Assembly (NCBI RefSeq): GCF_041381155.1
Contig: NC_091142.1
Coordinates: 40,783,604 to 40,847,603 of the forward strand
Direction: 5' to 3'
From: Argopecten irradians
Taxonomy: Eukaryota > Mollusca > Bivalvia > Pectinida > Pectinidae
Length of the DNA: 64,000 nucleotides
Made by a program: the position numbers and the translations under genes. Below, piece after piece: positions 1 through 64,000 of the stretch (the first letter of the stretch is position 1; the number at the start of each line of letters is the position of its first letter). The notes below the pieces were generated by a model. It was not told the DNA's origin, did no database searches, and was given only the letters and a program-made list of their open reading frames with translations.

Positions 1-135
1 AATAAGCATTTTTAGAAAATTTCAGTGGGCGAAAATGGGGGGGCAAAGAGACATGTTTGCCCCCACCCCCGTCCTGGGGAACGGGGGGGGGGGGGCAGTT
101 GCCCCCCCTGCCCCCTCGCTTCCTACGCCCCTGGA
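1..135 (-). mobile_element. Fragment of a GC-rich hAT-like repeat, terminal end
   Basis: The stretch holds long G and C runs and ends in CTTCCTACGCCCCTG, which in reverse reads CAGGGGCGTAGGAAG. This resembles the CAG-GGCGTAG termini of hAT-type elements. A similar sequence ends at about 55818. Only one end lies in the window, so the family is a weak inference. Confidence 0.4.
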
Positions 136-1585
136 CTACGAAATTGAAATGTATCCTGTACATAGATATAATCTTGAAAGCGATCATTTTCAATGCATAC
201 GGCGAACAATATGGGTGGTCAGTTGCCTAGCTTGACCATGAAAATACTCCTCTAAAAATAGAGTGAAGTCAAGCTTTACATAGAACATGACGTATTTTTT
301 TCAAAACGAGGCCGCAGCAACAAACGGAAGCGTGCAACAAAATGTCAGATAGAAGTGGCAGTCTTACCACGGCATGTTTAGTTAAAAAACAACAACAACA
401 AATCGAAGTGGACTGTTTATACATATCGTATAATCTAAAATACTTCATGTTTCTGATATACGCTCGCTAACTTTGTACACCAAATATACATGTAGTTAGT
501 CTGCGGCTGTTTGTGCGCTGGCATATGTGTTGAAATTTAACTCACCACGTGCAACGCCGTTACACGAGTCCCAACAGATCCGGGCAAGTTCCACTTGAGA
601 TGTGGATTCTGTTTCTTCTATTGCTACATGTCATCTCAAATTTAATTCCCTATATCCTAGGGTGCTACCGAATCCATTATAATTTCCTCCTTTTTGTTGC
701 CGATTCAGATTTTTTTTATCTCACACTTTCGTTCAGCCATTTTGATTACTTTTAGTGCGTGACAATGCGCATGCGCGAAACTTCGACAACACAATCCATC
801 GCAGCTTTTTGTCTGACGGACATCGTAATAAATCAAGGATTTCCTTCAATTTTGTATTCAAGACACATTTGTTCAATCTCAAACGCATAGAGAAATTAAA
901 TTGAGGTATTTTAATATGTTTTTTCATCTTTTCTTCCGTTTATCGCATTTCACAAAAAAAAAAAAAAAATTATTTGGTTGGGCGAAACCTACCTTTAAAG
1001 CAAAAGTTGAAAACTCACCGTCGGCAGTAAAATAACATATCAGCTTCCATACTGTACTCAGTAGCGCTTATTACCATTGCATTGTAAAAATAATACTCAC
1101 AACAAGCATTCAGTGAAATATTCTTGCTGTCTTGTCTCCTGCGTTTGTTTCAATCTTAACGTTTTTGTAAATCCCAATGAATTTTGGTTTCGTTCCGTCG
1201 TCTGTTTACAACATTAGCAGTGTCACGAAGACTGTAATCGCATGTCTTCCTTCCGTTCACCTAATCACCGACGGGTAAATAAAAACCATCATATAGCGCT
1301 TGGACGGTAAGCGAATATTTGTAAACGGAAAGCTCCGTACTTAAATTAAAAAAGAAGATATTGATAGACAGACTAATTTGGCAAACCTATTACTGAATAG
1401 CTCCAGATGAATTTCCAGCGTCGCTTCAAAAAACAAAGATGGCGTCGAAAAAAGAAACGAGTGCGCATCTTTTTCGGGCGGTTGATATTTGCACTGTCAA
1501 AAATACACTATCACCCGATGCAAGGAGGTTGCTACGAACGTGCTTATTGTCTCCCATTGTTATAATTCTCACTTGAGATATAATA
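136..1585. other. Intergenic, no gene seen
   Basis: AT-rich sequence with short unconnected ORFs only. There is a short A run near 954-969. I see no splice-bounded exon, no RNA gene and no clear repeat boundary. Confidence 0.5.
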
Positions 1586-2709
1586 AAATACATTTTGGGA
1601 CCAATCAGTGAACAAGATGGCCGACAGGCCGCCATCTTGGATTTTGAAAATTAAAATTTGTTACCGCTCTTTCTCAGAAACTACTGAAGAAATCTGTCAC
1701 AAATTGCATGTGCAGGTTCCCCTAGGTCCCTAGTTGTGAATATTGCATTTTGGGACCGATCGCTGAACAAGATGGCCGATTGGAAATTGATAATTGAAGT
1801 TTGTTACAGCTATTTCTCAGAAAGTACTGAAAGTATCTGTCTCAAATTGCATGTTCAGGTTTCCCTAGGTCCCTAGGTAGCCATCTTGGATTTTGTTAAA
1901 TTTTTGTTACTGCTATACATGTATATCTCAAAAAGTACTGAAATGGTCTTTCTCAAATTTTACATGTAGTAAATGTTTTAAAAGCAGAGAAAAGGTCCCT
2001 CTTTCCATTGTAAGATATATACCATTCTATGATGGGCGCTAAGATCCCTCTGGGATCTCTTGTGATAATTGAAGTTTTTTACCATTATTTTTCTGAAAGC
2101 ACTGAAGGGATCTGTCTCAAATTATAATTACTATTATATGTAGGTTCCCTAGGGCCCTAGTTGTGCATACTACATTTTGGGACCTATTGGTGAAAAAGAC
2201 GGCCAACAGGCCTCTATCTTGGATTTTGATAATTGAAATTTGTTACAGTTATTTTTCAGACAGTACTTAAGGGTCCTGTCTCGAATTTCATCTGCAGGTC
2301 CCCCTAGGGCCCTAGTTGAGCATATCGTCTTTTGGGACCGATCGGTGAATAATATGGCCGATAGGTCGCCATCTTGGATTTTGGTATTTGAAGGTTGTTA
2401 CCGCTATTTCTTAGAAAGTACTGAAGGGATCTGTCTAAGTTTTACATATAGGTTCCCCTAGCGCCCTAGTTGTGCATATTATGCATATTGGGGTCGATTG
2501 GTGACCAAGATGGCCGAAAGGCCACCATCTTGGACTTTTCAAATTGAAGTTTGTTACCGCTATTTCTCAGAAAGTACTGTAGCAAGCTGTCTCAAATTTA
2601 ATATTTAGTATGTAGTCAAAGTTTGAAAAGCAGAAAAAAGATCCCTTTTTCCATTGTCAGACGTAGATCATTCTCTGGTGGGCGCCAAGATCCCTGTGGG
2701 ATCTCTTGT
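1586..2709 (+). mobile_element. Tandem 156-bp repeats with hairpin end (pearl/HINE-like)
   Basis: About six diverged units of roughly 156 bp recur with starts near 1591, 1747, 2169, 2325 and 2480. Each contains a 'TTTTGGGACC' box, a near-palindromic CAAGATGGCCG...GGCCGCCATCTTG segment and a CCCTAGGTCCCTAG box. Two copies of an end module, at about 1975-2063 and 2610-2709, finish with the hairpin AGATCCCTCTGGGATCT followed by CTTGT. A core of ~160-bp tandem units with fixed flanks is the plan of the pearl/HINE (Helitron-like, non-autonomous) elements known from oysters. The family assignment is an inference; the repeat structure is seen directly. The inner end module suggests two elements joined, or a rearranged copy. 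Confidence 0.55.
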
Positions 2710-2853
2710 TTGTTATGCAGTGAGTATGGATATTTGTTAAATTGGAAAACACGCAAACGTGACATCCATATCACAGCTCAAAGATAGAAAAGAAATCAAT
2801 GGTAAACGTTGTAAAGAAAAAAAGAACAAACAATGTTTTGAAGGCAACTATAA

Positions 2854-2863
2854 TTTATTTATT
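2854..2863 (-). terminator. Polyadenylation signal of the short Gly-Met gene
   Basis: Overlapping AATAAA hexamers on the minus strand lie about 80 bases after the stop codon at 2941. The surrounding 3' UTR is strongly similar to that of the paralogue at 27700-27794. Confidence 0.75.
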
Positions 2864-2940
2864 TTCTCCATTTGATTGTATGTAATTCAGATATGCTTCG
2901 CTGTAGGTAATCGTCGTGGTATCTTACAGAGGAAATCCGG

Positions 2941-4998
2941 CTAGTATTTGGCACCGCCTGACGGAGAAAGAATATAAAGTCAAAGATTGAAATTCTAAAG
3001 GAAATGGCAATGGTGATAAACCATAATCTATGTGATGGTACTGAGGAATTAACTGTTGTTAGGCTTATCTGAATCCTGAGGGAGAAAAAATAAAAAATAA
3101 ATAAACAGTGGCTTTGAAAAATAGGAGGTTACTAAGAATGATACAATTAAGGATGTTAGCTTTGTAGTAATAACCGAAGCATGTCTCCTTAACAATTTGT
3201 AGGTTACGAAGAAGAATTTATTGTCAGTGATTATCTGGAGCATTATTTACAATACAACGTGGTATATTAGAAATATTAAAGGTAAATATTTCTTTACATC
3301 AAATCATTAATACTTTTAATTAACAGTGAAAGTGAAATAAGCATTAAGTAACTTACCCATTCCGCCCATTCCTCCGCCCATCATACCGCCCATGCCTCCC
3401 ATTCCTGGCATACCGCCCATGCCCATTCCTGGCATACCGCCCATCATACCACCCATTCCCATTCCTGGCATACCGCCCATTCCCATGCCTCCCATTCCTT
3501 TTCCGCCCATCATACCGCCCATTCCTGGCATACCGCCCATGCCCATTCCTGGCATACCGCCCATGCCCATTCCTGGCATACCGCCCATTCCCATTCCTCC
3601 CATGCCTTTACCGCCCATTCCTGGCATACCGCCCATACCGCCCATTCCCATGCCTTTACCGCCCATTCCCATTCCTGGCATACCGCCCATGCCCATTCCT
3701 GGCATACCGCCCATGCCCATTCCTGGCATACCGCCCATTCCCATTCCTGGCATACCGCCCATTCCCATGCTTTTTCCGCCCATTCCCATTCCTGGCATAC
3801 CGCCCATTCCTCCCATTCCACCGCCATAAGCGCCTGAAAGTAAGAAGGTATTTAGAAATAAGTCGACATTGCAACAAAATTGTCATTTTGACACTGGTGT
3901 ATTGGATTTTGTTTTTGTGTCTTAGCATGCCAATGTCAAAACGAAATTTATGCAATTGGTTTATGTACATGTACATGTAGCATAAGATATAGCTACTGTA
4001 CGATTAATGATGACATATTATTACCAAATTAATTAAATAAGAAAAAATCTATAATCAAGAAACTAATGGTTGTTTATTTTCTGATACTTTCATTCGAATT
4101 AAAGTTATTTCAAATCCGATGACCAGCATTTGATTTTCAAATATTTCATAATTCATTCCACCATAACCGTTATTTCTCATTCCGTATCCTAGTTATAATA
4201 AAAAAGTAATGCGTTTTAACGACTTTCTAATAGTATATTATATATTATTTTAATAATTTTTTCCCCACCTCTATGACTGTATACAAAGACGTGGTATATT
4301 AACTACAATGTATACGTGATAGTATAAAAAGTATAAAAATTAAGCCTTTGGAGATCATCCGAAAAATGGTACAATAATTGAGATACGTCTCGTCAAGACA
4401 ATGCATATAGAATCTTAAAAGAGTATACATTTCATATGAGAGTTTGTGAAAAGAAGATTCGTAAAACTAAAAGCAAAAACTTCGTAGACTCGTTTTACAA
4501 CATCTCATATGAAATTAATACGAAGATACTTTGTTATTACATAGCTACAACAAACGTACATTTCGAAGAATCTCTTGTCAAAATGCATTGCGAAAAGCCA
4601 GCGAAGGTCGCCAATTTGTGATCAAATCCTGACGTCACAATGAATTCCCAGCCATTTAAAATCGCTTTAGGTCGTATTACACTAGTGACATATTCAAAAA
4701 TATTATCCGGGCGAAATCATTGGATATCAGGCGGATTATGTAAAATAATTGATTTATTGTTATTGTCTTGTGACAAAGTGTTTCGTTGTAGTTCTCTGTG
4801 GCTGAATAACCTTAGATAAGTACGTGTTTTATGGTAATTGTGTGTGACGTTTGTTAGATGGATTAGAGAGAAGGCGCTGAAGATATTACGATAACTGATG
4901 AGATCCACATTGGTGTAGTGCATTATATCAATGTACTTACCGGCAGCGTTGGCAGCAACAACTATGACAGAAGCCATGCAAACGAAAAGGAAAGTCAT
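2941..4998 (-). CDS. Short Gly-Met-rich secreted protein, hinge-ligament candidate
   Basis: Coding segments are 4998-4941, 3833-3357 and 2957-2941, which give 183 aa. The first carries the signal peptide MTFLFVCMASVIVVAANAA. The exon begins at 5007 after TTTTGTAG and ends at GCCG|GTAAGT. The large exon starts after TTACTTTCAG and encodes AYGGG, then MGGMPGMGMGG-type repeats with scattered Lys (GGKGMGMGG), and ends ATGG|GTAAGT. The last exon adds GAKY and stop after TCTCCGTCAG. All introns are phase 1. Mature tyrosines lie only at the extreme N and C ends. There is no Phe in the repeat domain; Met takes the hydrophobic position that Phe holds in abductin. Likely an extracellular structural or elastic matrix protein, inferred from composition and from the co-oriented abductin genes at 37.6 and 51.6 kb. 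A shell-matrix, shematrin-like role (those also end in basic residues plus Tyr) is an alternative. Compared with its paralogue it lacks the Tyr-rich exon and the furin microexon. Confidence 0.8.
4151..4188 (-). pseudogene. Remnant of the Tyr-rich exon in the short Gly-Met gene
   Basis: The sequence after a good acceptor (TTATAACTAG at 4189-4198) matches the start of the paralogue's exon 3 (29993 downwards). It encodes GYGMRNNGYGGMN in phase 1. It then runs into sequence matching the paralogue's intron, with no donor and no microexon. I read this as a deletion that removed the rest of exon 3, the next intron and the 12-nt microexon. Exon 2 can splice directly to the large exon in frame, so the gene need not be broken. 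Confidence 0.6.
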
Positions 4999-5842
4999 CT
5001 TGAACGTCTACAAAATGAAAAAAAAGTATACTATTAATACACAACACTACTTTTTATTCACTGCACGTGGTTTAAGCAGTCAATTTTTGTTGGTCGCATA
5101 GATCTCCGCTTAATACAGGTTAAAGTGTAATAGGTATGTATAAGTTTAGACTATATTCATTTATGTACAACAAATACCATTCCTACATCTAACTGACGAT
5201 GAATTACTTTTGGCAATACCTCGTATCATAGTGAGTGGTCAGTATTTCGGAAGTTATGAAACAATTACACTGTACGGTCAATCATTAGTAAATTGTTTTG
5301 TTTCATAGACAACACTGTATGGTCAACCATTGGTAATATGACTAATAACACAATCATAAAAAACATCTGTTATTAAGTTTAAAGGTTTAAGCTTTTCTGC
5401 AACGACTGGAATTCATTGATAAATATTCATAAACTTTGAAACATTAAGAAATAGTAAGTGGACATTAAAATTCTAATATAAACTGTTTTTCGATTATGCA
5501 TTTGTACATGTGTATATGGTACTATTGTTTAGAAGAGGATTACCTGTGTGTTATAAAGTACAGTGTAAAGAGATGAAAAAGGGGAAAATGAAAAAAAGAT
5601 AGATGGGGAGGGTAAGCGAGGACCAAAGAGGGGTATGGCACTGTCAATATAGATACGAATTTAACTTAATGATATTTGAATAAATATATCTGTTTTTTTT
5701 TTATAAAAGAAAGGTCAGCAGCACGGTGATAGCATTGGAGAAGACAATATCAGAGAGGAATACCTACTATAGTATAGAAAATTTTCTCATGTTTCCCATT
5801 CCTTTTCCATTTCATCTTTACTATTTGCAGAATATTTTCAAT

Positions 5843-6345
5843 TTAATAAAATCGTATCAAAGCACAAATAATACCATATATGTTAAGGGACTTATGAGAA
5901 TACCGCATTTTATAAATATATTCTTTTATAATGAAAATTTCATTTTCAGCTATACAGTTGTCAAGGTTTTCAGATTTCGGACCAAAAATAAAGGATTGCT
6001 TATTGAACGTAAACGGAATTAAAAGAGCATCTAATAAAATTTTAAGGTTTCCTAGAAGATTTTGCACTTCACCACATTCCCACAGGACTTACTAGGACAT
6101 GTTGATAGTTTCATTCTCAAAATTACACAAAGTACATAGAGGCGATATATAACTAATTGTGATTTGAAGAGAAAAAGGAGTTAGTAGTTAGGATATGATG
6201 ATTAACTCTGTATTGAAGCCACTGCAGTTTGGTATTTTTTTAACAGTGTATTTTGTATATCATATCCCATGCTACTTCATCCAAACCAAAATGTTCATTC
6301 CACTTCTTTGTACATGCATGTGCTTCTTGAAACAGGGTTCAAGCG
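5843..6345 (-). mobile_element. LINE fragment, C-terminal end of ORF2
   Basis: Reading the minus strand with frame changes gives blocks such as LQWLQYRVNHHILTTN, ISPLCTLCNFENETI and NLLGNLKILLDALLIPFTFN. They match the pattern of the longer LINE at 45432-48035 (ETIVHILWECRETQRLLQ, LDVLYIPFPYNKQ). This is the cysteine-containing C-terminal region of a non-LTR retrotransposon ORF2. The copy is a decayed, 5'-truncated fragment inside intron 1 of a host gene. Confidence 0.65.
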
Positions 6346-6365
6346 GTCATGAAAAGGCAGTTGAA

Positions 6366-6710
6366 TTAAAGATGCTCCACCGCTGACAAATGGTATTTTT
6401 TCACTATCAAAAACAGGAGCAGACGATTTAGTATTTTTCTTCTGTTACAAAAGTTACTTACTTTACACCATTACCACCATTGAAAAGTTTGAGCTTCTAA
6501 TTTGAAAAATAATTAATTGCATCCCGAAAAAATTCCGTGGCACTATATTCTATATGAAATGAAGTACTGATTGCGCATGCACCAAAGGCGAAATAAATTA
6601 TTTTATATTATTTTTTGTGTTAATTAGGCATATATATATACGATTAAATACAAATTATTGTTCGAATGATGAATATCATTTATGCTCTGTCGGCGGTGGA
6701 GCATCTTTAA
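6366..6710. mobile_element. TTAA MITE, family M1, copy 1
   Basis: The inverted ends are AAGATGCTCCACCGCTGACA and TGTCGGCGGTGGAGCATCTT, flanked on both sides by TTAA. The 345-bp body has no ORF. Two other full copies lie at 40879-41234 and 57841-58205, and one end alone lies at 33292. TTAA duplication suggests piggyBac-type mobilisation, which is an inference from target choice only. Confidence 0.8.
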
Positions 6711-6799
6711 GGAAATTTAATATTTGTTCAAACAATTTTGAATGATAGATAGTTCCAAAAACAGTTCTAAAAATAGATTTGTTTTTGCACTAACTTTGT

Positions 6800-7560
6800 A
6801 GCTTTCTATGCCTCAATTAAAAAGAAATGCTGCTGCAAGTTTAGTTCATGAACTTAAAAGAATATCTCTTTGGACAGATAAATGGGGAATACTATTTAAT
6901 CCTAATAAAACTGAAGCACTTATTATTTCTAATAAACATATTGCCAATATTCTCTATCCTGATCTGACTTCTATAGATAATACTGTAGCAAATGTGAAAA
7001 AATAACATCTTGGAGATTACTTAAATCATCATGGTTCATGGTCAGACCACATCAATTACATCACGAAAAAAACTTATAAAAATGAATATGTTTAGGTTTC
7101 TAAAATACAAAGTTGATAGGAAATCACAAGAAATTATTTGTAAATATTACATACGCCCTAATATGCAGTAGTATTGTGTGGAATTGCAACCAAACGGAAA
7201 CTGATCTCTTTGCATATATCCAAATTGAAACAGCTAGGATTGTCACCGGATTATGCAGAGGTGGGAGTCATGCTCTCATTTATAAAGTATTTGGCTGGGA
7301 TACTTAAAAGAAACGTGGAAATGACCAACAAAATATGTTATTTTTAAAAATCATCAACGTTCAAACTCCATACTATTTATTTGAAAATATTGAACATTCC
7401 ATTTTTGACAATAACCTAATAAATCATGATATGAAGTACCAACGTATATTTCAAACACCTATTTGGAGAAGTCGATTTATCATCGAAAGACAACATCTAA
7501 ATAATTCTCTGTCTTATCTGCAAGTAAATATCGAACTAAATCTTATTTGAATCTCAACTT
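6800..7560 (+). mobile_element. LINE fragment, reverse transcriptase C-terminal part
   Basis: Three consecutive + strand ORFs (6808, 7113, 7335) together show the reverse-transcriptase thumb pattern SLWTDKWGILFNPNKTEALI. This is followed by NYITKKTYKKMNMFRFLKYK, QIETARIVTGLCRGGSHALI and LFLKIINVQTPYYLFENI. The order and wording are typical of Jockey/CR1-group LINEs of molluscs. The copy is 5'-truncated and carries frameshifts and stops. It lies opposite in orientation to the LINE piece at 5843-6345. Confidence 0.7.
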
Positions 7561-9600
7561 AAACATTTTTCTATATCTGATGGATTAACTTGATAACAAG
7601 CAATCACCTCAGACAAACAAATAGACTTTAAAGCTAGTATTAACTTTGAAGTAAAGGTAATATATTGATCAATTAAACTACATTAATACTGTATTGTTAC
7701 TATATATACTCCTACTTTGCCCTTGAATGTAAAAATGAATATTCATGCATATGTATATAATTGTTTACTCCCTCATTGTTGCTCATACTCCGTATATTTG
7801 TGGCTGGGTAGGCACTTAGTGGTAAAACACTATGGACATTTTAGTGTTGCCCAGTTACAATGAATGTCCGCAGTGAGAGTGACATTCAGGGATTAAGTTT
7901 ATAATCAAAATCCAGGTTAACTAAAATCATAACATTTTGATTAAGCGAATATTAATCAATTAATACCGTTATTAATTAGATTTTAATACAACAGGAAGAT
8001 TTAGTAAAAATGTTTTTGAATGCAAAATAGGCCTTGGATTATAAATGCAAAATTACGATGTGCCAAGATTTGTTTTCTCTCTTCTAACCCTGTAATATCA
8101 AAATGTGCCTTTAAGTATGAAAGTGGATTTGTCGAATGGATCACCTCCTGCGTGCTGGTAACTTAATGTAACTATTCCCTCTGATAAAAAAAATAAAATT
8201 ATTACTTCTTCCAAAAAATGTATGTGTTGAATTCACATCATCCTTGATTCAAATATGTATAAGTTACATATTTTAGTTCATTTTTAATTGAACTAAGCTG
8301 TAAAATCATTCATATTGACAGAGAAACATGTATAATGCCTTATAAACATTAGTTATAACACATCATTTATGCAATGTAAAATTATTTTATTGTATGCCTT
8401 ATATATGCTTAGATGGAAACGTACCTGCAAAAATTACTTTACAATTACTATTAAGACTGTTATAATGTGGGATGGAATTTTATACCAAAACTTCATTGTC
8501 TGACTGTTGTACTTAATTTCACTGCGCTGTAGATGTAGTTCTTATTTGTTCTTATAAAAATTAAAACCTACATTGTAAATATTGCAATTCTAATAATATT
8601 GGTAATTCTTTATGGTGAATGAAATATTAAAAGTTTTTCTTGATATGTGAGTATGAAAATGATGACACCTATAATTTAAATGCTGTTGGAATAGAAGGTA
8701 TTTACTGTTTTAGATTAACCTTCATTAAGGATTCTCATTTTTATTGTGTTACTAATTATAAGCTATCATTTAATTACCGGTCTTCAAATAAGTATATTTT
8801 ATAAAAAAAATACGTATCAAACATGAAAGTATTAGTTGAATATGGCATTTGTTTTACGTATCAAACTGTGAAGTGAAAAGTATATTAGATATTTTGAATA
8901 TAGATAATTTGTTTTAGAGGTATCACACAAAAAAATTGTAAAGTATATAACCTAAAAATAATTATGATATTTATAATATATAGCAAAAATAAAAAAGCAA
9001 TTAGGTTATTGCACCAAAAATCTTCGTATTTCTAGCACAAAAATAAAAAAATCATTTATTCCTCTACAAAATAACATGCGGATTATCTACAACAAAGCAT
9101 GTCTAAATTAAATACCATCAAATGGAAATATCATCTAGTTTATAATAGAATTCGAATCATTCTATTGTATTATCAGCCAATCAGAAATGGCGTTATATTT
9201 CACGCTAAGAAATAAATTAGATAAAACCTAAGTATAAGCAAAATTGAAATAAACAGAAATATCCACGATGATATTGCTATTAGCAACCATTTAGTTTTCG
9301 CTAAACATGCACGTTAGAATATAGACGGTTGTGCCATTCCGGTAGAAATCTTGCGCATAATATTTCACTGCTATGCATATACAAAGACAAGATTGCCATT
9401 TAGTGTCTTGATAACACTAGCTAGTGTTCTACATACACTAACGCCAAATAGCAGTAGATATACGAAACAAAAACTAAAATTCTGACTGATTGTATTGCGT
9501 TTACTGATATATAGTGAAGTTTACTTAAACAGATTAAAGTATCGAAGTAGTATCTATGAGTGAAAAAAACTACTGAAAAAAAAAAACAAAAAAAAAAAAC

Positions 9601-10045
9601 AATTGAAATCTTACCTTTACGAGAAGAGCTGAAGGCTGCTGATGGGCTGTTGGTTGACTGTTAAGGCAGTGTGGCGCGGTTTGGAGAGGAACACCCGACC
9701 CTTATATACTTTTTCTACGGAAATCTACACATCATCCACGCCAACCAAACCCGTGTTCGAACGAAACAAATACATAGGTCATTGACGTGATCCGTTTGAT
9801 GGAGAGGTAATACAAGTTTTTAATTAGTCCTAACACACATTGTACGAGACATGTAAGGATAATAAAGGAAATGTCACGAGGAGGTGTTGACTGTGGCGGA
9901 AGGGTTACGAGGCGGTGTAACGGTGTAGGTAGGATGAGGTCATGGGCGGATATTCGGTGGTGACTGTTCGCACGGTCAAACGATTTAAAATTTAGTTGAT
10001 TTCGCGGTAAACGAGGAAACTTTTGCCTTTTTTCTATTCATCATG
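9601..10045 (-). promoter_or_regulatory. Promoter and non-coding exon 1 of the short Gly-Met gene
   Basis: A TATA box (AGTATATAAG, minus strand, 9701-9710) lies about 30 bases before the probable start near 9677. Exon 1 (about 9677-9615) contains no ATG and ends AAAG|GTAAGA. The block from 9601 to about 10045 is nearly identical to 31750-32200 upstream of the long paralogue, much more so than the introns. It contains AGGTCA half-site-like words near 9776 and 9936 that are shared with the other copy. The boundary near 10045 probably marks the edge of the gene duplication. Confidence 0.7.
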
Positions 10046-10139
10046 TCATTTTTCAAAAAAAAAAAATTAACACAAGTACATACACCATCAATTTTGTTTC
10101 CGTTTGATCAGCATCACATAGCAATACGGGGGCTTTAAA

Positions 10140-10305
10140 ATCCCAAAACGACGTGGGTAAAGTACTTTTTACCGTCGTTTAGTCCCACTTTCCGGTGATT
10201 ATGACGTTCATGGTTCATGAAACTCACGTCAAATGATGACGTCATTATCATTGGAATGTAGGACTAATCGACGGTAAATAGTAATTCACCTACGTCGTTT
10301 TGGGA
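10140..10305. mobile_element. Small inverted-repeat MITE
   Basis: The ends ATCCCAAAACGACGTGGGTA and TACGTCGTTTTGGGAT are inverted. The inner parts ACCGTCG..TAGTCC and GGACTAATCGACGGT also pair, so the 166-bp unit can fold into one long hairpin. A TGACGTCA-like word sits in the loop. It lies just upstream of the promoter block at 9601-10045. Confidence 0.65.
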
Positions 10306-10878
10306 TCTCGAAATATAAAAACATGGAATGACGGCTTTTAGAAAGTCCTGCCGTTACCTTCGAGAAATGTTCTTCGGGGAGTCAGATGCAGTAAGAGATT
10401 TATATTTTTTATTTGATTCGGTAAGACTATCTAAATGTTCAGACTTCTTTCCTAGTGATTTGATGCTTACAGTATGAAATTTTGACAATCTGTTTTTTGA
10501 CGTTTTATATATATTTATCTAAGGAATATATTTAGATTTTGTTGAGGTTTTGAGGGTATAATGATAATGGAGCACTAGTCTACAATTTTCTGTAAATCTC
10601 CTACTTAAACTATGGCACTCTGATGTACAGTGCTAACTCATTTAAAACTACCTATATCTTTGACACTAAAAATACTAAAACAATAAGGAAATTGCAATCT
10701 GTCATACAATGGAACTCCATATCAATATATTCTTACCAGATAGCCACTTGTGAGTTTGAATTCATTTCATTCTGAATGGACCAGTACAAGAGGCAACATG
10801 GCAGACAGGTGAGATCAGATCTTTATGAGGTTAGCTATCGAATACAATTTTCAAATGTCCATTAAGGAAGTTATGTTA
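10306..10878. other. Spacer, no gene seen
   Basis: AT-rich sequence between a MITE and the satellite array. No exon, promoter or repeat could be supported. Confidence 0.4.
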
Positions 10879-13509
10879 TACGTTTTGTACTGTACAAGGT
10901 ATGATGCCTTATAAACTGTAGTACAACACATACGTTTTGTACTGTACAAGGTATGATGCCTTATAAACTGTAGTTACAACACATACGTTTTGTACTGTAA
11001 AAGGTATGATGCCTTATAAACTGTAGTGACAACACATACGTTTTGTACTGTACAAGGTATAATGCCTTATAAACTGTAGTTACAACACATACGTTTTGTA
11101 CTGTACAAGGTATGATGCCTTATAAACTGTAGTATACGTTTTGTACTGTACAAGTATAATGCCTTATAAACTGTAGTACAACACATACGTTTTGTACTGT
11201 ACAAGGTATATGCCTTATAAACTGTAGTGACAACACATACGTTTTGTACTGTACAAGGTATAATGCCTTATAAACTGTAGTGACAACACATACGTTTTGT
11301 ACTGTACAAGGTATGATGCCTTATAAACTGTAGTACAACACACGTTTTGTACTGTAAAGGTATGATGCCTTATAAACTGTTGACAACACATGTTTGTACT
11401 GTAAAGTATACCTTATAACTGTAGTGACAACACAAACGTTTTGTACTGTAAAGGTATGATGCCTTATAAACTGTAGTGACAACACATACGTTTTGTACTG
11501 TACAAGGTATGATGCCTTATAAACTGTAGTGACAACAACATACGTTTTGTACTGTAAAAGGTATGATGCCTTATAAACTGTAGTGACAACACATACGTTT
11601 TGTACTGTAAAGGTATGATGCCTTATAAACTGTAGTGACAACACATACGTTTTGTACTGTAAAGGTATGATGCCTTATAAACTGTAGTGACAACACATAC
11701 GTTTTGTACTGTAAAAGGTATGATGCCTTATAAACTGTAGTGACAACACATACGTTTTGTACTGTACAAGGTATGATGCCTTATAAACTGTAGTGACAAC
11801 ACATACGTTTTGTACTGTACAAGGTATGATGCCTTATAAACTGTAGTGACAACACATACGTTTTGTACTGTAAAAGGTATGATGCCTTATAAACTGTAGT
11901 GACAACACATACGTTTTGTACTGTACAAGGTATGATGCCTTATAAACTGTAGTGACAACACATACGTTTTGTACTGTACAAGGTATGATGCCTTATAAAC
12001 TGTAGTTACAACACATACGTTTTGTACTGTAAAAGGTATGATGCCTTATAAACTGTAGTGACAACACATACGTTTTGTACTGTACAAGGTATGATGCCTT
12101 ATAAACTGTAGTGACAACACATACGTTTTGTACTGTAAAAGGTATGATGCCTTATAAACTGTAGTTACAACACATACGTTTTGTACTGTAAAAGGTATGA
12201 TGCCTTATAAACTGTAGTGACAACACATACGTTTTGTACTGTAAAAGGTATGATGCCTTATAAACTGTAGTGACAACACATACGTTTTGTACTGTAAAAG
12301 GTATGATGCCTTATAAACTGTAGTGACAACACATACGTTTTGTACTGTACAAGGTATGATGCCTTATAAACTGTAGTGACAACACATACGTTTTGTACTG
12401 TAAAGGTATGATGCCTTATAAACTGTAGTGACAACACATACGTTTTGTACTGTAAAAGTAGTATGATGCCTTATAAACTGTAGTGACAACACATACGTTT
12501 TGTACTGTACAAGGTATAATGCCTTATAAACTGTAGTGACAACACATACGTTTTGTACTGTACAAGGTATAATGCCTTATAAACTGTAGTGACAACACAT
12601 ACGTTTTGTACTGTAAAAGGTATGATGCCTTATAAACTGTAGTGACAACACATACGTTTTGTACTGTACAAGGTATGATGCCTTATAAACTGTAGTGACA
12701 ACACATACGTTTTGTACTGTAAAGGTATATGTAAACTGTAGTGACAACACATACGTTTTGTATGTAAAGGTATGATGCCTTATAAACTGTAGTGACAACA
12801 CATACGTTTTGTACTGTACAAGGTATGATGCCTTATAAACTGTAGTGACAACACATACGTTTTGTACTGTACAAGGTATGATGCCTTATAAACTGTAGTG
12901 ACAAACACATACGTTTTGTACTGTACAAGGTATGATGCCTATATAAACTGTAGTGACAACACATACGTTTTGTACTGTAAAAGTATGATGCCTTATAAAC
13001 TGTAGTGACAACACATACGTTTTGTACTGTACAAGGTATGATGCCTTATAAACTGTAGTGACAACACATACGTTTTGTACTGTAAAAGGTATGATGCCTT
13101 ATAAACTGTAGTGACAACACATACGTTTTGTACTGTACAAGGTATGATGCCTTATAAACTGTAGTGACAACACATACGTTTTGTACTGTAAAAGGTATGA
13201 TGCCTTATAAACTGTAGTGACAACACATACGTTTTGTACTGTAAAAGGTATAATGCCTTATAAACTGTAGTGACAACACATACGTTTTGTACTGTACAAG
13301 GTATAATGCCTTATAAACTGTAGTGACAACACATACGTTTTGTACTGTACAAGGTATGATGCCTTATAAACTGTAGTGACAACACATACGTTTTGTACTG
13401 TAAAAGGTATAATGCCTTATAAACTGTAGTTACAACACATACGTTTTGTACTGTACAAGGTATGATGCCTTATAAACTGTAGTTACAACACACGTTTTGT
13501 ACTGTACAA
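10879..13509. repeat. 53-bp satellite array, about 50 copies
   Basis: A 53-bp unit beginning near CTGTAGTGACAACACATACG and ending GATGCCTTATAAA is repeated head to tail over 2.6 kb. Most units are full length. A group of shortened, indel-bearing units lies at about 11120-11450 and another at 12720-12780. Units fall into variants at a few sites: TACAAGG or TAAAAGG, TGATGCC or TAATGCC, and TAGTGAC, TAGTTAC or TAGTAC. Short ORFs on the minus strand are only translations of the repeat. Confidence 0.95.
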
Positions 13510-13789
13510 TGTCTTGTTTGTGTGCTTTATGTTTGTATTTATATACATTCATAAGACAGTTTACATTGTAATTACTAATATCACTATACAAATGTGAAAT
13601 GGAATTGTAGACCACACCTTGGCTTCATGGTCATATGTTCTCATTTCACTGCACTATAAACGTATATATCATGATTTACGGCAGTTTTGCCAAAAGGAGG
13701 AGTGTCAATTTGGGCCTTCTAGTGGCCATGACCGATAAACATTTTGTTTTGTTTACCGATACCCTAGGTTAAGAACATATGACATATGA
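13510..13789. other. Spacer, no gene seen
   Basis: Short unique sequence between the satellite and the MITE at 13790. Nothing in it could be supported. Confidence 0.4.
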
Positions 13790-14309
13790 TTAAAGGGACA
13801 TGAACCTAAATAAACCATGTTAATTTGAGTAAAATACATATTTAAGACGTGTCAGATACCTTACTAAGTAATATATATCAGTTATCGTGCAAATGTATCA
13901 AATAAAATAATTATAATGGAAATTCCATCTTTGTGTATTTTGAACCGGCCCGGTCGAATTTTATAACGATAGTATAGCAGTTTTGAACATTAGTGACCTC
14001 ACACAATGCACTGCATATGTAAACAAAATGGTGGGTCAAAAACGTGGGTGAAGCGAACACAAACGAGTTTCGATAGAAACATGTCAGCAAGTTTGTTGTT
14101 CATTATAACCTCGCTTTCGGCCAGCTTTCGTTTTGTGTTCCAAAAATAGAATATGACGGTCTATTTTTATCATTTCGGAGGTAGGTATTCCCCACGTTTT
14201 CCTGTCGTTTTAGATAACCAATCATTGTAATGAAATAAATATTCAATAAACATATGAAAACCATATCTAAGCATACAGAACAAATAATTTAAGGTTCATG
14301 TCCCTTTAA
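13790..14309. mobile_element. TTAA-flanked MITE with TIR AGGGACATGAACCT
   Basis: The left end reads TTAAAGGGACATGAACCT and the right end AGGTTCATGTCCCTTTAA. This gives a perfect 14-bp inverted repeat and a TTAA at each edge. The 520-bp body has no coding capacity. The target site suggests mobilisation by a piggyBac-like transposase (inference). Confidence 0.75.
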
Positions 14310-15162
14310 GGTCAGGTCGGAGTCCCTTGTGAGTTATGGGGGTTAAACAGGAGGGGCAAGTTTTTGTTTTGTCCAGTTTTGTTGGGACCAAATGATATTG
14401 TTGAATGATTTTTCATTATTAATAATGCATTATTTTAATGTCTTTACAGCACATATATAACTTTGATAATTTGAAATTTCAAGAGCTGTTTATATCAGAA
14501 GCAGATCAATCACTTGGATGTAACTTGTCAGAAATTCACGAGATATGGAAGATATTACCCCGGAATTGTATTGATTTATTTAATTTGGAATATACTGCAC
14601 TACGTTATGAAATGAAGCAATAACAACAGTAAAGAATCTGATTGGTCCTTTTTAAAATCATGATTCCAAGTGTTAGTAAACTCTACAAGAAACTACAAAA
14701 AAAGTTTTCATATTGTGGATCTATCTCCTTATTTTTGTAGCGTGGAAATTTATGTCACGCTTAGTTTTTATTAGTTGTTAAAGTTAAAGTTTATTTGTGT
14801 TGTAAAATAACAGTTTTATACTATTAAGTTCATAGTTTTAGTTTATATATGTGCAGTATGTATAGTGTATATATACATACATAGGACAGTTAGGGACCAG
14901 GTGGCCACGTGCACGTGCCCATCTGGGGTTGTTTCGTATACGTAGGGAGCTAGAGCACCGCATTCCGTTTTCCATATAAGGAGTTGTTTACGACTAGGGC
15001 TGTGTATTAGGATCCAGTTTGATGGACAGGTTTCGTAAGGTGTTCGTATTAATAGTAACAGAGAGCTAAATTTAGGTAGTGGTCACTCCGGCCAGCCAAT
15101 TAAAGTTAGGTTGGGAGGGGGGATGGAAGTAGATAGAAATACGTAATCATAATAAGATGCAG
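14310..15162. other. Intergenic, no gene seen
   Basis: AT-rich unique sequence with only a 61-codon ORF at 14438-14623, which has no recognisable motif. A CCACGTGCACGTGCC palindromic word occurs near 14905. Confidence 0.4.
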
Positions 15163-15170
15163 CCAATGAA

Positions 15171-15590
15171 CACAGGGACTTGTAACGTAGGTTGTGAGAA
15201 AGTCTGTTGTGTATACATGTGTACTATATACACAGGGACTTGTAACGTAGGTTGTGAGAAAGTCTGTTGTGTATACATGTGTACTATATACACAGGGACT
15301 TGTAACGTAGGTTGTGAGAAAGTCTGTTGTGTATACATGTGTACTATATACACAGGGACTTGTAACGTAGGTTGTGAGAAAGTCTGTTGTGTATACATGT
15401 GTACTATATACACAGGGACTTGTAACGTAGGTTGTGAGAAAGTCTGTTGTGTATACATGTGTACTATATACACAGGGACTTGTAACGTAGGTTGTGAGAA
15501 AGTCTGTTGTGTATACATGTGTACTATATACACAGGGACTTGTAACGTAGGTTGTGAGAAAGTCTGTTGTGTATACATGTGTACTAGGCC
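15171..15590 (+). repeat. Seven tandem 60-bp units, left foldback arm
   Basis: Exact head-to-tail repetition with 60-bp period. The seventh unit diverges in its last four bases, where it joins the inner arm. Because 60 is a multiple of 3, every frame stays open: the ORFs of 143-224 codons here are artefacts of the repeat. Confidence 0.95.
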
Positions 15591-16558
15591 TAAGCTTATA
15601 TACTATATAAAAGGACAAGGGAACCAACGGTTCGCTTGGAAGAGGTTCACCTGCCTCTACAAAAGTCGCCCGTATTCCGTCAAACATAGATAAATATGTA
15701 CATATATAATACCAATACATTCTTAAATAAATTTTCGACATGAAAAACACAACTTCAATCACGATATAATATATTAACATACCTTTATTTCACTATGAAC
15801 GCGGAAAATGCAGTCAGATTTCCTCACTGTCGTTATGCCTGTCCACTGAAATCTAGGTTAAACACGTTTGAGTGGATATCGTGTACCCCATACCCGGACC
15901 CGAACTGGAAACCCCATATACACAGTGCCTGTATACTAAAAGCTACAATATTAATGTGGTAACCGGTAAAGTACAACATTAGAGTCTCGACTTAAGTTAG
16001 ATTCTTCAATTAATGATACGTGTATTTCAAATAAAGGTAGTTCTAAGAACCTTAACCATGAAACTTAATTTATACAGAGTCTGGGTACAGAAATTCAGTG
16101 CAGTATCGGGTAAGGGCGGGTACACTAAAAAGGTACCCATCATCAATTTCAATATGGCGGATTATACGAACAAGAGTCGAGTGCTGGATAAAAAAGTGTG
16201 ATTCCTCGCTTAGTTGTTGGATTGGATTAATGAAAGCGTTATCGAAGATATCGCGATAGCCTATTTGTATTTGCAATGGGAAAATATCACCAGAAAGTGA
16301 AATGAATGCAAACAAAATTTGTTACAAGGGAATATGAGTGCCTTTGACCTAGATTTCACTGGACAGGCATAACGACAGTGAGGAAATCTGACTGCATTTT
16401 CCGCGTTCATAGTGAAATAAAGGTATGTTAATATATTATATCGTGATTGAAGTTGTGTTTTTCATGTCGAAAATTTATTTAAGAATGTATTAGTATTAAA
16501 TATATACATATTTATCCATGTTAGACGGAATACAGGCGACTTTTGTAGAGGCAGGTGT

Positions 16559-17700
16559 CAGCGGCGTAGCTAGGTTTGGAAAGACCTGCATGCTTGGGGG
16601 TCCAGGGGGAAGACCCCATGCTTGGGGGTCCAGGGGGAAGCCCCGGTAGGGGGTATGGGGGGCGAAGCCCCCCAGAAGCTGACGGGAAATTGTTACAATG
16701 TTATAAATATTTTACCTCTATGGTAACTTTTAACTTATATATATGAATTATAATCATGCGAAAATAATACACAAAATTAGAACAGTGGTGAGTTTATATA
16801 CATATAATCGTACTATACTAGACTCCCCTGACAAGTGCTCGAACAAAAAACACGGATTTTTGCTTTGAAAATAAAATACAAAGCAATGGCTGGATTTTGT
16901 ATTATTTTAACTTAAAACAAAATTTTGGTGAATATTTTAACAAAATTAAGATTAAGTTCACGTGGTTTGTTTGTTTACGACAGCAAGTCAAAGACCACTG
17001 CCAAAATGGCGGAAATTGCGTAAGATCAGTCCCCGAACACGTCAATAAAAAATGAAACAATATATTTATGACAAGATTTCTACCTATTCTGGTCTATTTA
17101 GATATTTTTTTCTAAAAATCAACAACAATTTTCTAAATCCACAACCTGAACTTCATATTCGACAAAAAACAAAGCCAACTATTTCGTACCCCGGAATTCA
17201 TGGGTTAACACGCGTTTTAACGGACTGGAAGTGAACCAAAATGAGAGAAAAAAAACCAAACACTTTTGTCATTACTACGGCGAAAAAACATGTTGTAGGT
17301 GCTATATTTTTTAGATGTTTTGCTATCATTTAACATCATCATTTGTTTTTAGAATATTTCTTACTTTCATGCGATGTTGTTTATTTTGGTGATCGTAAGT
17401 GTTTGCCGATTCAAAATCCACATTTGCTGGAGGGATCTAATATTTTCTTCGACATGATTCAAACATAACCACATTTAACAACTTGGTAACAGGAAATATA
17501 TTGACTATTCTAATAAATTTCCGTGATGGCCAACAACTCTTTCAAATGTGCACAAAGTTATGTAAGACATATACGTCATTTATATTCTGCAGCGTTACGT
17601 GTATACAAATGTTGTGGATTTTTTCTGACTGTACAAAAATGTAATCAGATTATTTTTTGTATGCTCGAGCATGCAAGCATGCACGGGCGCTACGCCACTG
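16559..17700. mobile_element. Nested hAT-like non-autonomous element
   Basis: The ends CAGCGGCGTAGC and GCTACGCCACTG form the inverted CAG-GGCGTAGC terminus common to hAT-type elements. The flanks GCAGGTGT (16551-16558) and GACGGTGT (17700-17707, counting the shared G) form an imperfect 8-bp target duplication. The left inner part is rich in GGGGTCCAGGGGGAAG-like motifs. The element interrupts the right arm of the foldback element, whose uninterrupted form is seen at 15640-15660. It has no transposase ORF. Confidence 0.75.
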
Positions 17701-17955
17701 ACGGTGTACCTCTTCCAAGCGAGCCGTTGGTTCCCTTGTCCTTTTATATAGTATATAAGCTTAGGCCTAGTACACATGTATACACAACAGACTTTCTCAC
17801 AACCTACGTTACAAGTCCCTGTGTATATAGTACACATGTATACACAACAGACTTTCTCACAACCTACGTTACAAGTCCCTGTATGTGTATATAGTACACA
17901 TGTATACACAACAGACTTTCTCACAACCTACGTTACAAGTCCCTGTGCCAATGAA

Positions 17956-18794
17956 CGTGAGAATGAAGATGGAAGGAGCGAGGTTTCAGCCAATTAGAGG
18001 ACAGTATGAAAGTGGTATAAAGGAGGGTGCACGTGACGAAACGAGAGTACGTGTCCTAGGCTCGGCTTTAACCGGAACAAGGACGTTAAGCCCCATCAAT
18101 CAATCAAAGAATCGAGTTCATCAAAATTTTGGGACTTACTCTACGCATCTCAGGATCAGTTATTTCAATTCGGATTACTTTACTACACTTAGTGTGTTTG
18201 TGACTATGGGATTTATACTTGGGATGTACTGTACGGGTATTTCCTACATGTATCAGTGATGTGATATACATACGGATTACTCTATCCTTCTGTGTGTTTG
18301 TGACTATGGGATTTATACTTGCATTTGGGATGTACTGAATACTTCGCAATTATGGATATCACCTAGCAGTGAACTTCAGTGAAACAGTGTTCCAGTGTGT
18401 GTGTTCCAAATGGATTTATTGTGAACTATATTACGTGGATGTTTATGTGAATAAATGATGTGAATTTTAAAGTGATGTTTTCTAGTTTTCCCTGCCGTAG
18501 TCACCTTCCATCACGGACTTAGATATACAATAGCGTCTCGTCATAGCCTAAGTGCTATCACATTTTTGAGAAACGCTACATTTTTTAAAATTGGTTCATT
18601 AGACATTGTGTGATTCCTGTATATCGATCATATTGATCGTACTATATTTGTAAGACTTGGATTTATTTGTTAATTCCAAAACGGGTATTAACATTCTCCT
18701 ATATTGTCCATCATGCCTATACACAATGATCCCACAGGGGACTTGGTTACATCTGCTAACTTGTTTTGACAGTTCTCTGCTTCTCTGCTTCTTC
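17956..18794. other. Intergenic with SINE tail and a local duplication
   Basis: The segment 18056-18112 ends in GGACGTTAAGCCCC followed by ATCA repeats, which looks like the 3' tail of a mollusc SINE. At 18170-18345 a ~100-bp stretch containing GTGTTTGTGACTATGGGATT occurs twice in tandem. No gene is supported. Confidence 0.5.
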
Positions 18795-19522
18795 TCAAAA
18801 ATACATCTCGAAGTTAATTGAAGAGATTGCGGCTTATTCTAAAAGCAAAATCTGCTGGTATCGAGCCATCCTTTATGACCGTGCTACGGAGATTGACGGA
18901 TGTCCAGCGTCGTCTAAACTGGCCACTCACAAACCCACTGTCAAGGGACATGTAGGGGAGAAGTATGCGAAGGTTGTTATGCTGCTCAGCAATTTGGTTA
19001 TGGTGACTCACGAATTAGTAGACGTATTTTCTTTATCTCAGAAGCTTTGTTATCAGTCCGTTAGTCAACCTGACATCTCTGGTTTGAATATTATTAAAGA
19101 AATATATTTTTTTTTCCAATAAAACGTAGTGACATCTTTTCGCTATAGGCTGAATTACGCGTCTCAGATGGAAAAACTTCGAAGACCAAAAATTGATTGG
19201 AGACACAGAAGGGTTTGACTCATGATACATGTATATTCAACACTAAATCTAACCTTTTAAATGCAGGTTCACCTTCGCCTACCAAGCGATTCCGACATAC
19301 GTCGATCCCTTGGCTTCTTGACTCCCTTTTCTAGGGCCTGGGAGACCTGCGCGTTGATTGGCTGAGGTGAGAATGTACAGCAAAATCAGAGCGCCCGTTA
19401 CAAATCAACAGCGTGGCTGTCTGAAAACGAAAGTAGCGCTAAACTTAGCGAGAATTATCCGTAATACCTTGATATCCGTCATCGAATACCGCATAAAGAT
19501 CCAAAAACAAAAACACGAAAAA

Positions 19523-19589
19523 ATGGCGTGCGACATTTGTAGATGTTGCTATTCGGTTTTGGACAAAAAGAACAGAAGGTTTTTTGCAG
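19523..19589 (+). CDS. Possible first coding exon, Cys-rich start (unit A)
   Basis: The context AAAAAATGGCG is a good start context. The 67-nt exon reads M-A then CDICRCCYSVLDKKNRRFF, then A, and ends GCAG|GTACCT in phase 1. The C-x2-C-x-C-C spacing could bind zinc, but I do not recognise the family. An identical copy lies in unit B at 22433-22499. No convincing downstream exon was found; the foldback insertion at 19638 would lie in its intron. It may be a real gene start, or an exon captured by a duplicated repeat. Confidence 0.3.
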
Positions 19590-19637
19590 GTACCTTTCGA
19601 GTATTCAATCAACTTTTAACCGTCATCTTGTTTTAAT

Positions 19638-20178
19638 CATAGGTATTTAGCACGCTGATAAGTCAAAGACCCACTATAGACTAATATACAGAGAAAGGTA
19701 AGGAACTCCTCCGTGACGCAAAATTGGGTAATTTAGTTCAAAGTGTTGTAAAAAAATATCCAGACTAGATATTTCAACGGCTTTGGTCTTAATTGAAAGT
19801 TAAGATGTTACACTTCACGATGATAACAAGAAATCCTGTTACTGTAGGCTGCCGTGTTTTCAGTGTAGCGAATAGACATTTTCGTTTGCAAAAATGTTCT
19901 CGATCGTGTCCGACTAACGGAAATTCGTCAATTTTTTAAGTTTCGAGGCTGTTTGTGAAAAAAATAGACAAGTTCAGTAGGATTTCTTGTTATCATCGTG
20001 AAGTGTAACATCTTAACTTTCAATTAAGACCAAAGCCGTTGAAATATCTGGTCTGGATATTTTTTTACAACACTTTGAACTAAATTACCCAATTTTGCGT
20101 CACGGAGGAGTTCCTTACCTTTCTCTGTATATTAGTCTATAGTGGGTCTTTGACTTATCAGCGTGCTAAATACCTATG
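19638..20178. mobile_element. Palindromic MITE inserted in unit A
   Basis: The ends CATAGGTATTTAGCACGC and GCGTGCTAAATACCTATG start inverted arms of roughly 215 bp around a loop of about 110 bp. TTTTAAT duplications flank it (19631-19637 and 20179-20185). Unit B at about 22541-22552 shows the uninterrupted site, so the insertion came after the tandem duplication. No ORF of note. Confidence 0.85.
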
Positions 20179-21706
20179 TTTTAATATTGTGGTTTGTCGA
20201 TCGAAAGCCAGAAAGAAACGAGCGTTCTGATTGGTCAGAATTTACGTCATCGAACAGTAACGGAACTGTAGTGAAAAGTTTTGCCAATAGATGGACATGT
20301 TAGGCTATTGATTATGTTTTCGGCATGGATCATTTCAGTATATTCTTATCTGAAGATTTTCTTGAAAAACCTTTTGTCTTCGCCTATATTGTCACAGATC
20401 TAGAGAAATTGATTAGAAAGGAGATTTCCAACATAGCCAAGGCAATAGATAACAATAGTATCAGCTTATCGCGTTTGAATGATAACCGCTTTGGGAGTAC
20501 TTTGGTCATCCAGTCATATGAAGGCTATCAACGAGAAAATGGCAGTGCTGGAAAACAATATTAGCCTTTAGCCTGTAAGAAACATCACTTATTGGTGGTT
20601 GACTATGTTTCGTTATGGCAAGCCGTTTTGATATTTGATACATAATAACTTACGTTAAAAAATTATCTACCTGATTAAAGTTTAAAAGATTTAAGCTAAA
20701 TTAAAAGATTTCAACTTTTTAGTTTTACATTATCACTATTTTACTATTAAGTCACAAAAATGTTTTCAGCTAAAAGCTGACAGTGCAAGTTAAAAATATA
20801 CTTTTGAGATCGAAAAAACATCTTGAAGGTTTTGGTTTTTTTTTCAAAATTCGTTTCTGAGACAGCGCCTTGTGTTTCTAAGGACGGGCAGATGCCATTT
20901 TGTTTGAACTCTGCTTGGAAACGCGTTTGCATTGACACACGTGCGCTAAGTCATGTACATATCCACTGTGTGTCACCTACTAAAACATAGACAACCCTCT
21001 TACCTGTAAATATGTGTCGGGCATTGTTTTAGCAAGCAACTTGTCAACTCCTCTAAGCTTTCATTTAGATGTTTCACAAATTGAACTTTCCACACAAATG
21101 AATAGAAATCCTAATAATAATCCGTCCACAGATCTCCTCGTATACTATCGTACCCGATGTACTCGACTGGCCACGTGCACGGGACCACCTGTCCCGAACA
21201 AGTAATGCTTCCATATATAAACTACCGAAGGCACATACGTGGGCATGTGCGTGTAATATCTAATGTATATTGAAGTGTTTTATTAGCTCGTATTTGACAT
21301 ATTTTGGGATCTAGCTGACAATATTACTTCAATGAAACCTTGTCATGTGAGTGCAGTGTTTATTTTTAGTTTGACAGTGTTATCTGCTATTAGAATTCCG
21401 AGTTTGTTTACGATATAATCAAAATGGATCTCGCACGTAAAAGAAGGTATGGATTAATTCATTACTTTTCATTCAACTGCATAGATCTATATATGGTTCG
21501 TAGAAACTTTATTTGAGAAAACGTTGACCTCACTGACCATTGTATTCTTATGGCATGGCCTCAGGTTACACGTAAATACGTCTTGGGTATTTAGTACAAT
21601 AGATCTAGAGCCGTTCAGGTGTTAGTTGTTACACCTTGAACAGCGAGCGTTCGACTGATTGCACGTGTGTGTGGTTCACGCGCTTTATATAGGGGTCGGT
21701 GCCTGG

Positions 21707-24056
21707 TCAAAAATACATCTCGAAGTTAATTGAAGAGATTGCGGCTTATTCTAAAAGCAAAATCTGCTGGTATCGAGCCATCCTTTATGACCGTGCTACG
21801 GAGAATGACGGATGTCCAGCGTCGTCTAAACTGGCCACTCACAAACCCACTGTCAAGGGACATGTAGGGGAGAAGTATGCGAAGGATTGTTATGCTGCTC
21901 AGCAATTTGGTTATGGTGACTCACGAATTAGTAGACGTATTTTCTTTATCTCAGAAGCTTTGTTATCAGTCCATTAGTCAACCTGACATCTCTGGTTTGA
22001 ATATTATTAAAGAAATGTTTTTTTCCAATAAAACGTAGTGACATCTTTTCGCTATAGGCTGAATTACGCGTCTCAGATGGAAAAACTTCGAAGACCAAAA
22101 ATTGATTGGAGACACAGAAGGGTTTGACTCATGATACATGTATATTCAACACTAAATCTAACCTTTTAAATGCAGGTTCACCTTCGCCTACCAAGCGATT
22201 CCGACATATGTCGATCCCTTGGCTTCTTGACTCCCTTTTCTAGGGCCTGGGAGACCTACGCGTTGATTGGCTGAGGTGAGAATGTACAGCAAAATCAGAG
22301 CGCCCGTTACAAATCAACAGCGTGGCTGTCTGAAAACGAAAGTAGCGCTAAAATTAGAGAGAATTATCCGTAATACCTTGATATCCGTCATCGAATACCG
22401 CGTAAAGATCCGAAAACAAAAAACACGAAAAAATGGCGTGCGACATTTGTAGATGTTGCTATTCGGTTTTGGACAAAAAGAACAGAAGGTTTTTTGCAGG
22501 TACCTTTCGAGTATTCAATCAACTTTTAACCGTCATCTTGTTTTAATTTTGTGTTTTGTCGATCGAAAGCCAGAAAGAAACGAGCGTTCTGATTGGTCAG
22601 AATTTACGTCATCGAACAGTAACGGAACTGTAGTGAAAAGTTTTGCCAATAGATGGACATGTTAGGCTATTGATTATGTTTTCGGCATGGATCATTTCAG
22701 TATATTCTTATCTGAAGATTTTCTTGGAAAACCTTTTGTCATCGCCTCTATTGTCACAGATCTAGAGAAATTGATTAGAAAGGAGATTTCCAACATAGCC
22801 AAGGCAATAGATGACAATAGTATCAGCTTATCGCGTTTGAATGATAACCGCTTTGGGAGTACTTTGGTCATCCAGTCATATGAAGGCTATCAACGAGAAA
22901 ATGGCAGTGCTGGAAAACAATATTAGCCTTGTAAGAAACATCACTTATTGGTGGTTGACTATGTTTCGTTATGGCAAGCCGTTTTGATATTTGATACATA
23001 ATAACTTACGTTAAAAAATTATCTACCTGATTAAAGTTTAAAAGATTTAAGCTAAATTAAAAGATTTCAACTTTTTAGTTTTACATTATCACTATTTTAC
23101 TATTAAGTCACAAAAATGTTTTCAGCTAAAAGCTGACAGTGCAAGTTAAAAATATACTTTTGAGATCGAAAAAACATCTTCAAGGTTTTTTTTTCAAAAT
23201 TCGTTTCTGAGACAGCGCCTTGTGTTTCTAAGGACGGGCAGATGCCATTTTGTTTGAACTCTGCTTGGAAACGCGTTTGCATTGACACACGTGCGCTCAG
23301 TCATGTACATATCCACTGTGTGTCACCTACTAAAACATAGACAACCCTCTTACCTGTAAATATGTGTCGGGCATTGTTTTAGCAAGCAACTTGTCAACTC
23401 CTCTAAGCTTTCATTTAGATGTTTCACAAATTGAACTTTCCACACAAATGAATAGAAATCCTAATAATAATCCGTCCACATATCTCCTCGTATACTATCG
23501 TACCCGATGTACTCGACTGGCCACTGCACGGGACCACCTGTCCCGAACAAGTAATGCTTCCATATATAAACTACCGAAGGCACATACGTGGGCATGTGCG
23601 TGTAATATCTAATGTATATTGAAGTGTTTTATTAGCTCGTATTTGACATATTTTGGGATCTAGCTGACAATATTACTTCAATGAAACCTTATCATGTGAG
23701 TGCAGTGTTTATTTTTAGTTTGACAGTGTTATCTTGCTATTAGAATTCCGAGTTTGTTTACGATATAATCAAAATGGATCTCGCACGTAAAAGAAGGTAT
23801 GGATTAATTCATTACTTTTCATTCAACTGCATAGATCTATATATGGTTCGTAGAAACTTTATTTGAGAAAACGTTGACCTCACTGACCATTGTATTCTTA
23901 TGGCATGGCCTCAGGTTACACGTAAATACGTCTTGGGTATTTAGTACAATAGATCTAGAGCCGTTCAGGTGTTAGTTGTTACACCTTGAACAGCGAGCGT
24001 TCGACTGATTGCACGTGTGTGTGGTTCACGCGCTTTATATAGGGGTCGGTGCCTGG
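21707..24056 (+). repeat. Tandem duplication, unit B
   Basis: Second direct copy of 18795-21706, without the palindromic MITE. The junction at 21680-21712 places the CGCTTTATATAGGGG motif of unit A immediately before unit B, which could act as a TATA element for unit B. The ORFs at 21699-21977 and 22687-22926 recur in unit A with frame changes or substitutions and have no recognised domain. Confidence 0.9.
22433..22499 (+). CDS. Possible first coding exon, Cys-rich start (unit B)
   Basis: Identical in sequence to 19523-19589, with the same start context and the same GCAG|GTACCT donor. The spacing to the next shared segment is shorter because the MITE is absent here. Function unknown. Confidence 0.3.
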
Positions 24057-24754
24057 TGTTGTATCCAAGCAGAGTTAAAACAAAATCTCAAATGTACACT
24101 TTTAAACTTGCATTGTCAGCTTTAAGTCTTTCCAGCTTATGTAAATCTGCATGGCCAGTCACTTCCGAGACTCCTAAACCTACTTCAGTTTTTGCCCTTT
24201 GTCATCAGCTGATAATTGTGTTTTGGCTAACATGGCTGCGTCCAGTATCGAGAACAAGTGTTTACCGATTACAGACTGACTGAAATTTGTTACGACGCAT
24301 TGTTTAGAATCTGAGCGCGTGCAGCGATTGCTGGATTCGCTGGAAATGGCTGGATCGCTCGCTGGAAAATCTCTAACCAAAGTGAAATATTATTTGATAA
24401 TGATAAACCCAAACATAACAGAGCATAACTGTGGTAACGCAGTGCTCTGTACCTATCGTCTGCAACCATTTAAGACACCGGAAGTGTTTCCAATGTAAAC
24501 CAAGAATCATCAGGAAAAATACGAAACTACCGTAATATGCCAACTCCGCATACAAACATCATGGCTGCATCCAGTATCGAGAACAAGTGTTTACCGATTA
24601 CCTGACCACTTTTACATGAAATAACTTTGTAAGTAGTACTAATAATAGATGCATGATTTCTGGTTTAAAACATGTGATCTACATAAGATGATCCGTACCG
24701 AAACTATGATAAAACGTGGTGTGTCACAATACGTCAAGGTACACGCCAGAGAAG
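24057..24754. other. Intergenic with a duplicated short segment
   Basis: A ~47-bp stretch starting ATGGCTGC(G/A)TCCAGTATCG occurs at 24231 and again at 24560. In both it opens a very short frame (MAASSIENKCLPIT) that soon meets a stop. Otherwise no feature could be supported. Confidence 0.45.
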
Positions 24755-27445
24755 TAGGCCATGGGCTAGGAGGGTCCCACATGCACCCCCCAAACCTCCA
24801 AACCAATATTTTTCTGAACCCGTGTGACCCACTGATCACAAATCAAAATGTTAACATTGCATAAGTTGAGATAAACTTCCGGTTATGACGTCATCAAGAT
24901 GGGCGCCATCTCGAATTTCAATAAAAATTGAAAAAAGTCATAGCATTAACATTTTTCCACCGAGGTAGACAAATGAGGTATCAAAATGACCACAATAGAA
25001 CAACAAATACACATCAGAACCAAAACATCCAATATATGTAGTGATTTCTACGCAGGAAAGGAAAAAACTTATTTTAAGCTCAAAAATGGTGATTTTTCAG
25101 CAAAGGTGGTGTTCAAGCTAATGTTAAAAATCCAATAGAAACTGCCCACAGCCCAATTTTCTTGAAACTTTGCATATTGAAGGTTCTACTAGTTGTCCCT
25201 TTAAAATGACACTTCTTTATTCTTTTGTGATTTTAAAAAGGCCCAAAGGGCCTGAATTCTTTGTAGTCATTTTCATTAAAACTTCCTGCACAAACATGCC
25301 AAAAAAGGTTAGCCTTTGTTAAATATTCTACATTTTTTATTCATAAATCATTTGAGTAGATCGTATACTTTATATTTAAGTCATTGCTTTTAGATTTTTA
25401 ACGGAAAATTTTGTTTGAAATAATAAATTTTTTTACGAAAAAGTAGCGCTTTTAGCGAAAAACGAAAACGAAACATTGCTCTTTGTCATTTCATTTCACC
25501 CTGTTACTGGTTTTGTCCACAATTTTACCCCCATTTAAAAATACTCCCATGACATTTTCTGTCTATGTGTAAATTAGGTTCAAAATTAAAATCCGGGAAA
25601 ACTGTTTTTGAGTGACTTAAAAATAGAGAGTGCATGTAGCAACGGACCACTTCTTTGTTAGTATACCTAGTTATACATTTCTTGTTTATGATTCCAGAGT
25701 CCGATATACGTGAAAATCAGTGTACAGTAATAATTTTTATTGCTAAATATCATGGTAACACCTTTTAAAATATTGGTTACCATGGTAACAAAACGGAGGC
25801 CTCTGATTGGCTGAAATTTAAATGATGTCAGAATTAAGTGAAAATTGGTATAAAGAGGTTACGAGGTATGCTGAATAACATGGTAACACTTTCAAAAAGA
25901 TGGGTTGCCATGGAAACAAAATGGAGGCCTCTGATTGGTTGAAATTTAGATATTTTCAGATTTAAGTGAAAATTGGTATATATGGGTTATGAAATATGCT
26001 GAATAATCTGAATAATAGAAATCCCTTTTTAAAAGATTGTTTGCCATGGAAACAAAATGGAGGTCTCTGATTGGTTGAAATTTATATATTATTAGATATT
26101 AGTGAAAATTGGTACATATGGGTTATGGATTATGCCGAATGAGATAGTAACAGTTTTAAATACATTGTTGCCATTGTTTCGAAATAAGAGCCGTCTGATT
26201 GCTCAAAATGAATATTATAGTCTTTGTGGTGCTGGTATTATTTTTAAATAATACATATTTTATTTGAAAATCAAATGTAACTCTGTTTCCCTCTTTAATC
26301 ATTTTTAATTCAATTTAAGATAGTTTCTATCTACATAAGAGAGATGGATAATCTTAATTTGTATCTTTTGAGTTTAAGATGCTGACGAAAATACATTTCT
26401 TTCCAATAATTATTTGATTTCTGATACGAAAAGAGAAACTATTTGTTTCACCCAAGAGCATATCTAGTTGTTAGGCTTTTTTATACTGTTAGGGAAGATG
26501 CATGAATAGAAATGCAATAATTTTTAAAGTATATATGTTAGTTAACAAACATTTTTATCACTAACTGTTGTTTTATTATGGTGTTTATGATCAATTTTAA
26601 AGTTATGGTCAACTAGGGCAAATATTGATTTTTTTTAGAAAATTCCCCTCGCTACATTTAAGCCTATGAAATGCTATTTTCTCGGTTTTCAATTTTTTTG
26701 AAAAAACATCTGTTATAAGATTATAAATATGGCATGTTTTTAAAATGGTTTAAAAGTGTGGACAAAATCGATAACATGCCAAATATTTCGAGCAAACCCA
26801 ATATCCTCAATTTTTATCCTGACAAAAATTTGAGATTTTTTTGCTTCAAAATCAATTTGTCTTAAAAGCAATTCGTAAATATCATTATAAATGGGAATGA
26901 AATAAAGAATGAAGTATTTTTTATTAACACAAATACTTAAAAGATAAAATTATGTTCAAAATATGGACACAAGGGGTCCCCTTGCCACATACCCAAAGTA
27001 ATTTTATAAAACATCATTTTAGGCCCTTTATGCCTTTTTAAAACATACAAAATAAATAAAAAGCACATAAAAAGTAGTTATGTACCTAGACCTTTAACAC
27101 TGCAAAATTTGAAAAAATCGGCGCGTGGGCGGATTTTGCAACCCCACCTTTTTCATATTTGGCTTGACGCAGCATAAATGTTTTCCAACAGCGAAATATT
27201 ATTTCTAATAAGTTTTTTGACCTCTTATAAATCAGTTTAAACAACAACAACAACAAAAATCAATGTTACCATTGTATAAGTTCCGGCTATGACGTCATTA
27301 AGATGGCCACCATCTCGAATTTCACTAAAAAAATGAAGAATAGTCATACCACTGATATTTTTCAACTAAAGTAGACAAATGAGGTATCAAAATGACCACA
27401 ATAGAACGACAAATACTTATCAGAACCAAATAATCCAATATCTCA
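24755..27445 (+). mobile_element. Diverged element sharing ends with the 58.3-kb palindrome
   Basis: The left end TAGGCCATGGGCTAGGAGGG and the following ~300 bp match 58312-58620. A second matching module, with GACGTCATTAAGATGGCC and GTAGACAAATGAGGTATC, lies at 27120-27445 in the same orientation. The middle (25100-27110) is AT-rich and shares nothing obvious with the 58-kb element. No right inverted end was found, so this looks like a partial or composite copy. Confidence 0.6.
25735..26170. repeat. Diverged ~125-bp tandem repeats
   Basis: About four units each carry ATGGTAAC or ATGGAAAC boxes, GGAGGCCTCTGATTGG and GTGAAAATTGGTA. Divergence increases toward the right end. They lie inside the element at 24755-27445. 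Confidence 0.65.
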
Positions 27446-27711
27446 AGGACATCTGTTACTATTATTGTTGTAAATTAAGTAACAATGCGTTCTAAATTTA
27501 CTGTGATTGTCTTTCAATAAAGCAAACGTACATTTTCAAAACCAACACGCCGTTGGAATTCGACATTGATACTGTCTCGGAATCTATAAATACCAAGATT
27601 TCTACTCATGACGTCCATATTATCTCAGCACAAAGATACTTTATGAAATTGATTGTAAATATTAAATAAAGAAAGAACAGATATCACTGATTGGAATGCA
27701 ACTATTAACTA

Positions 27712-27717
27712 TTTATT
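27712..27717 (-). terminator. Polyadenylation signal of the long Gly-Met gene
   Basis: AATAAA on the minus strand, about 80 bases beyond the stop at 27795, in a 3' UTR closely matching that of the short paralogue. Confidence 0.75.
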
Positions 27718-27794
27718 TTATCCATTTGATTGTATGTAATTCAGATATGCTTCGTTGTAGATGGTCGTCGTTGTATTTTGCAGAGGGAATCCGG

Positions 27795-30451
27795 CTAGTA
27801 TTTGGCACCGCCTGACGGAGAAAGAGTATAAAGTCAATACCAGTCAAATGTACAATTTGCATTGTTATAGGTACTATTGAAATAGATAAACGATTAAAAT
27901 GTAAGATATTTTTAAAGGGAATGACAATGGTGATAAACCATTAACTATGTGATGGTACTGAGGTATAAACTGTTGTTAGGTTTAACTAAATTCTGAGGGA
28001 ACAGAAAGAGGAAAAGCTTTGAAAAATAAACAACATGGTATTATTTGTAAAACGTTCACTACTGTGAGTGATAACATCTTAAGGTGTAGTAATAACTGAA
28101 CCATGTATCCTTCATATATATCGTAATAGTGTTAACAATATAGTTTAACATCACAAGGCACACCACATGTTTGTAGGAATGAAAAGATTTCTTTATAAAA
28201 AATATTAATATTTAATTAATCTACAATAGAAGTGAAATAATCATTATGTAACTTACCCATGCCTCCCATTCCTCCGCCCATGCCTCCGCCCATTCCTCCT
28301 TTTCCTCCCATCATGCCGCCCATACCGCCCATTCCTGGCATACCGCCCATTCCCATACCACCCATTCCTTTTCCGCCCATCATACCTCCCATTCCTGGCA
28401 TACCGCCCATTCCCATACCACCCATTCCTTTACCGCCCATCATACCGCCCATGCCTCCCATTCCTGGCATACCGCCCATTCCCATGCCTCCCATGCCTTT
28501 TCCGCCCATCATACCGCCCATTCCCATGCCTTTTCCGCCCATTCCCATTCCTGGCATACCGCCCATTCCCATGCCTCCCATTCCTTTACCGCCCATCATA
28601 CCGCCCATGCCTCCCATTCCTGGCATACCGCCCATTCCCATGCCTCCCATGCCTTTTCCGCCCATCATACCGCCCATTCCCATGCCTTTTCCGCCCATTC
28701 CCATTCCTGGCATACCGCCCATTCCCATTCCTCCCATGCCTTTTCCGCCCATCATACCGCCCATACCGCCCATACCGCCCATTCCCATGCCTTTACCGCC
28801 CATTCCCATTCCAGGCATACCGCCCATTCCCATTCCCTTTCCGCCCATCATACCGCCCATACCGCCCATTCTTCCCATTCCTGGCATACCGCCCATTCCT
28901 CCCATTCCACCGCCATAAGCGCCTGAAAGTAAGAAGGTTGTTAGAAATATGTGAATTTTGCACTAAATTGACGTTTGTGATATAATCTTATGCAAAACGT
29001 CACAATTTTTTTTATTGTTGTGTCTTACGTTAAAACGAAATGTAAACGATTTGGATATAGGCACATTTAACACAAAAATGTAGTTACTGTATTATAACCA
29101 AATTAATAAAAAAACTCAATAATCAAGAAACCAGCAATTGATTTTCTTGTTGCTTTTCCAATCTGTTCACTTTACAATATACTTACCACGCTTGTAACCT
29201 ACAAAATGGAATAAAACATTATAATTGTGTTGCAAATCATACAAGCAATGTCGTTGGCATGGTTATCGCTGATCTATTTATAGTTGTTTTTACAAGTATC
29301 AATTGCAAAATCTTATGTCCTTTAAAGTTAATTATGTATTCTTTGTTTCTGGCTTTCTGATTGGCCTATTCATTTTTTTCATTCCACGATGTAAAAAAAA
29401 AAAAAATCCGAGAATGGCGCAGAAACCCGACGCTATCGTGACGTCACAATAGACACATTGACGTTGCGTATTGATTTGGAAAAAATAATCCCTTGAAAAA
29501 ATCAGTTGAATCGTACGTGTAAACGCATTTCATTTTATAAAGTATCATGGAAAATTAACTATAGGCATTAAAGTCACTATTTTTTTTAACTTCATCGGGT
29601 TATGAAATGAATTTTGTTTGCAAATTTTTATGAGAATCCGCTACACAATTTGCAAACAAATTTCTTCCATACCCCGATAGAATTAAAAAATAGGGTCTTC
29701 AATGCTTAAGTAAAGGAAAAACAGAAGAAAAAAAAGTGAAAGGTAAACTAATACATTTTTCTCAATCGCCTTGAATTCTTGGACTAAGCCTGAATTGCTT
29801 TGGAGCTCAATCTCCAATATAATATAATGAGAAGCATACTAACGTCCACCCATCATTCTGTTGTTCATTCCTCCTCCGTAACCGTTCATTCCTCCGTATC
29901 CATTCATTCCTCCGTATCCGTTCATTCCTCCGTAACCGTTCATTCCTCCGTATCCGTTCATTCCTCGGTAACCGTAATTTCCAATTCCATATCCTAGTTA
30001 CCATCAACCATACGTTTAAACGACTTTACAATAGTGTACTACGATATTTTAAAATATATTGAATGATCGTCGTATTTAAAAAACAAGTTACATCTGGTAG
30101 TTATACAAACTAAGCCTGGGTTGATTAGTCGAAAACTAGAGTAGTACATTGTGTTGAAATGTGTCTCGTCAAGTCATTATAAGAATTCATTTTGTTGTCT
30201 TAGGATAATTGACTAATTATCTACTTTGTAGTTGTCTCACTGAATTACTGAAACGTATTTCATTTCATTATGTATTTTTGTGACTGTAAACAGGTATTTT
30301 TCTAAGTAATGATATAGATGACAGAGGAGTTTCTGAAGATGTTACGATGAATGAGATGCACATTGGTGTAGTGCATTATATCTATGTACTTACCGGCAGC
30401 GTTGGCACCAACAACTATGACAGAAGCCATGCAAACGAAGAGGAAAGTCAT
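27795..30451 (-). CDS. Long Gly-Met-rich protein with furin-type site
   Basis: Coding segments are 30451-30394, 29993-29844, 29198-29187, 28922-28257 and 27811-27795, which give 300 aa, all joined in phase 1. Exon 2 encodes the signal peptide MTFLFVCMASVIVVGANAA. Exon 3 (150 nt) encodes a Tyr-rich module of GYGGMN repeats with eight tyrosines, ending NNRMMGG. The 12-nt microexon, between TTTTGTAG and GTAAGT, completes GRYKR|GAYGGG, which fits the furin consensus R-X-K/R-R. The large exon encodes MGGMPGMG, MGGKGMGMGG and MMGGKGMGG repeats; the last exon adds GAKY and stop. After cleavage the repeat chain would have Tyr only near each end. A secreted matrix or elastomer role is inferred from composition and from nearby abductin genes. 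Which isoforms exist is unknown; both the microexon and exon 3 are skippable without frame loss. Confidence 0.8.
29187..29198 (-). other. 12-nt microexon encoding part of the RYKR site
   Basis: Minus strand reads CCATTTTGTAG, then GTTACAAGCGTG, then GTAAGTAT. Joined in phase 1 to the flanking exons it gives GGR-YKR-GAYGGG. Skipping it keeps frame but gives GGR-AYGGG, which has no dibasic furin site. The strong consensus on both sides supports a real exon despite its size. Confidence 0.75.
29564..29705. mobile_element. Small hairpin MITE in intron 3 of the long Gly-Met gene
   Basis: GCATTAAAGTCACTATTTTT pairs with AAAAAATAGGGTCTTCAATGC (with mismatches). The inner ATTTTGTTTGCAAAT pairs with ATTTGCAAACAAAT. 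The 142-bp unit sits between the Tyr-rich exon and the microexon. Confidence 0.55.
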
Positions 30452-31749
30452 CTTGAATGTCTACAAAATGGAAAAAACCCAGTATAATACATAAATAGGA
30501 GTTTGGCTGTACAGTGTATATGTACATATCCATGTTAAGATTAAGATTTTATTCCTTTCTGTACTATAGATACATGTATATTTTATCAATATATTGAGGA
30601 GGATTGTTTTATACAGCATGACTACAATAAGTATTGTGTCTGTTTAACGAATGGTAGGTCTAGTATTATAGTGAATGTTGGTTGTTTTGGGATATTGAAC
30701 TCATTTATGAAATCAGTACACCGTAGGGTCAAACATTGATAATCTGTTGTGTTTTGTGAAAAGAACAATATTAGTAACATAATTAATGGAAAAAACCTAC
30801 CACTTCATTGAGTTTAAAATTTCATGGTGTTTTCAGCGACGAATCAAATTCATAATAATAATATACTTTTATATATAAAAATTGTAATCTGAAATTGAAA
30901 TTTTAATGTTAAATGTTTTTATTACATACTACGAATGTAATATTGGTTTAAAAGGAGCTTTGATATTCACATTGACGTTTTTTTTATATTAATTTTGAAT
31001 TACATTGAATTTTACATAAATAAAAAAATATATTCTTATGCCAATGCGTTTATGTTTTGTATCCTTGCAAATAATATAAATTAATGTAAAGTGTCAAGAC
31101 AAAACTATAGCGCGTATTCTCATTATTATCAGTATATAACCACGTCGTATAATGCCAATAATTTTGTTATAAGTCAGCAAATCAGTTTATTTTAGATTAA
31201 AATTAATCTACGCATTACACATGGAGAAAACATGCTTTTATGTTTGTGTTATAGTTGAAACAAGTCAATCTTCTATGCATAGTCCTAAAATCTTGAACTT
31301 CTCGGGATCATTTTATCATCAGCAATTCAGAAGTGGCCTCATTTTTACGTTGATATTAAATAAAAATCAATCATAACGTATATACACTATCTAATTATTG
31401 GTAATTATATGATGTTTTTTTTTATAAACAAAGGCAAATTGTTAATGACATCTACGATGACATTGATATTAGCAAGCAGATACGATTTTTTAAACTGCTA
31501 CACAAGAGCCGGAGCTGTCATTTAGTGGAATGGTTACGCACTAGTTTTCACTGCTATTTAAAAAGATAAGGGGGCATTTAATGACTAGATAAATGTGTCC
31601 AACTCAAATATTAAACCAAGGGCTCGAACTAGAAACCCTTACAAAACCTCAACATATAAACTTCTCAATGATGGGATCGCGTTGATAATATACAGCTTTG
31701 TAAAGTAAGAGCCGATTTAATTTTTTTATATTAAAATGAATCTTTAAAA

Positions 31750-32200
31750 CAAAAATGAAGTCTTACCTTTGTTAGAAGAGCTGAAGGCTGCTGATGGGCT
31801 GTTGGTTGACTGTTAAGGCAGTGTGGCGCGGTTTGGAGAGGAACACCCGACCCTTATATACTTTTTCTACCGAAATCTACACATCATCCACGCCAACCAA
31901 ACCCGTGTTCGAACGAAACAAATACATAGGTCATGAACGTGATCCGTTTGATGAAAAGGTAATAAAAGTTTTAATTAGTCCTAGCACACATTGTATACGA
32001 CATGTACAGATAATAAAGGAAATGTCACGGGGAGGTGTTGACTGTGGGGAAAGGGTGAAGAGACGGTGTAACGGTGTAGGTAGGATGAGGTCATGGGCGG
32101 AGGTTCGGCGGTGAGTGTTCGTACGGTCATTTCAACGTTTTAAAAAATTTAGTTGCTTTTGCAGGAAATAAAGTATTTTTTGCCTTTTTTTCTATTAATT
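31750..32200 (-). promoter_or_regulatory. Promoter and non-coding exon 1 of the long Gly-Met gene
   Basis: TATA box AGTATATAAG at 31852-31862 (minus strand), probable start near 31830, and exon 1 ending AAAG|GTAAGA at 31767. The block is nearly identical to 9601-10045 upstream of the short paralogue, including the AGGTCA-containing words. This is the best-preserved non-coding sequence shared by the two genes. Confidence 0.7.
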
Positions 32201-32476
32201 AATTTTCAATTCTTTTTTTTTGTTATTTTGAACTGTTTAAGGCGTCAAGTACACTAGAAAGCTAGAGTGTGATTCAAGAGAATTAAATTTTAATCTACAC
32301 TATTACGCGAATTCAAGATTCAGAAAGCACAAAACTATACAATATTAAACAATAGAATTTAATGTTAAAGGTGCATACTTTAACCAAAACTGATTAAAAA
32401 AACAACAACTTTTAATCATGATTGATAATTTTGTAGAGTCTCAAAAATATTTTAATACAAAACTATCACTTCCTAA
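32201..32476. other. Spacer, no gene seen
   Basis: AT-rich sequence between the promoter block and the SINE; nothing supportable. Confidence 0.4.
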
Positions 32477-32690
32477 GGGGGCTGCGGTGGCCGTGTGGTT
32501 AAGATGTCTTGAAATATCACCACAAGCCTTCCACTTCAGGTCGTGAGTTCGAACACCATGTGGGGCAGTTGCCAGGTACTGACCGCTGGTCATGGTTTTT
32601 CTGCAGGTACTCCAGCTTTCCTCCACCAACAAACCTGGCACGTCCTTACATGACTCCGGCTGTTAAACGTTAAACTAATAAACCTTAACA
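32477..32690 (+). mobile_element. tRNA-derived SINE
   Basis: The head GGCTGCGGTGGCCGTGTGG followed by TTAAGATGTC carries a Ser/Leu-tRNA-like A box, and GTGAGTTCGAACACC a B box. The body has the CTGCAGGTACTCC and GCTTTCCTCCACC motifs and the tail GTTAAACGTTAAAC...AATAAACC. This layout matches the V-SINE/MetaSINE type widespread in bivalves. The exact family cannot be fixed by eye. Confidence 0.8.
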
Positions 32691-33291
32691 CTCGTACACA
32701 ATTTTACATATATAAAAAATCAAATGTTAATTTCTCTAACGTGGGTCTATATGCTATCTAAATTCAAATACTACCTTGAACCCTCATTAGTAAGTAGACA
32801 TATAATTACAGAAAATCTTTGTATTTGTTTGATGTTGTAACTTCATTGTAGGCCATAAATATAGATATTCTGACGTTTAGTTGTTATAAATAAATTGTTT
32901 AATTTTTGTTTCGAAAACGTAGCGAGCCTTTAACCTATAGGACATGTATAACCAGTATTGTCGTTACACGTCACGCAATGATATACAAGCTTGTTTATGA
33001 CCAAGTGTTATTTGTTAACATGTTATACACGTGTTATACACGTTCCTGTTGGTGACAAGCAAGCTAATACAGAGATGAAAGTAACATTAACGTTTTGCTC
33101 ATTCATACATTTTAGCATAATCAGCAGAAACACCTCCTGAAGGATGGCCAAGTCTGGCGAGGTATGTAAATCTAAAACGCACGTACAAGAGCAGGCTGAT
33201 TGTAATGTGTCAGAAAATTATACGTGTTTCTCAAGAAATATAACTTACGTATTTTGTACATACTGTATCAACATATTTTGATTCTTTGATT
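32691..33291. other. Spacer with a weak + strand exon candidate
   Basis: AT-rich. The only point of note is AAGGATGGCC at 33141, opening the six-codon frame MAKSGE that runs straight into GAG|GTATGT (donor at 33162). No matching downstream exon was found, so this is a weak candidate for a short first exon. Confidence 0.25.
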
Positions 33292-33330
33292 AAAGATGTT
33301 CCACCGCCGACAGAGCATAAACGATACCTA
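33292..33330. mobile_element. Isolated end of MITE family M1
   Basis: TTAAAGATGTTCCACCGCCG and the next bases match the inverted end of the MITEs at 6366, 40879 and 57841. The sequence then changes into the tandem array at 33330, and no opposite end is present. Confidence 0.6.
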
Positions 33331-34493
33331 TCATTTTATCTATATATATAGGACATATCTGTGTGATAATAAGGATGATATTACTGGTAGGCCCTGATAA
33401 TACCTATCATTTGATCTATATATATATATAGGACATATCTGTGTGATAATAAGGATGATATTAACGGTAAGGTGATAATACCTATCATTTGATCTATATA
33501 TATATATAGGACATATCTGTGTGATAATAAGGATGATATTAACGGTAAGGTGATAATACCTATCATTTGATCTATATATATATAGGACATATCTGTGTGA
33601 TAATAAGGATGATATTAACGGTAAGGTGATAATACCTATCATTTGATCTATATATATATATAGGACATATCTGTGTGATAATAAGGATGATATTAACGGT
33701 AAGGTGATAATACCTATCATTTGATCTATATATATATATAGGACATATCTGTGTGATAATAAGGATGATATTAACGGTAAGGTGATAATACCTATCATTT
33801 GATCTATATATATATATAGGACATATCTGTGTGATAATAAGGATGATATTAACGGTAAGGTGATAATACCTATCATTTGATCTATATATATATATAGGAC
33901 ATATCTGTGTGATAATAAGGATGATATTAACGGTAAGGTGATAATACCTATCATTTGATCTATATATATATATAGGACATATCTGTGTGATAATAAGGAT
34001 GATATTAACGGTAAGGTGATAATACCTATCATTTGATCTATATATATATATATAGGACATATCTGTGTGATAATAAGGATGATATTAACGGTAAGGTGAT
34101 AATACCTATCATTTGATCTATATATATATATAGGACATATCTGTGTGATAATAAGGATGATATTAACGGTAAGGTGATAATACCTATCATTTGATCTATA
34201 TATATATATAGGACATATCTGTGTGATAATAAGGATGATATTAACGGTAAGGTGATAATACCTATCATTTGATCTATATATATATAGGACATATCTGTGT
34301 GATAATAAGGATGATATTAACGGTAAGGTGATAATACCTATCATTTGATCTATATATATATATAGGGACATATCTGTGTGATAATAAGGATGATATTAAC
34401 GGTAAGGTGATAATACCTATCATTTGATCTATATATATATATATAGGACATATCTGTGTGATAATAAGGATGATATTAACGGTAAGGTGATAA
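33330..34493. repeat. Tandem array of ~78-bp units with TA cores
   Basis: About fifteen units carry GATAATACCTATCATTTGATC, a variable (TA)n stretch, GGACATATCTGTGTGATAAT and GATGATATTAACGGTAAGG. Unit length varies by whole TA steps. The minus-strand ORFs of up to 343 codons here are products of the repeat and not genes. Confidence 0.95.
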
Positions 34494-36383
34494 TTTTGGG
34501 ACTTATAAAATGATCAAACTCAATTTTCTGGTACAAAGAAGTTAAAAGTCGTTTGGTTTAAGAAAAAAAAAGCATTATCTTACTTAATGATGTATTGATA
34601 GCCTAAGCTGTAATACTATAATGGATTTTTATTGTAACTGTACATAAATGCATATCGGATTTACATTAATTATACCTTAAGGGATCATTCTTATGAAATG
34701 GCAAACAGATTATCAATCATTAAATCATTCAATGTATTTGAGATATATTTGATTGCCGGTTATCTTAGGCTTATTTTCAAGTACTGAATAGTTTCAAAGC
34801 CTGTGTATTTTCAATATACAATTGACTGCAAGCAAGCTAAGGCTTATTGTTTAGTCCGTACGACACGTATTTTTGATTCAGACTTAGTATGCTGATTTCA
34901 GGGTAGCATGTTTATCTTAATATTATTTAAAAATTGTCATGCAGTTATTGTCAAATGCTACTACGTATTTCAGAAACGGATATATATTTGATTTGAGTTA
35001 TTACTTTTTCAGGTATTATTCACAGAATAAACACACGATTTAGAATGGAATTTTATTTATCTTTGATTCCGACATCATTTCTAAGGTTTGTATATTAGGT
35101 AGATATTTGGTGCTCTAGTTTCTCGTCACACATGGATACGCTCACGTATTAATCACCATATATAATATGTTAAACCAGACATTCACGTGCAGTACATGTT
35201 CAGAAACAAACAAGCTAATATGGATATGGAAGAAATATCAATCCGTTAAAAGGTTTAACAGTCAGCAGAAATACGATATGAAAGTTCAAAAAGTGTTTGA
35301 TATATTTGAATTATGAATTATAGGCAACCTTATCTTAATGCTAGAATGTTTATCATTTTATTATAACAAAGAAAGTTAGATGTCTTAGAAAATGATAACT
35401 ATGAATTTTAGCGAATGAAACATTTAAGCGACTCTTACAGATATTTAATAATAATACAACAATTTTATATAAACCCCCATTACATTAAAGTATATTAAAT
35501 TTCACCTGTATTCATAGAAGAAAATAGAAAGTAATGTGTAATTACCCTACATGAAACTGGGTTTTTTTAAGCGTTAATAATTAAGTGTGACTTTGACGAT
35601 ATAAATTGCGTGAATTGTAATAAACAGCTTTTTCAATTCTTTTATTACTTTGAGCCTTCCGGCTAAACCTTTATTGTCTTGTACTTAGAAAATATATGAT
35701 CAACTGAAAAATATACCAATGCTTTATTTAAATTATTAAATAGAATCATGGCTGATAATTGTACTGCTGAGCATACAGTTGTAACTCTAACTAGATATTA
35801 TTCCTTTTTTTCTGCTAGTTATATTTCACGTTTTACAGGCATCGCAATAATTTCAGGTGAGGAAGGGTAATTGCTTCAGAAGAGAAGTATGTTTTTCCCC
35901 TAGCCTGGAGATTGAAGTGAAATCGTATTTGAGATTCATGGTGATTGTAGACCATTATCCCAAAGTGCCGTTGATAAAAGAAAATGCCGCTAACATGGGG
36001 TATAAGGGAACATACATTTCGTTTGAATCAGGTTTATCATTTTAACGGCATTCTTAAAGAAGATGCAGTTTGTTTACTTAAATTAAATAAAAAATAATTT
36101 GATTTGATTAATTCTTGATTAACATGTAAAACACAAATACTATCCAATACTGGAGTAATAATATTTTTCCTGTTTTGTGTATTTACAGCACTGCCAACAG
36201 AAGTACTCGCTTTTATTGGAGTTACCTCCCCTCATTCACTGATTCTCAGCTTTGTAGGGTTTGCGTTTAAAAACATCTTGATTTGAAGAGATCGACATTT
36301 GAATTTAAAACAATACCAATCACAAGTTAAAGACAAATACACTTTTTATTACTCGTACGTTTCGTTGCGGAATCGATTCTAAG
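34494..36383. other. Intergenic, no gene seen
   Basis: AT-rich sequence with only short ORFs (such as 35857-36045) that have no recognisable motif or splice context. A possible acceptor at 36189 (TTTACAG|CACTGCC) lacks a partner exon. Confidence 0.4.
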
Positions 36384-36772
36384 TTAAAGGCCCACTATCT
36401 TGCCGGAGCAAAATTTAAGGTTTCTTAAAAAAACATTAATAACCTCAGAAAACACATTTCGTTGATCAAAGACGAGGTAAGAACACCAAACATTTTTTTT
36501 CTGCGTAATATATAACAGTGGAGAGTTGCCGTCTGAGGCAGCTAGTGTTAGTCAACTACCGCGCGGTATTTAGGACGACGGCGGGAAACAAGACTACCCG
36601 CGTTATGAAAATTAACATGTTATTTATTTTAATTGAATTGTTGAGAAGATGATGATAAGTGTAGAATTAACGGTAAGTTTATAACTTTTGCGACTTTATA
36701 AAATTTTCGATCCCATTTTACATTCTCATTTTAAAAATTAACTGCTGTTTCGGAAAGGTAATTGGCCTTTAA
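36384..36772. mobile_element. TTAA MITE, family M2, short copy
   Basis: Left end TTAAAGGCCCACTATCTTGCC, right end GTAATTGGCCTTTAA. Inner segments such as CAACTACCGCGCGGTATTTAG match, in the opposite orientation, sequence at 57685-57710 within the longer copy at 57122-58245. Confidence 0.6.
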
Positions 36773-37551
36773 GAGAACATATTAGCAACAGTAATACTTT
36801 GTTCTAGAATTAAACAAAATTAACATTCTTTTAACTCTACGTTACCGAAATAATTAAAAAAAAAATCATGTTACGGTGATATAACAGAAATCTGAGTGTA
36901 CTCTAAATAAACCCTGAGACATTTCATGATAAGTACACTCTGAGTTTGTATCTCCATATCAAAAAACATATTTAAATTATTATTACAAATCCTTATAATA
37001 TCATCTACTTTAGATATTTACTTCAAGATTTTTTTTTGCAATGAAATTATTACGCCATTGTATCAGCCAGTCACAAGCAACGTTACAAACTACAACATGA
37101 TGTTTAAACCAATCAAAATGTTCGTTACAGGCTAGATCGAATTATTTAAGGAGAGGAACGTATGCTCGGCACCAGCACAAATGATATATTTCAACTTCTT
37201 CGGGATGTGTCTAAGTATTATGTGGAGACTGGGAAGCACAAGATGGCTTGTTTAAGGCCTATAAGACGGTGGTAGGGTTCTAGACTAAAATGATATCCCT
37301 AATGGGATTTCACAAAAAGGCAAATCAAAATTACTTAACTGAACCTCCTACCACATTATCTAGCGATCTATTAACATTATGATAAGTCTACAGTTGATAC
37401 ATGTTAGAGACTATAACTTAATTCCGGATCACTATATATGTATGTTGTTTTGTCTTTACTGTGTTACATTGTTGATCAACTTTTTGTGTATTTATCAATT
37501 TAATTCCTCTCCCGTATTTGGAATGAACAAGAAACTACAGATAGTGTGCTA
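36773..37551. other. Spacer, no gene seen
   Basis: AT-rich; ends at the 3' side of the abductin A transcript. Confidence 0.4.
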
Positions 37552-37564
37552 TTTAATGTTTAAT
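37552..37564 (-). terminator. Polyadenylation signals of abductin A
   Basis: Two ATTAAA hexamers on the minus strand, about 55 bases after the stop at 37616. The paralogue has ATTAAA at the matching place (51497-51502). Confidence 0.6.
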
Positions 37565-37615
37565 GATTTCTTAAGTTTTACATGTCATTCGTAGTAAACA
37601 AGAGCAAACGATGAT

Positions 37616-39089
<1,474 letters not shown>

Positions 39090-39420
39090 CTGCAGAAGAT
39101 ATGGTGGTTGTAAGATAATTCAGTTACGCCTTTCATTGACATGCAATCGTCTGCCAGGTAAGATGGTTTTCAATTACACTTTTTGTTCTTCTAAGGTAAG
39201 CGTAAGCTTCCAGAAAAAAACCACATATCCTATTTCATATCAGAACAAATAAAATTGCAAGACGTTTTATAAAAAATACATGATAGGACTGTTTGTAACT
39301 CAAAATCAAAAGTTTTCAGTAATTCTGATGCTGACAAGACATGATCTATGATGTTATTTTTACATTGCGTTTAACATCTTGGTTTTTCTCTATCATCATA
39401 TTGAGGATACAAAAATGATG

Positions 39421-39970
39421 GACTTACCTTGAAGATCTGGAGAGTCTTGATTTGACGGTGGAAGGTGTAAAGAAGATATGGTGATTTGGTAGTTCTGTCA
39501 GCCCTTATTTATACAGATTTCAGCGGATGCTTGGTCACAACAAACATGTCAGAAAAAAAACATCATTGATTGGTAACAGATATTTCGTCTAATTTTTGTT
39601 GTCGTATTAGTTTGATTTCTTTGTTTTAACGTCAACAATATAGGCTATTATTATGTAAATTACAGGAAAACTGCACTGCAAACCATGACACGTACATGTA
39701 AATGTGCATTGTACTTTGAAGTCGCCGACTGCATGGTCATGTTTTGTGGACTGGACGTGGTGGTGTAATTAGTGCAGTGACATGTTCGAAAGGTTGTGTT
39801 GCACAGATCAAGAGCAAAATCAATCCATGATTCAGTCATTGTAGTTTCGTGACACAGGTGTGGACCATAAAGACTTCAATTTGAATAGAAGATGCATATA
39901 AGAGTTTCAACCTTGAACATGTTTTTCTTATTTCAGCGAAAGGTAAGCTATGTAAGAGCTGGATATTATC
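39421..39970 (-). promoter_or_regulatory. Promoter and non-coding exon 1 of abductin A
   Basis: TATAAATA at 39506-39513 (minus strand), probable start near 39480, and exon 1 ending TTCAAG|GTAAGTC at 39428. The block up to about 39970 closely matches 53045-53536 upstream of abductin B, including GAAGTCGCCGACTGCA. It is unlike the promoters of the Gly-Met pair. Confidence 0.7.
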
Positions 39971-40790
39971 ATTGAGAGTAGACATTAATAGAGTAGATTC
40001 CAATTTAAGATTTGTATAATGAAAACTGATACAACTCGCCATATATATAAACATGTATTCAACATGGACAGCGCATAGAATGACAAAAATTTATAATATA
40101 AATCAACGAAGTACAGGGGAGAGAGACAGTAAGTCTAAAATAGGAACAAAAACATAAATTAAGAATACGAGATAGGAAGGATAGGAACACAGCATTCGGA
40201 TATGTTAACCTATATAAATTGGAGAACCTATCAGTTTGCAGCATGTAGCTTTGAAAAATTAAGAAGATTTTTGAAGTTAGATGTACTGTGTTATGAACAT
40301 ATTGTGAATGGTCACTTCAAAGAGCATAATATTGAGTCTATATATGAAATTAAGCTTTGCCGTATCTGAAATAATTTACATAGCAGATTCTTTACGTTTA
40401 GGGAACTGGACTTTATTCACAGTCGAGCATGATCAATTTTGTCGTTCGAGGTAGATTACCGATTGACAAATGTTATAGTCACTTTAGAGTATTACATGTC
40501 TTCGTGCATTGTGAACGTACATTCGGATTAAACTGAATGTATTTTATGTTAGTTGTTTATAGTTGCTTGGTTTATTTTTTGTGTACTGGTTTTCACAAAA
40601 AAACAACAACAAACAAACACACAAAAACAACACCAACATATAAATAGCGAATGCATGGTCAATGTCTATGGCAAGTATCGGCGAGCCACTCTTTCTGCCT
40701 TGAACAAATATACAGCTTATATTAAAGACATTAGGCATGTATACACTGTACGTGTTATCCCGCAACATTCATTAAAAATAACAGAACTAT
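39971..40790. other. Intergenic, no gene seen
   Basis: AT-rich sequence; the ORF at 40553-40855 overlaps a LINE remnant at its end and is otherwise unsupported. Confidence 0.4.
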
Positions 40791-40794
40791 TGAG

Positions 40795-41480
40795 CACGCA
40801 TTTGGGATTGTTACAAAATGCAAGAGTTTTACAACACTTTGGAACATTTTATTGATGATCTGCTAATTCCTTTTAGATTTAAAGTTGCTCCACCGCTGAC
40901 AAATGGTATTTTTTCACTATAAAAACCAGGAGCAGACGATTAAGTATTTTTCTTCAGTTACAAAAGTCACTTACTTTACACCATTACCACCATTGAAAAA
41001 ATTGAGCCTCTAATTTTACTTCAAGTTAAAAATATAACAAATAATTAATTGCATCCCGAAAAAATTCCGTGTCACTATATCCTATATGGAATGAAGTACT
41101 GATTGCGGATGCATCAAAGGCGAAATAAATGATTTTATATTATTTTTTGTTTGAATTAGACATATATATACACAACAATTATTGTTCAAATGATGAATAT
41201 CATTTATACTCTGTCGTCGGTGGAGCATCTTTAATAAAGAAACATTGCTTTTCGGATTTCATACTAGAGTAATAAATAGTGAAATTGATAATGAAATAGT
41301 TCTCATGATTAAATGGTATATATATTTCTAGATGTCTAAACACACCATTATCCATCACCGCTTTCATCAATCATATTAAAGATCAGTACAAAATTCAGAA
41401 ATTAAATATACAAATTAGTGATAATATACTGAAAGTTAAATTTGACAGGAAATGGGTAAAATGGCAAAGTTTAATATAAT
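40795..41480 (+). mobile_element. LINE ORF2 C-terminal remnant, split by a MITE
   Basis: Plus-strand blocks WDCYKMQEFYNTLEHF and DDLLIPFRF end at 40878, then resume after 41234 with NKETLLFGF and, after a frame change, ISRCLNTPLSITAF and INHIKDQYKIQKLNI. The blocks follow the same order as in the LINE at 45432-48035. The MITE at 40879-41234 lies exactly between PFRF and NKE. Confidence 0.65.
40879..41234. mobile_element. TTAA MITE, family M1, copy 2
   Basis: Ends AAGTTGCTCCACCGCTGACA and TCGTCGGTGGAGCATCTT flanked by TTAA. Taking out the element and one TTAA leaves AGATTTAATAAAGAA, an uninterrupted LINE reading frame. This fixes the element boundaries and its TTAA duplication. Confidence 0.85.
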
Positions 41481-43890
41481 TATCATGATTATCAAACGTC
41501 ATACCTTTCCTCTTAATGCTTTAAGGTGTTTTTTTTAAAGTAGTTGACTACCAAAGTCCTTTTATTAATGTAAACAATTTAACCCAAAAGCTTTTCTGAT
41601 GTATATTGTTATGTTTTTTAAAAAGTAGTTTAGTGTTGTCTTTTGTGCAGTGTTTTTGTTATATGACTAAATGTGTGTTGAGTATGTGTGTCTTTTGCGT
41701 GTGTGGTTATTTTATCTGTTGGTTTGTGGAAGTATGAGAGATATATTGTTCAATGTGTATTATGCATGTATGATAAATTGGAAAAATAATAGAAATATGA
41801 AAACATTACATAACTTTAGCAAAATGCCTATATTGTTGAAAATACATCCTTCTTTCAAACCTGTTTTGCGCTCTTGAAGTTGGTTACTCGAATCGGCCCT
41901 CGTGCTAAATACAGAAAATATGATAGAAAGTGTATTCCGAAAAAAATCAATGCTTGTTTTAGGTAATTATGGCGCGAACTCATCAAGTAAAGATAAAAAA
42001 AATTACTCAGCAAATGTATGTGAATGAAGTGTATAAATTTTGGTAAGGACTGGCAAGATGTGTCCAATTTTTTGACAGGCTCAGGAATATATATCATTAC
42101 CACGATATATTATGGCGATTGTGCTTAATCTAAAACGAACCAATTTGTGTCTAAAACAACAGTTTTTACCAAGTGGAAAATAATAAACAACTAATGAATG
42201 GTATAATATCAATTATACTACGTAGGACCTTACGTAAGATATTTGTAAGTATACGTAAGGAATATCTTTGCCGTCAGTAAATTGGGCCAAAACAAAAGTA
42301 TATGTATGTTTCAGGTTAAATGACTGAAAAAATAGGGTATGTCGGTCGGGATTCTAGGTTTTTTTTGTTTTGTTTTTTATCATTATTATTTTTTTCATTT
42401 TTAGGAGGGTTAAGTTGCTTACTACGACATTAAGAAGTAATTTGTCTTTCATTCGGGCTGGTTAGAAGTTTTTTATATCTCATTGCTGTAATTTTTACTT
42501 TATCTGGATATTCTTAAAGCAAGTGTGAAAATCTAAGCTGAAAACTTCACACACTACTCTTTTATTTTGAATAAGCATGATAAAATAGCTAGGGTCGTAG
42601 GTAAAAACTAGGGTAGGTAGGTAGCAGTGTACAGTTAGACCGAATGGCCACGGATGAGATTTTTATGAAGCAGAAAGCCCCTGTTTTATTATATGCATAT
42701 ATATATTTTTTTTAAATGTATATGTCTTAAAATTGGTGAATTCAGTCTAGAGACTTAGATGCAGGCTTCACGTTTGCAGAAAGAAATTCAACAAAATGGT
42801 TACACTATCACGACAGTGATGCTTGGTTTTAAACTGTGTCCAAGAAAAAAATTCTACTAAAGGGGATGAAATTTAGGGTTGAAAATCCATTTTTTTGCAA
42901 TTAAAAAAATGGTTACCATGGTTTTTTTTTCAGGCTCATAAAACAACAAAAAGCAGACCTGTCCAAAAATGAACTCTGCATGACAATTGCAAATGTTGTG
43001 TAGATTAAATATATATATACTTTTATATAAGTATTATTTAAGGTTAAAAAGCTGTGTGTACATAACTATGGCCTGCAGATTATTTTGCTGACGTTTTCAA
43101 ATCTACTGTACACTGCTACCGTATGGGAACCAGAAAAGTACAAAAAAAAAAAAAAAAAAAAAAAAAAAATTCGTTATTGCCTTACTGAAAAAGTAATTAT
43201 TCAATATTTGGAATAATATATCTAAAACACATTCAATGTATTGTTGGACATAACGACGAATATATTTTGATGTAGATACATAAAATATAGACATTGTTAT
43301 TATCGGCCGTAAAGAATAGTCTATTAGACTATCACAGGAGAATGAAATATTAGAGCGATGGTGTTTAACGGAAATGAAGAATCTCTTAACTTTCGATAAA
43401 CAACCTGTGCAAATGATGAATACCACCTCGAGCAGAAAAAGACAGTTCCAGTAATTTTGTCAACGAAAAGACTTATTGTAAAAATGACTTGTATTCAAAT
43501 GTTTTCCTCCCATTTGACCTAATGTACAAATGCACAGGATTCATATAGACTATGAAATAGTCAATTAAATGTTCTAGGATGAAATGTTACGAGTAATTTT
43601 TGCATCACTTGTCAACGTGCCAATATCAAATTTGGATTAAACACTTCATTACTGCATTCATTCCATTTTTCTGCGGAAAATGACATATGTAGAAAGTTTG
43701 AATAAAAATCATGTCAAAGGTAGTTGGTGAGGTTTGTTTCGAGACTCGTATTTTTCCTTAAATATGGAAAAAAAGTATATTATATAAAATAATCTGAATA
43801 CCTTAAACCACAAACAAATAAAACATATCTGGTACTGTCAGATGAATACAACCTTTGGAAATAAACACAATTTTTAAAGCAATTTAGACA
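41481..43890. other. Intergenic, no gene seen
   Basis: AT-rich sequence with a 28-base A run at 43142-43169. A short segment near 42640-42690 (GGCCAC...AAAGCCCCTGTTTT) resembles 48890-48935, probably an old shared repeat. No exon is supported. Confidence 0.4.
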
Positions 43891-43893
43891 TAA

Positions 43894-44247
43894 GTGATCC
43901 TTTATAACAGATATAAAAAAAATCCAAACAGAATACGATCATATTTAGAATTTTTTTTATATAGCTGAGATTGTCTGAACACAACGAAGTATGGGTGATA
44001 CATATTAAAACGTGATCCTTCATAACAGATATAAAAACAATCCAAACAAAATACGATCATATTAAGAAAACATTTCATATAGCTGAGATTGTCTGAACAC
44101 AACGAAGTATGGGTGATACATATTAATACGTGATCCTTCATAACAGATATTAAAAAAAATCCAAACAGAATACGATCATATTTAGAAAACAGTTCATATA
44201 GCTGAGATTGTCTGAACACAACGACGTATGAGTGATACATATTAAAA
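43894..44247. repeat. Three tandem 118-bp units
   Basis: Units start at about 43894, 44012 and 44130 with GTGATCCTT(T/C)ATAACAG and include TAGCTGAGATTGTCTGAACA and CGAAGTATGGGTGATACAT. A diverged single copy of part of the unit (AGTGATCCTTTA, CAGCTGAGATCGTC) lies near 63110-63175. Confidence 0.85.
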
Positions 44248-44568
44248 ATTAATTACATAGAATATTCAGTCAAAGATTAATCGATATTCGAAAGATAAGA
44301 TTATCTCTATTTTGTTTCTTTTATTCACGTCTTGACTATGAATTTGGTTTAAAATGTAATTGAGGAAAACCAATTTGAAAAGAATGCATCAAAGACATTT
44401 CAAAAATGCGAATTTGTACTTTGCGTAACGTAAATTATATTTACTAGGTTGTTTCATTTGTTCTAAAGGCTCACTACATTTCCGAAAAATATTAAACGTT
44501 TCGTTAAAATAATAACTTTTTTATAATTATTTTATTTTTCCAAAGCATTTTTACAAATACAAATACAT

Positions 44569-44955
44569 CATCATCATCATCATCACCATTCACCGTCATC
44601 ATCATCATCATCACCATTCATCATCATCATCATCATCATCATATCATCATCATCATCATCATCACCATCACCATCATCATCACCATCATCACCATCATCA
44701 TCATCATCATCATCACCATTCATCATCATCACCATCACCATCACCATCATCATCATCATCATCATCTTCAGCAGCAACATTCATAATAGTCATCGTCATT
44801 ACCATTCTTCATCATAATCATCATCACATCACCATCATCATCATTTGCAGTCGCAGTTTCATACACCATCATCATTGTCTGATGCATCAGCTTCATTCAT
44901 CTACATCATTATTGTTCATTATCATTCATCATCATTATTATCATCTGCAGTAGCA
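44569..44955. repeat. CAT/ATC trinucleotide microsatellite
   Basis: Nearly continuous CAT repeats with CAC interruptions to 44766, then broken CATCAT clusters to about 44955. The reverse-strand Asp/Met-rich ORF is a repeat artefact. Confidence 0.95.
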
Positions 44956-45104
44956 GCTTCTACCTCATTCCTCTATTTACGAACATGATCCTCACTCCCG
45001 CATCCACACAGACACACATACGCCACACACGCCTACATACATAACCTCGCACGCAAGTTCTTACACAAGCACTCTAAGGAAAAGAGTATGATACATATTA
45101 GAGA

Positions 45105-45215
<111 letters not shown>

Positions 45216-45431
45216 AGAGATCGAAACAAGATTTATGTGGTATTATAAACTCTAGGAGCGCAATGAAGGATAACTAATTTATGTACGAGTACATGGTAAA
45301 AACGTTATAGTAAATGATACATAGTTACATGCATATATTGCCATGATAAGACTATCATAGATTGTTGCATTAAATAAAGAAATATACAAATAGTTAACTA
45401 GTCAGCTAAATCAATAAGTTTTTTCCGAATT

Positions 45432-48035
45432 TCACCATTCATTTTCACATTTCCGCTGAGCACCTCCATCTTTACTATTGGCAATATGTTTTTGAGAAAT
45501 GTAATGTTCTTTAATTAAATTGAGTAGAGCATGTGGACTTAAAATTTTATGCAAACATCTGGTTTTGTATATGTAATACATAAAAATAATCAAAATTTCA
45601 TTGATTGCTCTATTTATAGTATTATATCTATTTTGTGAAAACAAACCAAAAAGAACGCTTTGTTTATTGTATGGAAACGGGATATAGAGTACATCCAGAA
45701 ATGTCTCTGCGCTTTGCAAAAGTCTCTGAGTTTCTCTGCATTCCCAAAGAATATGGACAATGGTTTCTCTTTCAAGATTGCACAAGTTACATAGTGAATT
45801 ATTGGCTAATCCTACTTTACATACAAACGAGTTTGTTGTTAAAATATTTTGTACTATCCTGTACTGAAACCATTGTAGTTTTGTGTTTTAGTAACCTTGA
45901 AAGGATTATTATATATGTTGACCCAATTTAGCTCAATATCTTCAAATAGATCATCCCATTTTCCTCTACCAGTTGAAATGAGATTATCTTTAACCATGAT
46001 AATATAAAAATATTTTGTCCCATTTAAATTTTTCACAAAAAGTAAGATATTATTAGGGATAATTGGATAGACTATTTCATGGTTCATATTTACAACATTA
46101 AGTCTCGTTAAAAGTCTTTTGATAGATGTGATTACACCCTGAAATTGAAGGAAATTTATATTGATATTATACACATGCATGGATTCTTGATATGTATAGA
46201 AAGAACGTGTAGTGGGATCTTTTACTAAATCATTAATTATTGTTACACCTCTATCATACCAGGACTTATAAAAACTACATTTCCTCCAATAGTTATATCT
46301 TTATTATACCATAATGGCTTTGTCTGTGTACATGATAATATATCCATTTTTTTTCTCATCCCATCTACATCATTGAATTTTTTCCATGCTTTAAAAACGT
46401 CTTTCCAGAAATTATTCCTGCAATGTGACCTACATTCCTCAATATACTCACTACCGCATATTGATAACTTTTGAAAACCAGTATGTGATTTAAAAATAAT
46501 TTGCCACTTGCATGTATTTTTTAAAAGCTGGCCTACCCAAGTAAGTTTCAAGGAATCAATAAATAGTTTTACATTTACCATTCTTAGACCGCTTTCATTA
46601 AAATCTTGCACCAAGACATCCCTCTTTATTTTATCTACCTTACTGTTTCATAGAAAGTTAAACAGAATAGTGTTAAGTTCTTGAAGAAATGTTTCATTAG
46701 GATTTGGTTATGAAATAAATAAGTGAATAAATTGAGACAAAAAAGAGACTTAATTAGGGCTATTCTGCCAATGGGTGTGAGAATTCTTTTGCCCATTGTC
46801 TTTATTAGTGCTTTAAGTTTAATTAACTTCTTATCGAAATTTAATTTTAATCTCATGCATGTTCACACTAAATTCAATTCCAAGCAGTGTAAATTTAGTT
46901 TTACTCCATTGTAAATTTAACTCTGGTAAAAAGGTATCACCACTATAACTTTTGCCCCCTATCCAAATGACCTGTGTTTTATCAACATTAAGTTTTAACC
47001 CAGAGTTTTTTGCAAAGGAGTTCAACTCACAAATAGATTCCTTTAACGATACTTCTGAACCATTTAGTATAAGTGTGGTATCATCAGCATATTGGGAAAT
47101 AAGAATGGGAAAATTACCTACATCTATACCCTTAATCTTCTTGTTATTTCTTATCCTGATACCTAGAATTTAAACACACAGCACAAAGATGTATGGCGCG
47201 ATTGGGTCCGCTTGACGGCAGCCTCTTCTGATGTGGAGAAAAGAAGAAGATTTCCCCCCCCCCCCCTCTGGTTCACCGCAGCAATAATGTTAGTGTTAAA
47301 CAATTTAACCCATTTTTGAATATCTGGACCAAAATTAAATTGAAATATTTCAAAACTTTATTTACAAATTTCCAAGACACAGAATCAAAGGCCTTTTCAA
47401 AATCTAACATGAGTAACATGCCTGGTATATTTTTTTTCTTCGGCATATTGCATGATATCGTAGACAAGTCTTGTATTTTCTCCAACATAGCCACCAGTGA
47501 GAAATCTTGTTTGATCCTCACAAATTAATCTATCTAGAACTTTTTTAATCCTGCTTGCTATACATCCTGAAGCTCTTTTACATACTATATTTAAAAGAGT
47601 AATAGGACGCCAGTTTTTCTAAAATTGCCTGGGTTTATCTCCCTTAGAAATACACGTGATTACACCTTCTCTTTGAGTTACAGACAACATTCCCTTTATA
47701 TATCCAAAAGTTATAGATCTAACTATGAAAACCCCTCACTGCTTCAAGAAATAACTATGAAAACCCCTCACTGCTTCAAGAAATATTTTTAAAAAATCCG
47801 TAGTGAAACCATCTGTGCCCGGACTTTAATTGTTTTTCATATTTTTCAGAGTTTTAGCTGCCTCATCTAAAGAAATCATCCCTTCTAAACTTCTAGCCTC
47901 GTTATTATCTAATTTTGCAACATCATACCTACCTAAATAATCTGTTAAGTTAGCATCCTCTGTATCACAGTTTTCATAATATAGCTTTTCATAATAAGAA
48001 TGAACTTCATTGAGAATATCATCCTGATCAATGAA
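45432..48035 (-). mobile_element. 5'-truncated LINE, reverse transcriptase region
   Basis: Minus-strand frames show, in order: ILNEVHSYYEKLYYEN, MISLDEAAKTLKNMKNN and PGTDGF; MLDFEKAFDSVSWKFV; ADPIAPYIFVLC; the catalytic QYADDTTLIL (YADD at 47080-47091); GLKLNVDKTQVIWIG; ILTPIGRIALIKSL; GLRMVNVKLFIDSLKLTWVG; and the C-terminal ETIVHILWECRETQ. This is a non-LTR retrotransposon ORF2 lacking the endonuclease part, with several frameshifts and stops. A C run at about 47255-47266 replaces sequence just before the PIAPY block. A ~30-bp direct duplication lies at 47727-47785. The clade is probably L1/Tx1-like, judged by motif wording only. Confidence 0.8.
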
Positions 48036-49224
48036 TTTGATTTAAACGTTCGAGTTACTGCTTAGGACATTTTATTGTCGGAAATCCAAATGTATAAGAC
48101 AAAAGTTTCCACTAATCCAATGGTCACGCGGAGGTCGACGTATAGTAGGTCGACGTATAGTATATGGAATCGGATCATTTTTAGAAACGTAAGTTTAATA
48201 TTAGTGTTTTGACGTCATAGACGCATCGATATTTGACTTTTAAATTCCACTATCCAAAACATTGAGTTCACTAGGGTAGTGTCCTATGGCCATCCTTTTA
48301 CTTACTAACAAGAACCTCAAATAATCCTATTGACATTTTTCATAGAAAATTCTTATCTAATACAAATCAGAGGCCTTTGATTCGCTTAATGTGCATATAG
48401 GTGTTATACTGTCCCGGTAAAATATAAAATAAAGACTTCCGATTATGTAAATTGGGTTGGTATAACATCATAAAACAAAATATGAAATGCTAAAAGATTC
48501 GCTTAATGACGCCAAAAGTTTGTCGTGATTTCGCGATAGTTTCGCGTAATTACACGATAGTTTCGCGTAATTACACTATTTTTTCTTCTACCAAAATGAG
48601 CTCAATCGGCTTTCGCAGATATCTGTAAAATATTTATGAAACTCTTATTTCAAAAAGACCACGTGTTTGATAATCTTTTTCATGTTAAAAATATCAAAAA
48701 TACCTAAAATATTTAGGGATAATGAAATACATCAAAGCTGCTGACGGGAAAAAAATCTTAATTAATTAATTGATGATAATGTCTACGTTTATGTTTGCAT
48801 ATTACGGTATCCTGTTTGAATGTTATGTAATGATGTAGAAAGTATGTCACACTGACGAGTCGATTTAACTTGTCAGGCAGCCGGCCACTGTAGGACAGCT
48901 ATATTTTTATTAAGAGGGAAGCCCCTGTTTTGAACCATGTATTAACATAGCTTAAATGGGTTAGAGATTACAATTTTTGGTTTCTCCGGAAATGCGTCTT
49001 GACCAGAAATGCTAACTTTACTTGAAGCAAAATCACGTTCAGGGAAAGTTATTGATAAATATGCAGGATTGATCTATGAAATAGGTTAGTTTACACGTAT
49101 ATTAACTATTGTAATAGAAATGCTCAGTTTAAGGAAGGTCCGTGCACACGGTTTGCCAATCCGTTAACACTGTTTACTCATTCGCCTATAGATATATTAG
49201 ATCTATGTACTGGGATAACTTAAA
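48036..49224. other. Intergenic, no gene seen
   Basis: Contains a short direct repeat of AGTTTCGCGTAATTACAC near 48538-48585 and a doubled GTCGACGTATAGTA near 48133-48160. No gene is supported. Confidence 0.4.
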
Positions 49225-49450
49225 TGGATCACAGGGATCTGAAAATTAGTGACAGATTATATAATCATGGACCCACCAGACAGTTACAGATTATATAATC
49301 ATGGACCCACCAGACACAGGGATCTGAGAATTAGTTACAGATTATATAATCGTGGACCCACCAGACAGTTACAGATTATATAATCATGGACCCACCAGAC
49401 ACAGGGATCTGAGAATTAGTTACAGATTATATAATCATGGACCCACCAGA
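49225..49450. repeat. Compound tandem repeat
   Basis: The words CACAGGGATCTGAGAATTAG and ACAGATTATATAATCATGG followed by ACCCACCAGACA alternate in two period lengths, giving about five copies of the second. Confidence 0.85.
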
Positions 49451-49766
49451 GTGCCTGAAGACCATTTTTAGACATTTTATAGGTTTAGATAAAAAATCAT
49501 AACCTACATGGTACTATATACGATAAGGGTGGAAACCTAAAAAAATTTCTAACCCGCCTACATTGAGCGGCTATAAAAACACATTTCTAGCACACCTTCA
49601 TAAAAACGGTTATTACCGTTGCAAAGAGCGATCATTTTCCTTTCAAAATTATCCTACGCATCTATACAAAGTGCTGTCATTAAGACGATTTAAGCCCCAT
49701 TATGACAAACATTACTCTAGATTCTTGAAAATCATCTAATTAAAATTCATACTGTCTGTGTGACTG

Positions 49767-49930
49767 ATATAATATGCATGAGCGAGGCCTCCGCTGCAAT
49801 CCCCGAAGTTGAATGTCATTTGAATAGTAACGGCGAAATCCATATATAGATGTACAACATCCCGAGAAGAGAGACTAATTATAGCCGGGCAATGAGATTG
49901 CAGCAGAGGCCTCGCTCATGCATACTATAT
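49767..49930. mobile_element. Hairpin MITE
   Basis: Ends ATGCATGAGCGAGGCCTC and GAGGCCTCGCTCATGCAT are inverted, extended by GCTGCAAT and ATTGCAGC on the inside. Length 164 bp, no ORF. Confidence 0.7.
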
Positions 49931-49956
49931 CGGGATCACTTAAGCATTTAACGTAT

Positions 49957-50086
49957 TTCAGTTGGCATTCATAGGCAATATGAATGCCAACTGAACAGAG
50001 GCAAGTTCCATGAAACGTGCTAGCGCTTCATCTTGAATTTGCCTCTGTTCAGTTGGCATTCATATTGGCTATGGATTCCAACTGAA
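49957..50086. mobile_element. Double-palindrome hairpin element
   Basis: The two arms TTCAGTTGGCATTCATAGGC.. and ..GATTCCAACTGAA are inverted. Each arm also contains its own palindrome (GTTGGCATTCAT paired with ATGAATGCCAAC, then CTGAACAGAGGCAA paired with TTGCCTCTGTTCAG). The structure can fold as one stem or as two small ones. Confidence 0.65.
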
Positions 50087-51496
50087 AGACGTTCAATGCT
50101 TATATTTACATTCGGTTACAATTTTATGATATAATGAATTAATCATTCATTATCGTCCTGCATGGAACAACCATTTGAACAGCCGTTTTCCATGATAGCT
50201 GGCTCGACAATTGTGACGTCACAATGATAATGACGTCATAATAAGCGCTTGAAGTTCATAGTTTATATGACTCCAAACTGCGCTTGGTAAGGTTACATAG
50301 TGCTTCTGCACTGAAAATATAAATATAGATCAATCGCTTTATCCACTTAATTACTTTTATAACGATATCAAATGACAAAGTCAATGAAGATCGTCTTGCT
50401 GTGGATTCTATTTGAAGTTTCCTGGCGTCTGATTGGTCAACATTAAGATATTGTCTGATTTCAGTGAAAATTGCATTGGTACATTGGGGTTTTGAAGGAG
50501 CCGAACCAAATCTGCGTAAATGAACATCACAGCATAAATTTTGTTTTGGCAATATAGCAACTAATCGTTGCATTATCAACTATAAAAGATAAGATAATAT
50601 TATTTTGGTTTGACAATATAACATCGAAAGCCATTAGCAGCCCTTAATTTCGGTAAACAAACAATAACACGCATCGATGACGAAAAGACTCTAATTGACA
50701 CTTCTCCTTTATTCATACTTCTGTTCATGACATATGATAGATTATAAACCTTGGTCACGATTGCATTGCAACTGCTTGCTATATTTATCTGATAGAGTTC
50801 ACTGAAAAACTAAAAAAATCCACTTTAATGAACCCCCTCCTCACGCCTCTGCGCAAAACACAAAGCCACATTCCACAAGAAGAAAAAGAGAAGAGAAATC
50901 ACTCATTTCATAGCGGATTCGATTCTTTGCTTATATATTCGTAATTTTATGTGTATTCCCTGAACAAAATCTATCAAACCTCGTTACCACAAATATGTCG
51001 GAACTATTTTTAAACTTATGCCAACTTGTGTGAAAGGTGTGATCAGAAGCCGCAAAAATACTTCGAATAAATCAGGATTGTAAGACGAGTTCGTGGCAAC
51101 GCTGTTCAATTCAGCTACATATCCGATGGCTATATTGCATCTTTCTGACATCTTATTTACACCCCCTCTCTATTAAATTAAACTAGCCAAGAGTAAAACG
51201 CATGTGTCGGTGCTATAGTTTCTATAGATCATCCTCAGAACTTTTTACGTAAACATATTTTATATATAACTCAAAATAGTATATCACAAAAAGGTATATA
51301 TTTTGCTGAATTACAAAAAGACAACTTTTTTCTCTTAGCTGTATCACACATTCCGCATTTGTGTGTAGCGTCTATAAATACACCTATGACTTAAATTGGT
51401 CTGTTATTGTTGGACCGCGATCATTTGTTCAGTTGCTGTTTGATTTGCTCTTCAGGTTTTGAAACAAACAAGAAAACTACAAGTTAGTGCACTATG
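50087..51496. other. Intergenic, no gene seen
   Basis: Includes GTGACGTCACAATGATAATG and TGACGTCATAAT near 50213-50240. The 107-codon minus-strand ORF at 50256-50579 shows no motif or splice context. Ends at the 3' side of abductin B. Confidence 0.4.
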
Positions 51497-51502
51497 TTTA
51501 AT
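51497..51502 (-). terminator. Polyadenylation signal of abductin B
   Basis: ATTAAA on the minus strand about 55 bases beyond the stop, in the same place as in abductin A. Confidence 0.6.
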
Positions 51503-51555
51503 AATTTCAGTAAGTTTTACAGGTCATTCGGAAGTAAACGGGAGCAAACGGTGAT

Positions 51556-52658
51556 TTAATAGCCTGAAAGAAACAATAAAGATATTAGTGAAATTGGACG
51601 TGGCTTATTTAGCAGATAAAACGGTATTGTACTGCACTAAAGCGGTACTCTATGTTCAAGGATTGCTAAAATCGATATAGAGAATCCACCAATACCGAAC
51701 AGTTGTTTTTAAAATTTGTTTATTGTTTTGGTATATCATTAATTGATAATCAAAATTATATTCCTCGTTAAATTTTAAATAACATTTTGACATAATGATT
51801 TAAATGCACTGTTTGAATATAAAAACATGACAAAAAATGGAATAAAGCTAGTAGTTTCATTTGTATTCGTGGAAGTTTTAAATCTTCGTGACATACCACA
51901 ATATCGAAAGATTTATGTACCTTTTCCGCCAAATCCACCTTGGGCGCCCATTCCACCGAATCCGGCATTGCCGCCTCCCATTCCGCCGAAACCGGCATTT
52001 CCGCCTCCCATTCCTCCGAAACCTCCCATACCGCTGCCCATTCCTCCGAATCCACCTTTTCCGCCGCCCATTCCGCCGAAACCTCCCATTCCACCGAATC
52101 CGCCTGGACCTCCGCCCATTCCACCTCCCATGCCGCCGAATCCGCCTATTCCGCCGAATCCGCCTTTACCTCCGCCCATTCCTCCGCCCATACCGCCGAA
52201 TCCGCCTGCGTTCATTCCGCCTCCGATTCCTCCGGTACTGCCCATACTTCCGGCACCGCCTCCGTATCCTTTGAATACAATGGAAAATGTTATCATAATA
52301 AATGAATATTATATGTATGGATATTACATTTTACACTTAGTCGGCATCGCTTAAATTCCCTATAGAATTATATTACTACTATCAAGTTGCTTAAATGATC
52401 GATTTGGATTTACTTCTATATCGGACAACAATCTCAACGGGTGCATCTAAAATAGTTATGGTTTGTTGAATTAGTTCATAATCTTAAAAAGGAGAGTGAT
52501 GTATTCACCAAATTGCCAAGAAGAAATTACTGATTATAACATGATTATAAAAGATTAAAGTGTAAAAATAGACTTTATATATATATATATTAAAATGACT
52601 TACCGGCGGCGCTGACAGCAGCGATCAGACAAGCAGCAAGACAGATGTAGGCGTTCAT
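51556..52658 (-). CDS. Abductin B (hinge-ligament elastomer)
   Basis: Coding segments are 52658-52604, 52268-51921 and 51563-51556, which give 136 aa. The signal peptide is MNAYICLAACLIAAVSAA. Exon 2 starts at 52670 after GATCATAG and ends GCCGCCG|GTAAGTC. The large exon starts after TATTCAAAG with GYGGGAGSMG, followed by GGFGGMGGG repeats, two GGGNAGFGGMG units and GFGGKG. The last exon after TTTCTTTCAG adds GY and stop. All junctions are phase 1; the donor at 51920 is GTACAT. The repeat is that published for abductin of the scallop inner hinge ligament, a secreted, tyrosine-cross-linked elastomer. Tyrosine occurs only at mature residue 2 and at the C-terminus. This copy has an uninterrupted start exon, unlike abductin A, from which it differs by a few substitutions and repeat-length changes. 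Confidence 0.9.
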
Positions 52659-53044
52659 CTTGATGGTGATCTATGATCAAATGAATAAAACAACTAGTTC
52701 AGTCTTAGATTTAATTGCATAATGATGTTGCAATTATTACAAAAAAGATATTGATATGTTTGTTTTAAAACTATTATTGTAAAATAATTAATTTACTACT
52801 CAAGCAACAACTGTACAAATGGCATCTCCATCTGGATAACGGCTTTAATGAAGGGCCATAGCGGCTGTTATTTTACGTATAATATATGATAAGTATATTT
52901 CAAGAGATTTTGCACTAACGTTACAATACAGACTAAGCATTTGTTTTCTATCGTTTATACGAAGGAACCCGAAGACGTTATCTGTAAATTAAATACGCTT
53001 TTTTGAAATACATGTATACATAAAGCATATGATAAAATAATGAG

Positions 53045-53536
53045 TGGACTTACCTTGAAGATCTGGATAGGTTTGATCTGACGGTGGAAGGTGTAAGGAA
53101 GATATGGTGATTTGGTAGTTCTGTCAGCCCTTATTTATACAGATTTCAGCGGATGTCTGGTTACCACAAGCATGTCAGGAAACACATCATTGATTGGCTA
53201 CAACCTATTGAGGTAGCTGTATACTGTTAAAACGTTGTTTAAATGTTTCCTTTTGGAGCAATGATTATGCTTATTACAGGTAAACTGTACAGATAACCAC
53301 AACACGTACCTGTAAATGTGCATTGCTCTTTGAAGTCGCCGACTGCACTGATGTATTCTATGTAAATAGTCAAACGACATGTTCGACAAGTTGTGCTTCA
53401 CAGATCAATAGCAATAGTAATATCCATCCACAATTTATGCATAGTAATTTCATGATGCATGCGTGGATCGTAGGAGAAAAGATGCAAGTAAGACTTTTCG
53501 CCTTGTACAACATGTTTTCAACGGAAGGTAAGGTAT
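53045..53536 (-). promoter_or_regulatory. Promoter and non-coding exon 1 of abductin B
   Basis: TATAAATA at 53132-53139 (minus strand), probable start near 53105, exon 1 ending TTCAAG|GTAAGTC at 53054. Strong similarity to 39421-39970 continues to about 53536, where a MITE begins. Confidence 0.7.
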
Positions 53537-53878
53537 TAGTCCGCTAAACCTGCCTATATTATTAGGCTTATTTAATCTTTTTTTTGCCTAATATATATCA
53601 TTGTGCAAAGTTGTTTAATTTCATAAATGGGATGTAACATGGGGGCAGTGGAGTACATAAGATCCCAATGAATAGGTATGTGTACGTTTTCCCGGCATTG
53701 CATGGACAATATATTAGAAATATACCGCTGACGCAGCGTAGGCCAAATCTGTCCTACGATTTCACGTTTTTAAGAGGTACCGCGAGCTGACTATATATTA
53801 GGCAAAAAAAAAAATAATAAAATAAAATAAAATAAAATAAAAAAAAGCCTAATAATATATGCAGGTTTAGCGGACTAG
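53537..53878. mobile_element. TAGTCCGC MITE upstream of abductin B
   Basis: Ends TAGTCCGCTAAACCTGC and GCAGGTTTAGCGGACTA are inverted, continued by TATTATTAGGC and GCCTAATAATA. The flanks TAAGGTAT at 53529-53536 and 53879-53886 form an 8-bp duplication. The matching site upstream of abductin A (near 39945-39960) is uninterrupted. A diverged relative lies at 56359-56465. Confidence 0.8.
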
Positions 53879-53886
53879 TAAGGTAT

Positions 53887-55020
53887 GTACATGTATGCAC
53901 TCTGAGAACCTACAACAACGTTGTAATAGACTTTAAATATGTCTGGTTCAAGCTTACAGTTTGGAACTTAGAAAAGACGTGTCTAATACAATTAAAACTC
54001 ACATTAGATATGACCAAATTCGAGTTAGACAACACATAAAATGATATGAAATTTATATTGCTAACATCAAATCAATACATTTACACGAATGCAATTGTGA
54101 ACACCATAATGTATAGAATACCCTTACTGTAGGAACTCTTAATATAAAGTTATGCCTTAAATATATAAAGGACCTCTTTTACGAACAATGGATTGCCCAC
54201 GAACCAATTTTATTAAAACGTAATGTTATATGTAGCAACATATATGTTTAAGTTACGTTTAAAAAATTCAAAAGATCTCTGGGGCTTGTGATATGGCCAA
54301 ATTAAAATTGTACAGTGTCAAGAGAATGACAGGGTTCCTTTTTTTATCTAAGCAGTACAAACGCTATTGTATGTCGCAAAACTGTATTATTTTTTGTCAA
54401 AAATATCAAAAATAAATATCATTATCACAAATATGTAGGCAAAATGTAACAAAGAAAGTTTTGGCTACATATTTAAGGCAGGATATGTCGAAATTTTGGG
54501 TGATAATTTAGTATTAAGGAATTAAGGAATTCGTTTTTTAATTCGTTGTAAATGACCTTCAGGTTTGGAGGGAGAATATTTATGGATATCAATATTGTTA
54601 ATGTACTGCTTCTATGAAACGTGTGTTACCTCCAATCTCATCGGCTAAAATATCGGCAGGAAAATCTGTCGGGGTCAATCAGATGGAATTTTACAAAAGT
54701 AAGTAAACATGGAAAGTTTAAAACTTAAAGAGGCGGAGAAAAATATATAGAACACTTTAAATACTTTTTCTATGCCAAAAATACAGCAATTCACATACCA
54801 TAAAACTGTAAGCAGGGTCTTATGCCTTAAATGATACGGTTGTAGACAGGCTGTTGATACATTAAGAATATAAAGTATGCAATTCGCTTATGTTAAAGTT
54901 ACTAAATCATTAGATTTACATAGATTTCTTATGGTTTTTGACTTCCTACAAAACGTTCTTATACCTGAAATTAGAAAGTTTTCAAAATACAACATTTAAT
55001 TTGAACCATTGGCAATTGAA
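53887..55020. other. Intergenic, no gene seen
   Basis: AT-rich sequence. No exon, promoter or repeat boundary could be supported. Confidence 0.4.
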
Positions 55021-55029
55021 GATGAAACG

Positions 55030-55830
55030 TAATTGAGGGGGGGGGGGGGGGAGGGGGGGGGGCAAGGTCCTCAATATTTGGACTCCCCCCACCTCCTCGC
55101 CCCGATTACGATTTAGAATTTTACGATGCATTTTTGATGAATGTGGGAGCGCCCGAAGGCGCGAGATTTTGGTGTTTGAGGGGATCCGGGGGTCTCCCCC
55201 GGGTAAAAATATTACGATTTAGAATGGCTGTGATGAGTTTTACGATGTATATTAATGATTTTAAAGCGTTCTTAACATGATACTTTTTTCATTTAAAGTT
55301 ACCTGCATTTAGAAATGATTAATTGTGAATGCCGTCATATCATTATGCAAACTCTGCTCGATTTGAACATACCGGCTTCACACCATCGGCACATTGTTGT
55401 TTAACACAAAATAATAATGAATTAATTGTCTTGCTAAGTCATATAAACAAATGAACTTTTAAGATACATTTTTTAAAATGGTACGTAGAATCCCTTGATT
55501 GACATTTTAGGTCTTGTTCATGTGTATTGAATTTTTACTGTTAAACGTTTCAACATTATATGAATATACAATGTATGTACATGAACGTTTAAGAAAATGT
55601 GCCACGCAGTGGAAAATTGTCTAAAATAAAGTACGAAAATGTGCAGGAGGACCCCTTTTTCTTTCAAATGTGCAATTTTACAACATTTCAGTCGGCAAAA
55701 ATGAGGGGGCGGGGTTACAAAAAGACATTATTGCCCCCCGTCCTGGGAAACGGGGAGGCAATCCCCCCCGACCCCCTCCAACCCCGACACCACCTCCCAC
55801 CCCCGCTTCCTACGCCCCTGTATCTACATT
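55030..55830. mobile_element. GC-rich hAT-like repeat fragments
   Basis: 55030-55210 has long G runs and GGGGATCCGGGGGTCTCCCC-type motifs. 55690-55818 matches the repeat at 20-132 and ends CTTCCTACGCCCCTG. Between them the sequence is AT-rich. The hAT-like label rests on the CAGGGGCGTAG end only. Confidence 0.4.
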
Positions 55831-56076
55831 GCCAAGTAAAACAGCATACGTTCTGTGAAGCTTTAGAGTATTTGATGGAAATATGACAAGAAGTGAGAGG
55901 TATTTTCACCCGTTAATTATGTATATATTATACATGAATACAGGTGTACATGTACATTATTAAGCAAACATATACATAGGTCTACAATGTAAGGTATATT
56001 TTTGCTTTGAATACATAAAAGTACACATAAAATTTAGATAATCAGATCGAAAAAGTTATATAACTAGTGACATGTA

Positions 56077-56310
56077 GGGGAATGTCCATTAGACGGATAG
56101 AGACTATATCTAGGTATAAATAGGGAATGTCTATTAGACGGATAGACACTATAACTAAAGATATATAGGGAATTTCCATTAGACGGATATATCTTATAAC
56201 TAGGACTATATAAGGAATGTTCATTAGACGGATAAAGACTATAACTAGAGATATATAGGGAATGCCCATTAGACGGATAGACATTATAACTAAGGATTTA
56301 CTGTTTAAAG
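56077..56310. repeat. Five ~46-bp tandem units
   Basis: Units carry GGGAATGTCCATTAGACGGA followed by TAGACACTATAACTA and a short TA-rich spacer. Confidence 0.9.
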
Positions 56311-56358
56311 GGAATGTCAATTATTGATATAATGATAAAAGAAATACACGTACTTACT

Positions 56359-56465
56359 AAGTCCGCTAAACATTAGTTTTTTCCCCATTTTTTCCTTATT
56401 ATAAAGTCTATATATTAGGCCATTTTTTTAAAAAGCCTAATAATATTGACAGGTTTAGCGGAATA
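56359..56465. mobile_element. TAGTCCGC MITE, short diverged copy
   Basis: AAGTCCGCTAAACATTAG and ATTGACAGGTTTAGCGGAAT form the inverted ends; the inner ATATTAGGC and GCCTAATAATAT pair as in the copy at 53537-53878. Confidence 0.6.
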
Positions 56466-57121
56466 GTACCTAATATTCATGACAAATGACAATAAAATAA
56501 TGGTAGAAGCAAGTATAAAACCATATAATATAATGAAAACTCTTCTTTATGGCTGCAAAAACCTGTACAGTATAGGATTATTTACACTAAGAAACAAGAC
56601 TTATGCATACGTTTAAAAGTTTATTAGATTTAACACAGTAATCAGGAACCTGTAGTCGATAAATTTGTGTTTTCAGTCGATAGCATATATGTCCAATAGA
56701 CAGATGAGATTTCCTTCGATCGGATGTTTTGAATGTTCATGCGTCGCGCATGCACATAGGGATTGTTTACACTCGCCGAAAGATAATAATATGAAATAGT
56801 GACTAGGTCGTTTCTATTTATTTTCAGTTTTTCTCCATTTTGAACAAAATTGTTATACAAACTTTTAAATTTTGTTATTAACATAAAGTACACAACTTTA
56901 GTTCTATAATTCTTTTTATCTTTTATCACATGAATTTTCAACGATTTAGTCCCTTTAATGCGATGAAACATCGTTAATTCACGTATTTCGGATATGATGA
57001 GCGGAAACAATTAGCATATACACCATGTACATTAATTCACTTCACTTCCTCAAACTTATTTCACATACATCATATATATGAGTCATCTTTCATATATTTG
57101 AAATTGGCGTGCGGTTTTGTG

Positions 57122-58245
57122 AAAGGCCCACTACCGTTCCGAAAGGGCTTTTAATTTTTAAAATAGAAATTTAAAACGAGATTGATAGTCGTAAAAGTTA
57201 TTAAAGCGAATAGTCGGACAAACAAAGGCTTAAGTCGGTAAAAATGGTGTTAATATATCCAGTATAATTTCTTATGAAATAGAAAAATAAAAACTCCCAT
57301 CAAAATCGCTCTGTATGCGAAGAAATTAATATACATTATAGGAATCTTAATACGTCTTCCCGACCGGCTATCAGCGCAGTTCACTCTTAACGCATATCCA
57401 CGCAGCCTCGTTTTCAAAGAGTTAGGCGAATATATATTTTAGAACTGTGCTAAATTTACACGGGGCTTCTCCATAATTTCAATGGTCAAAACTGGACACC
57501 GTAAGCAGAACTTGACCATCATTATGGTATACAAGGACTTGTGGAAGGCCAAAGAACGTATTTAGACTGGTTTCCTTTGCCCGACTGTTCGCTTAATACT
57601 ACACTTATCATCACATTCTGAAAAATTGAAATTACATAAATACAGTTTTAATTTTCATATCTTATGTTTCCCGCCGTCGTCCTAAATATCGCGCGGTAGT
57701 TGACTATTACTACGCCAGACGGCGAAACAGCGAAATGACTATCCACTGTTGTCATATATTACGCAGCAAAATCTTGCATACTTTTGTTGTAACGTCATCT
57801 TAGACCACCGGTATATATTTTTCGATGTTATTAATGTTTTTTAAAGATGCTCCACCGCTGACAAATGGTACTTTTTCACTATCAAAAATAGGATCAGACG
57901 ATTTAGTATTTTTCTTCACTTACAAAAGTTACTTACTTTACACCATTACCACCATTGAAAATGTTTAAGCTTCTAATTTTACTCTAAGTTAAAAATATGA
58001 AAAATAATTAATTGCATCCCGAAAAAATTCTGTACCACTATATCCTATATGGAAGGAAGTACTGATTGCGCATGCACCAAAGACGAAATGAATTATTCTA
58101 TATTATTTTTTGTGTTCATTAGGCACAGATATACACGATTAAACACCACTTATTGTTCAAATGATGAATATTATTTATGCTCTGTCGGTGGTGGAGCATC
58201 TTTAAGAAAGATTTATATTTTGCTCCTGAAAGGTAGTGGGCCTTT
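57122..58245. mobile_element. MITE family M2, long copy with nested M1
   Basis: Ends AAAGGCCCACTACCGTTCC and GAAAGGTAGTGGGCCTTT are inverted. The inner part matches 36384-36772 in the opposite orientation (CGCGCGGTAGTTGACT). The M1 MITE at 57841-58205 is inserted near its right end. Confidence 0.65.
57841..58205. mobile_element. TTAA MITE, family M1, copy 3
   Basis: Same ends and length class as copies at 6366 and 40879, flanked by TTAA, nested in the M2 element. Confidence 0.8.
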
Positions 58246-58311
58246 TTAAATTGGCGGGAAATCTTATTTAGTATGACATATATCTTTTTTGAAATACATG
58301 ACCTACCTATA

Positions 58312-61300
58312 TAGGCCATGGGCTAGGAGGGTCCCACATGCATCCCCCCCAAACCTCCGAACCAATATTTTTCTTAACCTTTATGACCCACTGATCACAA
58401 ATCAAAATGTTAACATTGCATAAGTTGGGATGAACTTCCAGTTATGACGTCATCAAGATGGCCGCCATCTCAAATTTCACTAAAAAATGAAAAATAGTCA
58501 TAACATTGACATTTTTCAACCGAAGTAGACAAATGAGGTATCGAAATGACCACAATAGAACACTTAAAACATATTAGGACCAAATAACCAAATATATGTA
58601 GTGATTTTTACGCAGGAAGTGAAAAAATAGGATTTCAAGCTCAAAAATGGTAATTTTTTAGTAAATTTTTCATATTGTGCTTGACGCACACAAAAACGTT
58701 TTCCAACCGCAAACTATTATTTCTAATTATTTTTTTGTCCACTTATAAATCAGTTTAAACAAAAAACAAGGAAAAAAACCAATGTTAACATTGTATAAGT
58801 TCCGTTATGACGTCATCAAGATGGCCGCCATCACGAATTTCACTAAAAAATTAAAAATATTCATAACATTGGCATTTTTCAACTGAAGTAGACAAATGAG
58901 GTATCAAAATGACCACAATAGAACAACAAATACATATCAGGACCAAATCATCCAAGATATGTAGCGATTTGTACGTAGGAAATAAAAAAATAAGATTTTA
59001 AACTCAAAAAGGGTAATTTTTCAGCAAATTTTTCATATTTGTCTTCATGCAGCAAAAAATGTTTCCCAAGAACAAATCATTACTCGTAATTAGTTATTTG
59101 ATCTCTTATCAATCAATAAATCAATGAAAACACCAACAAAAATTAAGATATATATAGAAATGCAAAAGATAATTATTGTTATACCCTCACTAAGTTTACA
59201 AAACATCACCAGGGTGCGTATAATGGGCATATGCCATTTTTCGAACTCGACATCGCTGACGCTGACCAGCGTCTCAAAAATAATTATTACAGCACAACAC
59301 CTACTGATAGAGTAACAAATGTAGAACCTAAGCCTGTGTTTCTGTTTTATATCATTTTCCAGAACGTTTGTGTCTTTGAAAATGAGAACATTCATTGTTT
59401 ATTTCCTATGCGTAGCATAGGCAAAATGTTAGATGGTTACTACAGTGTCACATATTTCTTTCACTGGTTCTTAATGATAACCATTATCATTGCACGTGCT
59501 TTCTCGCCTCACTGCTCCATCCACTGAAGAGACTCGGCATGTCTGGTAGCTGGTAGTCCAAATTATCAGAATAATCGAGATATCGGTATCAAATTCGTCG
59601 AAAGCCATAGCGTTGTCTTCAATGTCGATGAGCTGATGTGACAGTACATTACCAGTGTTGTTCTAGCCTGTCATCTTTCATAACCCATCCTTGGTCAGAG
59701 TTCATATCAGGAACAATAGGTTCAGAGATGTGGGATCTCCCTCAGATTCTAACATATCGTATATACTGTTCCAGACTTCTTCGGCATAATGGAAATTACA
59801 CCAGATCCACATTATTCGAATGGTGGAATTAGTTCTCCTTAGCACATAGCTCCATAATTTGTATGAAATACCATTCATTAATCTAGTGGACCCTCGTGCG
59901 CCCATAAATGGCACAGGTGATATCATCGAGGTCATTAATGAGGCCATTAATGTTAAATGTTTTTCATTGGTCTGACTTTTCCCACTCCCTTGAAGGTGCT
60001 GGTTGTGTCACATCTGGTGTATGCGTAAAGAGACCATTGAAGACTCTCCAGAAATAAAATTTTCTACAGTGCTTTTCAGACTTGTCAAATAGTGGAACTT
60101 CATTGCAGACCTCATTTATTACCTCAAAGAATCCACCTGTGCCATCTATGGTCACTGAAGGTTCACAAGAATGGGGAATTGTGCTTCATACGAAATAAGG
60201 AGAACCAGCTCAATCCTTCGCAGAATGTGGATCTGATAGTCTGGAACATCATTTACGATATTTAAATCACTAGGTTGGTAATAGGAAGAGCTCCTACATC
60301 CCTGACACTGATGGCTCTTATGTTAACTCTGGCCATGGACGGTTGACAAGCTACAACCACGATGGCAACCCGGTAATGTAATGTCACATCAGCTCATCGC
60401 TATCGAAGACAAAGAACTAGTGAAAGAAATATGTGACACTGTTAAGTAACCATCTGACATTTCCTGACGTTATACACAGGAACTAACACTGGATGTGCTC
60501 ATTCTAAAAGGCACAAAACGTTTCGGAAAGTGTCATGGTATTTACGGTATGACAGAATTACCTCAGTTTTTAATTTGATACCATATAGCTATTAGTTGTC
60601 ATTTTGCTGTAATAATTCAGTTTGAGACGCTACTAGTGTACAACATTTCGAACATGAGAGCGAATTATTTTGAAGTCTCACTTAGATATTTAGCCAACCT
60701 GAAATACTTTGTTAAGATTTAAATTTTCAATAGCCACTATTATATTCAGGAAATTCTAAGACACCAGGAAACTGTAGTCTCGGCGGTTTGGGAAAAATAC
60801 ACTATCATATGACCTGTATACGCAAACGGTGATACTTTGTAAACCAAATTATTATATAACAATAATTCTCTTTTGCATTTCTATATATTTTGTTGTTGTT
60901 TTTACTGATTGACAAGAGATCAAATAACTGATTACGATCAATAATAATTGTTGGGAAACATTTTTGCTGCATGAAGACAAATATGAAAAATTTGCTGAAA
61001 AATCACCATTTTTGAGCTTAAAATCTTATTTTTTTCATTTCCTACATACAAATCGCTACATATCTTGGATGATTTTGGTCCTGATATGTATTTGTTGTTC
61101 TATTGTGGTCATTTTGATACCTCATTTGTCTACTTCAGTTGAAAAAATGCCAATGTTATGAATATTTTTCATTTTTTAGTGAAATTCGTGATGGCGGCCA
61201 TCTTGATGACGTCATAACGGAACTTATACAATGTTAACATTGTTTTTTTTCCTTGTTTTTGTTTAAACTGATTTATAAGTGGACAAAAAATAATTAGAAA

Positions 61301-62029
61301 TAATAAGTTTGCGGTTGGAAAACGTTTTTGTTGCGTCAAGCACAATATGAAAAATTTACTAAAAAATTAACCATTTTTGAGCTTGAAATCCTATTTTTTC
61401 ACTTCCTGCATAAAAATCACTACATACATTTGGTTATTTGGTCCTGATATGTTTTAAGTGTTCTATTGTGGTCATTTCGATACCTCATTTGTCTACTTCG
61501 GTTGAAAAATGTCAATGTTATGAATATTTTTCATTTTTTAGTGAAATTCGTGATGGCGGCCATCTTGATGACGTCATAACGGAACTTATACAATGTTAAC
61601 ATTGTTTTTTTTCCTTGTTTTTGTTTAAACTGATTTATAAGTGGACAAAAAATAATTAGAAATAATAGTTTGCGGTTGGAAAACGTTTTTGTTGCGTCAA
61701 GCACAATATGAAAAATTTACTAAAAAATTACCATTTTTGAGCTTGAAATCCTATTTTTTCACTTCCTGCATAAAAATCACTACATATATTTGGTTATTTG
61801 GTCCTGATATGTTTTAAGTGTGTTCTATTGTGGTCATTTCGATACCTCATTTGTCTACTTCGGTTGAAAAATGTCAATGTTATGACTATTTTTCATTTTT
61901 TAGTGAAATTTGAGATGGCGGCCATCTTGATGACGTCATAACTGGAAGTTCATCCCAACTTATGCAATGTTAACATTTTGATTTGTGATCAGTGGGTCAT
62001 AAAGGTTAAGAAAAATATTGGTTCGGAGT

Positions 62030-62060
<31 letters not shown>

Positions 62061-62090
62061 GCATGTGGGACCCTCCTAGCCCATGGCCTA
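58312..62090. mobile_element. Large palindromic (foldback-like) element
   Basis: Left end TAGGCCATGGGCTAGGAGGG; right end CCCTCCTAGCCCATGGCCTA. The outer left arm contains two ~365-bp direct subunits and the outer right arm three inverted ones, each with TGACGTCATCAAGATGGC and GTAGACAAATGAGGTATC. Inner segments also pair: GATGAGCTGATGTGACA near 59629 with TGTCACATCAGCTCATC near 60383, and AAGAAATATGTGACACTG near 60425 with its complement near 59450. Only about 59660-60370 appears unique. ORFs in the centre (59702-59947 and 59964-60155, minus strand) have no recognised domain. A G run lies at 62040-62059. TSD unclear; TA or TATA is possible. Confidence 0.75.
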
Positions 62091-64000
62091 ATATACTTTA
62101 TATCCAGCCCAACATTCATAACTATTACAGGGGGTGTATTTGGTTTATATATATCTCAAGAGTTTTGATAAAAACAATATGATGTCTGATGATTAAATTT
62201 CTAACTGGAAATGAGGGTTCCTGGATGCGAGACAGGGGCTCACTGAGTTCATATTGACCAATGACATTAGACATATTACTGTGACCCGGATGTTACACTC
62301 CCATTATGACGACATGGCGGTGAGCTGAAGTCATTTAAACATTAGGTCATATTTCACTTCAATTTATCTACTCAATTTTATTTCAAATGACTTTTAATCG
62401 TTCCTCGATACCCCAGGGGTTACTATTACAGACGTTATGTTACATCCCCGATCTATCTCATGCTAGAACTGTGAGGCAACAGAACAGAACAATAATTAAA
62501 TCCTTTGATGCAAATACAAACCCGTACAACGGTACTCCTGTCGTTTTTTACGATGTGGCTTTATAAGTGGGGTGTCGCCTCGTCACGCATCTCATTTCTT
62601 CAAAAGTCTTTGTCAAGGCCTGTGATTGGGTAAGAATTTTGCCGTACGGGATTGAACTTGCCTTTAGTTATACAACGAGATCGTCCAGGGGTTGGATGTT
62701 ACGGACATTTATAGTAAGCTCCCAATGAAGTACAAGTCGTAGTGATGAACTTTCAATATTGAAGGGTTGGAGTATGTTATCCTTAATATTTAGAACCTGA
62801 TGTAACCAAGTTTACAACTTTACAGATTCAAATAATGGTCCCCCCCCCATAAACACTCAGTAGTCAATAAAGTGTGTTGTAGAAAAGATAAGCATTACCC
62901 GTGATGCCTATACGAGTTTAAGTGAAGTGACAATAGTAATACATCTACTTAGACTTATTGGCCACACCTCGTCATGTCTTCACTTTGACTGCCAAATAAA
63001 AATGTACTGTGTGTATGTTGTAAAATTCATGTTGCTGATTTAAGAGAAACATTCCTAATAGAATTGATTTCAAACTTTGAAAATAAAGACAGTTCATAAA
63101 GTGATATAGTGATCCTTTAATGAAATATATAGTATGTTCAGAAAACCTTTCTTTGTTATACAGCTGAGATCGTCAAGTATAAGAGTTTAGTTTTGGAAAA
63201 CTTAATTTAAAAGGGATAAGTCGATAACAAATATCATTTCATTAAATGAGACACCGTCATATTTCGTCTCTTATTTCTTAAATATAGCAACTATAATCGG
63301 TCTTAAGCTGCACACATCTCATTACTAATTACCAGGAATGTGACGTAAATTAACTCAAAATGAGATTGGCCTGAACCTGAACAAAAACTTGTTTTGCTAA
63401 ATAAGCAATGTTTTTTCATCATTTTTGCAAAGAAGGAACCCATATTTACTAAGACTATGTATGTCGATATATTGCTATCAACAAAGGAAATACAATTTTC
63501 AATGTTTTTCAATGTAAAAAAAATGAGGATATCAATTTGGGTCCTCTGCAGGCTATCACCTTTTTATTTTGAATATAGATACCTTAATGATTTTGTGGAT
63601 GTTCTTGTCAGAGGAAATTTCGAGTTTTGAAGGGGTGAAATGGAGGATTGAAAATTACTTTAATTCACTAATCGAATAGCACTTAGTCTCATTTTCAGTG
63701 TCAAAATCTTAAGAAAATGATATATTAAAAATTACTAATCTTAATGCTTGCGAAACGTATATACACAGTCATCCTTTAACTGTAACTTCCTATTGGGATA
63801 AAAGTAAAATTATATGCAATCATCATAGCAATATTTTAGTAAAAATTACTATTATATGCAATATGAAAGAGAAAAACCAATTTTGAGATTTTAAATTGAG
63901 AGCGGGTTACGCAAGGAAATGGATAGTCTGTATGAAAGGACATTTAATTGTTTGAATCGCTTCATCCTAGCCCTCGCACTTTTTCAGTAATATTTATTTG
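62091..64000. other. Intergenic, no gene seen
   Basis: AT-rich unique sequence; only short ORFs without motifs. 63110-63175 holds a diverged part of the 118-bp repeat found at 43894-44247. Confidence 0.4.

Follow-up and report, generated by a model that had tools for sequence, protein, structure and literature searches.

A candidate 12-nucleotide microexon that may write a convertase-type site into an abductin-like gene of Argopecten irradians

Does a 12-nt microexon write a protease site into a gene for a structural protein, and would that site be cut? The question is raised by gene A, on the minus strand of the window, by which we mean the whole 64,000-nucleotide stretch of Argopecten irradians DNA analyzed here. 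An initial annotation had placed a 12-nt microexon in this gene. We found the 12 nt, GTTACAAGCGTG, at that position and of that length, at 29198 to 29187 on the minus strand. They lie inside a 921-nt intron (29843 to 28923) and are flanked by ...tattccattttgtag on one side and by gtaagtat on the other. The candidate microexon is phase 1-1, and its inclusion inserts the residues YKRG and completes RYKR|GA. With the microexon, the frame reads ...MMGGRYKRGAYGGGM... (GGRYKR|GAYGGG); without it, the frame reads ...MMGGRAYGGGM....

The predicted exons of gene A are all on the minus strand, and all of its internal junctions are phase 1. Exon 1 (30460 to 30394) has 9 nt of 5' UTR, an ATG at 30451, and a stretch, MTFLFVCMASVIVVGANAA, that looks by eye like a signal peptide, and it ends in phase 1. 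The block around it (30477 to 30351) is 95% identical to gene B, a paralogue, over 127 aligned nucleotides. Exon 2 (29993 to 29844; 150 nt, phase 1-1) encodes a Tyr-rich GYGGMN module. Exon 3 (28922 to 28257; 666 nt) encodes a Gly/Met repeat chain that starts (G)AYGGGMGGM. The coding part of the terminal exon (27811 to 27795) ends in ...GGAKY and a stop, and an AATAAA is found at 27717. The predicted precursor has 11 tyrosines, eight of them in exon 2; the microexon, the start of exon 3, and the C terminus hold one each. Gene A has no match in Pfam at E values up to 0.1.

The reading frame tolerates the presence or absence of the 12 nt, as had been claimed. With every exon included, gene A encodes a 300-residue precursor containing GGRYKRGAYGGG, and without the 12 nt it encodes a 296-residue precursor containing GGRAYGGG. 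All four exon combinations that we tried were open, including those that omitted exon 2 or both exon 2 and the microexon. Retention of the intron after exon 2 leads at once to a TAG (from 29841), giving a product of 70 residues, MTFLF...MMGGR*. The predicted junctions are GGAC-GTTACAAGCGTG-GCGCTTAT for inclusion and GGACGCGCTTAT for skipping, and the cDNA sequence diagnostic for inclusion is GGACGTTACAAGCGTGGCGCT.

The neighbors of gene A suggest what kind of protein it encodes. Abductin, the elastomer of the scallop hinge ligament, is a classic natural rubber. A review describes it from one scallop cDNA and credits the Argopecten irradians abductin cDNA to Cao et al. 1997 (PMC13052691). It is described as cross-linked via tyrosine (PMC3291537, PMC13052691), and scallop abductin has conserved C6, C10, Y4, and Y20 and the repeat consensus GGFGGMGGGX (PMC13052691). 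Two other minus-strand genes of the window carry this N-terminal pattern. Gene D (52658 to 51556; 136 aa) begins MNAYICLAACLIAAVSAAGY, with Y4, C6, C10, Y20, and a last tyrosine, Y136, and gene C (38888 to 37616; 132 aa from the ATG at 38888) begins MNAYICLAACLIAVVSAAGY. Both genes also carry the repeat, as FGGMGGGNAG, GGFGGMGGGK, and similar units. Gene D has no match in Pfam at E values up to 0.01.

With genes C and D both agreeing with published scallop abductin, the window looks like a tandem abductin cluster of four genes on the same strand, two of them abductin and two abductin-like. The four genes, A to D, share a predicted abductin-type layout, with a phase-1 intron after the signal peptide and a tiny last exon with a C-terminal Tyr. 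Gene A resembles abductin in its phase-1 signal-peptide exon, its Gly/Met repeat exon, and its tiny last exon ending in Tyr and stop. However, its repeats are of the GMGGMPGMGMGGKG type and not FGGMGGGNAG, and it carries in addition a Tyr-rich exon, the microexon, and arginines. Its N terminus, MTFLFVCMASVIVVGANAAGY, has a single Cys, at position 7, and lacks the Y4/C6/C10 pattern, and FGGMGGG does not occur in the protein. Since the layout is common to all four genes but the sequence signature is not, we regard genes A and B as abductin-like relatives rather than strict abductins. Shematrin was considered as the family and was dropped, because two neighbors match described abductin instead.

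Some other features of the window were seen along the way. Just upstream of the gene C ATG there is a pure run of 160 G (39048 to 38889), preceded immediately by ATGAAC and followed by a second ATGAACGCC where the gene starts. Read from the upstream ATG, gene C gives poly-Gly and then runs out of the abductin frame. The run looks like either an expansion in which the start was duplicated or an artifact of the assembly. A repeat of about 60 nt (ACACAGGGACTTGTAACGTAGGTTGTGAGAAAGTCTG...) is found in two arrays (15170 to 15586 and 17768 to 17946) that are oppositely oriented and separated by about 2.2 kb. The region from 45432 to 47169 holds reverse transcriptase fragments in separate minus-strand frames, RVT_1 at 46831 to 47169 and zf-RVT at 45432 to 45887, as of a broken retroelement.

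We then asked how strong the splice sites of the microexon are. On approximate matrices, not trained on this scallop, the acceptor scored 8.1 bits and the donor, GTAAGT (29186 to 29181), scored 9.9 bits. The presumed constitutive sites of gene A scored 8.4 bits (exon-1 acceptor) and 8.9 bits (exon-3 donor) on the same matrix, so the sites of the microexon are comparable to them. Exon 2 is different: its acceptor scored 2.7 bits, and its donor, GAC|GTTAGT, scored 3.06 bits and is the weakest donor of gene A. Of all the junctions, the one that links exon 2 to the microexon is therefore the least secure. The initial annotation had called the sites perfect-looking, which is fair to the 8.1 and 9.9 bits of the microexon itself but not to the exon-2 donor to which it would be joined.

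Strong pairs of sites can arise by chance, and we estimated how often. Across the 64 kb, the microexon is the sole sense-strand pair 3 to 30 nt apart that reaches both scores, against about 0.46 expected. Two such pairs lie on the opposite strand, against about 0.58 expected, so a window of this size does hold strong pairs by chance. Within the microexon's own 921-nt intron the outcome was more restrictive. Among 5,000 dinucleotide shuffles of that intron, an equally strong pair appeared in 7, an in-frame open pair in 2, and a pair giving R-X-[KR]-R in none. The other 11 intervals of genes A to D (two of them overlapping) had no pair at the microexon's scores, and relaxed scores yielded in them one extra pair only, of 8 nt and out of frame. 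The microexon is notable through its position in the intron and not through the mere existence of a strong pair. These comparisons confirm the 12 nt as a real sequence feature, better than chance, and we consider it probable that they are a used exon. Regulated skipping is considerably less probable than use; preservation of the frame is the one hint of it.

The acceptor of the microexon has a further peculiarity. Its tract, ATTATAATGTTTTATTCCATTTTGTAG (29225 to 29199), is a near-copy of the exon-1 acceptor (30488 to 30461). The two are identical in 25 of 29 alignment columns, with 3 gap columns, and the likeness ends exactly at the splice point. We ranked the 627 acceptor-like sites of the window by their likeness to the 50 nt upstream of the microexon. 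The microexon itself scored 100, gene A exon 1 scored 35, and gene B exon 1 scored 26. A plus-strand site at 30570 followed at 24, and then three sites at 23, one of them the acceptor of exon 1 in abductin gene D (52670). The only occurrences of TTCCATTTTGTAG in the window are at 30473 and 29211, and CATTTTGTAG is confined to the acceptors of the microexon, gene A exon 1, and gene B exon 1. The likeness supports a shared origin of the acceptor blocks of the microexon and exon 1. We read the microexon acceptor as a probably borrowed or co-evolved functional acceptor, which favors real use of the microexon.

To derive the microexon from all of exon 1 by internal deletion would be over-reading. 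The likeness on the donor side was 15 for gene A, a value reached by 31 of 111 GTAAG controls, and 19 for gene B, reached by 5 of 111. A sliding comparison over the whole window also gave 35 at 55450 to 55402, equal to exon 1, yet this site is not acceptor-anchored; a score of 35 was reached by none of 2,000 first-order Markov resamples of the query. Because the donor sides lack a distinct signal and 55450 to 55402 scores equally, we make no claim of whole-exon copying. A nested inverted repeat (29562 to 29708; 24 nt at 83% and 18 nt at 94%) lies in the intron after exon 2, ahead of the microexon. It may be a foldback element, one able to draw these two exons closer together in the RNA.

Furin-type proprotein convertases recognize the consensus R-X-[KR]-R. 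RYKR is the only R-X-[KR]-R and the only basic pair of gene A, and it falls at the exon 2/3 boundary, where the Tyr-rich module gives way to the Gly/Met chain and where the site had been proposed. With its start that looks by eye like a signal peptide, gene A thus combines the features of a convertase substrate, a predicted secreted protein and the motif. Arginine is absent from the predicted proteins of genes B, C, and D, and gene A carries arginines. The first R of the motif is encoded by C|GT, with the C in exon 2 and the GT in the microexon; on skipping the codon becomes C|GC, still Arg. Because this P4 Arg codon spans the junction, the microexon adds four residues, YKRG, and not the whole motif. 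The claim that the microexon produces R-X-K/R-R therefore stands for the product, GGRYKR|GAYGGG, but not for the origin of its first Arg. For the same reason the skipped form is GGRAYGGG and not GGRGAYGGG, as it had been read. Taken by itself, the motif is less rare than the splice-site pair. An R-X-[KR]-R arises in 0.18% (at 30% GC) to 0.48% (at 45% GC) of random open 12-mers in this context, and the window has 386 real open AG-N12-GT stretches of which 6, the microexon included, give it; moreover, attention was drawn to the motif post hoc.

Paralogue B (5007 to 2941, minus strand) has a shortened exon 2 and no microexon. Its exons 1, 3, and 4 join in frame into a predicted protein of 183 aa, MTFLF...NAAGAYGGGM...GAKY. 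It lacks the remainder of exon 2 as well as the microexon, apparently through loss by deletion. Within 4188 to 4060 it retains the beginning of the Tyr exon as a truncated, apparently donor-less copy, and nearby about 58 nt of gene B (4121 to 4064) have no clear counterpart in gene A. The chains of the two genes diverge after MPGM, with GRMGG in gene A and GMGGK in gene B. A gappy alignment offered a degenerate microexon in gene B. However, 4138 to 4122 of gene B matches 29146 to 29130 of gene A at 16 of 17 positions, which puts the end of the deletion past the microexon, and we did not accept this candidate, which we consider the less likely reading. A MAFFT alignment of the two genes placed exon 2 wrongly and is not the basis for the deletion reading. 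Because the region is missing, gene B is uninformative about the age or conservation of the microexon. Its predicted protein suggests that a chain lacking the Tyr-rich module can exist.

Taking these results together, we suggest the following scenario. Gene A is probably a hinge-ligament gene of the abductin family. The microexon would be spliced between exons 2 and 3, inserting YKRG and making the convertase-type site RYKR|GAYGGG. During secretion, the chain would be cut after RYKR, whose last residue is R73. The products would be a Tyr-rich N-terminal piece of about 54 residues with 9 tyrosines, a length for which the end of the signal peptide was set by eye, and a 227-residue Gly/Met chain starting at GAYGGG. 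This start resembles, as matched by eye, that of the paralogue B chain after its predicted signal peptide, (A)GAYGGG. The microexon would thereby place the cross-linking module either covalently on the elastomer or beside it as a separate partner, in all or some transcripts.

The sequence, the phases, the open frames, the strength of the splice sites, and the structure of the paralogue are what the analysis shows directly. In this scenario the splicing, the signal-peptide cleavage, the convertase cleavage, and the mechanical consequence are steps that we infer from the DNA. If the exon is used, we give convertase cleavage about an even chance. The combined proposal, a real microexon that writes a convertase-type site between cross-linker and elastomer and leads to cleavage there, is tentative, and we put it somewhat under an even chance. 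A bolder version, in which a 12-nt cassette exon with an acceptor borrowed from the signal-peptide exon tunes the cross-link density or stiffness of the rubber in scallop ligament cells by making or withholding the convertase site, and so keeps the tyrosine module on the chain or releases it, seems to us improbable. An abductin relative, in a tandem cluster, whose cross-linking module is split off at a microexon-encoded protease site would be an example of how the elasticity of a structural protein can be tuned in a mollusc.

The closest alternative accepts the microexon as real, and probably constitutive, but leaves RYKR uncut. The inserted residues would then form a short, basic, Tyr-bearing linker joining the two parts of a single chain, to which it contributes charge and an extra cross-linkable tyrosine, Y71. 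Other structural proteins of molluscs likewise have basic residues next to their tyrosines. All of the splice evidence, from the site scores and shuffles to the likeness of the acceptors, serves this explanation equally. In addition, the microexon itself encodes a tyrosine, Y58, Y71, and Y76 are close together, and the tyrosines of abductin D (Y4, Y20, Y136) lie near both ends of that protein. However, an uncut linker leaves a full R-X-K-R unexplained in a family whose members B, C, and D have no arginine, an argument that is suggestive only. We regard the uncut linker as quite possible, if doubtful. It is also conceivable that the 12 nt are not used at all, as a chance acceptor and donor pair or as a decayed copy of the exon-1 acceptor. 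Exon 2 would then be joined to exon 3 (GGRAYGGG) or be skipped, as predicted in gene B. The two equally strong pairs on the opposite strand (about 0.58 expected) are in keeping with this, as is the lack of an accepted counterpart in gene B, and an acceptor that resembles that of exon 1 might owe its strength to inheritance rather than to selection. Yet only 7 of 5,000 and 2 of 5,000 shuffles matched the observed pair, and the 12 nt come with a strong donor as well as the right length, phase, and openness. We therefore consider disuse unlikely.

A different explanation makes exon 2 the true switch. With its weak sites, exon 2 could be followed by a retained intron, and the product would be a 70-residue, Tyr-only precursor ending at the TAG (GGR*). 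The retained frame does read MTFLF...MMGGR*, the exon-2 donor scores 3.1 bits, and the intron contains an AATAAA at 29016. That AATAAA, however, is about 820 nt beyond the stop and lies in AT-rich surroundings. The exon-2 acceptors of the abductin genes C and D are also weak on the same matrix (-0.06 and 3.49 bits), and their exon-2 donors (4.55 and 5.31 bits) are weakish to middling, yet above the 3.06 bits of gene A. Because exon 2 of genes C and D encodes nearly the whole protein and is weak too, weakness of exon-2 sites is poor evidence of skipping or retention, and we do not take it to indicate alternative splicing. A switch at exon 2 is very unlikely. The preferred reading remains a used microexon with a putative convertase site.

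How does this reading compare with known systems? Among the matches listed in the open-access literature, judged by titles and the starts of abstracts, none described a microexon that writes a convertase site, which is weak evidence, and the molluscan microexon literature, covered in the same way, contained no convertase-site case. Methionine-rich, insoluble shell and hinge-ligament proteins have been described from Pinctada fucata (PMC7591529). They resemble gene A by description only, in methionine richness, insolubility, and ligament source, and the main text of that paper does not mention furin. Gpr126 has both alternative splicing and furin cleavage, but its furin site is in a SEA domain and is reported to be cleaved in both splice forms (PMC6954182).

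Two systems come closer. The Caenorhabditis elegans cuticle collagens SQT-3 and DPY-17 are reported to undergo N-terminal convertase processing (BLI-4; PMC10538796). They are like the predicted gene A product in being structural extracellular matrix proteins with an N-terminal dibasic, furin-like site; they differ in being unrelated proteins, and the abstract of that paper does not mention a site placed by splicing. In APOER2, the alternative exon 6B encodes a furin site and is reported to give additional products sensitive to a furin inhibitor (PMC11293713). As proposed for gene A, inclusion of the exon adds a furin site in frame. However, APOER2 is a receptor with reported inclusion and furin-dependent products, whereas here the protein is structural, the exon is 12 nt, and the site is putative. 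Exon 6B is reportedly larger than 12 nt, and, unlike in APOER2, the P4 residue of gene A is built across the splice junction.
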